A stretch of DNA of 64,000 bases from Laccaria trichodermophora (lineage: Eukaryota; Basidiomycota; Agaricomycetes; Agaricales; Hydnangiaceae), in the NCBI GenBank assembly GCA_018417955.1, contig JACTVC010000046.1, positions 163,421 to 227,420 on the forward strand, given 5' to 3'. A model generated the notes under the pieces. It saw only the letters and a program-made list of their open reading frames with translations. It had not been told where the DNA came from and did no database searches. The position numbers were made by a program, and so were the translations under genes. The number at the start of each line of letters is the position of its first letter. Position 1 is the first letter of the stretch. This document shows positions 1 to 64,000 of the stretch, in pieces.

Positions 1-566
1 GATGAAAGAAAAAATGGAAACAGCCAGCCAGGATGTCGACAGTTCCCACAGTGTCCACCTTTGTAACGGACAATCTGTGTGTTAAATGCAGGAGCTGTCG
101 ATGAAAGTCGTATGGCGAGCTGGAATGGTAATGGTGTGAAGACCCAGGTGCAATCTTGGTTGCAACTTGGTCCAAAGAGAGGAAGAATGAAGAAATGAGA
201 CTGGATGTGGGCATATCCTAGTGAGGGTTGAGATCACTCTGGAAATCCAAAGCTACAACCCCTGCTACCTCTTGGGAAATCCACAAGAGGTTGGATACAG
301 AGACAGAAAGGGATAGCACTGCAGATCTGATAAGATCTGCCCTGATCAACTGGTGCTGACACTTGTTCTCTTGGAGCAGAGTGTCAGTGACCTGTTAATA
401 CACAATAACACTTGCCTATTGGTTTGAGCTACGATAGAATGCCTGCTAGAAAGCAATAGATGCAGTGGTGGTAAAGATGTAAGAAGGTAAATTGTCACAT
501 GACTACTACTGACAAGTATGGAAGGGAGTCATGTGATGCAAATGCTACATCAGTAATTTGTCAAAA

Positions 567-625
567 AAATTTCCGGGTTTTTCATGGTTTTCATGGTTTT
601 CTGAGTTTCAAAAAACCCGGAAACC
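567..625. repeat. Hairpin-forming GGTTTTC-rich run (left)
   Basis: A run beginning TTTCCGGGTTTTT is followed, after short repeats of CATGGTTTT, by AAAAAACCCGGAAA, its reverse complement. It could fold as one stem with a loop of about 30 bases. A second, similarly built run lies about 500 bp downstream. Confidence 0.6.
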
Positions 626-1067
626 TCAAAACTTCAAAACCGGCATAGTCTAATACATACAGCTAAAATATTTTATCTACATACCAAGTACTAATTATGG
701 CAACTTTAAGTGGGGCATCAAGCGTGCATGGCGGTGACCTTTATATGTCGCGGCCTCAGGGTTAGCTGGCTTAGAGAAGCCTCCAGAACATTCTATCAAT
801 AGTTCCGAGTTGTTCCGATTGTCCCGAATATTCTCACTTGATTCTCGCTGACCCTGAATTCATTTACTTATATAAAGACCACCAATTGTTTTCAATTCCC
901 CCCACCAGCGTTTGCTGGTTGTATGTAATATATTGTATCCAAAATTAGGTAAATATAGCCATCGAAAACATGTTTCGAGGTTTCAATGGTTTTTACAGGT
1001 TTTCTCGGTTTCCGTACATCATTTTTGAGTGAGATTTCCATGAAAAGGGACTTGGGTTTCCACATAC

Positions 1068-1127
1068 CATGGTTTCCAGGTTTTTTCGTGTTTTTCAGAG
1101 GTTTTCTGGGTTATAAAACCTCTGGAA
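1068..1127. repeat. Hairpin-forming GGTTTTC-rich run (right)
   Basis: GGTTTCCAGG near the start pairs with CCTCTGGAAACC at the end, and CAGAGGTTTT pairs with AAAACCTCTG inside. Composition and build resemble the run at 567-625, suggesting both belong to one repeat family. Confidence 0.5.
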
Positions 1128-2829
1128 ACCAAAACTACCGATTGCTGATGTAAGTAATGGAAAGTAAATGATATAGAGGAAGGATAGCATCCCATATATC
1201 TGCTACAGCGCCAACAAGAGGACGGTCTACGAAAGCGGCGTCGAGGTAAACACGCTTGCTCTCAGTCTAATGATTTTGCGTAAATCTACTGCCTACTACA
1301 CTAAAACCCACCGAGTACATGTCTTAATTGATTAATCACAATAAATGTCAGTTTAAGAACCCAACGATTCATGCATTTAAAACTTGCCTTGCGATAATAA
1401 ATGGCCTTCATCCACGAACAAACCCACACTGTTAAAGAGAGAGAGAGAGAGAGGAATGAGCATCAAGGGCTCAACCTCGAGACCGATGAGGGCCGAACTC
1501 ACGGAATGTTTCAACAAGAATCAATCGAAATGACCGATTGGCGGTTGCAGGGTAGGCAATGGTGGTGGAGAAGTGTGGTCCATGACATGGCTGCCAGAGG
1601 CGATCTCGTCCGCGCTCAAGCGTACGCGAGTGAAGGTGCATGTGAAACCTTCAAAAGCGAGTGAAAATTAGAAAGCTGAAGAGGATCAACAGAAGATCTA
1701 CTCACGTATATATAAAATTCGCCGCAGAGAGCGGTCGAGGAAGCCGAGGCGAGGAGCAATTGCGGCAGTCAAGCGAGCTTGAAGGGAGGAGCTGTTGCAG
1801 CCGCCAAGCGATCGCATGACCTGAGGTGAATCGATGACTTCGAAAACCCGTTGAAGCCTGTCAGAGCCTGCTGGGAAGTCGGCAGCGACTTGCTCGCTGG
1901 CACTCGGATAAACCAAAGCGTCAGACGAGTCGAGCAGGATGCAGTCCAGCAAACTTCGCAAGTGAACTCGCGGATTGCAGACTGGTCCTCCCACCAGAGA
2001 ACTGGGGGGTGCTGAGACGACGCCAGTAGGATGCAACAGACCGGATACGGGTGACGGGGTGCACGCGGGCCTGGGAGAAGTCGGGGAGGCCAAAGGGACG
2101 AGTGACCAAAGCGCACGCGAAACCTGCAAAACGGAGTGGGAGGTCAGAAAGTTGGACAAGGATCAAAAGAAGATCCACTCACCTCTATACGAAACAGACA
2201 GCGCAGAGGAAGGTCGAGGGGATGCCTGCCAAACAAGCAACAAACGACCGAAATCGCGAAGAAAGGCACCTCGAGGCAGATGCAGGTGATAACGACGGAA
2301 AAGCCATAGGCACGACAGGGGCAGAGTGTTTCCCCCCAGGCGGCGAGGACGTGGAAAGTGAGGGGAACGCGGGCGAAGCGACGCCCACGTCAACGGCGGA
2401 GACTGAGACACAGAGAGCGTTGAGGGAAGAGGCGAGGGAAGGAAAGAACAAGGGGACGCGTCTTCTTTGGGCGCACAAAGGTGAGGGCAGGGAAGCACGT
2501 GTGCACGTTGATAAGATGTGATCAATGTGATGGCATCAAAGGGTCCGAAAGGGTCCGAGGAACGATCCTGAAAGTCTCAGGGTTTCCCCTAGATGAGAGC
2601 AGATCGCTCCCACGAGCCCAAATGGGGGCGAATCCTCTTAAATTCGTGCAGATAAGTGTGGTTTTCTGGGACAAAACTCCATGCCAGAACATTTATTTTG
2701 CGCAGCGACAGCAACGTCGGAAAAGTTGAACTTTATCTAACATAGTCCGGAAACGGAAAACAAAGGCGTAACGCTTGCATAACGCAGTGACTACTAGCGG
2801 GCATAGTCACGCAGTGCTTGAGTGTATGC

Positions 2830-4803
2830 ATGACCATGTCTACCACTCTCCGTCTTCGTTGTCTCATAGAAGGCGATCTTAACGTCTTCACCGTTACGGC
2901 GGAAGGCGATGATGATGTTAGCGTCTTGAAGGTTAAAATAAAAGAGCAGACTGCAATTACCTTCGAGCGTGTTGAAGCTCGCTGTCTCGATATATGGAAG
3001 GTGAGCGGCACCATCGTATGTGAGACGACATTGCTTCTTACTGCAGCATTAGGTCAACATTGATATCAAGGCTTATTTGAACGATGGGCGTTCTCTTGAC
3101 CACCTCAAACTTGAGCGTGAAGGCATCGAATCGTTAGTACCATGGGAGTCAATCTCGAAATATTGGTCGGGTCAACCGCCCAAGGGTTTCGTCCATATAA
3201 TGTTAAAGAGGGTCCCGGATGGTGAGTGTATTGAGGAAGAAACTGTTTACATCATTGTGTACATTCCTTGTGCCCTTCACAGTAGTCACACACTCCATTG
3301 AAGAAGACCTTGACTACTTGGAGAAACGTCAGTACCCCACTACTTCATAAACGAAGATTTTCATTCGTTTTGTAGGACATGCTATATCAGTCCAGAAAGG
3401 CATAAACGCTCCCTCACCGTCCTCTGGTGCGAAGCTTCCTGCCTTCAAACACGAACAAAAGACACGGCCAATCATGAACGGACGTCCAATGGAGAACTGT
3501 GAACTCCCTGTTCATCTGTTCCATCCAGCATTTTCTCTCTTCCAGCGCACACTCCTTGATCCTCACATCAACCTGACCGCAAATGACTATTCCAGAGCGG
3601 ATAAATATATGCGCTTGTCAGCCGCACTTTACGAGACGGAACCTCTGCGACATGACGCAATTTCGACCTCCTTGTCTGAAGCTGTTCGGTTTAGTCTAAT
3701 CCCTGTGGTAAATACGGATGGAACGAAGGCGGATGGCTCGATCGTGGCAACTACTCAGGACAATTATCCCGCGAGCGCGGGAATTTATGAATTAAAGAAT
3801 GAGATTGGGGCAGGCAGCTCTGACCCAGCAATTCAGGGATCCTTGTCGTATAGGAAGACGTGGGTCTCAAAAACGGTGCGTTGCACACCTTAAGTCTTGC
3901 CACACTCGGCTAATTATCCAGCAGCTTGACCCTATACGTCGCGCTTCCTGCTGTCCATCTTTCATTATCTCCATCGCAGGGCCATGGATGTGTATAGCCG
4001 GGGCTATCTTCATTGAAAACGTCGTGGTTCAAAAATTGACAGATTATGTCTGGACGGGCGGTAATCCTTATGACGACAGAGAGCTAGAGTCCGTTGCACG
4101 CCTGTTCAAGGCGCTGTCAGTGGGTCTGCAAGACCTCAAAACGTTTTACGGCAACCTGTCTGCTGCTCCTGATCGTCATGTCGAAATCGAACGCTTGTTC
4201 CCCTTTACCCGTTCTTACCTTGATTCGCAGGGTCAGGAAGTTGATTTCCGATATATCAGACGACTCGGCATGACCAAAGCTGTATATTTAGCAGCGACCC
4301 CTGATGGTCGTCAGCTTATTGTCAAATTTGTCCAGCGCTACCATTCCGGCGCGCATCGTCTTCTCGCGTCCCATAATTTGGCTCCGATGCTTCATTATTC
4401 GAGTCTGGACAATGCCAAATCAAACACAACGGGGGGCCCGGGTGTGGTGGTAATGGATTTCGTGGATGGGTTGGATGCCTACGTGCTGTATTCGAAGACA
4501 CCGCTTCCCGACCCTATCTATGATAAAGTCAAGCAAGCCATCAGCATCCTCCACACAGAGTCGATTGTTTTTGGTGACCTCCGACTACCCAACATTTTGA
4601 TCACAGAAAAAGAGACGCCGATGCTCGTTGATTTCGATTGGTGTGGACAACACGGGATCGACAGATATCCTCCAAGCCTCAACGACTCATCTTCGATTGG
4701 TTGGCATGAAGGAGCCGTGCGGAATGGCATTATGTACATGGAGCATGATACCTTTATGCTCGAGGAGATGCAACTAGGTCATTCCATGCAATGGTCGCCC
4801 TGA
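2830..4803 (+). CDS. Crinkler (CRN)-like N-terminal domain fused to protein-kinase-like domain
   Basis: Inferred exons are 2830-3000, 3053-3221, 3286-3327, 3376-3875 and 3922-4803; the start may be the ATG at 2836. The first two exons form a ubiquitin-like fold typical of CRN proteins, with LDIWKV at the first splice join matching the L-W-K-V signature that ends the fold in that family. After a variable linker, the last exon holds a kinase-like domain: a possible VAIK-type lysine in LIVKFVQ, the catalytic-loop equivalent FGDLRLPNIL (D-x4-N kept, but not HRD), and DFDWCG in place of DFG. Such kinase-like domains are common in Agaricomycetes. CRN proteins were first known as oomycete effectors; in mushrooms their role is unclear, with self/nonself or inter-organism conflict proposed. 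Whether this kinase is active cannot be judged. Confidence 0.8.
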
Positions 4804-5293
4804 TATTGCCCGACTCTTCTAATTGGCTCCCTATGGCTATTTTTTCTCGCTTGTTTAATATTAACCACTTGCTCGTAGAGTTACTAATGACATCTTCACA
4901 TTGCTGAAAAGAGCGGGCTTGACAACCAAATTGCAGCAGGAAAATTGGAGACTCTTTAAAGCACTTTAGCGCTGTTGTATACATATATATGAATGTCATA
5001 TTTGGAGATATGTGGCTACCTGTTGCAAAAGATTGTCTGTAATTGGAATATGAAACGTTGACAAAAAATATATGCTAGTTTGTGCGTAGCACGGGTCACA
5101 GGCTCGTATATATGAATCCTAGATTGTTTTCTGACAACAAATTTTGATACGAGAAAGTATCTTGAGGAACGACATGTCCGGACTATAGCATTGTGAACTT
5201 TATGTATGTATTGTACAGAAAATAAACATATATGTCACACTAATAATTGTTGTTGAGATAGAGGTCGTCATTAGAGAAGGTATTAAGACTATG
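4804..5293. other. Convergent intergenic region
   Basis: Lies between the 3' ends of the CRN-kinase gene and pacC. It is AT-rich, carries two copies of ATATATGAAT (near 4985 and 5108), and presumably holds both 3' untranslated regions. No gene is seen. Confidence 0.6.
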
Positions 5294-7548
5294 TTACGCA
5301 GCAGCCATCTCAATATCTCTGGGGCCTTCGAGGATGCGATTTTTTGCTTGAGAGAAAGCAGAATGTTGTTTCTTGTAGTCATGATTGATGGTGACGAGTA
5401 GATTCAGAATAAGTTCCGCATGTCGCTCGCGCTCTTCGTCTGAGATGCGATTCTGGAGCTCGATCTTGCCCAGCTCCTTGGGAAGTTCTTCCGAGTCTGG
5501 CGACCTGCCAGGGCCCAAAATGGGGGAGGCAATTGAGCGAAGACTTGGGAGGACATTCGTCTGTAGGCGAGGGGAGGAGTGGGTTGAGCTGGGAGTTGAT
5601 TCCCGTGACGACGACGGTGAGGGCGAACGATACATGCGATTCAAAGGAGGAAGCTTGTACTGAATATCCCCTGATGTCAAGAGAGGATAGAGTGGGCTCG
5701 GCCTTGATATCGAAGAAGAGGAGAGTTTCGCGGGAAAGCCTCGATGAGCAGGGAACGATACTTTGGGCTCTACGGGCTCTGGTCTGCTGGCTGCCGTCTG
5801 AACGGCACCAGGGTCGCTCTTCAAAGGTATGATAGGGCGCATGGCCTTGGACATGTATTCGGGCGGAGCGAGGTGAGCAACTGGAGGAGCCCCCCTGGAA
5901 GTGCGCAGGTAGTCAAAGGTATCCGACATTTGGAGAGGGACTTGTGGAGGGGTAGTTGTAGCGGGGGTAGATACATTGGATTGCGGAGAGCCGTTGTCGA
6001 GAGGTGGGGTGGGATGGTGGTAATGCTGATTGGCGAAAGAGTTTGGCGACGATGCGTACTTGGCCGAGGGGCGGCGACCATGCTGAGGACCGTAATCGCT
6101 GGTTGGAGAGTAGTTGATGGAGGAATCGTTCATAGACGAGTACATGTTGGTGTAGTGTCCACCTTGAACAGATGGGTGGCTGGATCTGGAACTATGATAA
6201 GTGCTTGGGGCGAATTGCTGGGAAGAGCTGTTCGAGTAGTGATCATAATTCGTAGGCACCGGAAGGCCAGGCATCCCGGCAAGACCAAGTTGACTCAAGT
6301 TGGCAGCGTCGAAATAAGCGTCTGTGGGGAGGTTTGGACTGGGCACTGGCTGATGCCGAGTCCCACCAGAAACATCGCGGCCGAGGGTGACGAGGAACTC
6401 GTTTACGGCTGCGAGCTCCTCTGGGGTGCGGATGTCCAAGGAGACGGAGCGCGGGTTGAAAGATGTGTTGTAGTTTCCACCCGAGTTGCCATGCTGGTGG
6501 TAGACGAGATTATTCAGACGTTCTGCCATTCCTGCAAGGGACGGTTAGAATTTCACGACGAGCAGGGGCGGAGAGAAACTCACGCGGATCATAGGCAGGA
6601 TTGACACGTCTCTTTTTCATGTCCGTGAAAAAGTCATCGACGCTATAGTCGTGCGAACGCTTCGAGCCAATCGGTATTGATACATCTTCGGGTCTCAAAA
6701 CTTCCCAGGAGGGAAGAGATTGGTTATCCATGAACATGTCGTGTGGTGGATGACCATGAGCATGGGCAGAGGAGTGGCCTAATTCTGGAGAAGGTGTCGG
6801 TAAGAGACCAAAAGGAGATCCTGTTAGTAAAAGTTCAGCGCCAAGGCGATGGCCGGAGGGAGACGCAGAGACTAACCATCAGACTCGGACGAAGAGTGGG
6901 ACTTGGAGCGAGAGGCGGGCATTCTGTGAGGTTGGCTGCTGGAGGCGGGTTTAGATGACGATTTTACATCGGATGCACGAGTGGCAGATTCGCCGCGAAC
7001 GCGAGAAACGTAGGCGGGATCAACGACGGTGATGGCCTTGGAATGCTTGTGCTGTTGATGATGCTCCTCTGTGTGAATTTTCTCATGTTTCTTTAAATCC
7101 TGGGGACGCTTGAAAGACTTTTTGCAAATCTTATCGAGATTATGTGAGATTCAGGGTAACGGAGGGAAGGTAAAATCGACTAACTTCGCAAACGTGGGGC
7201 TTGAGCGGTGTATGGACTATCACAAAGGGTCAATATAGATGGGATGATAATAGAAAATAAAGCGAACGAACCCCTCAGATGACTAGTGATATGGTCGCGC
7301 TTTGCGCAGGATGTTCCGCAGTCTTTCCACTTGCAGGTAAGACAGAGATTGTTTGTGCTCTTTCTTCCGATGTGATCGTTACAGAGATGGTTATAGAGTG
7401 TTTCTGGGTCGACAAAGGACTGCGTACAGTCCTGCCAGAGACATCTATGAGACTCTGTGGGAGGCGGGGCTGAAGGGGTAGAATTGTTGGGGCTGTCTGG
7501 TGGAGCGGATGGGGAAGCTGAAGGGGAAGGGGGAAGAGTGGTGGGCAT
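5294..7548 (-). CDS. pacC: pH-response transcription factor PacC/Rim101
   Basis: Exons (complement) are inferred as 7272-7548, 7185-7216, 6877-7129, 6584-6820 and 5294-6531. Three C2H2 zinc fingers near the N-terminus match PacC/Rim101: CLWQDC with [24 protein letters not shown] with KRDHITSH, and [19 protein letters not shown]. The fingers are followed by SKAITVVDP, also typical of the family. A second conserved block later, [26 protein letters not shown], is also characteristic. In the family, ambient alkaline pH signals through the Pal/Rim pathway, causing proteolytic removal of the C-terminal part so that the finger region enters the nucleus and binds GCCARG. Met at 7548 is preferred over upstream in-frame codons because the protein then begins with a short Pro/Ser-rich lead. 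Nine GCCAAG sites lie just upstream, suggesting autoregulation. Confidence 0.93.
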
Positions 7549-7620
7549 TGTGAAGCGGGGCAAGAAATATGCGCAATCCGTAGTGATCATGTTTTAAACT
7601 GTTTTAAATCTCTAAAAAGT

Positions 7621-7759
7621 GCCAAGTATACCCAAGCTTGGCAAGGATAACAGCCGAGCTTGGCAAGAACAAACAGCCAAGCCGAAATGCCAAGCAATTT
7701 ACAAGCAAAGCCAAGCACAATAATGCCAAGCACAGTAAATGCCAAGACTATATGCCAAG
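7621..7759. promoter_or_regulatory. Cluster of nine PacC target hexamers (GCCAAG)
   Basis: GCCAAG occurs at 7621, 7676, 7689, 7710, 7725, 7741 and 7754 on the plus strand, and as CTTGGC at 7637 and 7659. Chance would give far less than one copy in 139 bp. The Aspergillus PacC consensus is GCCARG. The cluster is 73-211 bp upstream of the pacC start, with two TTTTAAA boxes between (about 7591-7608). It begins 13 bp beyond the stop codon of the neighbouring myosin light-chain gene. Confidence 0.85.
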
Positions 7760-7771
7760 CCATCACATGAC

Positions 7772-8432
7772 TCACTCCGCGCCGTTCACTCTTACAACCT
7801 TGACCCACTCCCGATAGTTAAAGTTTCCTTGTCTGTCCGTAAACGGTCCTTTGAGAAATCTGTCCATCTGATCACAGTCAATACTCCAAAATGTCACACT
7901 ACCCACACATTTCTTACCTCGTGCACCTCCATTCTATCCCCAACCTCACTCAACCACTTCTTCATCTCTTCGACTTTCACAACTCCCGTGTCGTCCTCGT
8001 CAAATGACTCGAACGCTTCTACAAGCTCCGCCTCCGTGTCAAATTCAAACAATCGCTCACTCATCATCGTCAGAAACATCGTAAAGTTGATCCCTCGTCC
8101 GTCCTCGGAAGAGGTTGACTTGTTGTGGCTTCCAGGTCGTGCACTTAGAAGATCATCCATCATCCTCTTCGAAGGCGAGATCCCTGACATGCGCATGAAA
8201 TCTCCACCATTCTCGGAACATACCCAGGCTCACCTAGACTCGTAAAGATCTCCTTCAAATCACACTCATTCACCCATCCGTCTTTGTCGTGGTCGATCAA
8301 CTGAAATGCTTCCTTGAACTGCTGTACCTGCGATGCTTGGAACAGCGAGAACACTCCAGATGGCTCGCGTCGTGCACGCGACTTTTGACCTTGTGTCGCC
8401 GTTGGTGAGAGGTAGTCTGGGTACTTTGACAT
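7772..8432 (-). CDS. Myosin II regulatory light chain (EF-hand protein)
   Basis: Exons (complement) are 8234-8432, 7918-8183 and 7772-7867, giving 186 residues, a normal length for this family. The N-terminus has a short basic stretch (KSRARREPSG) before FSLF and the first EF-hand, whose loop DHDKDGWVNECD is a full calcium-binding loop. A later hand, DEDDTGVVKVEE, is weaker. The C-terminus ends in a GNFNYREWVKV-type block typical of regulatory rather than essential light chains. It should bind the IQ region of type II myosin at the cytokinetic ring (compare fission yeast Rlc1). The last exon ends only 13 bp from the PacC-site cluster, so its 3' untranslated region must overlap the pacC upstream region. 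Confidence 0.85.
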
Positions 8433-8526
8433 TGCGACAGTGAACGATCCAAGTTGCCCTGTTTAAACCAACTTTGTGGCTGTGCCTTTCACGTCCCCTC
8501 ATTCTATTTTAAAACTCGTAGTATTT

Positions 8527-9502
8527 TTACGCCTTTCTCGAGTACTGTCTCCACATCAGATAAAGTACGAATCCTCGAGGTAACCATTTAAAGATGTAAA
8601 ATAACCATGTATGTCCACCTATCGACAAATATCTCGGCGGTAACTTTTGAAGCGCTTTCGAGACTACTTGTTTTGCAAAGACATCACTTGGCATGGATTG
8701 TGGGCCTTGGCTCGCATGAATTCGCTGCATGATGTTGGGGAGGTAGTCCGAGTATAGGGTATCAGGTGACAGCGTAAACCGAGAAGCTCCGTTTGATGAG
8801 ATGTTTGACCTCACAGCACCTGGAGCAACGTGAAGCACCAATATATTAAACGGCTTGCACTCCATAGACAGCACTTCGCTGATGCTTTGTACAGCCGCCT
8901 TGGAAGCGCAATAAATACCGTTCCAAGGTGTAGAACTGCGGCAGTAGTTGAAGACCAGGAGGTATCGGAAAATTGACGGACTTACGTCTCTCCGACTACA
9001 GACCCAATGTTGACGATCAGTCCGCTGCGTCGTTTAGCCATGATGGGGACAACTGCTTTGCAGACCCGTAGAATAGCGTAGGTGTTGGTGTCAAACACCT
9101 CTTTGACGTATTCTATCGGCTGTTCCACGATGGGACCTGTTCAAACGTGAGTGAAGTACGGAGGCCAAGATAAGGAGACCAAGAACCTGCACTAATCAAC
9201 CCTGCGTTGTTCACAACGACGTCAATCTTCCCCTCCACCTCTATGATGTGGTTGAGCACGCTCTGTACACTCTCGTCGCTCGTAACGTCAAGGGCGAGCT
9301 TCTGAACCGAGGAGTCATCGAAATCGGCAATAGTTTCCACTCTGCGAGAGGTTGCGTAGACTTTGCATCCTTGGCGTGCAAATTCTTCACACCTAGTTAG
9401 ATTAGCGGTCAAAGTTCGCCAGAGATTAACCGTTTAGGAGACTCACAGAGCGTAGCCTATCCCACCTGTGGTACAACCCGTCACCAGAACAACTCGAGTC
9501 AT
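8527..9502 (-). CDS. Short-chain dehydrogenase, AYR1-like (1-acyldihydroxyacetone-phosphate reductase type)
   Basis: Exon 1 (from 9502) carries the Rossmann motif VTGCTTGGIG; later exons give NNAG and the catalytic Y-x3-K in YCASK, with the matching serine in NIGSVVGE. At least three introns of about 50 bp interrupt it (near 9393-9446, 9138-9187 and 8935-8985). The T-G-C-x3-G-I-G start and the hydrophobic C-terminal part (WLFYIFKWLPRGFVLYLMW) resemble yeast Ayr1, an NADPH enzyme of lipid droplets and ER making lysophosphatidate for phospholipid synthesis. The hydrophobic tail suits membrane attachment. The substrate is inferred only from resemblance; another lipid or steroid SDR cannot be excluded. 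Confidence 0.8.
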
Positions 9503-9802
9503 TGGACTATAAAGCGTGGAAACGTATCAACGTAACGGTAGACGTGTTGATGATGGTACTTACACAGTCTAATACCGTCTTGTTACCCGACATCGCTAGG
9601 CTGCAGGCCGCTGCACGGAGTCTGGAAAGGAATAACCGACGCTTAACCGTTTCTTGGCGTTCCTGGACAAAATGATGACGGGTACCTGGCCGTTTAGTGA
9701 TCGGTGCCCAGTCCGCAGTTTTGCTTGAACACTTACAACTGCAATTTGTCTACGTGAATTATTCACCACCTTTCCACTCCTTCACCCATCTCTCGCTTCT
9801 AG

Positions 9803-11282
9803 ATGAAGCTGCCTCACCTCTTCCTGGCTTTCTCGGTGGCGTACTTCGTTCGAGCGCACCCTTCAGCTCCCGACGCCAACGTTCTCCTTTCGCCTAGGGC
9901 AACTACATGCAACGGTCATGCAGAATTCTGCGATAGAACTTTTGGCAACGTTACCTTTGTCGGCGCGCACGACTCTTACGCGATAGGAGTCAACAACCGT
10001 AGGCTTCTAAATTGTCTCACCCGTTCTTCTTCTCAGTGTTCTCCATCAGTGGCCGTTAACCAGGATCAAAGCAGTATGTTTAACTCGACCCGTCACTCTT
10101 ACACAACTCTGAGGATGCAACGCAGTAACCCAACAATTGAACGATGGGATTCGCATGCTTCAAATGCAAGCCCACAACCAAAGTAGTGTCATACGCCTTT
10201 GCCACACTTCTTGCGTTTGTTCTTTTTATGGTCATCTCGCGTTGATCTGAACCATTTATTTCTGTAGAGTTTGCTCGATGGCGGTACATTAGAGGATTAC
10301 CTGAAAACAGGCGAGTTTGATTGTCCACACCATTTTCCTTCGTTGACCAAGTTTCGTCATGTCAGTCAAAACATGGCTTGTCGCCAATCCCAACGAAGGT
10401 AAGCTTTGTTTCTTGGTGTCCGTTGAACCCTCTCACGCTCGCCCAATAGTCTTATCGCTCCTCATTGTGAACATTGACGATATGCCTGCGTCGAGTTATG
10501 CGCCGGTTTTCGTGGCGGCTGGTCTTGACACCCTTTCTTACGCCCCATCGACATCCCCCATCACGGTATCTGGTTGGCCAACTCTTGGGTCCATGATTGA
10601 TTCTGGTAAACGCCTAGTGACCTTCCTCGACAACGGTGCCGACCTGACGTCTGTTCCATACCTCATCGATGGTGCGCACCTTCAAACACGCCATCAAGTT
10701 TACTGTTTGACCTCGGTGTTTTCCCAGAATTTACAAATATCTGGGAGACGGCTTACGACGTCACTGATCCTGCTTTTGACTGCAACGTGAACAGGACTCA
10801 TGCGACGGATACAAGCGCGCAGATGTATCTCATTAATCACTTTTTGGATAGACTCCTCCTCGGTCAGCCAGTGCCTTATGTCGACAAAGCGAACGTAACC
10901 AATGCAGCGACCGGTGCTGGCTCGCTCGGCGCCCAGGTTACCACTTGTGTTGCAGCCTATGGCCGCCCGCCAAATTTCATGCTCGTAGACGTAAGCGACA
11001 GTCTACATGATTTCACCACGCGTATATTGACACGATTCGCAGTTCTATGAATACGGAGGTGGCTCTGTTTTCCAAGTCGCAGCCTCGATAAACGGCGTCA
11101 CGTACAGTCCCACCACGCCTGTAGCCATACCTGATACTAGTACCGGTACTGCGACCAACTTGGGATCCGTGTCTACATCCACATCCACGTCCAGCACCAA
11201 ATCATCGTCTGCGAAGCAAACGTCAAACCCACTGTCGCTGCTGGCTGGCGGAGTGATTGGACTTTTAATTAGTCTGTCGTGA
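9803..11282 (+). CDS. GPI-anchored PLC-like phosphodiesterase (PI-PLC X-domain type)
   Basis: The start at 9803 gives a signal peptide (MKLPHLFLAFSVAYFVRAHP). The TIM-barrel X-domain shows one catalytic His in GAHDSYA, and the second region around LCHTSCSLLDGGTLEDYL after splicing. Cysteines and N-glycosylation sites fit a secreted protein. The C-terminus has a Ser/Thr-rich spacer and a hydrophobic end (LSLLAGGVIGLLISLS), as in GPI-anchored proteins. Seven introns are inferred; the one at 10311-10365 begins GC (ACAG then GCGAGT) rather than GT, the only donor that keeps YLKTVKTWL in frame. Fungal proteins of this type are cell-surface enzymes of uncertain substrate. Eukaryotic signalling PLC is unlikely because EF, Y and C2 domains are absent. 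Confidence 0.85.
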
Positions 11283-11337
11283 ACATTTAGCATTCGTATA
11301 ATAATATGATACCTATTAAAAGAAACATGTCAACATG

Positions 11338-12478
11338 TCACCGTTTACGCTCCAGCTTCCACTTGTAAACCCTGGGTTTATAGTTCGTCTCATCCAACTT
11401 TTGACTCGACTTTCGTCGTCTGCCCTTGCGTGCATCGATTTCATCTTGATCCTCCTCCTCATCTTCGTCGTTTTCTCCCTCAACTTTCTCAACTCCTCGT
11501 ATCTTCTTGCGTCCACCCTTTCCCATCATAAGACGCTGCATCTCGAATTCTCGTTGAGCGTAACGCAATGACTGGTCTCGCACTAGCCGTGCCGATAGTT
11601 CTTTCAAGAGTCGCTTTTTGCTCTCCCTTGCTAGCGCTTGCGATTCTTGAGCATCCTCATCGTCTTGGGGGGAAGACTCGACGACCTCTTTTTTCGATTT
11701 TTTCTTTGGGGTAGTCGACGTCCAGCCAAGGTCCTGTTGAACTTCTTCGGACTGAGATGGCTCTTCAATGGTACGTTTTCTTTTACTACCAAGCTTCTTC
11801 GCTAGGAAATACTTCGTCAATGCAACTTTCTGGCATAGTTTTAGAAATACCTTCTTCCGAACTTTCCGCGAATATGATATGTCCTGGCCTCCGCCTCTTT
11901 CCTCCCGGCCTCTGGGAAAGCATACCAGCGTCCAAGAGTGTCTGGTACTCTTCGTCATCAAGCCCTTCCTCAACTTCATCGTCACTGGCTCCCGTTGGCT
12001 TCAAGAGATCCGCCATCTCCGTTAATTGTGATTTGATTTTATCAATTTTCTGAGAAACGTTAAACAATGTATGAGCAACCAGGCTGAAGCGCACCTTGAG
12101 CCCAACTGATCTCATTGTCCGAACATAATTTTCATCTTGGGTCTTCAATACTTTGACTATATCGGAAGGAAGGGCGACGTTGCCTCTGTCTTTGATGTGA
12201 ACACCACCCTAGTGAATTGAGTCAACGAATGTTGAAATTGCAGCATCCTCTATCACCTTTGTCTTCTCCCTTTTCATGGAGAAATAAAATTCATCTTTAT
12301 TCCTTTCTGCGGCCTTTTGCTTGAAACGCGTGAGGCGATCCTGCTTGGAGTGATAATCGCGAGCACGCTTGACATAGTCAGCATGTTTTTCAAGGACGCC
12401 AAACTTTGCCCTATGTGCAAGCTGAGAGCGCTCCTTGTGGTTGCGCCTGTGTATTGAATTTCTTAGGGAAGAGGTCAT
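11338..12478 (-). CDS. UTP11: U3 snoRNP-associated protein UTP11
   Basis: The N-terminus after the Met at 12478 carries the family signature: [19 protein letters not shown], then [18 protein letters not shown] and NKDEFYFSM. Two introns of about 45-60 bp separate the N-terminal exon, a middle exon encoding [14 protein letters not shown], and a long last exon. Utp11 is a component of the small-subunit processome, needed for 18S rRNA maturation in the nucleolus. The C-terminal half is unusually charged, with an acidic stretch ([12 protein letters not shown]) and several Lys/Arg runs. It shares a 120-bp upstream region with the divergent FAR1-like gene. Confidence 0.9.
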
Positions 12479-12598
12479 GGTGAGCACGAGGATAGGAAAG
12501 TGTGACGTGACAAGTCACAGAATCGCCGCAAAAAGAAATTGTGTGTCCGAAAAGCGACTCAATTGCCCTTGCATTTGCACAATTTCCGCCTTGTCGGT
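12479..12598. promoter_or_regulatory. Bidirectional promoter, UTP11 / FAR1-like gene
   Basis: The two start codons face away from each other over 120 bp. The region contains GTGACGTGACAAGTCAC at 12502-12518, holding a TGACGTGA box (ATF/CREB-like) in a near-palindrome. No clear TATA box is seen. Confidence 0.6.
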
Positions 12599-13861
12599 AT
12601 GAGCTTTCAGCATTTTCGCCTGGGAGAACTTCCCCTGCACCAGCAACAACAAAGTATTTCGTCCCCGCTTATTTCCCAATCCATACTCACCTAACCAACA
12701 TTTTAGCCACTCCTTCTTCCACTTTTCCCAGCAATCCTCACAAATCAGTCTCTTCTTCCTCATCAAAGCAACCTTATGGATCAGGAGACTCAGACGACGG
12801 CTACACCCTCGTCTTTCCCAATCTCGATGAGTTTCAGGCTTGGCGGGCTAATGAGGAAGAGCGCCAAATGGTCGAGTTCGTCAAGGTTTGAATCTTCCCC
12901 GCGCTCAGTTTTGTGAAACCCTTCATCGTTAGTAGGGCGATACTCATGGAAGCAAGGCCGTCCCACCGCGTTTCAAGGACCACACTAAGCTAGTCTGTGC
13001 GAGACATTCACGAAGTGGCAGAAAGAAGTATGTCAAGAAGCATCCAGAGAGAGTTCGAAAGGTTCCCAGTCGCAAGGTACTTGATCAGCAATCTACATGG
13101 AAACTATTCTCAATGTGCTCAGCTCGAAGGTCAAGGTTGTCCAGCATCTATAAGCTACAAGACTTATTTCGACACAGAAGAAGTGCGCGCTTGTTGTAAG
13201 TATCCAGCGCACTCGCTCTCCAGAAACCCAATGACTGTTTCACTTAGATATATCCCAGCATTCACATGAGATTGGTGTCGCAAATCTGCCTTTTACGCGG
13301 CGCGGCCGCAAGGCTGCCGTCCAATCAGAGAAAGAACGTGGCCGCAAAAGCATGAGCGCTCCAGAGGGCGGCAGTGTAGACCCATCCAATATCGCCTCTA
13401 CGAGTGTCAGCGCATCTGTTGCACCTTCAAACACCCAGCCTAATAATACATTTTCGTCTGCGGTATCTATGCTGGCTCCTCTCCCCGTCCAGCCCTCGTA
13501 TCCAGCCCCGCACGCCCAGCCATACGGATACCAAGTTCAGCATCAGCAACAACAACCGCAACAGCAGTACGCCCCCCTCGCAGGACACCAAAGCATATCA
13601 CATGAGCGATGGGAAAATATGGCAACACTCTTCCACACAATACGCGATCATGCCAGAGCATTTGAATATCCTACTGCCAGCGTTGCGGCACTAGAAACGG
13701 TGCTCATAAGGCTATACCTAGAGAGCCCGATGGGAGTGGGAGTTGGAATGGGTGTACAGCCGAACCTAGGAGTTATCTTACAGCATGGAATGGCACAGCA
13801 GCGGCCGGCTACACAAGCCAACAGCGATGTCAACGGCGTTGCTGTTAATGAGGAGCCATGA
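12599..13861 (+). CDS. FAR1/GCM-like DNA-binding-type protein, Gln-rich C-terminus
   Basis: A short first exon (12599-12653) supplies the Met; a 53-bp intron then leads into 12707-12885. Later exons give GDTHGSKAVPPRFKDHTKLVC, then RHSRSGRKKYVKKHPER, LEGQGCPASISYKTYFDTEEVR and YISQHSHEIG. The spaced C and H residues (C...C...H-x-H) and basic patches look like the zinc-binding folds of FAR1/WRKY-GCM transposase-derived regulators. The C-terminal 170 residues are rich in Gln, Pro and Ser, as in activation regions. The start is an inference; no in-frame ATG exists nearer the conserved part. Function is unknown; a transcription factor of transposon ancestry is the best guess. Confidence 0.65.
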
Positions 13862-13960
13862 TGTCATGAAGCGTGACACTTTGATTGCATTTTAGTCTAC
13901 ACCCTTGTATTTATTTAATGTCTTTGCCTTTATTCATTCTTCTTGTTCCACTCTTTCCTC

Positions 13961-15798
13961 ATGTCCGCCTTAAATTTTGCAAGGCAGGCCTTTGGCAGGG
14001 AGAAACCTCGCGTTTGTTGTTCACCTCTTTTCACTCATTATCGCCCTGACCCTGCCTGTTAATTAGTCCTCGATCACTGATTGGGTCGAAATCTTGACAT
14101 CGGCGAGCATCGAGGAGGAGGCCTATGACGGGTGAGTACTCGAACCATGCTGCCATCCCGATGTGCACCAAATAAACCCCTCAGCATCCCAGAACTAGTC
14201 GATTCGATCAACCTCCAACCCACCGGGTATGTCATCAGGGTCCACGCGCAATAGCCCCCCCTTACCCATTCCCGCACTCCAGTCCAGCAGAAGCCTCACG
14301 CGCACTCAGGAAGAAACTCAAGCATGGCAGTCCACATCAGCAGTACCGTGCTTTGGTGGTTCGTAGCCTCCTCGCACCGTCTTGAGGCTTGCTGCCTTAT
14401 CTTGCACCTTCCAAACGCTAGCTTCTCAAGGCTCTTGTGGAAAACTGTGGCCACAAATTCCAGAGTACGTCGTCTACTCGAGGGTCCACTGCTAAACTAA
14501 TACGTTTGAGTAGCCACGTTCGCGGATGGGCATCTCACCGATGCACTGAAGCAGATTGCAAATGATTCCCAAACTGATAGGAGAGTGAAGAAAAAACTGA
14601 TTCTCGTGCTCACCTCTTGGCGTGATCAATTCAAGTCGGATCCGTCCATGTCTCTTGTGGCGGGCTTGCTCAAGCAATGCCGCGGAACTGGTCAGCGTCT
14701 CAGCCAGGCAGATCTGACCACGTTGGCGGGTTTGCACGGCGTTTCGGAAGATAAGAAAAAGAACGAAAAGGAAGAATTGAAGAAGAAAGCAAAGCAAGAG
14801 AAGGAAGCGAAGGAACGAGCGCGGAGAGAACTGGAAGCACAGCGCAGCGTTAAGACGAAGCGCGTTCCCTTCAATTTTGAGAAGGTTTTTGTGGTTCATT
14901 TAGTATAGCAAGATGAATTTCTGACTTTTTTTAAGGATAAACCGAAAGTTTTGGCGAGTATCGTTGACGCTTCTCAAGCATCTAGTAATCTCGTCAACTC
15001 TATTACGGTTTGTCCTCAACGCTTTACACAGTGTTCATCTTTTGTTGATTACGGCAACAGCTCGTAAACCCAGAGGTGGACAGTCTTTTGACAAACGAAC
15101 GCGTCCAGGACTGTCTACAGAAAGCCAAACAAGCCGCAAAGGTCGTTGTTCGCTATATTCAGGTAGGATGGTCTCCATCTAACCTGATAATGTACTCAAG
15201 CTTCCTGTGGTAGCTTGTTGAGAACGAGGAGTTGATCGGTACACTTATCGAAACCAACGAACGCATCGTGGCAGCGTTAGAAATGTACGACAAGCTGTCA
15301 ACGACAGATCCGAGTTCAGACGCAGATATTTCTCGCGCCATCACATCTGGGCTAGCCGCTGCCAATATCACAGATGAAGGGGAGGTGGCCAAGTTGCAGG
15401 GAAAGCAACGCGCTGCTGTGGCGAAAGCACAGTTAACGAAAGACAATCCTGTCCGGCTTTACCCCGACTTGGAGGATCTTAATTTTGGGCCTCTGGGAGC
15501 TTCTTCGACAAACCTTCCTCCACCAATACGACCTTCCGCTCTTTCAGACGACGGAGAGCAGGACGATATTGAAAAGAGAGGATCGTTATCAGATTTTAGC
15601 GACTACGAGTCATCGGACGAGGAAACGCATAAAGCCGTTGCTGGACCCTCCTCGAAACGAAATTATGTGACAGTTTCTGACGACGACGACGGATTTGCAG
15701 CTATCGCTCGCGGAGCAGCATCCACAAGTGGCGTGGCTGATGACCCTTTCGCTGATCCTTTTGCTGACGATACTGAGAGTGGAACGTATAGAAGATGA
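13961..15798 (+). CDS. VHS/GAT-domain trafficking protein, LSB5-like
   Basis: The first exon (from 13961) ends in GREKPR; following exons give a VHS domain (ITDWVEILTSASIEEEAYDGIPELVDSIN in pieces, RALRKKLKHG, QQYRALVLLKALVENCGHKF). A Lys/Glu-rich coiled segment (EDKKKNEKEELKKKAKQEKE) follows, then a GAT-like helical region around LVENEELIGTLIETNERIVAAL. The C-terminus is acidic and carries DPFADPFAD, a repeat of the DPF type that can bind adaptor or Eps15-like proteins. Yeast Lsb5 links ubiquitin, Arf and Las17 to actin-dependent endocytosis. Several short introns lie in the VHS region (e.g. near 14125-14190). Family assignment is firm; the yeast-like role is inferred. Confidence 0.83.
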
Positions 15799-15997
15799 GG
15801 GTTTTTCAGTCGGCATAGAATTGGATTTTACTGGTTAAATGATCTATATCAAGGCGGAGGAACCGTGTATATTAGGATAGCTTGTTTTTGGATTTCAGAT
15901 GAGGATGTCCGTTGGAAAGCGTGTGACGCTGAATCCCATAGTGATCACAGCCATAACCAAAGCAGGGAGAATGCTCATACAACGCATTGTGGACACA

Positions 15998-17561
15998 TCA
16001 GACATCTTCCCACTGTATAATATTCCTCCCATCACTGGGTCCAATCCAGAACGGCTTCAGCATAGTGGGTAGACGTATACTCGTAATTTCCCCGGCGTCG
16101 TCTAGGATCGCTCCGTTCTCGAGCAGGGCAACGATCAGTCGTGGGATTGCCGCGGCGGTGCCGTTCAGAGTATGAGCAAACGGAAGTCGCGCCGGCGTTG
16201 GAGATGGCTCGCCTTGGTGCGATGACCCTTGTGGGCGATAGCGAATATGCAGACGCCGTGATTGGTAGTCTGTACAATTTGAGAGAGATGTTACTTCTCC
16301 CCAACCTCCACGACCAGGCATCCAGGCCTCCATGTCATATTTGCGATAGGCACTCGCGCCCAACTCTGGTGTGGGCATGTCGAGAATCCTGGGTAAATTA
16401 AGAGGGAGGAAAAGATATACAACGCATATTCATACCTGAAAGGGATACATAAACCCTGTAGTATGGACTTTTGGATGGTCATCATCTCTTCCATCATTGC
16501 CTCACTTTCCCCCTCTGCAGTCACAGTAAACAGCTCCACCTTTGTAAACTGATGCACTCGATAAAGGCCACGAGTGTCAGCAGATCTGGCGCCCGCCTCA
16601 GCTCGAAAGGCGTGTCCCACGCCGACAACTTTTAGAGGCAACGCAAGTGAGGAGAAAACTTTGTTTGCGAACATCCCAGCTAAAGGGATTTCAGAAGTTC
16701 CTGAGAGAACGAGTTCTGGAGATGAATGATGGGGAGAGGATATGTGATACATATGCGACACGGGAGGATCAGAATCATCCCGAGGCTGAAATCCACAGCG
16801 AAGAGCAATGTCTGAACGTACCACATCAGGAGCAGTTACAGGTGTGAAGCCATGCTTGAGTGCTATTGACATGGCGTAGTTGGTCAGTGCGAGCTCCAAA
16901 AGCGCTGCTTCGTTTTTGAGAAAGTACCATGACGATCCTGTCACCGTTGAACCGCTTTCTAGGTCGAGCAAACCGAATTTCTGGCATATTGTCACGTGAT
17001 CGCGATGAGAGTTTGAGGGTATAGGATGACCGTATTCTGCCAGAGTGACAGCGGCAGACTCGGGACCCAAGGGTGCATTTGGGTGTGTGTCGTTGGGAAT
17101 GGAAAGGGCAAAATGAAGACATTCCTGTTCAGCGAGATGAAGTTGGGCTTCTAGTTCCTTTACTTCGGCTTTGAGTTTTGTCGCCTCTGCACGTGCAGTC
17201 TCCTTATCCGAGCTACTTCGGATGCGTTCACCAACCATAGAACGAAGGTTTCTTTTAGCATTGAGTTCGGCCGAAATCCGCTTGCATTCGTTGTAGGCCC
17301 GGGCTACGGAGGCTATGGCGTTGTGTGGTATGCGGGCCTTGCGGTTTAGCGCATTGAGAGATTTTGAGGTAACGTTTTCCGAGATGTCGCGATAGTTGAT
17401 TCTTGGTTGGGGGAGCTCGCTAGAAGCGCTGATGTGAGTATGTCTGCAGTTTCTTGGCTCGTTTCGAGAATAAGTGTAAGTGTATGGAATAGAATAGAAT
17501 AGAAACTCACTAGATGTGAATTTACAATAGACCTGCTGCAACGCCTTGCAAGTGAAGCCAT
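15998..17561 (-). CDS. Seryl-tRNA synthetase, mitochondrial type
   Basis: The start at 17561 ([17 protein letters not shown]) gives a basic, Ser-rich leader suited to mitochondrial import. It is followed by an N-terminal coiled-coil arm (about residues 70-150) and a class II catalytic core: motif 2 in [20 protein letters not shown] followed by HQFTKVELF, a serine pocket TSEIPLAG, and motif 3 in [16 protein letters not shown]. An intron near 16386-16436 splits [11 protein letters not shown], and one or two lie near the 5' end. The enzyme charges tRNA-Ser. A cytosolic form is less likely because of the leader and because the core resembles Dia4-type enzymes. It is divergently arranged with RFC4 over 121 bp. 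Confidence 0.9.
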
Positions 17562-17682
17562 GAGAAACGATGCCGGAAACTTTGCGGAAACGGACTCCAA
17601 CTTTATCGAATTTGGACGTCACCACCAAACAATCTTCCGTCGTGACATTTGTGACCGGACGCGTTCCTTCGTTTTGAAATTC
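17562..17682. promoter_or_regulatory. Bidirectional promoter, mitochondrial SerRS / RFC4
   Basis: 121 bp separate the two start codons. GGACGTCACC at 17614-17623 contains a GACGTCA half of an ATF/CREB site (TGACGTC on the minus strand). No TATA box is apparent. Confidence 0.55.
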
Positions 17683-19106
17683 ATGTCATCTTCAACCGCG
17701 AAAGGGAAGGCTCCCAGTGCAGCTGAAACTCCCTATGAGCTACCTTGGTGCAGTGTTATATTTTGTAACTCGAGTGCAATGTTCATCTTTTTTTGTAGGG
17801 TCGAGAAATACAGGCCCACCGTTCTTGACGATGTCGTTGGCAACTCGGACACAATCGAACGCCTCAAAGTGATTGCTCGCGACGGAAACTGCCCACACAT
17901 TATTATATCGGTGTGAACTATTCCAAACTGTCTTCATGTTGGAAACTGAGTGTCGAAGACCAGGGTTTACCTGGGATCGGCAAAACAACAAGCATCCACT
18001 GTCTAGCCCACCAGCTCCTCGGTGATGCGTATAAAGAGGGCGTATTAGAACTAAATGCTTCGGATGACCGGTGAGCATGCTCCGAAATGTATCCCTGAGT
18101 TTTGTGCTGAAACACTCCAGTGGCATTGATGTTGTCCGGAACAAGATCAAGACCTTTGCCCAGAAGAAAGTCACCTTACCCCCTGGTCGGCATAAAATTA
18201 TAATTCTCGATGAGGCTGACAGGTCAGCTCAATTTACTTGAGATTGTTCCTTGTGCTTAGATCCAACAAGCATGACACCAGGCGCGCAGCAAGCCCTGCG
18301 CCGTACGATGGAAATTTTCTCAAACACGACGCGTTTTTGTCTCGCCTGCAATATGAGCAACAAGATTATCGAGCCCATACAAAGTAGATGCGCTATTCTA
18401 CGATACGCTAAACTCAGGGACCAGGAGATTCTGAAACGACTTCTTGAAATCTGCGAAATGGAAAAGGTTTGCCGCAAATTTGCTTTTATTTCCCCATCTC
18501 ATTCGATGGCAGGTGGAATATAACGACGACGGCCTGACGGCACTCATATTTACGTCCGAGGGGGATATGCGACAGGCCATCAACAATCTACAGTCTACAT
18601 ATTCTGGCTTTGGTTTCGTTTCAGGAGACAATGTATTCAAAGTGTGCGACCAACCGCATCCTATCATCGTACAAGCTACGATTCGGGCTTGTTTAAAAGG
18701 TGACATTGACGGTGCCATTGAAAAAGTGAATCAACTTTGGGAGCAAGGGTACAGTGCAGTGGATATTGTGGTGACCATCTTCAGGGTTGTGAAGATCTTT
18801 GACGAGTAAGTGGCTGCGTTAGTCTCTTTTCCTGTGCTGACGGTGATAGAATGCCGGAGTACACCAAACTAGAATACATCAAGGTTCGTGAGAGTCCATC
18901 CCTATCTGTTGAGTTAGACTTGTGATAAATGCTTCTAGGAAATCGGGTTCACACATATGCGGATATTAGAGGGCGTTGGAACGCTAATCCAGTTGGCTGG
19001 ATTAGTTGCGCGACTGTGCAAGATGGTTTGTTATCTAGCTATGCTCGCAATGAAAAATCTAACAAGGAAGAATTAGAATAGCAAACCTGAGCTGTTTAAA
19101 GTGTAG
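17683..19106 (+). CDS. RFC4: Replication factor C subunit (yeast Rfc4 / human RFC2 type)
   Basis: AAA+ clamp-loader small subunit. After splicing, the RFC boxes are clear: VEKYRP (box II), Walker [20 protein letters not shown], Walker [39 protein letters not shown] with the SRC motif, and [13 protein letters not shown]. The last exon is best read from an acceptor near 19075, giving an end in KPELFKV; alternatives just upstream would give slightly different C-termini. Rfc2-5 with Rfc1 load PCNA at primer-template junctions, and with Rad24, Ctf18 or Elg1 form checkpoint and cohesion loaders. Sequence around the sensor motifs fits yeast Rfc4/human RFC2 better than the other small subunits. About eight short introns. 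Confidence 0.9.
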
Positions 19107-19302
19107 TTGACATTTTAGTCTATGTATAATGTGACATGCCTCGTTTCCGATTGTTGAAATCCTAAAAAGGCAATGGCGGGTCGTCCCTTGAACAACATAT
19201 TCAACTCGTTTTTTGCCTGCATGCACGCTGCCTTTCCCTTTTGCCTCTTCTTACCTTTGTCCTCTTGATGCCCCCTTGTTGACCTTTTTACTCCCTTCCC
19301 CC

Positions 19303-20850
19303 ATGGACGACCCGCCGTATACATCTCCCGACGAGGACCCCTTCAATGTTCAGCCTTTGCTGAAGCAGCCGAGGCGTCGTCGCTCAAGCATGCTTGATAG
19401 ATGGATTAAAGACCAACAAGCACTTCCCTCAGACGCCCACGATGAAACCTTACGAGCAAAGAACGACTCCAAGCTCAGCCCATACCTTGCATACCCAGAG
19501 CTGATGCCCTCCAGTGTTGCACCACACAACGACATCTCCACCCTTCATAGCTATGACCTCGTAGAAGATGACGATATCCCACAGACGACACAGCCAGTGT
19601 CAGAGGTACGGTCCTACTCTCTCCCACAAAAGACGTATCTTGACATTTCCATTTAGCTTCCGTCCACTCCAACTGCGTCGCGTTCCCCCAAAGGCTCTAA
19701 AAGCCGTACCCCGTCTTCTTTTCGACATTTTAATCTCCCTTTTCGAGCCAGTTACCCCGCCGCACCCCCATCTCCCACAGGCGCCAACAATACGCCAACT
19801 CGTCCCTTGTCTCGCTTGTCACTCTTTCCGCGGAGCCCACGCCATAGTTCAAGTACAGCTACCACTGCCACAACACCTCAGCATGTTCGGTCCTCGAGTC
19901 TCTCGACGACCAATACAAGCGTTTATGATCAATCGCCAAAGGTTTCGGCAACGTCCCCACCTAAATGGCGTCCAAGTGTCCTTGGCCATTTTTCACAGTC
20001 ATCTATTGCTCAGCCCTCGATGTTGGCCTCGGATCCAAGTTATACGCACTCTCGTCCCAGTGTATCTTCCGGCGATACGTCAAACACAAACGCATCTCGA
20101 GCTCTTACAACGCCGGAACTTTCTATACCCCCATCTCCTTCTAAACTCTCCCTCTTTAGCTCCATTCGCACTCGCAACCGGTCATCTGGAAGTTTTTTCA
20201 AGTCCCAGAACAGCGTAGCTTCTTCCAGCTCGATATGGCACCCCCGAGCAATTACAGATGATTTCTCACCGAATGGATCTGATTGTATCACGGGATCAAC
20301 ATCTACTCTCCCTCGTCGAGCGCCATTCGCACCGAAACCTGGCTCCCTTCTCAACAACGTGAGCAACGAGGACGAGCTTGACGGTCATGTTTCATCTCGC
20401 CCTAATAAACGTGATTCTTTGCGGGGGCTCGTGATTATGACCTCTGGAGGGACTCTGTCTCGTGCCGCCTTTTCTCCATTGAGTTCTCGGACTCAGAAGA
20501 GAAAGAAGAAGCTTGTCATAAGTGGTGTTGGCGTGAACGAAGTCCGGAAATTCGAAGGAGTGAAGCGATGGTGTGAGGTATGATCAGATCTCATTCTTTT
20601 CGTTCTCAGTATCTCACCCAATATGAATCAAGAGCTTTGGCGAAATCCGTCAGATATCGAGAGCACCCAATGGTGACCTGCATGTTGACTTTCGTCGGGC
20701 CGATGTAGCAGACACAGTACGTATCTTACGTATTGTTTGCTCGATTTAGAACTCACGTCTTCTGTCAAGGTATGCCGCGTACGCGCCAAAGTTTTCATCG
20801 CTGGTGTTGGCAGTGTACAGCTATCATGGTACACTGGCGACAAGCGATGA
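19303..20850 (+). CDS. Serine-rich protein with C-terminal RRM-like domain
   Basis: The start at 19303 (MDDPPYTSPDEDPF) is the first ATG in the long frame. The first 370 residues are low-complexity, rich in Ser, Pro and Thr, with proline-directed phosphorylation-type sites (SPSK, SPRH, TTPE). The last part, KLVISGVGVNEVRKFEGVK through SFGEIRQISRAPNGDLHVDF to RVRAKVFIAGVGSVQLSWYTGDK, has the spacing of an RRM: a beta-1 LVISGV core, an alpha-1 region, a G-E-I turn and a beta-3 HVDFRRAD. Three introns are inferred: after SE near 19605-19656, after WCE, and after ADT. No named family is recognised; an RNA-binding role is inferred only from the C-terminal fold. Confidence 0.65.
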
Positions 20851-21593
20851 TTGGCTTTTCCTTTCCTTCAATTCTGTATGTTCCGATCGGTTCATTTAGC
20901 CCCTGCCAAAGCCATTTCTCACCTTTGAACCAGCCCTGATACTCCCGAACGACCCGAACGATGTGGAACACAATCTTTCACCTACTGCGATAATACCGAA
21001 TCTATGTAACACTATCATCACAAGACTCTGTGCATACCACGTCCTCAGTGTAGCGACGCCACCTTCAACTCTTTTTAGGCAGAATACCCTATGTCCAGCC
21101 TCACGAACTTTGTAGCATGCTCGTAACGTCCTCCGTACACACCTACATACTAGATACTATCATAATCTGACGACTCGAACGCGATCGCGACTGATCATGA
21201 TCATGTTTACTGCTCGATCGCTCTAAAAATAGATCTATATATTTAGCCCTTCGATCGTGGTGCACCTATTTTGTACGTTGAACAGAAGAGGCACACGTAG
21301 GGGTTCGTGCACCATACAGGAACGGTTCTGACCGTACGAAGCAAGCACACTTCTAGCAAGAAGCGGGACGTGGACTGGCATTTGCAGTACACTACTCCCT
21401 CAAGCAATGTAGTCCAGATGCAAAACCATGGACAGGATGCCTGTGTAGAAAGTAGCATAAAACAGACAATGTCAGTGAAAGTGAGAAGAAATAAACGTCA
21501 AAAGATTTTCTTTTCTAGGCGAAAGTCCCTTTTGGGAAGGTGAAAGGGACGAGCAAAAGAATAAAAAAGAAGTAAAGAAATGATGAGGAAATG
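20851..21593. other. Convergent intergenic region
   Basis: About 740 bp between the 3' ends of the RRM-like protein and the multi-RRM gene. It holds GATC-rich palindromes near 21178-21220 (GCGATCGC, TGATCATGATCA). No gene is recognised; short frames here lack splice-consistent or family support. Confidence 0.5.
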
Positions 21594-24500
21594 TCAAGTT
21601 TTTGAGCCCCATTGATTCCACTCAGCGGAGCCGCCAGAACTCCTAGTCATCTGACTGCTCGTTCCCTGGAAATTCAGGACGGGAGGTGGCACGTTTACGC
21701 GAGAATGCCGTCCAACAAATCCACGGGGGTTATTACGGCTTGTGTTGACCATAAGTTGGGAATCGCGTCGCCCCTGCCGCCGATGAGTTGTAATCGATTG
21801 AGGAGGGTTGACATTCCTTTCTACAGTGCCACCAGCAGGATTAGCGTTCTGTGAGTTTGAATTTTGTGTGATCTGTCCAACGGCCAGACTTTGGCCTGGA
21901 TGATTCCAACCAGAATTTGTCGCTGCATGTTGGGATGGAGCTGGGATAGGGTGGCGTGGAGGATAGGGGTAAGTGTAGTGCGGCCAGGGGGGTCCGTTGG
22001 AGTTTTGTAGCCGGGGTGGTCCACCAGGATAAGCTACTCCAGCTCCAGCCATGTATTGATCCAGAGCTTCTGGTTGATACATCGCGATGAGCGTACCTTG
22101 GTCGTTTTGGATAAACCCCGTGGGCATCAGAGGCGCTTGACCGCTGACTCGTTGAGGTGCTTGATCTGTACCCTGCGCACGCGGCGGATGCATTGCATAG
22201 GGAATATAGGACTTTTAAAGCGTAAACGAGAAGAAGGTCAACCAAATTCAATGATAAGCTTACCCCATACATGCCGACTGGCGGCCAACCCTGGCCTCCT
22301 GCGGGACCGTTCGCATCCGACCCAGCCGGAGTCGCAAAGGCCGGTGGAGGTGGGGGTAGATGAGAAGGATACACAGGATACCCATTATAGAACGGCATCG
22401 GGTATGGGGGTTGTTGTGCGTAAGGATGCACCCACGGAGGCATCGCGGAGTAGTAAGGACTGCTTGGAAGGGGATAGGGATAAGGCGATGGAGTGAACGG
22501 TGCATTGACGGAGGCTAACGAGTTGAAACTAGGCGAGGTAGGTGCGTTCGCTGGGGATTCAAGGTCGTCATACCATTCGCGGTAATTTTCGGTCTTGTGC
22601 GATGTCGGCAATGAGTCTGGAGATCGATCTTGTTGCGCTACAGGTCCGGAAGCAGCATCTGCGCTCAATCGTTCATCCGATTTTTGAGTATGAGGAACGA
22701 CCGACAAATCAGAATCCCGTTGGTTTCCCATATTTACAGTGTCCTTGGAGCGTTCGGGAGCGAAGGAACTTTCCAGCGTGTCGGCATGTGAAGGGGAAAT
22801 AACTTGATCCTGTCCGATATTGAAAGAGCTCTTGTCGCCAAACCCATCTGGAAGAATGAATCTGCGAGGGCTGAACTGGTCATGGTTTTGAAATCGGCCC
22901 CTTCCTCGGGTGAGTTTCCAAGGGCTTCTCGGAGGGTTGCAATCGCGAAGCTGGACTCGCATCGCACGCCCTTCGTAAACACGGTTGTGCTTCGTACCCA
23001 CATTGTGAATGAACGCATAAAAAAATCATACGAGACGTCGCATACCTCTTCATATACAGCACGTGCGGGGCTTTCAGTGTTGTCGAACTTGACGAACGCA
23101 AAAGCTGCACAAGAGTTGGCTGTGGCAAAAAAAAAGAACATTAGTAAATATCGTGATGCTCACTCAAGGTAACAAGAATGAGGATCTTACTTGGTTTCAC
23201 AAGTTTAACACTTTCAAGTCCTCCAAACCTTGAAAAGAATCTCCTGACCTTTTCCTCGTCCCAAGCGCCAGGCCCGAACATTTCTAGACCTCCTACAAAG
23301 AGGGTGGTGGGATCGAGTTCCCTATCCGGACGCGGGGTATGAAAATATGGGTGTTCTTTGAGTTCACACAATTCACTACGCAAATCTTCTCCATTGTTCG
23401 GGGTGAGGGGGTATATCGGTCCAGGGGTTCTGGGTGTAGTTGGCGACATTTCTAAGCCAGGAGTTTCAGGGACAACAAGTTCTTGTCCGTTAACATCCGG
23501 TACGCTTTTGAGGACGTCTGAACCTAGAGCAGAGGAGTCGCTGGTAATATAGATTAGTATGAGTTTTGAATATTTCCTGCGACTAACCGCAGTTCTTCTT
23601 CGATGGTTTCGCTCCACGCTTTCCATTTCTGTGTACCATCCGCGGGAGGTCCACCAAGAGGAGGGAAGTCAGTGTTCGTCCAGCCAAACCTTTCAGTCGA
23701 GGTGACGCCTTGAAGTTCCTCAGATGTATCTTGCGATACTGGTTTGGGGTCGCGGGCTTGTATTTGAACCCTGGATTCCCTGGAACTCATCTGATGCAAG
23801 GTTAACCCGGTAGAAACGTGACTAGGGCTAGTTTCTACATCATTTCTAGTTGTTGAGGGTTATAATGCTCATGAGAGGACGTTCAACTCACGTAACGAGA
23901 AGGGACGGTGTTCCAAAAACGCATTGTCTTGTGGATGAAGCGGGTAAGGTGTCGGGTTGGTGTTTGGGCCAAAATTTCCGGGGCGGTGTTCGAAGCCGAA
24001 TGTAGGAGGTTGATGCGCCCACGTAACCGTGAGGTGAGGGACCCGACGTAACGTCTGATCAAATCATCCTCAGTTTTAAGAGACGATAAACTGGTCAAAC
24101 GCACCATCAAGGCGCTGACGCAATCGTCACGGTGTTCCCATTTTATTTCCCAACAGGACTTGTCCATGACAGCAGACCGTGGAGCGTTGTGGGGGACAGG
24201 ATATGATTTCCAGGTTACATCATCCTCGTGAGCCTTATCATCTGCTTATGATGTTGAATAAAGCTACATGACAAGAAAACCGTGCATACACTTACCGTGG
24301 GAAACCCCTGGGTATAAACCAAAGTTTTCCAATGGGCCGAAAAATGTTGCAAGTTTTCTTATCGTCTGAACCCGTATCAATGAGACTTCAACCGAGCGTA
24401 AAAAAGCATCGGACTCACGTCTGCATTATACTCAACCGGTTGTAAGAATATACTGGTGTCTCGCAAAAGCGAGTCCGCTTGCGCCGCGGCTCTCGCTTCA

Positions 24501-25304
24501 GCGTTCACGGCGTCACCATTATAAAAAATATTAAAAAACCTTGGACGGTTCAATCATCTTGTAAACCGTGAGAGATGACAAATCACCTCGATGGGTTCGG
24601 TTTCCACATTCGCATCGCTGAAGGCAATGCCAGCTCAATGACTTGGGTGTCCTTGATATGGGGAGTATGATCCGTTCTAGGCCCAATCGCTTGCATCGGA
24701 GCTCTAGTCAAGGCAAAACATGGGTACAAAAAAATACGGTTGTAATGTGGGAGACGCGCCCACCGATAAGAAACAAGCAACGTTCGGAAAGCCCTCGCGG
24801 GCTCATAGCGAAGAAGTCTACCTAAAAATGGCTTTGGCTCGTTGGAGTGCAATGTTTGAATCAGAGCAGATGCCGCCTCTGCATTCTAAAAACATGTGAG
24901 TCAGGAAAGGATGCAAAAGTCATGATGCAAACCTGGCACTGGACAAAGGCGCATACGCCTCCCTTTGAGTCGCGAACAACCTTGATATTATTTATTTGAG
25001 TATGCTCCGAAAGATGGTCGGCCAGCATCCGCGTTAACTCTGCGTGATCAATATTTGAAGGAAGACTAAAATATTTTTCGAGTGGTGCAAAAGAGAGAGA
25101 GGAAAGCGTGGCTAACCTTCCAACAAAGACGCTAGCGTCATGAGGCAATTTGTCGTCTTTCCTCTTGGAGGATGAATCAGAGATAGAGTCAAATGACACG
25201 GCCGAGGCGCTCTCCTGAACAGGAGGAGAAAGAGGAGGAGAAGAAGAAGGTAGAGTATCAAAGCGAGTCCCCCATGAACGAGTGGGCACATGTTGGGGCG
25301 GCAT
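21594..25304 (-). CDS. RNA-binding protein with several RRM domains
   Basis: A long multi-exon gene (about ten introns), starting at 25304 and ending at 21594. Exon 1 gives an RRM with RNP2 ASVFVGRLATL and, across an intron, RNP1 GGVCAFVQCQNAEAA. A middle section contains KLATFFGPLENFGLYPG; a third RRM has TTLFVGGLEMFGPG and, across an intron, AAFAFVKFDNTESPARA followed by RVYEGRAMRVQLRDC. The C-terminal 350 residues are rich in Pro, Tyr, Asn and Gln (PYPYPLPSSPYY, PPYPMPFYNGYP), a low-complexity tail common in mRNP proteins that form condensates. A specific orthologue is not recognised. It is divergent from RPB6 over about 400 bp. Confidence 0.75.
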
Positions 25305-25707
25305 TCTGAAGGATAGGTAGGGGTAGGTGGAATGTGCTTGTGGTGGTGGTAAGGGAAAGAGGCATGGCCTGTATGCGATAAAGCGTAGAGACAGAATATG
25401 AGGAGCTAGGGAGATCGGCGATGGCTGAATATCAGAACTAGGATAGGGCCGATAGGTGTCACATTAATTTATCAGAGTTGGCCATCGTAGCACGTTCCAT
25501 GGCCCCCGACCGCCATGAAAATGTGTGATTTCGCCATGGATTTCACCATTAAAATCGATTTGTATGCGACGATCCCAGTTAGCATCATGTCATGTCAAAA
25601 GAAGTCCAACTTGAGAATTTCCACAAAGATTCAGGTCAGAGTCGGCTCCGCGGACTTGCAAACATTTATTTTATTCCAGTTTCAATCTCAGCTCTTTACT
25701 ATCAGCA
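25305..25707. promoter_or_regulatory. Divergent upstream region, multi-RRM gene / RPB6
   Basis: About 400 bp between two start codons. No factor site with clear support was found; no additional gene is visible. Confidence 0.4.
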
Positions 25708-26381
25708 ATGTCAGACGACGGCTATGGAGGTGGTGCAGACGACTTCGATTACGAGTCTGGTGCGGCAGGGTACGCTACATCTCCATCTTACCTTTTCTTG
25801 AGTATTTACAAATTTACATTCAGTTTCAACGACGCTTTCGTGTGTGATTTGTCTAATCCTTTTCGCGTCCATCCTAATTTGCTCCCCACCTAGGACGACA
25901 ACTACGATCTCCTTGCTGCAGACCTTCACGATGGTGAATTGACTCATGGAGAGCCCGCTGAGAATGGAGATGTTGCTGGTGAAGATGGACCGCAAGTAAA
26001 CGGCGTTAATGGCGCAGGGGGAGACCAGGAAATGGCGAACGCAGAGGAACCTCAGGTCCCCACTGGTTTGACTGGGGAGCGCCAGCCCAATAAAGACCGA
26101 GTGACGACGCCGTATCTCACCAAGTACGAACGAGCACGGATATTGGGGACAAGAGCCTTGCAAATTAGGTTAGTTCTCATTCATCTCCCGAGCCCACAAT
26201 TCTGACGTTTGCACGAAATAGTATGAATGCCCCCGTGCTAGTACCGTTAGATGGTGAAACGGACGCTCTGCAAATCGCGATAAAAGAGCTCTCTCAACGA
26301 AAAATTCCCCTTATAATACGACGGTACCTTCCTGACGGTAGTTTTGAAGATTGGAGTGTGTCAGAATTGATCACCGATTAA
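25708..26381 (+). CDS. RPB6: RNA polymerases I, II and III shared subunit RPB6 (Rpo26)
   Basis: Exons are 25708-25769, 25824-25839, 25894-26168 and 26222-26381, giving 170 residues. The acidic, Gly/Asp-rich N-terminus and the conserved C-terminal omega-like domain ([36 protein letters not shown]) are diagnostic. The subunit clamps the largest subunit and is needed for assembly of all three polymerases. Exon 2 is only 16 nt (GFNDAF at the join); without it the first exon and the exon at 25894 are out of frame. Reading the 5' exon directly into the third frame shifts, so the microexon is required by the gene model. Confidence 0.92.
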
Positions 26382-26720
26382 CAAGAGGTCATATGGTTTT
26401 AGACCCGTAATATTCAGACATCACTCCTCGTCGTAAGGTGCGCATTTATGTATCAAAACATTCTATTCCGAATAATACTGCTAGACGCTCTCTTGACTCA
26501 TTAGAGCAGCCCGTATCTATTGGGCGTAAGTACATTTTCACTGGAAAAGCTTCAACGCAGTATTGTCGGACTCTGAACGGATACCTCATTTGCTCCAACG
26601 CAATTGGCTCATTTCCCACCCCCCCGCTAAAAACAGTCTCAATTCGACAAGGTTTAGTAACTAATCTCGCAACAACGAGCAACAGGGCGTGTCTTCCATT
26701 CAACTCATCTAGGCACTTTT
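26382..26720. other. Convergent intergenic region
   Basis: Holds the 3' ends of RPB6 and the T2 ribonuclease. The plus-strand frame from 26438 is antisense to the ribonuclease exons and is not a gene. Nothing else is seen. Confidence 0.6.
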
Positions 26721-27903
26721 CTAGTGTCGCACTTCACGCTCAGACGCTCCGGTACGTTCGTAATACCAAACCGGCCCATCTTTCGTACACGAGGACGGAG
26801 AGCTGGAGTCCAGTGTCTTGTAAGTACCGAATTGTTCCTGATGCATCTCTTTCAAGCTTTGCACTGCAGCAATCTACGAGACCACATACCGTCCCATAGA
26901 CATGGCTGAAGTACCACACTTCCGACAAGACCGTTCCATTCTTCGAGCACCCAAAGTATGGCACAGCGCCTGTTTGTGATTTGATAGCATTTTGAAGCTT
27001 GCTAAGGGTGGTGCTTGTCTTGTTGGAAGGGGTAATACCCGCGCTTGATTGAAAACAATTCGGTCAGCTGTTTCGACAAAGAACATTTCCATGACGCACG
27101 CAGCAAGCATGTCGAAGGTTGGATATTGGTGGAAAGCCCTGACGGTAGCGTCAAAGAAGTCAATAACCTCTTGATGCTTTTTGTACGTTGGACCATAACA
27201 TGCGACGTCAAAAGTGGAAGTACAGGTTGCGTGTTTGGAGAACTGACAGAAAGTGCTGAGAAGCCATCCGTTGACAGAACATGCTATGCATACCTCGTGG
27301 CCCCAGAAGTCGACATTCGGTGCACCTTGGTTAATCCAATAGTTCTCCACTTGAAGGAACGGTGAGTCCAAACGTCTTTCGCCGGTAATTTCGCTCACTG
27401 TAAGTCAAGAGGTCTTGTCTTCCAAATTGCTTGATGAAGGTATCGACTCCTGGTCCTTTGTATACCGGCACAACGGTCCCGTTGGGTAAGACCTTGGGAG
27501 AAGGTGTCGGGTCGTATTGGCGCGAGAGATCACAATACTGTTCAAAGGACCTAAACATCGATCGTCAACTCGTCAGTCCACGGTGTAAAAAGAACCAGAG
27601 GTACCCATCGCAATTGTCAGGCCATAGACCATGGATTGTCCAGCTACCCTTCGGTAGCTTTTGTCCCTTCTTCTCTAAACCCGTCCAGGTGCTCCAGAAC
27701 TGGGTTTGGAGAACTAGTCCGCCAGGCGTCGGGGAGCAACATGTGTTTTTGATAGCTGTGCTGTTTTCGCAGGAAAAGAAGGAAGGCTGGTCCACACAAG
27801 CTGTCAGATTGGGCGAAGTGTTCGGGATGGAGAGTTGGTTGCCAAATATTGAGCCTTGGGCTACGGACACTGAGAAAGCTATCACTGTGAGGGTGGTAAT
27901 CAT
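26721..27903 (-). CDS. Secreted ribonuclease T2
   Basis: The start at 27903 (MITTLTVIAFSVSVAQG) is a signal peptide. The two catalytic segments are present: CAS I WTIHGLWPDNCDG and, across an intron, CAS II GHEFSKHATC. The N-terminal SCEN...TCCSP and the later cysteines (CYGP, YFGCSKNG) match the disulfide pattern. The C-terminal exon, after VWYFSHVYGT, reads TLDSSSPSSCTKDGPVWYYE, a normal RNase T2 ending, and stops at 26721. The enzyme cleaves RNA through a 2',3'-cyclic phosphate, acting outside the cell or in the vacuole. At least five short introns. No extra chitin- or membrane-binding domain is visible. Confidence 0.9.
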
Positions 27904-28275
27904 CACGAAAAGACCGAGGAGAACGATGTTGCCCAGCTCGGCGTCGTATTTTAGCCATGATTAAATAGCAAAATCGACGCAATCTCTAATTGAAGCAATA
28001 TGGGCCGCGCGAACATGCGCTACCACAAGGTCGTCGTGATAGAAGTTCAAACGTTCTTAAATATGCCATAAGGTACGTGGGAACACGGTCTGGCCATGTG
28101 CAAACAAGTAGCAAATCAAAGTTATCAAACATCTTGCAAGTTGTAAGCGATGCAAAGCGGGACATCTTCAGCCAAGTATTTATTTGTATGGTCCAGAGAC
28201 AAACGTTCCTAATAGTCCATGCTTCTTTGCTATTGAATTAATTAGCGGATCGAAAACCGCCAAAAGTGTTTAGTA
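27904..28275. other. Intergenic region before MITE-like element
   Basis: Presumed promoter side of the T2 ribonuclease gene. No gene or clear motif is seen. Ends at the target-site-like TAGTA of the inverted-repeat element. Confidence 0.5.
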
Positions 28276-28543
28276 CTGTACTATTTCATTCAATTCGGCA
28301 GGGCCCGTGACGTGTTACCGCTCAGCCGAAATTTTGATTTCGGCACTTGCAAAATTTGGCCGTGACAAGGCCAAAATTTCGGCAGTACGGCGCCGCAGGC
28401 CGCAAAATTTTGCGATCTTGAGATTGTTACGACGAAACGGTTTCGGCACGGGAAAAATTTTCCCGTTACAAGCGTTACATTTCGGCGATTTTGAAGGCCG
28501 CGTGACGCGTTACTGCCGAATTGAACGAAATAGTACAGTAGTA
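28271..28543. mobile_element. MITE-like element with terminal inverted repeats and TAGTA target duplication
   Basis: The left end, CTGTACTATTTCATTCAATT... (28276-28301), and the right end (28513-28538) are reverse complements over 26 bp with one mismatch. Both are flanked by TAGTA (28271-28275 and 28539-28543), a likely 5-bp target duplication. The 263-bp interior is rich in CGAAATTTTG, GTGACGCGTTAC and GGCCG palindromes, so most of it could fold on itself. It encodes no credible protein. It lies 21 bp beyond the DMC1 stop codon. If the core TIR is extended outward, a TA duplication is also possible, so the superfamily (hAT-like or Tc1/mariner-like) is uncertain. Confidence 0.8.
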
Positions 28544-28564
28544 GGTCGTCAGGGGTAATCTTGC

Positions 28565-30545
28565 TCAAACATCAGCCCATCCACCCTCGTCGAGCTTGTA
28601 GGAGGCTTCGCTCTCAGGGCGGTCTGGACTATCAACGAGCTTAGCGACGCGTTCTTCCGCACGTCCTGTTCAATTGCGTCTGCTTGAACAGCAAGATGGC
28701 AGCACACAAGACACTCACCTTTACGGAGGAACAGTCGTGTGGCGGATGCGTGTGAAAGGATGTGGCCCCCAATTGGTTTTAGGGCACCACCAGCAACAAA
28801 TGTCATCGTTGCGCCCGGATCGGCTGAGTGTTGCTTGTCAATCATCCATCTGCACTGAAATGAAAACCTCCTACATTGAACTTGATTTGTCAACAGTATT
28901 GCAATCTAATTGAACGCGCGTTGGCATCCAGTGCTCAGATGGAAGCGACGAAAAGACGTACATTGTATTCTTCTGACAACTTTGTGAGTTTTGATAGCAT
29001 CTGCATCGTGACCAGCCTTTAATAGTCTTAATCCCACAAGTAAAATGCAGCTACTTGGGCAAGCTGAAATTGAAGGCATCAGATCGTGCACTCGCTATAT
29101 GAGGAATGACAAACTTTCTGTTGTCTTTCGCTCAATTCTCCTCTGCCAGAGTAATCCACTCGGAAGAGAGCCATGATGCTGTCGATGATCTATGGCGCCA
29201 GGTTAGCGACTCCGGTTATATTATACAGAGGAAGACTCTTTACGAGTAATCTGAAATCCTTGTCCTCCGAAAATCGCGCGGAGCACTCGTTAATAAGCTC
29301 CATCTACCGGAGGGCTAGGTAAGCGAGTGGAGGGAAGTGCGGCAGATCTTACCTGGTGTTCACTATTGAAAGCACGAGCTAGAAAGTATCAGAGCATCCC
29401 CGATCTTTAAATCGCCAGCGAACCATATAAAATGTTTTCTAGCGCCATGTTGCCGTCCACTCCGAAACGATCCGCAATGGATCTAATACGATCAGGTCGA
29501 AACGTCCCTGTCATCGTGGCCCTCAGCTAAGGCCATCGGTTGGGGACGGGAAGCACCTTCAGTATCTATATATGCAACCTTGACGAGTAAGTCAAAAGAC
29601 ATTGCCGTCACAATTTAGTCACTTTTCCTGCGGCGCCTCCCAACTCAGGAGGCAGCTGTGCCATAACACTCATCGTATGAGCTAGCTGCGTCTTGCCTGT
29701 TCGGAACTCCCCATACACTGTAAAGTCATCAGCGCTATGGGATACGCGTCAAAATGGGATTGCTTGGTACCTTCTGATATGGACTGTGACATGATACCAC
29801 CTAAGAAACGCTAATGTGAAGATAGACCGTTTAAAAGGTGATATATGCGCACCCCCCAAAATGGTGTCAACTAGTTTGCTTCCAGTGCTGATAGATATTA
29901 CTCTTTTACGTTTGTCCTGTACTTCGACGCCCGTCGCAAATGAGGAGCCCTGGCATACATTTAGGAAGAAATAGATGGTTGTGATAGGGAAACTGGACAT
30001 ACGAGAATCTTCTGTGCTGCTTCCTAAATGCGCGATCGTCTGTCTCTTTGACCTTGACTAATGGGTCCAAAATGAAATACCTTGATCTTTTCGACCTTAG
30101 CTTCAGACATTCCCTGATCGGGACGTCAAGCGTTAAATATGGCGCGCATATACGCCGTTTATAATACCTTGATTTTCAGCATCTGTCTCCTTGTGGTCAT
30201 ACTTACGCCGAAGACTGTGTTAATGGCCGCCGACTAGTCACCGGTGAGTAGGGTAGTCGAGAGTGTTGGTAGAACGCATACTTTTAGCTTCAAGATGTCC
30301 TGAACATTTATGCCCTTCAGGAAGCAGTAAGCGGCGGTAACGCTATCGGTTGGATCTCCAGGTTGTTTCCTTACGTGTTGCTGCAGCTCATCCACAGTGT
30401 CAAAGCAGGGTGACTGCGTAATTCGTCGTTATCTTGCGGAAGTTACATGAAATAAACGAGAGCTCACCTCTTCATCATCACCTGCTGGACTTTGAGCACG
30501 AGAAGGAGCAACTGATGTGAGAGAAGGAGCGCGACGAGGAGGCAT
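28565..30545 (-). CDS. DMC1: Meiotic recombinase DMC1 (RecA/Rad51 family)
   Basis: Nineteen inferred exons (complement): 30468-30545, 30375-30413, 30282-30314, 30168-30233, 30081-30113, 30003-30023, 29853-29949, 29771-29800, 29623-29717, 29557-29578, 29424-29507, 29353-29378, 29244-29303, 29115-29189, 29055-29063, 28962-29000, 28875-28905, 28719-28823 and 28565-28665. They sum to 347 codons without a frame break. Visible are an N-terminal helix-hairpin region ([23 protein letters not shown]), Walker [18 protein letters not shown], Walker [25 protein letters not shown] and [15 protein letters not shown]. The ending [13 protein letters not shown] fits Dmc1 rather than Rad51. It forms filaments on single-stranded DNA and drives exchange between homologues in meiosis. 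Exon 15 is only 9 nt. No long open frame exists, so ORF callers would miss this gene. Confidence 0.92.
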
Positions 30546-30738
30546 ATTAGAGGGGAGGCGGAGAGATACGTAAACGAAATCGAAGGAGGGTGGTCAGGGA
30601 ATTAAAAGAAAGAGAGAGAGCTTTTATAGCGTATTAAGGGCACGTGCTCATCTGTTACGGGAGGAAATGCAACAACAGTGATGTTATTGGGATATACAAT
30701 ATACAAAGAAGAAGAAGAAAAAATGACGGGTACCTGAG
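30546..30738. other. Short intergenic region with purine microsatellites
   Basis: Between the DMC1 start and the CWC25 stop. Contains AAAGAAAGAGAGAGAGAG near 30606 and AAGAAGAAGAAGAAAAAA near 30706, i.e. purine-rich simple repeats that could serve as a nucleosome-poor DMC1 upstream region. Confidence 0.5.
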
Positions 30739-32113
30739 TTAGTCGGCGTCAACTACCATTCCCCCTCTTCCTCGCCTGATACGATCTTCTAAATCACCAA
30801 CACCACCAAAAACCTTCTTCTGCTCGTGGCTTAAAAACCCGCTCATGCCCTTTGATTTCGCTCTGGCTTCTTCGTCAGCTTCCATTTCAGCCTTCTCCCT
30901 TTCAAGAAGTTCCTTGAGTCGTTCCTGCCGCTCCGCCACCATGCTTGATGCGTTGGAAGTCATGGCTGCCAATCGTGCAGCACGATCATGGGTACCGTTT
31001 ATGGAGTCGCGTTCAACGGGTCGGGATAACCGTGGAGGCGGAGCTGGAGAGCGATGAACACGTGTACGTTTTGGGCTCGAACTGCGCTCGCCACTTGATG
31101 GTGGACTTCGACTTCGAGAACGTTTGCCATTTTCGAGACGTCGCCTAGGAGGACTCGGACTCCGGCCGTCTACTCGACTGGAGCGTGTCGGAATGGAGTG
31201 GATACGCACACGACTTTGATCCCTGCGCAAAGGACTCCTACTCCTGCTGTATCGGCGTTGGGTCTCTGTATGATTGTGACGCCGGTCGCGAACGTCAGTC
31301 GGCTGACGGGTTGGCACGGGAGAACGAGAGTAGTAAGGTTCCGGACTAGCAGAACGTTTTGAACGATAGTAGCGCCCCGATGATGTCGTCGAATGTCTGG
31401 AGCGAGGGCTCAACGAGCGAGAGTATCCGTCCTTCTGATGCTTCTTTTCATTCTTCAGCCTTTTGCGCTCCTCTTTTTCTCGTTTCCTCTCCTTCTTGTC
31501 TTTCTTAGGTTTTATACCGTTGCGTTCCTGTAATTCCCGCAGTCGTAAAGGGTTTGTCATGAGAGCTTGATATGCCGCCTGTTCCTGCTGCTTGATTGCG
31601 AATAACGGATCTTCACGTATTTTGGCAGCTATGTCCCTTTGATTGTTCGCATTCTGGACTGCAATGAAATTTTTGTGCGCAGCACCGAGCTGAGGAACTT
31701 TGTTAGAGGCGAAAGGCGGAGCGATAGTGAACTCACCTTTGCGTTCTCGTCGGCTGTCAAAATCTTGTCCACTCTCTTTTTTCCAAGTAGATAATCCTCC
31801 AAATCATTCGGATTCTGACTACTACCCGTCGCAGGCGTTGCATACATCCATTCCAACTTCTCCGTTCGTTTCTTGCCTGTTTGTTCCTCTTGCAAACGCT
31901 GAAGCTCCTGAAGTTGACGCTCTTCTTCCTTTTCTTTACGAAGTTGATCGAGTTTTTTCTTCTCCTCAAGCTAGTGACGTATATATGAGTGGATGGTGTT
32001 GGTGAAGATGGGACATGACTCACAGCTTTCTTCTCCTCGAGCCACACCCTCTCCTGATTCTTCAGTAGGAGAGGGTGCCAGGACTTTTTCATATTCAAAT
32101 CTCCACCACCCAT
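30739..32113 (-). CDS. CWC25: Pre-mRNA-splicing factor CWC25
   Basis: Exons (complement) are 32024-32113, 31737-31970 and 30739-31689. The N-terminus [15 protein letters not shown] is the CIR/Cwc25 signature; [21 protein letters not shown] and [13 protein letters not shown] follow, then [19 protein letters not shown] and NPLRLRELQ. The C-terminal half is an Arg/Ser- and Lys-rich stretch ending in [29 protein letters not shown]. Cwc25 joins the spliceosome after Prp2 to allow the first transesterification. Length is typical for a filamentous fungus. It is divergent from the voltage-sensor-like gene over 149 bp. Confidence 0.93.
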
Positions 32114-32262
32114 GATTGCGAGAGTTGCGGATTAACCTTTTATAAAAGATGGTGGTAGAGGTGGTGGTTGAGAGCAAGGGCTGAGTTGCTGCTGTGTTGT
32201 TTGTGCTTATTGTGTTGCGCCAACCAATCCTCCATGCCGCTATACGACATATCCACACATTC
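32114..32262. promoter_or_regulatory. Bidirectional promoter, CWC25 / membrane protein
   Basis: 149 bp between start codons. Contains TTTTATAAAAG (near 32136-32146), a TATA-like element, and CCAACCAATCC (near 32219), which includes CCAAT on the plus strand. Confidence 0.5.
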
Positions 32263-33199
32263 ATGTCAATCCCTTCTGGCGATTATGATCTTCACGAGGA
32301 GCAACAACCCCTGAATCCCGATGTAGAGGGTGGAACGGGGATTGCACAGCCAGTGTAAGTGCTTCCATTGGTTGGTAATTGTAACACTTCAGTGACGCAA
32401 TGTCGAGTCCTACTCGTTCCATCTATGCTCTCACTCGCGGGGAAATTACGAGGGGGCTCGCGAATCGCTTTGTTCATTCGCGAACTTACATATTCCTCTA
32501 TCTCGGAATGGCAGCGTTGTCGGTAACGACTATCATTCTAAGCTTGACCGACGGGTGCCCTGGTTTGCCATTCTACATATTGGAAGTCATAATCAACACC
32601 TCAATGATCCTGGAAGTTGGAATTCGCTTTGTAGCGCTAGGTCGCGTAAGTCAACCGCTCTATCGTCGTTTTTTATATATAAAATTGATATTTTTTGCCA
32701 GCAATTCTGGAAGTCGCCGTTTAACATTATGGATCTCGCCCTCACGGCCTTTTGCGCAATAACACTTCTTGTCCTAGCTTTTGCAAAATGCGGCGCGGGG
32801 AGCAAGGAAGAAGAAATATTTGACACTTTGTTGCTTATCGCTCGGAACGTTCTTCAATTCGGTCGATTGGCGGCGGTAATGAGACAGTTTGTACTCCATC
32901 GCGTTTTACAACAATCGACCTTCTCAACACCCTTTAGATCCGGACAATCTATATTTTCCAGACCAAAACCTATTGACATCAATACCGCACGTCGGGCCAG
33001 TTTCGGTTTGGATTTAGACATGGATAGCGATGACGACGAACCCAACCGGCCCTTGGTACGGAACCCTGTTTTATTCGACGCTGGACAGGAGCCTCGACCA
33101 GAGGATGGCCAACGGCGCGAGCCGTTGACTGAGATGCCTCGAGCCGCACAGGCAGTTCGTGATCGGGATGTTGAGGATGTCTGGGCCGAGCTGGGTTGA
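32263..33199 (+). CDS. Voltage-sensor-like four-helix membrane protein (ion-transport type)
   Basis: Exons are 32263-32354, 32393-32645 and 32702-33199. The N-terminal 55 residues are acidic and polar. Four hydrophobic helices follow: FLYLGMAALSVTTIILSL, FYILEVIINTSMILEVGIRF, NIMDLALTAFCAITLLVLAF, and a fourth, LLLIARNVLQFGRLAAVMRQF, with R at spaced positions as in an S4 voltage sensor. No pore helices or selectivity filter follow; the tail is an acidic cytosolic stretch with DMDSDDDE. It may be a fungal vacuolar or plasma-membrane voltage-sensor-only protein. Family naming is by helix pattern alone. Confidence 0.65.
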
Positions 33200-33845
33200 A
33201 CGTTTTGTGTTACACATCTACATACCGATTTTATATATTTGATCGTAGTATGGGATTCCTAGTTTTTTCGTTTTGTTTTCTGGCAATGATTATGTTCGCC
33301 CGACAGCCTACAGGTTCTGATCGAAGCACGCGTATGTAATGAAGATTGGGTAGAACTCCAAATGGAGAAGTGGAGGCAATTCCAACTCGTTACTCAGGGC
33401 GCGATGGATGATGCGCTGTTGGTCACCAGAGGTCACCAGTTGGTATGCCATCCGTTCATTTTTGTCAATGCGTGCTTTAGTTGGGCCAAGGGGCGGCTAC
33501 GCATAGGATTTGCTTGTAAAATTTGAAGAAATATCAGAATGTTCAATCGGAAAGAATTCGGTTAGAAATCTGTGATTCACGTATTTGCTTGTTTCCACGC
33601 AATTTCCAGCAAACCTGCATCTGCCGGATTATTTGTTACGTTGGACTGTCATCACTGGCCGTCACTTGCCCTCATTGATCAGAGCGTTCTAGGGTCTACA
33701 TCTGCACACCATGTTCCTTTAGTGTCATTGACATATCTTACCGCAATCGTTGACCGGCATCGACGTTCTCCAGCACCTTCAACTGCTGCCTGTGGATGGG
33801 ACCTCTTCCTGGTCTCTCCTAGCCGTGTACATATCTTCGCCATTC
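33200..33845. other. Intergenic region
   Basis: About 650 bp between the membrane-protein stop and the Ser-rich gene start. Contains GGTCACCAG twice in a near-palindrome near 33421-33442 and presumably the promoter of the downstream gene. No coding feature is supported. Confidence 0.5.
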
Positions 33846-36426
33846 ATGTCTTCGGCCTTCTCATCTCGTCAAGACGCTCCTTCACGGACATGGTGGTCTT
33901 TATCCAAACCCTCGGAAAAAGACCTTCGCCAGACCTATTCATCCGACAAACCATCTAAATCGTCCTCCGGGTTCTCTTTTGCTTCGGTCATAGGCTTCAA
34001 ATCGAAAAAACACCCTCCTTCTCTCGCAATCCAACACCCTCATTTACAAGGCCCACCCGCCCTTTCGCCTTCCCTCACAGTCGATACTCCTGACCCACCC
34101 ACCAAGTTCTTGAATCGGCTTCCTTCCAAGTCTGTTTCATCTACTCGTTCAAGGGATGACTCCATCGCCCCCAGAACGCCAAGCGATATTCATCGGGATG
34201 GTCGCCAGTCTCTCCTAACCCTCTCCGACCTAGACCCATTCGCAGGACGCACCATGGTGTCTCTTGGGAGCGTGCACACTATATCGGATCCGAATCACCT
34301 CTCTGTTTACTCCAACACCTCCGTTTCGGAATTCGTCCAAAAACATCTCAAGGCTACGCAAATGCCAAAGCAAGACAGGGTGTCGTATGCTTCATCCTCT
34401 TCGAATTCTCAATATTTATCCAATGACGCTTCACCAACATCCCTCTCTCCCTTAGCGGTAGACGGTGACTTACAAAAGAAGTTAAGCACTAAGTGCGTTT
34501 GTAGCCATCGTATCAAATTTCCCCTCATCTGACATGGCCTACAGGACTTCATGCGTCAGCTTGCATCGGAAGGCTTTATTTGTGGCTCCAGAAGGTCATG
34601 ACGATCCGAAGACTGAGCTTCTCCCATCGAATTCTCCCATGGACAAGAAACAGCTCACCTCATCCCCACGTTCTGTGATGCGAGCAAGAGGTAACACCAG
34701 TGACGGCAGCGGACAAAGAGCTGGATTTTTCGTCGGGACGAACCCTTCTCAGCCAAGGCCTTCAGGGTCTGGGTCGGCGTCATCGCGGAGACCTTCATCC
34801 GCATCTCAGCAGCGGCCTGCTTCTGCTCCGCGACCATCATCTGCATCAAGAACGGCGTCTACCTCTCGTTCTTCCTCCACCTCTAGGCCCTCATCTTCTC
34901 AAAAGAGATCCTCTTCCTCTCAACCTGCGCCACTCCCCACTTCACCTCGTGTGGTGATACGACAATCATCCACCTCGCACATATCCCTCCCTCCCAGTGC
35001 GCCACCGACGCACGAACTGCCTGCTACCCCAGCGGTAGTAGTCGATGAAGAGTCGCGATCAGATTTTTCTGGATTCCTACCTTGTGCTGAGTCCGCTTCG
35101 TCTTCGACCCTTTCCTTCGCTTCATCCCTATCTTCGACGAGAGAGACTTTGACCCAGCAACGCCCTCGTTCAAAGTCAACAAGGACATCAGAACGCGACC
35201 TTTTTTTTCAAAATCCAAAGGAGGGCGATCCCGACAATGCATCTCTACACTCCATCTCTCGGGTAACGCAAACACTGAATACTTCGACCCGCACTTTAAG
35301 GGAAGTAATTTCTCACCAGTCCCTCCGCCGGCGTGCACAACCTTCCCCTCCAACGGAGTCGCATCCTGCTTTTGACACGACTAATGAGAAGGTTCCCCGG
35401 AAACGACGATCTTTTCACCATCCCCGTTTACCCATGCCACCCATACCTTTACCACTTCGTCATGCGAGTTCGTACAATTCGTCAATGTCATCACCAACGG
35501 CTGATACAAGTCCCATGACTTTGGAACAAGGAAGAGGAAATGCGAGCAGTTCTTCTGGCGGAAGGAAACGCCTATTTTCCAGTCATCGCAGACCCTCTAC
35601 TTCCCAATGCTTCCCTTCTGAGGACGACACACAATCAATTTTTAGCGTACGCTCCGATCAAGAGTCTTCCACTGGCACCTCCTTCTTCAAGCCTTGGATA
35701 GCAGCTCGAGCTTCATCGCAGTCATCGTTTTGGGAGGAAGGTGCCTCTGATGTCGCTACTAGTTTTATCCGTGCGGAGTACACCCCTCAGCACATAATGT
35801 CTCCAGCTGAGATAGCCGAAGTCGAAGCTAGCGTCGAAAATACACCTAGTTTATATACACGGCAGCGTGGCTTCTCTCTTCTTTCGGCTACGTCTGACGC
35901 GGACCACAACGATACTCCCTCTGGTCTTTCGCCTCCACCCCCAATGAGACTCAAGGCAAAGCAAAGCGATCATCGAACTCGAAACAAGCCAATCACTGCA
36001 AAGTCATCGGCGCCTCCCAGACACGATTATCGCCCCTCGATCACTCACCCTGTCATTTCCCCCCTGTCAATCTCATCTGATGAAGACGAGGAGCCTATTT
36101 ATCGACCTTCATCGTCTCCTCCTCCTTCCATGACCAGTCTTCCGCCACCTCCTCGACTACGACAGAGAGGAACCTTGGTATCGCAGCCAGATCTGTCGGT
36201 TAACTCTCCCCCTCTTCCTCTGCCGGCGCGGAAAGGCCTGATGCGTAGTAATACGTCAGTGGAGAAGATGATACATCGCCGCTCTATCATGAGGAAGCCA
36301 TCGTTTCTCGAAATTGATGATGACACGGACAAAGATACCGACGTCGAGATTACTGACGCTTCGGTCAGTGGTAGCTTCCTCGATTTGGCGAGGGAATCGT
36401 TTGATACTGTTCGTAGCGGGGAATGA
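33846..36426 (+). CDS. Large serine/proline-rich protein, probably disordered
   Basis: The start at 33846 (MSSAFSSRQDAPSRTWW) is the last ATG before the conserved-looking region. The long frame to 34490 is joined by an intron (about 34493-34543) to a frame that runs to 36426, giving roughly 840 residues. Most is low-complexity: repeats of RPSSAS and SRTASTSRSSS near the middle, then many S/T-P sites. No enzymatic or membrane domain is visible. Short blocks such as SVSEFVQKHLKATQ and DLFFQNPKEGDPDNASLHSISRVT may be conserved elements. It could be a scaffold or cell-polarity regulator, but that is not supported by any motif. Confidence 0.6.
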
Positions 36427-36688
36427 CCCTCATTTATATCATGTCGCTCGTTAGCGCACTCTTTTTTCCTGATAATAGTTTGTTTATTTTATGTGTTGGC
36501 AGAGGTAGCTGCTATGTTGTGTAATAGTTTATCCCATAACCGTTCCTACTTTCTTTATCCTTCTATTTATGTTCTTTTCACTTTTCTTCCACCTCCCGCA
36601 CATCGTTGAACTAGCATACCATTTAGACAATCGGATCCTCAGAAATTGACGGAAATTACAAGGAAGCCTGAGCAAGTAACAGCCTAAG
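36427..36688. other. Convergent 3' region
   Basis: About 260 bp with T-rich sequence between two convergent genes. No gene is seen. Confidence 0.5.
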
Positions 36689-39600
36689 TTAGTCCGTTTC
36701 GTCTGTATGGTAGCCAGCGCGCCTCATCGCGCCCAGACGATGACGTGCAGCACCCAGGTCCTTTTCCAATTTCAAAATTTCAACTTGCTGCTCCATCTCT
36801 CTTCGCTTGAACTCCAAAACTGCCATGTTCTTGTAGTCGACGTCCTCCTCTTGGCTTTGCCTGGCGGATACAGCCTTGACCTGCCTGACCAAAGCTTTGC
36901 AGGCTTCTGTGACCGCTTTGGCGGCTGCTTCCAGACGCTCTTGAGTCTTAGACATCAAGTTGGCCTTTACGCGAGAAGCCGCAACGAGCTGTGCAGTGGC
37001 AGCCGCAACTTCATTCGAAGCAACAATGAGCTGCTCCAGAGAATGGGTACCTAGCAGAACGCCATCTGCGCTTTCAATGAGGAGATTGGTTGCAAAGGCA
37101 ACTGCTTTCGCAGCTGAAATAAGACCCTCTGTCCATCTATTGTTGCGCTTGTAGAATTGCTGTATTGTGCTCGAGCCTTTGCCTTGAGATACGATTTCTT
37201 GTTGGGAATCCGTTGCTGCCTTTATGAGGCGAGAAATAGCGTTGGTGATGGCCATCGCTGCAGCGAGAATGGAGTCATGGACTTGCAGATCGACGGTACT
37301 GAAACGCGACGAGTCCTTTGGGCGTGACATGAGTTGCTGAAGTCTCTCGGTGGCCATTTCAATCGCCCGAGCAGCACTCGACATCTCTTGCTCGACAATG
37401 TCTCCAATGTCTCCGTTCGCGCGGGCAAGCGCCCCGGCCTTCGCTCCCTTGGGTATAAGCCCGTCAACCACCTCAGAGAGCTTGGTAAGTGCTGCGCGCG
37501 ATTGGCTATTATTCCTCATCGCAACCTCTTTGCGTTGAGTTGGTTGTAAAAGATCAAGTTTATAGGACTGGAGGTTTTCAAAGAACCGTAGGCCAAAGTC
37601 TCCAGCGGATTTCGCGACGTTGATGATCTTGTCTGAGGCATCATCGTCGCTCGCCAAACGTGTGATGCCTTTCGTGTTTATCAAAACCTCAGAAAGGGAT
37701 TGAGCAAATTCATTGGCCGATTTAATAACTTCAACGTGATCACCACCGACTTCGCCTCCGAGATAAAGATTGTATATCGTCGCAAATTCGGTGGCGTTAT
37801 TGACGGCTTTCTCGATCATGGACAACGTATATTCAGGTGTTGAGTTGAGATTTCCTGCTTGGGTAGGCGATTCCAGCTCGTAGACAGCATCGTCCACTTT
37901 CTGAATGCACGCTTGCAAAATCGAGTCTTTCAAGCAGTATAAGAAAAATATGTGCGACATCAGAGAGTACATACCGATGATTTGGTTGAGTTTCTTCCGA
38001 TTATCCAATATCAGAGTATCAATTTGTGCGTTCGTTGTTTCGTCCACAATTCCGCGATTCTAGGTGAAACAATTCAGAGGGCGAATCAGATGCAAAACTG
38101 AACCCACTTGTTCTGCTTCCGAAAGTTGCTGGATTGTACTATCCATACCTTCTTGCAAAATCAAGATCTCTTGGTCTTTCTCCTCTCGCAGGCGTTCCAT
38201 ATCACCCGCCGCATTGTTCAGTTTAGAAAGCAAGTCGTCGATTTGGAATTGCTTTGCCTGCCAAAAGTAATCAGCCTCGAAGAACAAAGTGAGGGGTAGT
38301 CCATACTCGAAGCGAGTCCTCTAATTCTGACAGCTGCCTATTGTACTTAGACATGACTGAGGAGACCTCCGTATTTTTAGAACGGGCGGAATCCTCAGCG
38401 CGTTCGTTGGAGAATGACAGCTCTCGTTTAAGGCGATCGATTTCTTCCTTGTGAGAGGATTTCTGCCGGTCGATATCAAACCGAGCTCGATCTCGCTCAC
38501 GCAACATATCAGCCAATTCTAAATTCTTTGCTTTTAGATCCCTCTCCATTCGTTCCATACGGTCGACAGCTTCTTGTGCAGAGTTCGCTTTCAGTTGCAT
38601 CTGCTTGAACTTAGAGAGCATGTCAAGATGCTCGGTACGAAGTTGGCTGTAAAGTTTCGCAAGTGCTTCATATTTGTTACGCCAGAGGGTCACTTGATCT
38701 TGAAGTTGTTTGATCAATTCGTCCTTGGAAAGCATTTGGGAGTTTGCGCTCAGTTGAATACCAGCTAGCTCAGCCTCCAAGGCCTTGACGCGCTGTACCA
38801 CCTAGGCATTAACTAAGTTCAAAAGACAGAGCGTCGAAACACACGCACGCGGTCGTACTGCTCCAGGAATATTTGGTCGCGTTCATATTGGCCTCGCATG
38901 GCAAGTAGGTCCCGTTCAAGCTCGCTTGCCTGCTGCGCAGCTTGTGTGTTGTACATATGTTGTTGCTGCTGCTGTAGTAATTGTTCCTGCGCAAGCCTTT
39001 GCGCCTCGGCTTGTGCCAGCTGTCTTTGCTCAAATTCTTTCTGTTGCTGTTGTTCTTGCTCAAGTCGGCGCCGTTCCTCCGCTTCTCTCTGAGCTTTTAG
39101 AGCGTTTTGCTGATCTTCATATTGCTTCAACATGCGAGCTTGCTCGTCAATTTCTGCGGCACTTGGTGACGCTGCAGACGGCGGTGGCGTCCCTGCCGTC
39201 TTCGGGCGAGCAGGCAAGTCCGGTGCGTCCCCAGAATCCAACAAATTTGGCGGTTCCTGATGAACTCAGACGGTGTAAAAGTTTCCAACCATAAACGGAA
39301 CTAGTGTACTCACATGTCCTAGTTTTGGGACATTGATGAGACCAGTCAAATACTTGAGATTAGAGCACTCGTAGTAGAATTTGCGAAGGTTATAATGCTG
39401 AGAGGAATATCGCTCCCGCAAAGGCTCAAGCGCATCGACGTCATTCGTCCCTGCAAAAGTTAGGAGTATGCGGCATGCGACTAGTAATATGAAAACTCAC
39501 GACGATACATGGCCCTCATCATACTTGTTATGAATCTGTAGATACCCCAACTTTCCTTGACGAGGGGAACCAAAGAGGAGATTCGGCATTCGTTGTTCGT

Positions 39601-40444
39601 CGAATGTCGAAAATGTGAAAAGACCATTTTTTGGAACGATTCAATTTGATCTTGTAATCCCATCAAGTCCGAAATAGTCTCGTATCTTCATTTCAATGAG
39701 CACAGGAAGTTCGAAACATGGTTAGAGCCTACCCTTCATTCGGATCATCGATCCCCTTCAAGGTAACATATTCTTCGTATTCAAACAAGCCATTGAATTC
39801 AGGCCGAATACGGTGGAATCTGAGCTTCGCCAGGATGAACTGGACATAGGTCTTGATCAAGGGCCCATAGCCTTAACCCTCATTGGTGGAAGTCAAACGG
39901 AAGAGTCAAATTGCTCACCTCGCTGTCCATCCGTGCCAACTGTTCGAGCACAGGTCTCAAGCCACGCTGTCTGTCCATGAGCTTCTTTCAGAGTCTAGGA
40001 TTATATCAGAAGGGATTGCGAAACCTAACGATTGTTCTTACTACTGGGTGCCCCTCTTGCAACACTTTGTGAACAGTGATGAGGGCTTTGAACGTCTGCA
40101 CTTCATCGGATAGAATGGGCTGAACCCGAAGGCCACTCCAGAAGGAGATGGATGAATGATAATCCCATGTAAATACGATGCACTCTATATGTGTTCAATT
40201 ATACGACAAGAAACTGACGATAGTGACGCACTGCGAACATGCTTTTGCTTCGGCGCTGTTTCTTCGGGGCTCGTAGCCTTCTTGATATTTATTACAAGTT
40301 CATGTTCTGCCTTCTCCTTGTCTACAGGTCGAGTGGGGTAATGAACCTCCTCATCGACGTCGAAATTGTTCCTCCTGCTGCCCCCACCGAACCTTGATGA
40401 TTAAATCAGTATATAGACCTGCAGACGGTCTGGTAAACGCACAT
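36689..40444 (-). CDS. SLA2: Endocytic adaptor SLA2/End4 (ANTH, coiled coil, THATCH)
   Basis: N-terminal ANTH domain: HELVINIKKATSPEETAPKQ, then CIVYTWDYHSSISFWSGLR, TFKALITVHKVLQEGHPV and TLKEAHGQTAWLETC. A Gln/Glu-rich central coiled coil (about 39200-38100) follows, with runs of EQQQQQKEFEQRQLAQ type. The C-terminal I/LWEQ (THATCH) actin-binding module reads VEVIKSANEFAQ, AMAITNAISRLIKAA, NNRWTEGLISAAKAVA and LVAASRVKANLMS. It links PIP2 membrane and clathrin to actin during endocytosis and is needed for polarised hyphal growth. About nine introns. The start codon appears split: AT at 40444-40443, then an intron (40442-40393), then G at 40392, giving MFGGGSRRNNFDVDEE. No other in-frame ATG precedes the ANTH domain. 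Confidence 0.92.
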
Positions 40445-40564
40445 TATACGAGGATCGTGAAGAGTGGGTGATGCGCAGCCGCGTCAAGGATATGTCACAA
40501 CTGTGCCAGGAAAGCTCAGTGATTTACACCGTGTGATTCTAAGGGTTTCTGTTCTTCCCTCCTC
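40445..40564. promoter_or_regulatory. Bidirectional promoter, SLA2 / SURF1
   Basis: 120 bp separate the inferred SLA2 start from the SURF1 start. No TATA box or strong known motif is visible. If SLA2 instead starts in a further upstream exon, this region would be partly transcribed in both directions. Confidence 0.5.
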
Positions 40565-41592
40565 ATGCTCTTGTCCGCCGCTCGACTACTACAACAAGTA
40601 GTAAAGCCTGCTTTTCCAGGCGGATCCCAGAGAAATTTCTTTCGTCTCTCTCGCAAGGTGTCCGATGTTCCCTCGATATACAAGCCGAAACAGGAACCTT
40701 GGCTCAAACCCACTATGGTTTTGATCGGAATTATACCGTTTTTCACCTTTGCGCTGGGGACTTGGCAACTGAAGCGACTCAAGTGGAAAGTCAATCTCAT
40801 AGACGAGTTGGAGGAGAAGCTGCAGCTGCAGCCCATCTCATTGCCCAGGAAAATAAAGTACGATAATATCAAGTTCACGCAACATCATCTGGTTCACCCC
40901 ATTCAGTCTCTCCGTGATACCAGACTTTGTTTTCAGAAAGGTTGTTCTCAGAGGCACATGGGACCACTCTCATACGATAATCCTGACTCCTCGTGTTCGA
41001 GAAGGTGTTCATGGAGTTCATATTATCACCCCTTTAGTCCGTCAAAATGGCACTACTATCCTTGTTGACCGTGGCTTTGTTTCAAAAGAGAATGCCTCAT
41101 CGCTGGCGCTTCAGCAGGAGTTGGGCGAAGTGGAGGTGTTGGGGATGCTTCGAACGTCACAGCCCCGCAATCTCTTCACGCCGGATAATAAACCCGAAGA
41201 TGGGGAGTGGTATTGGACTGATGTCGATGCAATGGCAGACTATGTTGGAGGGGAGCAGAATAATGTTCAGCCCGTCTTCGTAGAACAAATATTTGGTGGG
41301 CACCGAGGTCATTGATATTTGCAGAACTAATTTCAGTTGCAGAAGGACATGCCGGAGAAGCTGAGACTAGGCTGAAGAAAGGTATACCCATTGGCCGCCC
41401 TGCCACAGTTGATTTAAGAAATGCTCATCTATCATATGTTATCACTTGGTGAGCGGGCATTGTCAGTGCGTCTGCTTTCAATGTGTAATAGGTTCTAGGT
41501 ATGCATTGTCTGGCCTCACCGCGTTCATGTTCGCCCGCGTCCTCATGAACAAAAAACGTTCTCCTGGTCGACGGCTACCTCGTTTTAGGTAG
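40565..41592 (+). CDS. SHY1: SURF1/Shy1 cytochrome c oxidase assembly protein
   Basis: The start at 40565 (MLLSAARLLQQVVKPAF) supplies a mitochondrial presequence. The first membrane helix is MVLIGIIPFFTFALGTWQ followed by LKRLKWK, the family's G-x-W-Q-x3-L-x-W-K motif. Then come VVLRGTWDH, GVHIITPL, ILVDRGFV and, in the last exons, GRPATVDLRNAHLSY and a second helix YALSGLTAFMFARVL. Shy1 acts in the inner membrane in heme a insertion into Cox1. Three introns: about 40858-40906, 41297-41343 and 41451-41499. Length (about 290 residues) is typical. Confidence 0.93.
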
Positions 41593-42059
41593 TATAAAAT
41601 AGGCATTGTATGTATGTATGGAGGGACCCACAGACAAGCCATCGATGGCCTCTGCTTTTGGGACCCCTCTTATGCTATCAAGTCTGGAATCTCTCTGGGA
41701 TCGATGATGTGCTTGGGAAGATGCGTTCAACTCCTGGAATCTCGCCCGTTTTGAGCTTTTTTAGTGTCGTTGGCGCCTGAAGTTACGAAGGACCTCTTTT
41801 TTTGGTGAAAAAGTTAAGTAAGAGGGTAAGTTGCTGCTGTCCATCGATGATGAAGACATTTGATGATTCTTGATAGTCCTTCCATCATTGGAATTCAACC
41901 TTTTAATCAAGGCCCGGCCCGTCCATTGTCTCTATACTCCATTGTTGTACATGCTCGCCACAGGCCACTGTGATTCACGTGCGATTGTGGCTGGGTGGCT
42001 AGGAGAAGAGGTATAAGTTGGAGTACGTGCTAATCAAACTTGTTTCAGAGTTGCTAGCA
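41593..42059. other. Intergenic region
   Basis: About 470 bp upstream of the large membrane protein gene. Nothing supported as a gene; promoter elements not identified. Confidence 0.5.
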
Positions 42060-45000
42060 ATGCGCCATCCAATCAGCGTGCCGTCATCTCCTGTTAACGC
42101 CAAGAGTCAACACCAGGTGACCGCTAGAAGACGAAAGCGCCGCCGACAACCTGTGTCACACTCTCATGCATTTCTTGGAGCGAGTGAATTTGAACTTGCT
42201 TATCCCAAAGATATAGAATTTCTACCTGATGGTCAATATCGTTGGGGACAAGTCGGTGTGAATACCTTAATGCATTTTTGTTGTTTAACTCATCTTTAGT
42301 TGTTAGATCCAAGAATACGAGATGCTGTTGAACATGCCCTGAGAGTTCAGCAGAGGGCGAAAGCACGTCAATTACAACCTGGGTATATACCTCCCAGCGA
42401 TGACCTCGGGAGCGGGTTTCTCTGTAGGTCGTTTTCGTCCATCATGTAAATCTATTAGTCCTAACGACGGCAGACGTTGCCAACACTCAGGCTTCCGATG
42501 CTATGCCCGATGTTAATCTGGATATACTCGACTTATTGGATGTGCCCACATCCCCCACCATGTCCCTTGCAACCTTGTTTGGCCGTCTGAATTCCCTTGT
42601 CAAGATGCGATCGAAGTGCTCACGGTGAACGGGCAAGACTTTTTGAGTAGCAACGTAATCAGGACTTGAGCTATAAATGTACAACATAATTATTTGAATA
42701 AATACCTGCGCAGTCACCAGCACGCAAACCGTTTCTTCTGTTGCAGGCAGCGGTAGCCAGCGGGTGTCCCCTGAACGTTCCAGGTTGATGGAGAACTCCA
42801 CTTTTTCCAATACCGAGGACGATGTTTTTCTGGTGCCCCAGGACGGCGTAATCACAAGCAAACCCAACCGTATCCGTTTCCCTATAGATGATTCTGCGTC
42901 CCCGCGGCATGGCCGACGCTCGCCAGAAGTCAGCTCCAAGTCGTACGGTATCCCACCCATTCGCAGGGGGTCTCCTTTAAATCCTCAGAAGGTAAATTCC
43001 CCACTGGATGCGCGACGCCGGACACGGCCAGCGGATGTGTCTTCCCCCTCCCTGGATTCTCCTCCTCGGCAACGAAGGAACTTAAATACTGGGATGACTG
43101 AATCAAATCGCGACTTGAAGCTGCCGAGCCAGCAAGTTGGATTGGATCATGGACATGGAGGAATGGGAGCCTTTTCCGATGAGTATGACCTTTGTGAGTC
43201 TCCACAAGCTATCAGCAGTCTCCTCGTCTTACGCGTTACCCCTCAGCGCATGAGGGCAAGGCTATTGTCTTGACTGTCTAAATAAGCACTCAAGTCTCCA
43301 CATTTAGATCCTAGAATTCTTCAGGATGTTCAACGCGCATTGAAACTCAAGGCTCGCCGCGAGGCCCGTCTGAAAACGGAAAGCAGGATTTCCTCGCTCG
43401 ATTCTAGTCCACCTGCTTTGAATGGCGATTCCCCTGCTTCCCGTGTAACTCAATCGTCACCAAGTCGAAATTTACATCTGCTCTCTCCTCCTTCCTCTCC
43501 TGCTCCGCTGTGGAAGGTCAACGCCAGTAGTGACCTTGATTTCAGCCCTTCAACCGGCCTTTCAAATGAACAGACCCACCACCACCCAATCCCAACGTCA
43601 TCTGACAACGGAATGACCCTTGACTGGTCAGTTTCCTCCCTCGAGGACGACAAGTCTGAGAGGCGCTGGTCATTAACAAGAGGAAAACGGAAGGAAAGAG
43701 ACAAGATGGATCCCTTGGGTGTGGTGGCTAACCAGCAACAACAAATGCACGAAGGTAAACGCCAGTCTTCATCCTACAACCTTTTTTTTCATTATGTCAC
43801 ACAGAGAAACTCAAGAGAATACAAACCATAGCTGTTCCACAGACATCTCGAAAAGCCGCCATAACGAAGGATCAGCTTGGAAGACGCTACAAACTTCTCT
43901 ATGATGGACTGTCGGCGCCATCGTCGCCATTCAGTTTGGCAAAAATCGCGCGGTGGTATGGGTCTCAAGATGAGGTTATGATGGACACACTTTGTCTTGC
44001 TGAGCCTTTCACCTGGCTGAAACACCTGGAAAAGCAAGGAACCAGGTCAATTCGTTCCCCACGGCATTTATCGGCGCTGATAATGGAAGAATATTATCAT
44101 TCCAAGAATCAACGAAACATGATGACGATTGTCCCAGAAGATGATGCCTTACTAAAACCGACTGAAATAACCCGTGTGGCTGCCTCCGCTTCACCTCGGA
44201 AATCGACTCCTTCGGGGCCTGACCCACGAGTGTCTTTCGAACCTCTCAATAATCTATCCCAGGACTCGCCTGATGTCTCTGCCGTCAAGAGCGTACCTGA
44301 ATCAAAATCTGATAGTGAAATACAGTCGCCCTCAAGAGCTCAAACCCGCTTCAAGTTAAAGGGTGCTGAAAATGACCATATCTCGAGCTACGAGTCCTCG
44401 AATGACGGCAGTTCGAAGAAGCCAGAACAAGTTGACAATAGGCATGCGCCAGTTGCTCCAGAGATCAAATTTGTGACTACGCAGGACCCATTTCCTCAAG
44501 GCTCGGTTCCGCTACAGATCGCTGTATCGATCTCAAGCGGGGGTTCGTATGACGATCAGCAACAGCCTAGCTTTCAGAAATCACGGGGTTACCGCTCCTT
44601 AACTTCATTAAAGCAAGGAATGGGATCGCGTCGAGCGCCTGTCTCGTTCCCATTTCCTGATCAACGTCCATTTAGGCGTAGAAACCGAAAAGAAGAAAAC
44701 GAAGCTTTGGTTCAACGTGAGTACGAGGTAAAAGCTGCGTAAGTAACATTCTTATCCTCTTCATTGCCTTTGACATGCCTTCTTACGACTCAACTAGGCT
44801 GCTTGAAGAGGCCACCGCCCACAACTACAGAATTAGGCAATTATTAAATCGTGTTTCGGCGTCAGTAAAGGAATACGAATCAATCCAATCCAGTGCCACA
44901 AGAGCCTCTTTGTCTTACGAGAACCTTCCCAAGGAACTTCTAGACTCCTTTGGTCACGATCCTGCTGCAGTAACTGGGGCAACACGTCGCCTTCGCGGGT

Positions 45001-45828
45001 GGAGAGCTGTGGAGGACATCCAACAGCGTTTGGAGCGCCAGCGCGAAGTTTTCCAGGCTTTCATATCGCATTCAAGAGAACGTCCTGTGCCTTCGCATTG
45101 TGCGCTGGGCGATTCAATCTTGCATCTCACGCAAACTCTTGAAGTTCTTGAATCCCATAAGAAGTCGATTGCTTCCACAGCGCAACGTGTCACTGATTTA
45201 CTTGAATCTGTGCAACGGGTTCACGTAGAGGTCAAAGCTGATTATTACGATACTGTTTCTCATACCTCGGTATTGTATCCTGAGGTAAGCGAATATTTTG
45301 ACATCCTCTCGCTAGCTAATGGCGTCATGGCAGCTGTCCCACATTGTTGCTTTGGAAGAAAGCTACAAAGATCAATATCAACAGTTCTGGGACTTTGGTA
45401 TGGATGCTCTGACCTTGTTGCTGGACACTGTCACTCCATTTTGGAGAACCTACGGCAAAACGATAGGGGAAGATGTTCGCGACTTTCTCATTATACCCCT
45501 TTATCGCAATGAGTTCACAGGTGAAGCCAGGCGATATCGAATCAAGGAATTTCCCAAAAGATCTGTTCGCCACTGGCTTGGTCTAGCGATGTTTTTAATG
45601 TTGTCCATTGCTGTCAACATCCTCCAAGTCCGCGGAGCCATTTCGTCCTCCTTGCACTTTCGCCTTCGCTGGATACCTTATGACAGTGTTCGATGGACGG
45701 CCTTGCCCTTTTTTTGGATTGGGATCCTCATCCAGTGGTTTGCTGTCGTCATTGAATTTACAGTCGTCTTCATGCAACTAGGTGTCATTGTGTGGTGGAC
45801 AGGCTGGTCAGTTAACATTTCCGCATAA
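42060..45828 (+). CDS. Large uncharacterised protein with C-terminal membrane segments
   Basis: Starts at 42060 (MRHPISVPSSPVNA) and runs through about eight exons. Two related short blocks, DPRIRDAVEHALRVQQRAKARQ and DPRILQDVQRALKLKARREARL, recur about 300 residues apart. The middle is disordered, Ser/Pro-rich, with a helical block (DQLGRRYKLLYDGLSAPSSP, LAKIARWYGSQDEVMMD). A predicted coiled region follows (LLEEATAHNYRIRQLLNRVS). The last 150 residues carry at least two hydrophobic helices: WLGLAMFLMLSIAVNILQV and FFWIGILIQWFAVVIEFTVV with a third short run. No known family is recognised; organisation suggests an endomembrane or nuclear-envelope tether, but that is inference. Confidence 0.65.
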
Positions 45829-45969
45829 TAGAATAAGTAAGTTTATAATTTTGGTAAATGCATTATCGCAAGATTTATATACGCTACTCGGCCGTAGTAC
45901 TTAGAGGGTACACTTACGCAATTCCGTCCCGTCAACCCTGGCTTGCGCATTTTCCTAACGTATACATAG

Positions 45970-47595
45970 TCAAGCTAAGCTAGAAACCGGCTCTTCTGAA
46001 GGGACTACGGTGCTTGAAGAGGTTGGTAGAGGTGAAGTGCCTGACGCACCCGAAGAATTTACGGTTGTTCCACTCGCTTTCCCATTGTCAACGCAAGGCC
46101 GACAAAAACCTGGAAAGATGTAAGTACAGTTGGGAAGAATGATAGAATTGAGGAATGCTTGCGTCCGCCCAAAATGAGAGGAACGTCGGTTTGGCTGCAC
46201 GAAATGCATCGTATTTGACTATTGTGTGAGCCTGAGTGAGAAAGGCGTGGCCGTTTGCGAGTCTCGGAGGTGTCGATACTGTTTGAGGTCGAGGCCTTGC
46301 GTTGCAGCTTGCCATCGACGCCTGTCTTGCGCTGTGTATATGTGCGCTTCTGGCGGGGAGTACGGGTAGGTATCGTTGACGGACCATGCTTCAGTGGTTT
46401 CATGGCGAATTGTTGGAGGGAGATCTGAGTTCACTTGGTCAGAATTAACCGTCGCTAGCCACAAAAATGCTACCGTCTGCAGCTGAGTGAGCAGGGCCCC
46501 AAGAGGCAGCTGATAACCGAGGAAGGCGCGATTCGTCGACTGCTATCATCAAAATGAGAGATCGCCTAAATGAAATTGCAATCACGAAGTACCAGCTCAT
46601 CCAGTATCTTGCGATTCGCTTTGATCTTCTCTTCACTACCAATCCATCTCGAGATTGTGTTCCAAATGGTCGCTGGCGCCTTCTTCAAACGTAGACTAGC
46701 TATTTGGGGAATGGGAATTTGAACAGCATCTGGCTGGTGCGAATTTTCCAAGGCATGTGGCTCTTGTGGTTTGTCGAAAGGCACGCGGATGTTGATAACC
46801 AGGTCGTCGTTATCTTGCGCTTCGTCGCAAGTGGCTGGAACGCGAGGTAAAACCCACTTTTCAGATGGTGTCTCACGAAACTCAACGACAACATCAAACT
46901 CTTTAAGAGGAGATGGCGGAGTCGTGGGATGATATGATCCCGAGAAACTGGTTGTCGCGGGTATACCTGAATTGACTTGTTGCGCGGGGAGGTAAGACGT
47001 GGACGGAAACGGCGTATCAACCGCCGCAGCCAATGACTGAATAAGAAGTCCAAGTGTTTTCAATTGGTCGGGGCTAGCGCGGCCTGCCGCAGCCAACTGA
47101 AGTAAATTTGATAGTATGGGATTGGATGAAGCAGCAGAATTGACCTGGTTGATTAAGGCAGGAGTGATGGTCGTCACGGTTGTAAGCGAGGATATTAATG
47201 GAGATGTCGACTTTTCAACGGTTGCGGCAGCCCCTGTAGTCTGAACCGCTTGGCGGTTCATACTCGCGGAAGCTTGACTGTAGGAAACCTGCGATACACT
47301 GTACGGCGTCGTTGCTTGCCAGGACGGTGGATTACCCTGATGAGGATAAGGCGAAATGGACGGCTGCATTGGAAGATAATGAACTTCGTAAAATACGGTA
47401 TCCGGAAATATGTGAGGTCCAATTTCGAGATCACACTTTCCCCGAGCCTGAATGTTGTGTGGTGGGGCAGGTGCCTCAGCCGCCTTGTTTACACGAGCCT
47501 TACCCGAAAACTTTGGAAAAGTTCGAAATAGCCATTGTTCCCTAGCTAGGATGGAAATCAGAATTCGGTTGAAAGACAAAACCTGAGTCGCACAT
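45970..47595 (-). CDS. CxxC-CxxC zinc-binding protein, probable regulator
   Basis: Inferred start at 47595: MCDSG, joined to NNGYFELFQSFR, then ARGKCDLEIGPHIFPDTVFY and a Ser/Thr/Gln-rich stretch with a helical ISSLTTVTTITPALINQVN. An acidic conserved block (EFDVVVEFRETPSEKW) is followed by KAPATIWNTISRWIGSEEKIK and NRAFLGYQL. A basic region (KRTYTQRKTG, ETRKRPRLSHS) leads to IRCISCSQTDVPLILGGR then FCRPCVDNG, a C-x2-C-x13-C-x2-C site resembling a degenerate GATA-type finger. The join in this finger needs a GC-AG intron (46110-46162). Not a recognised orthologue; DNA binding is plausible only. Confidence 0.6.
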
Positions 47596-47922
47596 TGCCT
47601 GAGTGACTGAGCAAGAATGCAACTTTGTGACACAATTTAGTCAAACAATGATGGAAATTGTTTTGCGCACCTGTCTGAAATGCTGTTCAGCTCTTTGTCG
47701 GTTTCTGTTTGATCGAGTTCCCACCGAGGTTTCTCTCCGACTGGCAGAGAAACATCGAGCTTGCGTTGCGAGCTCATTTCTAAGTGGGTCACGGTGCCAA
47801 GATCGTGCGCTATTTGCTATTTGTGAGTGTTGATCAAAAACTTTTACACTAAGACTGGGAACTCCTCAAGCTCAACGAAGGCTTGACAACTTGACTTCGA
47901 ATTGAACCAATACTTGACCGAT
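47596..47922. promoter_or_regulatory. Divergent upstream region, zinc-binding protein / BDP1
   Basis: 327 bp between two start codons; no clear motif was found and no separate gene is visible. Confidence 0.4.
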
Positions 47923-49617
47923 ATGTCGAGTCGTGTTCGTGAGTTGCCATCCATCTTTTCATTCTCTTTTGGCAAACTTCTTCTAGAAAAGGGTGGGCCT
48001 GTCTTCAGACCCGTTGTGAAGTCTCGATCACGCCCTACACCGAATTCAAGTTCTCAACCCCAGTCGGACCCTCAGACCTCTGCTCACCATGCGTCATCCA
48101 TGCCGCCACCTGCCATTCATATCCCTGATTTAGACACCAGCAGCATCCCAAAAATCCCGGACATCTCAGCCGACAGCCAACATCTTGTTGACATCCCGGG
48201 AGAGCGCCGAGGACTATCTTTACCTCCAGCAATACGATCAAGTGTACCACCTTCTCTTGTTTCTCATCCTTCACCAATTATGAATACTACATCAACCGAG
48301 TCAAATCCTCCCCTCGAAGCGTCGATTCCAAGCAAAGTTCATCCCAATTTTACCTCCTCGGAGGAAGTCAAGGCCAATATCCAACCCCGTCGCTCAATAG
48401 GTAGAAGAAAGTCGAGTGACACTACAAAAACATTAGTCGCTCACAATGAAGACCAAAATTCCATTGAGAGACCAAAAAGAAAGCGGACCACGTCGAAGGA
48501 CACTAACCAGGTGGAAGGAGATGGAAGGCCAGTCACCAGTGTCTCTATTCGTAGTTCACGTCCCCCTTCGTTGCCCCCGTACGATGCCGACGCCAACCCG
48601 GGAGAGGATATCGACCCAACAGTCGTGACAATGGCAGCCCTCTGCACCGACTCTGGCCAAGGTCGCGTTAGCAGCAAGGCCGCAGAAATCTTGAATAATC
48701 ACGCTTCTTGGAAAGCTCAGAATCGAGAAAAACGAGCGCGTATGAGATCTCTGATGGAAGCAAAAAAGTATGGAAGAGACGAGGATGGGGATCATCAGGA
48801 CACCCCAACATCAAATTCCATACCTGCGTTACCAGAGTCTTCCGATCCCCCTGAACCGACTATTGAGAGAGCGCCAAGCAATGCACTGATTGTGGACGAT
48901 ACTGGGCATGGGTTCGATTACTCTCAAAATATGGCAACAAGCCGATATAACGTGCAAGTGCGCATTGGACCGAATGGCGAGACGATTATAGATGAAGAGT
49001 CGCTTGTCGTTGATCGTGCTGATGCTGACGAAACGGAAAACTATACCCATATTATTGAGTCAGACCATACGAAATTTGTCAATTCTGGGACATACGGCAA
49101 GCGATACCGTGGCTCACGATGGAGTGCAGAAGAAACAGAACTCTTTTACGACGTTCGTTGACTTTTGAGTATTTGTTTCTCCCCGCTAACTCCCTCGTAG
49201 GCTCTTGCCCAGTATGGTGAAAACTACGAGCTGATCGCTTACATCTTGCCTGGTCGTGATAGAAAGTCTTGCAAAAACAAGTTCAAAATCGAAGACAAGC
49301 GGAACCCTGCGAGAATCAATCACTGCCTAAATAATAGCATTCCTGTCGGTGAGTTATCTCTCATTACCCTGGTACTGTTAGTTGTCACAACTTTTTTAGA
49401 TATGCAAATGTTGGCATGTATGACGGGCAAGGATTTTTCGGGCCCTATTCCCGACATCCGTGCACCGACCCCCACTCCGATTCCTCCTCCCTCTGTTGTC
49501 GAAGACGCGGAAGCTGAGGTACCCTCAAGTTTTGTAAAGAAAAGGCAGCTTAGTAAAAAGCGAACTTCTAGTGATGCAGTAATTGTCGGTAATGTAGAAA
49601 ACTTCGAAGAAATTTAG
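47923..49617 (+). CDS. BDP1: TFIIIB subunit B'' (BDP1)
   Basis: The start at 47923 gives MSSRV; a short intron (47939-47986, donor GTGAGT) then joins to QKGGPVFRPVVKSR, matching the usual Bdp1 beginning. Without this splice the frame still reads on but adds a segment foreign to the family. The long middle is Ser/Pro-rich and basic. The C-terminal extended SANT domain reads SRWSAEETELFYDALAQYG, then ENYELIAYILPGRDRK and CKNKFKIEDKRNP. BDP1 with TBP and BRF1 recruits RNA polymerase III to tRNA and 5S genes. Two further introns lie near 49154-49200 and 49349-49400. Confidence 0.93.
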
Positions 49618-49751
49618 GCTGTACCTGATGACGCGCGATGACGTCGTACACTTCACGATCGGTCACGTCACACCTTCCACTTTGAAGCGACTTCCACCAA
49701 ACTTCCACTGAAAATCATTCTCTATACAGTGTTCTGGGCAAGAAGTAGAAT
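49618..49751. promoter_or_regulatory. Promoter region with two TGACGT-type boxes
   Basis: TGACGTC occurs at 49639-49645 and TCACGTCA at 49663-49670, upstream of the SDR gene at 49752. The latter is TGACGTGA on the other strand, the same box as in the UTP11 promoter. Both are ATF/CREB-like. Confidence 0.5.
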
Positions 49752-50907
49752 ATGGCCGCTGGAAAGGTAGTTATCTGTGGGGCGGGGTTCATAGGTACGC
49801 ATCTTTCACAGCTCAACAACCTTCTCATTCACGCAATGTAGGAAGTCACATCGCTAGGTCGCTCATTGCGTCTCAGCGTCCAGTGCAGATCTCGTCCAGA
49901 AATCCAGCAAAAACCCATGAATTACTTGAATCCACCACTCCAAAAGGGCCACTTCTACCCGCTGTTTCGGTTGATGTAACCAAACCGACAACATTGATAC
50001 CTGCATTCAAGGACGCCACCACCATTATATCGCTCGTTGGCGTCATGCATGGTACCCCCAAAGACTTTGAAGACGTTCAATGGAAAGGGGCGGAAAATGT
50101 GGCTTTGGCCGCCCGGGCGGTCGGAGCGAAGGTGATTCACTTCAGTGCAATTGGGGCGAACACGAAGAGTGAGATCATGTACTTCAAGACGAAGGCTATG
50201 GGTGAGAACTCGGTGCTAGACATTTGCCCGGATGCGACAATTATCCGTCCGAGTATTGTTTTTGGTCCAGAAGACGATTTCTTCAACGTGAGTCGATTTC
50301 CTGGTGAAAGGACCACTATTCAAACTTTTTTTTATCTTGAAAGCGATTCGCGCGCTTATCTCGTGTTTTGCCTTTCTTGCCCGTTTTTGGAGGAGGAAAA
50401 TCTCGTTTTCAGCCCGTTTACGTTGGTGACTTGTCAAAAGCTGTTGAAATTCTTTGCAGTGGAACCCCAGAAATCAAAAAAGAGACTTCAGGCAAGATCA
50501 TTGAGGCTGGAGGACCTGAAGGTATTGGATTCCTGTCACTTATCGCCTTTTATTGAACTTTCCGTGACCCAGTTTTCACATACCATCAACTCATGGAGCT
50601 CGTTTTGAAATACAGCGGCCGTCATCGTCCAATAATATCTTTCCCATTCCCATTTGGTCTCTTACAAGGCGCGATATTGGAGAAATTACCCGCAAATTTG
50701 TTTACAGTCACCCGTGCTCAGGTTACAGCATTCCTTCTACTTCGCGACCTACTAACCTATATTGCTTTCTAGGTCAAGCAACTGATGGTTGATAACGTAG
50801 TCAATATTCGCCCAAGAGCAAACGAAATCTCGTTCCAGAATTTGCTTGAGAAGTATTCGAATGAACCTCTTACCTCCCTTCATAAAATACTCCCCACGTA
50901 CCTTTGA
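49752..50907 (+). CDS. Atypical short-chain dehydrogenase, COQ11/NDUFA9-like
   Basis: The Rossmann motif is KVVICGAGFIGSHIARSL after removal of a short intron near 49794-49841. HFSAIGA, KTKAMGENSV, ATIIRPSIVFGPEDDFFN and FARLSRVLPFLPVFGGG follow, the latter two joined across an intron (50288-50344). QPVYVGDLSKAVEILCS and KIIEAGGPEVFTYHQLMELV complete the domain; further introns lie near 50522-50571 and in 50721-50773. The pattern fits the NDUFA9/Coq11 group of atypical SDRs, inner-mitochondrial-membrane proteins tied to complex I or coenzyme Q synthesis. It lacks a clear Y-x3-K site. Which of the two it is cannot be settled without alignment. Confidence 0.78.
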
Positions 50908-51525
50908 CAGCGCAAGCACATGCTATCTCGATCAGACCTGATGTGTAGATTACGTAATACACGCGCTGTTACTCATCCAAGCTGACGCGTATGTAAATGG
51001 TTACATACAACGCGCATACACCTGAAACAAGGGACGATCGGACACCTAAGCGAAGAGATTGACAGATGCAAGGACAAATTAATCATTTTTGACTATTGTT
51101 TGTTGTTAAGACGGACTCATTATAAGATTTTTAGTCCGACAACCAATTCCGCCGAGGGCCAAATCTTATTGTCGTATTTTTAAATTTCCATCAAAATTTA
51201 TTATAATTGTGTTTGATTCCTTCGAAAAGTTGACAAAGCTTAGGACAAACAAAAAGTATGTAGCCTAATATATCATACTTTCATAGCTTCTTACAGGTAC
51301 AAAATCCGTATATAGAACATATTATTGAACAATTTCAAAATTCGTATTGAAGCCATACTTGGAAAATGGTCCGCGTAAATATACAACAACATATATATAA
51401 TCTGACATCAAATCTGCCAAAAAGACGAAGCAAATGTCAGATTTGGAGTATTTCCAGGAAACGAAGCGAATATCCCGGTGAAAGGGCCACTCACGGGATA
51501 ATCAAAGTTACTCATGGGGTGAACT
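50908..51525. other. AT-rich convergent intergenic region
   Basis: About 620 bp of AT-rich sequence between convergent genes. It contains TCAAATCTGCC and CAGATTTGG in opposite orientation near 51408 and 51439, possibly repeat remains. No gene is seen. Confidence 0.5.
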
Positions 51526-53106
51526 CTATTTAGAGAATCGGACCGTTATTATGAACTGACCAACCAACAAGGTCACAACCAGTGCGACGGCCTGCCATAA
51601 TTTCAAGGAGTTAGATGCGGCGTGGTGAGGTTGGGGTTGGACCTGGACCGGTGGGATCACATTCTCAACCTAGGAGGGAAAACTCTTATTCGAAATTGTC
51701 ATGAATTACAATAGCGCTCAAAGTACTTTACCTTAGCAGGTTCCCAAACCTTGATGGCGGCACCGTTTGAGTCCGAGGAGCCTGTGATGATAAGGCATCC
51801 ATCTGAAGAGGAATATGTCTATTCAGCAAATGAGAATTCTTAAGAATGGTACAACCGATGGAAGGAAGTTACCGTAACAATCTGCACCAGTGTTCCAACT
51901 TGTAAGAGCTATCAGCTTTCGAATAGGTCTAAAGGAAATTAAAATACCTTGTCCATGTGGAAGGACCGTAAGTAGACCTAAGCAGGAGTCGTAGACCCGA
52001 GCAGACCCATTATCTCCACCAACAACTATGAGAGACCCTTGAAGCGCAGAAGAAACGAGAAGTGGAACATTGAGACGAATGGGATGGGTGAATGATCGCA
52101 GTGGTTGGCCTGGAGGCAGTGAGTATATGTCGATTCCGTTGACGAGATTTGTCACTATCAGTAACTGGTTGTCCGCTGCCATCGTCGCATGGCCACTGGC
52201 GTGTGCCCATCAAATCAAGAATTATGGTATGTTGTGCCTACGCACATTCGAGTCGGTAACTGGTATGACCACAACATAGTCCAAGGCGAGACCTGATATG
52301 CAACTCTACAGAGCAAAGACAGAAATGAGCTTGGAAAGAAGGCGCCGGACTTACAGGCCACCTACACTTCGTGTGACTCCAAATAAGTGACAAGCACACT
52401 TGAGCCCTGATCAAAAAAGGAAACGCTCCTAGAGATAGCTTCCCGTGGACTCGTCGCAATGATGTTGGAGAGTTGTCCTAATCTCCCCAATTTAGTAGCG
52501 TTCAATGAATGGTTTCAGAAGCTCACCGTTGGAATCAATCGTCCACAATTTCAGACAGCCGTTTCCGACGGTAGCGATTTGTTTGCTCCCCGAGCTGAAA
52601 TCGATGTCCTCGACAGGTCCAACATGAGCGGCTGCAGAGGCAGCAAGATCGTAATGATTCTATAATATAGATTTAGTGTACGGGGATGAGAAAGGCGGCA
52701 GGGCTTACCTTCGTTGGCGCCTGGCAATAAACCGACAAAGTGCCGTCAGCGCAGCCAAAAGCAAAGCTTGAAATTGGATCGAGTGATGTGGGCGTCCAAG
52801 CCGAAGCGGAAATGGAGCCGTTGAATAAGACGGAGATGACCTGGAATTCGATCCCTTGGACCAAGTCCCAAACTATAACGAGACAATCATCGCCTGCGTA
52901 AAATAAATTAGATTGGATACGGTGCTAAGATCGACGCAAGCTCACCTCCGCTGAGAAGCCTTGAGCCATCCTGGCTTATTTGGAGGGTATTGATCGCATT
53001 AGTGTGGCGAGTGAGTGTTTGCTTGCACTTAAACTAAGATCGTATGAGAACGGCCATTGCGATGCATGTTCTGAGTACTTACCGTAGGGATGGTGATTGA
53101 ATTCAT
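51526..53106 (-). CDS. WD40-repeat protein with C-terminal membrane anchor
   Basis: Starts at 53106 (MNSITIPT, then FKCKQTLTRHTNAINTLQIS after an intron). WD40 blades are visible: SRLLSGGDDCLVIVWDLV, SFAFGCADGTLSVY, HVGPVEDIDF...QIATVGNGCLKLW, and LIVVGGDNGSARVYD. About eight short introns. The last exons read KVWEPAK then a Pro/Gln linker and a single hydrophobic stretch (WQAVALVVTLLVGQFIITVRF) ending with a basic tail: the layout of a tail-anchored protein. Similar proteins occur in many Agaricomycetes. Function is unknown. Confidence 0.72.
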
Positions 53107-53307
53107 CGTAGGCAGGTACAGAGGATGCCTATCATCTCGTCAGTTATAGACCACAAAGAACAAAAAAGGTGGCCAATTGTCTCCTGTTCCTCATTCCTGT
53201 ATTCCGATTATCTTTCTTTTTGTTTTTTTACGATTCTCTTTCTTCTTGTTCTTTATTTCGTTTCCTACGCCTACTTCTTACAGCTAAGGTAAAGTTCTAC
53301 TATGAAT

Positions 53308-54040
53308 TTATCTATGATGAGTGGGAGTGAGCGGGAGAGTGTGTTTGTGTGGTTTGGCGTCTTTTGGCTTGGGTGACTTTAGGGGAGCCTTACAAGGATC
53401 ACGTGAAAAGATGTGAGGCTGCCCTAAAGTAGCCGTTGTCAAAACCAACTCAGCGCGTTGCTGTTGCCTCTTTTCCTCCCACAACCACTCACTCACCATG
53501 ACACTGGCGGAAACAATATATTCGTAGTACATATGTAGTTTCAGAACGAATATACAATAGATGAGTGCTTGACCGGTAATAGCCCATTCAATAGTAATCG
53601 GCGAGCCTGAGGTCCTACAGGAGTGAGTAATTGTTCCGTGGCTGGTCGACGTCAATGTTGACGTTTCCAGGGCGTGCTGTTGTCGTAGGCGTCGGTTGGC
53701 ATAGGGGTTATTGACGCGTCGCGATGCTCTTACAATTGGTATGTTGCCCGCTCGGTTGGAACTCAAGGAGAAATATTTTGACTCTTCAGTAGACAACACT
53801 ATTGTTCGTATCCACTACAAATGCACTTCCGGCGGTGAGCCGCGTCTCAACAAGAATCCGCCCAATCGCCAGTCCAAAGCCACATGGCGCCAGCCAAACG
53901 TAACTCTTCACCGCCTCGAGATGCACTACGCCCATATCCGCGAAGTGCAGTAGCTTCATCACTCCTCCAACGTCGAGGTATTTCCCAAAGCGCTGCACAG
54001 GCACTTTCGGTACTGGCAAGCTCACCCTCCCTGTTGCCAT
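53308..54040 (-). CDS. Uncharacterised small gene, model uncertain
   Basis: A minus-strand frame starting at 54040 (MATGRVSLPVPKVPVQRFG) has a hydrophobic segment (VWLAPCGFGLAIGRILV). A second frame contains TIEWAITGQALIYCIFVLKLH, also hydrophobic, followed by a perfect GTGAGT donor at about 53499. Splice-consistent boundaries exist, but no known family is recognised, so a small membrane protein or chance frames are both possible. The frame on the plus strand from 53711 is judged a shadow. Confidence 0.3.
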
Positions 54041-54084
54041 TGTCGAATCTTAAATAACGTTTTACGCATAGTTTTCGGCTCCTG

Positions 54085-56387
54085 ATGCCCCCAACCCGAA
54101 CTTCGCCTCACTGCAAGCGCAATCAAATGTTCCAACGGGGCAGGTACGTTCAGGCCTCTCAAATGCCAAATTTGAACTACCATGTGGAACAGGCCCCTTC
54201 CTCAAGCTTGGACACTATTATCACGACTTCAACTCAAACGGCACAAAACCCGCAGGCAGGTTTCGCTCTGGATCATTGGACGGGCTCTGACTGACTGCCT
54301 GTCCTTAGTTCCCACATGAAAACTCAAACCCTGGAGCTCAATATCCAACCGCCGCGGTTGCTCCAGCTTTCCAGGGAACACGTGATCAAGAGGAGGAACA
54401 AGCTGTCGCTCTTATACTCAATGTGCGACATCATCAATGTCCTTGATGCTTCACTAACCGGTATCTAACAGTCGCAAGCCAACCCTTTCCTCCAAGACGT
54501 TAATATGCATCAGGAACCGGGCACCGAATTAATCCCGCTGCAAGGACTACCGATGATCGGGGATTCTCCCTTGGTTCGTCCCTGTGATCTTCGTCTTTGG
54601 TTTGCTGATTTGGTGCCAACAGCTGCAACCGGAAATACCTGTTCCTCGAAACTACAGCCATGCTTCAGGCTCACAAACAGCTCCGCCGGGAAATGCGACC
54701 ACGACCACAATTTCTCACTTGGTTCGTCCTCCTAGTTATCTCTCTCTTATTCTATTTGCTCACTGGGCGATGGGAATTAGCTTTCGGACCAAGATGTGAA
54801 CATGTCGGAAAATTCACCTGCTAATCCCAGGCCTATCACCGTAAGTCGCTTCTGCGTTGAAAATGATATATTGGCTTAGAGATTGTAGAACACCCAAACC
54901 AATGACCCTAGCCCTATCACAGTAAGTTACTTTCGTGTTTAAGATAATCCATCCGCTTAGAAATTGCAGAATAGCGAAAACATCCACCGCAACATGGAAG
55001 GCACCTCTGACGATAACGGAACAGCTCGTCCACCCACCTCTGGCGCAACTGATGCTCCGTTGGACATTGGAAATTTTATGGCTTCGAGCGGGGTGAGTAT
55101 TGTCTAAGATCTTTGTACACACATACTTAGACGGGCCACAGCTTTCATCGGAACTTACCTCACTTCTTCTGCGTGGCGTTGGAATAGCCGTGCAGGAAGG
55201 GGTGAAACAAGGGGTGAAAGAGGCTATAGAGACAATGACGACACCATCAAAGGCAACGCCATCAAAGAAATCACCCACTAAGAGGTCAGCCTCCCACCGA
55301 AATCGTGAACCAATGTCCCATGACGGAAGTTCTGAATCTTCCGCTGACGGCGACGACTTCATCTCCGCAAGAAAACCAACTGGTGAGAAGACTGATGAAG
55401 AGAAATCATTTCATGTAAGCGTCTCTGGTCTATGCATGACCAGATCCTGATGTCAGTACCGCTAGACCATCCTGAAGGATTATTTGAAGGGAAAGAGCCT
55501 CTGGAATACACAAGCCACTAAGACGGCAGACCGGTGCTTGGTCAATGACTTCGAAAACGACAACAACGACGGTCCCACCCTCGATGAGCCTGTCTTTGAC
55601 TGGTCTTCGAAGATGAGCAGCATGTGGAACGACCAGCTGCTCTACCATATGGCAGTCGACATCATTCCGAAAATCAGAGACACTGAAGATTTGACCTTCC
55701 CATCCCAATTCAAGGACATCGGCTTTGTAAAGCGGGTCCTCATCACCAAACTCCGTCGCACGCGTTACAAGTACCAGAATTCGATTGCTCCAGCTCATGG
55801 AGATCCCGAAACCACCGAACAAAAGCAGATAAGGGTTGAAGCTGAAAGGCTGGATGAAGAACGGGCAAACCGGCGGCGCACTCACCGTTTAAACGTGAGC
55901 ACTCTCGGTATCTTATCGTGGGTCGCTTCTCATCACCTCTCAGACCTTCAAACGGCGTAAAGCCATCATTCAGGCCAGATTACACGAAGATAAAAGCTTC
56001 TGGAGGCATGTCGAGGAGGTCCTAGTCGAACTCGGAAATGCAGGCATGAGTTCCGATGAAACCGACAAAGAAGACGACGGCCGTTATTCCAAAGTTGTCC
56101 GCCGCGTTCCTAAGTTTTGGCTGGATGACCAAGTGTCACTGCTGTGGGACGCTGTTGAACGTTACGGTAAAGGCCTCAAGCGACGGCGCCCTGGTAATGC
56201 ACCAATCACACGCCTTCGGGAGGCAAGTATGTTAGTCGACACAGCTTATAGTAAACTCCCTCGGGCGGCTGCTGGGTTACCTACAAACTACTACAACGAC
56301 TTGTGGTGGAAGTCTCTGAGCAAATCAAGACAACAGAAGCTCAAGGCAAGACCTCCGAAAGCGTTGCCATCCTTCGTAAGCGTTTAG
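54085..56387 (+). CDS. Transposon companion protein (Tnp2-associated type)
   Basis: A multi-exon gene pointing at the Tnp2 transposase. Its 5' exons (54085 to about 55090) are Pro/Ser/Gln-rich and the exact joins are uncertain. From about 55140 it reads LSSELTSLLLRGVGIAVQEG, then an Lys/Ser stretch, YLKGKSLWNTQATKTADRC, FDWSSKMSSMWNDQLLYHM and, in the last exon, MSSDETDKEDDGRYSKVVRR then VPKFWLDDQVSLLWDAVERY and AAGLPTNYYNDLWW. That C-terminal SSDET...VRRVP-W...GLP-N-Y motif recurs in many agaric proteins near DNA transposons. Function is unknown; it may be a DNA-binding partner. Confidence 0.6.
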
Positions 56388-56582
56388 TTTTCACGCATAT
56401 ACCCTCCCTAATATTTTCTTATAGGACCATCTCCAGCGTAGTTGATCTCCCACCTTGTTACGGCGGAACTTCTTGTAAAATACGTACAGTAAACTCTGTA
56501 CAATAAAGGTTTGAATGTGTGTTCGATAATGGACCGAGTGCACATTCAGAAATCCTGATTTTACAGTAAGTCAACAACGGCC

Positions 56583-59500
56583 TCAAATAGAAAGGAACCG
56601 ATGTACCTCAATAAGAGGGCAAAGAACAACTTTGTTGTCTGCCCACTGTCGTCGATTCGCAGCATATATCTTCTGTGTGACTGGCACAATTTCAGCTTGA
56701 AGGTTCCTCTCTTGCGACCAAATTCCCGCTCCAAAATCAGTGTAACTTTTGAAAGTTGAGTCTTCCACTTCTCGATATCTATGAACGGCGATAAAAATTT
56801 GACTTCCTTTTGATACAGGTGAGAAGATTTGCCGAATAACCGCTGGGACGAGGATTTGTTGATTTGGTGGTTGATAAAAGATGATGCTGTTTCGGGGAGT
56901 TGTATTCTCCATAGCGAACCCTCGACCATTGATATCGTAACGTGCGTATTGATTCACTCGTTTCGGTTGCTTCTCTTTTGTATAAAGCTCGAATGCGCAG
57001 TGGACGTCTTCCTCAAGATCGACCTCCTTGACCTTGACCTTTTTAGCGTGTTCCTCTTGATCTAAAGTGTGAATATCGTGCATCAAGGTACCGATCTTGG
57101 AATTCGGGAAGCACTCATGAAGAATGGGTACACATTTTTCAAGCACTTTGGGACACCCTGGGCGTTCAACCAGGACCTTCAGCTGGCTTGCTGCACAGAA
57201 GGATTTCAAAGTCGTTGCCTCAAGTTCTCCTGTGCGGAACAGCGGATAGTTAATGTATGGGTCATTTCAAACAATAAAGATCGAACTAACCAATTTTATA
57301 GTTGTTGTTGACCTTCTGTAGGATGCCAATCAATCTTTCAAAAGGGAACATCCACCATCCATGGATGGGCCCAAACCTCAAAAGGAAATCGGGAAGATGC
57401 AGCGCGTTATGGTGCACAGGATGCAGATCCATGTTCGGGCAAAGTTCCCGAAGGCTTCTCAGGTAGAGTTCCAAGTATCGACGAGCCGCTTCCGCGTGTC
57501 TTGCGGAGGTTCGATGTGAAGTAGCCCATCGAATTGCCATCGACAACAGCATTGTGCTCTCGACTACCTGCTGGCGCCGGAGCCGAAGTTCATCTGGAAC
57601 GTCAGCCCCCCCCGTCGACCACATCTTCATCAACGATACCGGAAGGTCAAACTCGATACATGTTCTCCATTGATCGGCTTTAAGTTTCCCGTGAGCGGGC
57701 GAACCAAAGTTGGCTGGTGGGCCAGCTTGCCAGGTGGGCCGCATCGTATTCATGATGTCTTCCTGTATCTGACGTAAATCTTCTGTGTGGAGCATCGCAC
57801 CAAAGTCATTGCTAGCGGTCTCGTCACCGAGATCGATGAGGATTTCCGACAGACCACCTTCAAGGCCAACACTCTGCGTAGATTCAACGTCATCCTTCTC
57901 ACCCCCTTCAGGAGTGGTCGTGGCTGCAGGATTAGACTCGCTTTGCGTTGGGAGAGATGCCTGTCTTTCACTGTCAGAGCGGTGTCACCACAAGAACGTT
58001 TACTCACCAAAAGGGGACTGATGAAGTGTAACTTTTTTGATTTTTTTCCCTTGAATTTTATCTGATCTTGAATACCACGTTCAGAACAAAGCGCGCGGAG
58101 CACCGGAATTGAAAACTTGTGCAAAGATCCTTGAGAGGGATTGCTGGCCATCACTGCACGGGCCTTCCTAAGCTCCTTTTCCGAAGCTTCCCGCTCTTCA
58201 GTAACGTCCAAGTCATCAGGCGGTTCCTCCCAGTGTGTTCCTATCACAACTCGGAAGTGGTGTTTGACCAAGCCAAGAAAAAGGTTATGCATTCCGTCGA
58301 CAATGACCCAGTGAATGGGATTCCAATACGACAATCGCAAAAGTTCGGACCACCGGACACCTGTTTTTTTATAAAGTTTCTTCCTCTCCGATTTAGTACG
58401 AGCATCCCGCCAAGCTTCTGCGGCTGCTCTGTGCTCCTCCGGTGAAACTTTCTTCCAGTTGGAGTAATCAAGGTTATTGATGTCCGATTTCGATAGATAA
58501 CACAAAGAGCAAAATCTGTTGGCTGAGTGGCCTGCGCACCCGTTCAGCTTTCGGGATCCTGGGAGATCAGCAATGGCAACCACCACTGCCTCGCGAGAAC
58601 GACGGCCCTCAGGATGCTCATACGTTTTGCTGTACCATGTCCCGCGGTGATAAGAACGGTTAAGGACATCAACCAAAGGAGCCAAAAACGGATTCAAGCC
58701 ATCCAAGCTCGGCTGTTTGGGACCTGGAACGATACCGCCAAGATACATGTTCTCTGGCTTGTAACAAATACTAGGTGGCAAGCTAATGCATCCCATAGCA
58801 AGGGATCCGACTGATGCCGACTTTCCAGCAGCGCGATTATGATATGGATTATATCCATCCCAGCTAATGCTCCAAACTGTGCGAATTTCGTGGTTAGCGT
58901 CGACGAAAACATCCCCACTGGCGTCAAGGAACTCGCGAATGACATTGCCTTGGTTGATTCCGCGCAACTCATCCACAGCCATACAGTCACGCGTCCACCG
59001 AATGGCTTCTTCAATGCCGGGACGGGCGTAAAGCGCTCCAACAAATGCAGTAAAGTCTTGCATCACATAGGGTCGAATGGGCACTCGAAGACTAACCCCG
59101 TCTTTAACTCCCAGCTTCGTCAAACGTGCGCCACACGGCTGGCTCGTGGAGAATCGTTTAAAATTGCATGTTCCTGGGTAGGTCTTTCTTCCATCTTTCT
59201 CGCCAGGGGGATAGATGTTGGAACATGAGGGGCATGTTGCATACGTGGTTGTTTTAGGGTCCAGGTCAAAAATCTTTCGCGCTGTCCGGATGTCCTTGGG
59301 CAAGTTGTCTAATGGTAACTTCTCACCTAGGCCAGGCTCCATCTGTTCGAGCAGAATGTGAACCATTTTCAAAAGAAAGGTGCATGACTGGCCGGAAGCA
59401 TGGGCAAAAAGGTTGATGACAAGCGCCATAAATAATCCAACAACCACTACTGGACTTCCGTTTTTCAGGGGGTGATCAAAGTGCCGTGCTAGAAATGAGC

Positions 59501-60247
59501 GTTAGGTATCCTTGCTCGATCGATCGTCATAAACTTGGCTTGCTTACAATTGTCGTAAAAGTCTGGAGAACGCCTGATTTCAGCATCAAGCCGTACCCAT
59601 TCGTTAATGTCCTGGTCTATTTTTTTCACCGTATCTTCCAAACGGGCTCTCATGGCCAAAAGGAGAGCGTTCGTGCCCTCATTAACGTCCGTCTTCAAAT
59701 TCTTCAGTCGGGAGTGGGTGTCCCTGAACCAAACAGATTCCTTTTGCAAAAAATCAGTCACCAATTGCCTCGATGGAAAGCGAGTGTTTGTCGTTGAGGT
59801 GAGTAGCTGCCCATCCCCATGCCAGTCTCGCAGAATGTTCGTCACCTCACGATCCCGTTTCTCAATCTCCAGATCCAGATGATATAAGGAGTAATAAAAC
59901 TCTTTCCCTGGATCACGGAAGTTTCCCGGAGGAGGGTCTCTAGCAAAAGACGATGGACTCGGAGAGGGAGGGGTAGCCGATGAAGGGAATGACTTGGCTT
60001 GTGTGAACGTAGTCTGGGTGGGTGGCAGGTGGTTGGGCAGCGTCGCCACTACGGAGTCAGAGAGGCTGAGCTTGAACACCTCGTTGTGCAGATATTCCAT
60101 AGTTTCGTAGGATTCTGATTTTGTTTCGTGAAGTTTACATTTGGCTTCTTTTCGACTGTGGATATCGAATGTGGCTTGGGTGACTGATGAGCCGTTGCAG
60201 GTGAGGCAGTAGCACAGGCGCAGTCGAGTTTTCTTTTTGCTAGACAT
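56583..60247 (-). CDS. Tnp2-like (EnSpm/CACTA-type) transposase, apparently intact
   Basis: Starts at 60247 with a C-x2-C zinc-like motif (CYCLTCNGSS) and a long helical N-terminal region. After an intron (about 59488-59546) comes the catalytic Tnp2 region: CPSCSNIYPP, RPYVMQDFTAFVGALYARPG, DGYNPYHNRAAGKSASVGSLAM, GHSANRFCSLCYLSK and DGMHNLFLGLVKHHF. The next exons hold LHPVHHNALHLPDFLLRFGP, then WWMFPFERLIGILQKVNNN as in the DUF4218-like C-terminal module, and end near 56583. Three or four introns; exons stay in frame without stops over about 1,150 residues. It would cut and paste its own element. The superfamily name rests on motif resemblance. Confidence 0.8.
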
Positions 60248-60492
60248 GACTTGCCGAAGAAGATGTCGCGACGTTGACTTATATGTATCCCCCGGTATAA
60301 CTATGACAACCTTGTATGAAATTGAAACAACAAGTTTCGCGACCTTATGATTCCCTCAATATCGACAAGACTACCCAAATCCGGTGATAATTGAGGTGCG
60401 CAACGAATACAACAACCATCCATCCATATATCCGGGACAAGGATCCATCAGCCATTATATTATATGCTATGCACGTTTACAAGAGCTAACAC

Positions 60493-61011
60493 ATGCCGCT
60501 CACACTTAGGACAGCGTTTGAAGCAGAATCGAAAATCATTCCCCCTCCTCTTACGCTCAGACGTGTGTGGTCGGCCGAATCCGAAAGCCACCAGCGTTCA
60601 AAAACGATTGCTGAGTCGAAGAAAATTCGAAAGCCAGCAGGCGAGGTTGGGCGACCAAGCCGAGGGGGTTATCGGTTGACGGAGGCGTTGGGATTAAGCA
60701 ACAAGGAATATCAGGAAATCCAAGTATGATATGTGTGGCGTTTTTGGATGCGGCTAACTAAGGGCCCCTAGAACTTCGTCAAGAAGCAATGCAATACACA
60801 CCTTCAAGTCAGTCGACCCTTCAACTCACAAGACTCGGAAAAATTGGCACTAATATGCCAAGAGGTATGTATATACTTGATTATTGGGTCGGCAGTTATT
60901 AACTGTATTCAGGTCTTGACAACGTTTCCCACCTTGGCTCGTTATGAAGATAACTGGGCTACATTGGATTTCATTCATAGTTATTTACGCAACTGTACAC
61001 GCAGAAAGTAA
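60493..61011 (+). CDS. Small transposon-associated protein (GRPSRGGYRLTE type)
   Basis: Exons are 60493-60726, then from about 60771 to 60863 and about 60916-61011, giving roughly 140 residues. It starts MPLTLRTAFEAESKII and carries KPAGEVGRPSRGGYRLTEAL, GLSNKEYQEIQ, NFVKKQCNTHL and TLARYEDNWATLDFIHSYLRN. This small protein is common in Agaricomycetes near Tnp2 or Plavaka transposases. Function is unknown; the basic GRP-x-RGG-like loop may touch nucleic acid. Confidence 0.65.
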
Positions 61012-61687
61012 TATTCATAGGAAGTAATCTTCATAGGGAGTAGTTCATACGTTTCGGCAGGAAAAAGAAACAAGGATATGTTTGAGAAGAGGATGCTGGT
61101 AGAGGAAGGACATGCGAACATTTTGGGTGTCGGTATCAGCGCATGCGCTCATATATGACGATTCGTAGACGATTTCGACGGTGCGCAATGGTGAAAGGCA
61201 TCCAACGTACTCATTTCAATTGGAAACGACGGCGCTCATTGACGAGTGCTTGTCCGTCCCGAAGAAAACAGTTTTTGGTGAGTTGTAAACTCCAATACTT
61301 CGATTGACTCTTTACAATGTGTACAGGACATGACCTATCCGAGAAACGGCACAGGTAGTAATGGGTAAGTACGCTTGCAACGTCGCCCAGCCGCTCACCT
61401 TTGCCACTCTCCAGATTCAGCGCTACCAATGACATCCACAGTCGTTAATCGCGACCACCCGCGACAATCCTGCTTCCAAACGAGGGTCTACGGCCGCCCG
61501 TTTAATGGACTGTCGCTTGAAGATCGTCCACGTTAACGCCAAACGGAACCTGCAAGATGAAATGTAATGATAGCTGGACCCTGGACCCGTAAGAAGTCAA
61601 TGGTGTTTTTTTTTCGAGGAGCTACTATTTTTATTACAATTTACGTAAGTTTTTGTCATTATTCTAGGTGGGGTTCAGACTAAGCCA
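61012..61687. other. Intergenic repeat region
   Basis: No gene recognised. Two short copies of a motif (AATATTCATAGGAAGTAATCTTCATAGGGAGTAG, given here as AATATTCATAGGAAGTAA and TCTTCATAGGGAGTAG) lie near 61011-61043, and a T-run with AT-rich DNA lies near 61598-61650. Confidence 0.4.
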
Positions 61688-62112
61688 TGGGCGATGTCTC
61701 GTCCGAGCCTTCATGGGTACCGCAGGCTCCTGGAACTGCCATGTAAGCATCGCAGCGCTAAAGGAAACGTCAGGCGCTGAATGTTTTGCGAAAGCGTACT
61801 TACGAGGCAGACGTTGCTCGCTATGTCGACTTCCTGACAATTGTGTCCAGAGCTTAGTACGCTCGCCTTCACCGGTGTCTCGTCGGAGCCTTCGACGGTA
61901 CCCCAGCCTCCCGAAGCCGCCATGCAAGCATTGCAGAGCTAAAGGAAGAATCAGGCGCTGAATGTTTCGCGGAAGCGTACTTACCTCCGCGCCAAAAACT
62001 TCAACAGCCTCGTCGTCCATCCTCGCTGCGCTTGTGAGGCAGACGCCGCCCGCTATCTCAACTTCCTGAGAATTACGCCTAGAGCCTACCACGCTCGCCT
62101 TCACCGCTGCCC
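61688..62112. repeat. Imperfect tandem duplication (about 180 and 235 bp units)
   Basis: The first copy (about 61691-61870) and the second (about 61871-62105) share GATGTCTCGTC/GGTGTCTCGTC, GTCAGGCGCTGAATGTTT, GCGAAAGCGTACTTA and ACGCTCGCCTTCACC in the same order. The second has about 50 extra bases after the conserved AGCGTACTTAC. Open frames here follow the repeat and have no family resemblance. Confidence 0.75.
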
Positions 62113-62299
62113 AAAGGTCTTTGATCTTCTGCAATGTCTAACAACGCCTCAGCTCATACGACGATAAAGATTGAGGCTGTACCAACCAATCTTAATTTCC
62201 CATAGCGCCTGCCTTTATCCATTTTATTTGCTTTTGGGACTTTCGGGTATTGTTGTTGTGCTGTCTCGTGATGGTGGTGTAAGAAGATGAGAATGGTCC

Positions 62300-62452
62300 A
62301 AACGAGAACACGCAAATGAGAGCACGCAAACGAGAACACGCAAATGGGAACACACAAAACGAGAACACGCGAACGAGAACACGCAAACGAGAACACGCAA
62401 ACGAGAACACGCAAACGAGAACACGCAAACGAGAACACGCAAACGATAACGG
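62300..62452. repeat. 14-bp minisatellite (CGAGAACACGCAAA), ten copies
   Basis: Ten units of AAACGAGAACACGC lie head to tail from 62300 to 62440, one of 15 bp, with a partial eleventh (AAACGATAACGG). Six are exact; others differ by one to three bases. Because 14 is not a multiple of three, every frame is read through in turn, giving repetitive peptides on both strands that are not genes. Confidence 0.95.
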
Positions 62453-62462
62453 AAGATCATCA

Positions 62463-63436
62463 TCAAGATATCCATCCTCGACGGCGAGATCTCTCTGGAC
62501 GTCGTATCCCCAACAGCATCTGGTCCACATCTGATCCTTCCCCACCAGAACCTGGTGGAACGTCGCCGTGTAGGCTGGAAATCGACATTCCGGAGTTCGC
62601 TGAAGCAGAACGGCGATGAGAAGGTTTTACCTCTGTGAGGAGACGATCTTCATCATCGTTAGATGCCGCCTTCGTATTCCAATCATTCCGGAGGCCCTCG
62701 TTCACCTTTTTCGGCTTTTTTTGAGCCGTTTCGGAAATGGCTCTGAGGTGAGTAAGTGAGCAATAGTCGACAACGATTGTTAACGTTTGACTTACACTCC
62801 AGGACCTTCAGCGGCCTTCCGCTTATTACCATCCATGGAAGGCGTTGCCGGCGTACGAGCGGCCTCGATTCTCTTCCTCAATTCACCTTTTGATTCCTTC
62901 TTGCCAGTGGGTCTTGGTGCGTTGTCCTCATCCGACTCGTTGAGGACTTCATCCTCACTTCCACCCTCTTGGTCCTCGTCTTCAGGAACATATATGTCGT
63001 CGTCTGGGAGGGTTGTCTATGGCAGCTGTGTCAAATCAACTCGGGATCAGACTGGGCGACATATCATCTGGCACTGCTTGAGTTGGTCTCTGAGACCGGG
63101 CAGTCTTTTTTTGTGTGTTGGGGGTGGATGGTTAGCTTGGAGAAGCCTGAGCTTGTCGTCCTTATCCATGACATCTTCAAGGTGAGCGGCATTCTTGATC
63201 GCATCTTCCTTCTTCTGGGCCTTACTGTTCTTCTCCTGAAGTTTTTGCTCCTTCTCAGCAGCCACCTGCTCACTGGTGCGACGGGGCTTCTTGTCTTTTT
63301 CAGTTACTCCAGGATGGGGGTCACGGTTCGCTCGGAGAGTAACCTGAAGAGTGCGAGGAAGAGGTAGCGCGGATTTGGGGGCATGGTTCGAAGTCAAAGG
63401 GCGACGGTTGCCATTCGCAAAAAAGGAGATACGCAC
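62463..63436 (-). CDS. Lysine/glutamate-rich transposon-companion-type protein
   Basis: Starts at 63436 (MRISFFANGNRRPLT). Contains TEKDKKPRRTSEQVAAEKEQ and KAQKKEDAIKNAAHLEDVMD, a charged coiled-coil segment seen in many Agaricomycete proteins next to transposases. Downstream, after an uncertain splice, it reads DIYVPEDEDQEGGSEDEVLN and KKESKGELRKRIEAARTPATP; a GT-AG intron near 62749-62802 then leads to ISETAQKKPKKVNEGLRNDW. The 3' end (62463 or an earlier splice) is uncertain. No domain of known function. Confidence 0.5.
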
Positions 63437-64000
63437 TCATGGTGCCATGTTTGTACCAGCTATCCTCGGTAGCGACAAAACAACGGTGTCTGTTGCAACG
63501 GGCCAGAACGAATTCTATCCGTTATACACGTCGATCGGAAATGTTCATAACTCTGTGCGACGCGCTCACCGCGGCGCCGTTTCCCTTCTAGCTTTCCTCT
63601 CCATCCCGAAAAGTGAGTCGTCTACATTGTATTTTCCCGTCTGGTCACTGACGACCAAATTTAAAGCTTCCAAGGATTATACGGATGATGTGAACTTCCG
63701 CAAATTCCGCCGGCAGCTGTTTCATACGTCACTTGACCATGTCCTCGCATCGTTACGCCCTCACATGACCACTCCTCGCGTTACGCGCTGCGGAGATGCC
63801 CATTACCGACGTGTGGTCTATGGCCTTGGACCCTATATTGCCGACTACCCAGAACAAGCTCTGCTTGCATGCGTTGTTCAGGACTGGTGTGCAAAGTAAG
63901 TGAAATAGTTTTGGACGTAATCTCCTGCTGACAGATTAATTTAGGTGTACAGCACCTTCCGACAATTTGGACGGTCCGATTGGGGGTCGCCGTTCCCAGT
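63437..64000 (+). CDS. Plavaka-like transposase fragment (runs off the window)
   Basis: From about 63440 the frame reads HGAMFVPAILGSDKTTVSVA, then GQNEFYPLYTSIGNVHNSVRRA, FRKFRRQLFHTSLDHVLASL, MTTPRVTRCGDAHYRRVVYG and LGPYIADYPEQALLACVVQ, ending DWCAK before an intron (63897-63944) and CTAPSDNLDG. These match the middle of Plavaka transposases. The N-terminal part that should precede HGAMF is not found upstream; instead the Lys/Glu-rich gene occupies the opposite strand. The open frame continues upstream to 63351 without family-like residues. The rest is beyond 64000. Confidence 0.75.

Follow-up and report, generated by a model that had tools for sequence, protein, structure and literature searches.

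What does a run of GCCAAG words in front of a pacC gene do, and is PacC itself likely to be the protein that reads it? GCCAAG is a short word that PacC is known to bind. The DNA analysed here, a stretch of 64,000 nucleotides from Laccaria trichodermophora (referred to simply as the window), had been described in an initial annotation as carrying nine copies of this word in 139 bp, seven on the plus strand and two on the minus strand, 73-211 bp upstream of the pacC start. Exact word positions located all nine.

7621..7759, 139 bp: array made up of nine GCCAAG hexamers, on the plus strand at 7621, 7676, 7689, 7710, 7725, 7741 and 7754, on the minus strand at 7637 and 7659

The distances are right for an ATG at 7548, and become 31 and 169 bp if the gene starts at the ATG at 7590. 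The gene that follows the array was delimited as follows.

5294..7548, minus strand: pacC/RIM101 orthologue, 678 aa, five exons (from homologues, Pfam and copy number)
7548-7272, 7216-7185, 7129-6877, 6820-6584 and 6531-5294, minus strand: pacC exons, picked by eye, with the join checked by script
7549..7590, minus strand: possible 14-codon N-terminal extension of PacC, from an in-frame ATG at 7590-7588 (frame check)

Joining the exons yields a single open frame, 678 codons long, and each of the four introns has GT-AG boundaries. The product contains C2H2 fingers, which were compared with those of Aspergillus nidulans, and one YPLL motif, which we take to be a YPxL site of the PalA type. When homologues were searched, 1447 of 7982 scored candidates matched at E <= 0.001. 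In the best 120 of these, which were listed, the relatives are PacC-like proteins of Agaricomycetes, several of them called transcription factor PacC; the best-scoring named ones among the matches listed are from Crassisporium funariophilum (identity 66%) and Crucibulum laeve (68%), and Coprinopsis cinerea is also represented by a named PacC-like protein. Alignment of 18 homologues from the best 120 listed, with the window translation left out, showed a finger region that is nearly invariant, and YPLL, YPSL or YPTL was present in all 18. The gene downstream of the array is an orthologue of PacC/Rim101 that possesses a C2H2 DNA-binding region. In an unnamed homologue that is 97% identical (P0001), the predicted start shares about ten residues with the extension from the ATG at 7590. 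A search of the genome with the first 188 aa of PacC returned the two pacC exon stretches along with two weak zinc-finger matches (43% and 32% identity), and pacC is apparently single-copy, as this search showed no second clear copy. Single-protein queries of viral and prokaryote contig collections, which reach close relatives only, gave no pacC relatives, an outcome to be expected for a fungus.

The space available to a promoter was defined by the neighbouring gene.

7772..8432, minus strand: myosin regulatory light chain (MRLC) gene with EF-hand, in tandem with pacC and upstream of it (Pfam EF-hand, structure matches)
7549..7771, minus strand: intergenic gap of 223 bp between the MRLC stop and the pacC ATG at 7548 (frames checked; 181 bp if the ATG is at 7590)

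The best solved-structure matches of the MRLC product were myosin regulatory light chains (E 2.3e-31). Its stop codon lies at 7774-7772, and by inference the gap holds the 3' end of MRLC together with the pacC core promoter. The array occupies 139 of the 223 bp, leaving 12 bp between its last site and the MRLC stop codon. Such an arrangement would suit a roadblock or insulator, in which bound PacC halts read-through from MRLC into pacC, either besides an enhancer role or in place of it. A single gene model of Arthromyces matolae (P0093) joins a myosin light chain to PacC; the fusion is probably an annotation error, but it suggests that the same tight gene order exists there. Since no feature of the sequence demands a roadblock, we regard this reading as improbable.

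It was also considered whether the array acts at the RNA level, as part of the MRLC 3' UTR, as a structure in the pacC 5' UTR, or through an upstream ORF that runs across it. The position of the MRLC stop codon implies that part of the array is probably transcribed. Moreover, an open frame of 58 codons on the minus strand (7587-7763) crosses the array and ends in a stop that shares bases with the alternative pacC ATG at 7590, as ATGA. This frame is hydrophobic and is probably a by-product of the CTTGGC words; its 58-aa product had no Pfam match. Against an RNA element, the fold z-score of the array was -0.58, with 59 of 200 shuffles folding as well, the window gave no Rfam match, and the sites are spread over all three frames and both strands. 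An RNA role of the array, which also contains no tRNA, was rejected on the fold score and the lack of an Rfam family, and we consider it the most remote of the readings discussed here.

The number of GCCAAG words was compared with their background. The window as a whole contains 42, against a shuffled mean of 32.7 (sd 5.8), and 7 of 100 shuffles reached 42. The window-wide total is thus unremarkable and within reach of chance; it is the clustering alone that stands out. The rest of the window holds 33 GCCAAG in 63.86 kb, with at most two per 150 bp whether or not GCCAGG is allowed. Elsewhere in the genome, a sample of 200 kb, taken as 20 stretches of 10 kb from five contigs (one on the window's own contig and three picked for BRO1 genes), contained 101 GCCAAG and never more than two per 139 bp. 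The background frequency away from the array is therefore about 0.5 per kb, and by comparison with these window and genome counts the GCCARG-type sites upstream of pacC exceed chance. By a Poisson model, at least nine GCCAAG would fall in any one 139-bp interval with a probability of about 1e-16, and somewhere in the genome with a probability of 6e-11, for an interval that was chosen post hoc and in a genome of the kind that holds satellites. When all hexamers of the window were counted without overlap, single-letter runs being excluded, the only ones to reach eight or nine per 139 bp were GCCAAG and the words of a minisatellite.

62299-62450: minisatellite, unit of 14 bp, CAAACGAGAACACG, 10.8 copies (Tandem Repeats Finder)

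Because the 139 bp were picked post hoc and real genomes contain satellites, pattern scans of the genome (59.0 Mb, 77 contigs) give a fairer ranking than the Poisson estimate. Two of the four orientation classes were scanned, the classes ++- and +-+ lying outside, so that the ranking is partial. Three GCCAAG on the same strand with gaps of up to 25 gave 42 overlapping matches in the genome, against 4 for the reversed-pattern control. Most of these (33 of the 42) fell in five satellite places with a unit of 26-27 bp, on C19, C22, C30 and C31, 4 fell in the pacC array, and 5 were single. One inverted GCCAAG followed by two direct ones gave 15 matches, against 12 for the control. A dispersed repeat on C10, C15, C34 and C56 accounted for 9 of the 15 and the pacC array for 2; the other 4 were single, and one of these four places is also among the five single same-strand places. 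The matches outside satellite, repeat and array (5 vs 4 in the control, and 4 vs 12) are at chance level. The repeated places are these (all in G000).

C19:540499-541061: satellite stretch, 24 GCCAAG
C22:717499-717817: satellite stretch, 17 GCCAAG
C31:435892-436155: satellite stretch, 16 GCCAAG
C19:425011-425214: satellite stretch, 13 GCCAAG
C30:12620-12917: satellite stretch, 16 GCCAAG (these five from stretches L046-L048, L061 and L062)
C10:852217, C15:209836, C34:740463 and C56:1740744: dispersed repeat, three or four GCCAAG per place, both inverted and direct (L057-L060)

The maximum number of GCCAAG per 139 bp was 9 in the pacC array, 5-6 in the satellite places, 3-4 in the dispersed repeat and 3-4 in the single places. 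The satellite at C19 is longer than the array, with 24 sites in 801 bp. By density, satellites included, pacC is the outstanding clustered GCCAAG place among the two orientation classes scanned; the claim of the initial annotation that this density is found nowhere else holds within that scope.

Some of these places have features of their own. The units of the dispersed GCCAAG satellite are mostly 26-34 bp and also carry the palindromic ATACCATGGTAT; this satellite could sequester PacC, as a sink, or be part of a transposon. The closely similar short repeat on C10, C15, C34 and C56 is apparently a dispersed element. Two further places in G000, C4:579634 and C22:489076, are probably paralogous or repeated, because both contain the string GCCAACTTCGCCAAGCTGCCAAG. 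The surroundings of BRO1-domain and calpain matches were also looked at, roughly and in part (stretches L019, L025, L026, L031 and L036-L045), and no comparable array was seen near them. In stretch L026, two GCCAGG and two GCCAAG share 194 bp that lie upstream of the 5'-most BRO1 match, at a distance of about 2.2-2.4 kb.

The composition and spacing of the array were then compared with those of background sites. All nine sites are GCCAAG and none is GCCAGG, against 33 and 29, respectively, in the rest of the window. The core is preceded by T in 7 of the 9 array sites vs 28 of 134 background sites (P 4e-4), and followed by C in 7 of 9 vs 26 of 134 (P 3e-4); the two occur together in 5 of 9 vs 5 of 134. 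The sites are evenly spaced, 13-22 bp apart; the sd is 3.1, whereas placing them at random between fixed ends gives 9.4 (P 8e-4). Helical phasing of the sites was sought at 10.5 bp, and none was found (R 0.36).

An array of this kind might be a decaying minisatellite, or a generic satellite, without function. The genome does hold a GCCAAG satellite, and Tandem Repeats Finder reported sub-arrays with periods of 15 and 22 inside the array (7632-7682 at 82% matches; 7701-7760 at 78-79%). Local duplication may have produced part of the array, namely some of its neighbouring units. In a satellite, however, the whole unit is alike between copies, spacers included, and here this applies in part to some adjacent units only. 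Flank identity was scored without gaps over nine columns on each side of the core, where short-spaced flanks partly overlap neighbouring cores. Over all pairs of the nine units the spacers and flanks were 27% identical vs 28% when shuffled, that is, at the random level, while the cores are identical. The control minisatellite at 62299-62450 retained 89% flank identity over nine copies. BLAST of the array against the genome, a search that skips very common words, returned no match but the array itself, and no 9-mer is common to the array and the three satellite stretches compared with it. The array does not behave like a satellite. The initial annotation had named a generic satellite as the finding that would overturn its proposal; spacer identity, BLAST, genome pattern scans and shared words all failed to show the array to be one. 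On these same four lines a satellite origin was rejected, and we consider it very unlikely.

Could the sites be read by a factor other than PacC, one that recognizes CCAAG or TTGGC? GCCAAG has only six bases and is open to other factors. Moreover, SltA of A. nidulans is reported to influence the expression of pacC, and HapX that of RIM101 in Cryptococcus neoformans (PMC4393102). The place of the array is, however, pacC itself, and its flank preference agrees with Rim101/PacC motifs: the flanks fit TGCCAAG, the motif given for Rim101 of Saccharomyces cerevisiae (PMC5349140), and mostly fit BGCCVAGV, that of PAC-3 of Neurospora crassa (PMC4996508). A different reader is an improbable explanation of the array.

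We consider it probable that the array is a homotypic cluster of PacC sites by which the protein regulates its own gene, i.e. direct autoregulation. Three things expected of an autoregulated promoter are found here: a PacC orthologue downstream, GCCARG sites above chance, and sites that go beyond a generic repeat. Putative control by PacC of its own gene is proposed because of the site count relative to background, the flank preference, the even spacing, the unrelated spacers and the single clear pacC of the genome. In this mechanism PacC molecules would bind the nine sites; the joint loading of several of them would sharpen the pacC response to alkaline pH, and the net outcome would be a rise of the pacC transcript under alkaline conditions. 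The initial annotation had likewise proposed direct autoregulation. Its reading of the nine words as candidate PacC sites preceding a genuine pacC stands. The term feedback, which it also used, needs qualifying, since activation as well as repression has been published.

In other fungi the gene is already known to be self-regulated: autoregulation of pacC/RIM101 is reported for A. nidulans (PMC4832277), N. crassa (PMC4996508), Yarrowia lipolytica (PMC8265631) and C. neoformans (PMC4393102), and S. cerevisiae is named as an exception that lacks it (PMC4832277). In Trichoderma virens, as here, nine GCCARG are described upstream of pacC and the authors infer self-regulation, but in this ascomycete the nine extend over 1 kb, with GCCAAG and GCCAGG pooled (PMC3618310). 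The pac1 gene of T. reesei has multiple GCCARG upstream according to the text (PMC4446002). The pac-3 promoter of N. crassa is likewise described as having many PAC-3 motifs, which are bound there in vivo at alkaline pH, as seen by ChIP-PCR; unlike the present case, N. crassa is an ascomycete, and the text description contains no packed, evenly spaced array (PMC4996508). The initial annotation had contrasted the array with the few sites usual in ascomycete pacC promoters. Given nine sites in 1 kb in T. virens, 'multiple' in T. reesei and 'many' in N. crassa, that contrast is not general, and it is the density alone that is unusual.

The other known systems are similar in regulation rather than in described layout. 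Expression of pacC in A. nidulans depends on the product of the gene, as in our proposal; there, autoregulation is held to be negative via full-length PacC72, and the text description has no site array (PMC4832277). In C. neoformans, which is a basidiomycete, Rim101 is said to induce itself, with GCCAAG as the presumed site, but the site arrangement at RIM101 is absent from the description (PMC4393102, PMC2824755). YlRim101 of Y. lipolytica is said to stimulate its own transcription and has a GCCARG motif; this species, however, is an ascomycete yeast, for which site counts (3 to 7 copies) are given in the text for target genes only (PMC8265631). No packed, evenly spaced array like that of pacC was met in the text, figures and supplements apart, of the open-licence literature. 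What is new is the density of the array, its regularity and its rank in the genome.

The sign of the proposed autoregulation may be positive or negative. In the negative sub-case, full-length PacC on the array would block transcription at acid pH, and processing at alkaline pH would relieve the block. This sign is published for A. nidulans, where pacC is described as held repressed by PacC72 (PMC4832277). As its sites are 31-211 bp away from the two candidate start codons and the gap measures only 223 bp, the array probably overlaps the core promoter of pacC, and the transcription start as well. However, a later A. nidulans paper ties the autoregulation to the intermediate PacC53 (PMC11011638), PAC-3 of N. 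crassa is reported on its own promoter at alkaline pH only (PMC4996508), and the self-inducing Rim101 of C. neoformans is that of a basidiomycete (PMC4393102). Neutral or alkaline induction of PacC in Ganoderma is reported second-hand (PMC10132060). The closeness of the array to the start codon would suit occlusion and activation alike. Judged together, activation by processed PacC, with about an even chance, appears somewhat likelier than derepression by loss of full-length PacC, which is doubtful but has a real share, the rest going to a mixed outcome or to neither.

A more far-reaching version of direct autoregulation would turn the gap into a compact, cooperative pH switch. Most of its 223 bp would be coated by as many as nine PacC molecules, which would make pacC output nearly all-or-none and would also block read-through from MRLC, so that one array would serve as both enhancer and insulator. 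We regard such a switch as unlikely. If it were true, no other PacC target in the genome would be as strongly clustered as the array. It may be noted that the sign of pacC autoregulation, positive or negative, varies among the fungi studied. Nine identical cores in a 223-bp gap make a short, self-contained array that is easily turned into a reporter construct, with which the effects of site number and spacing, and also the sign, could be addressed in a mushroom.
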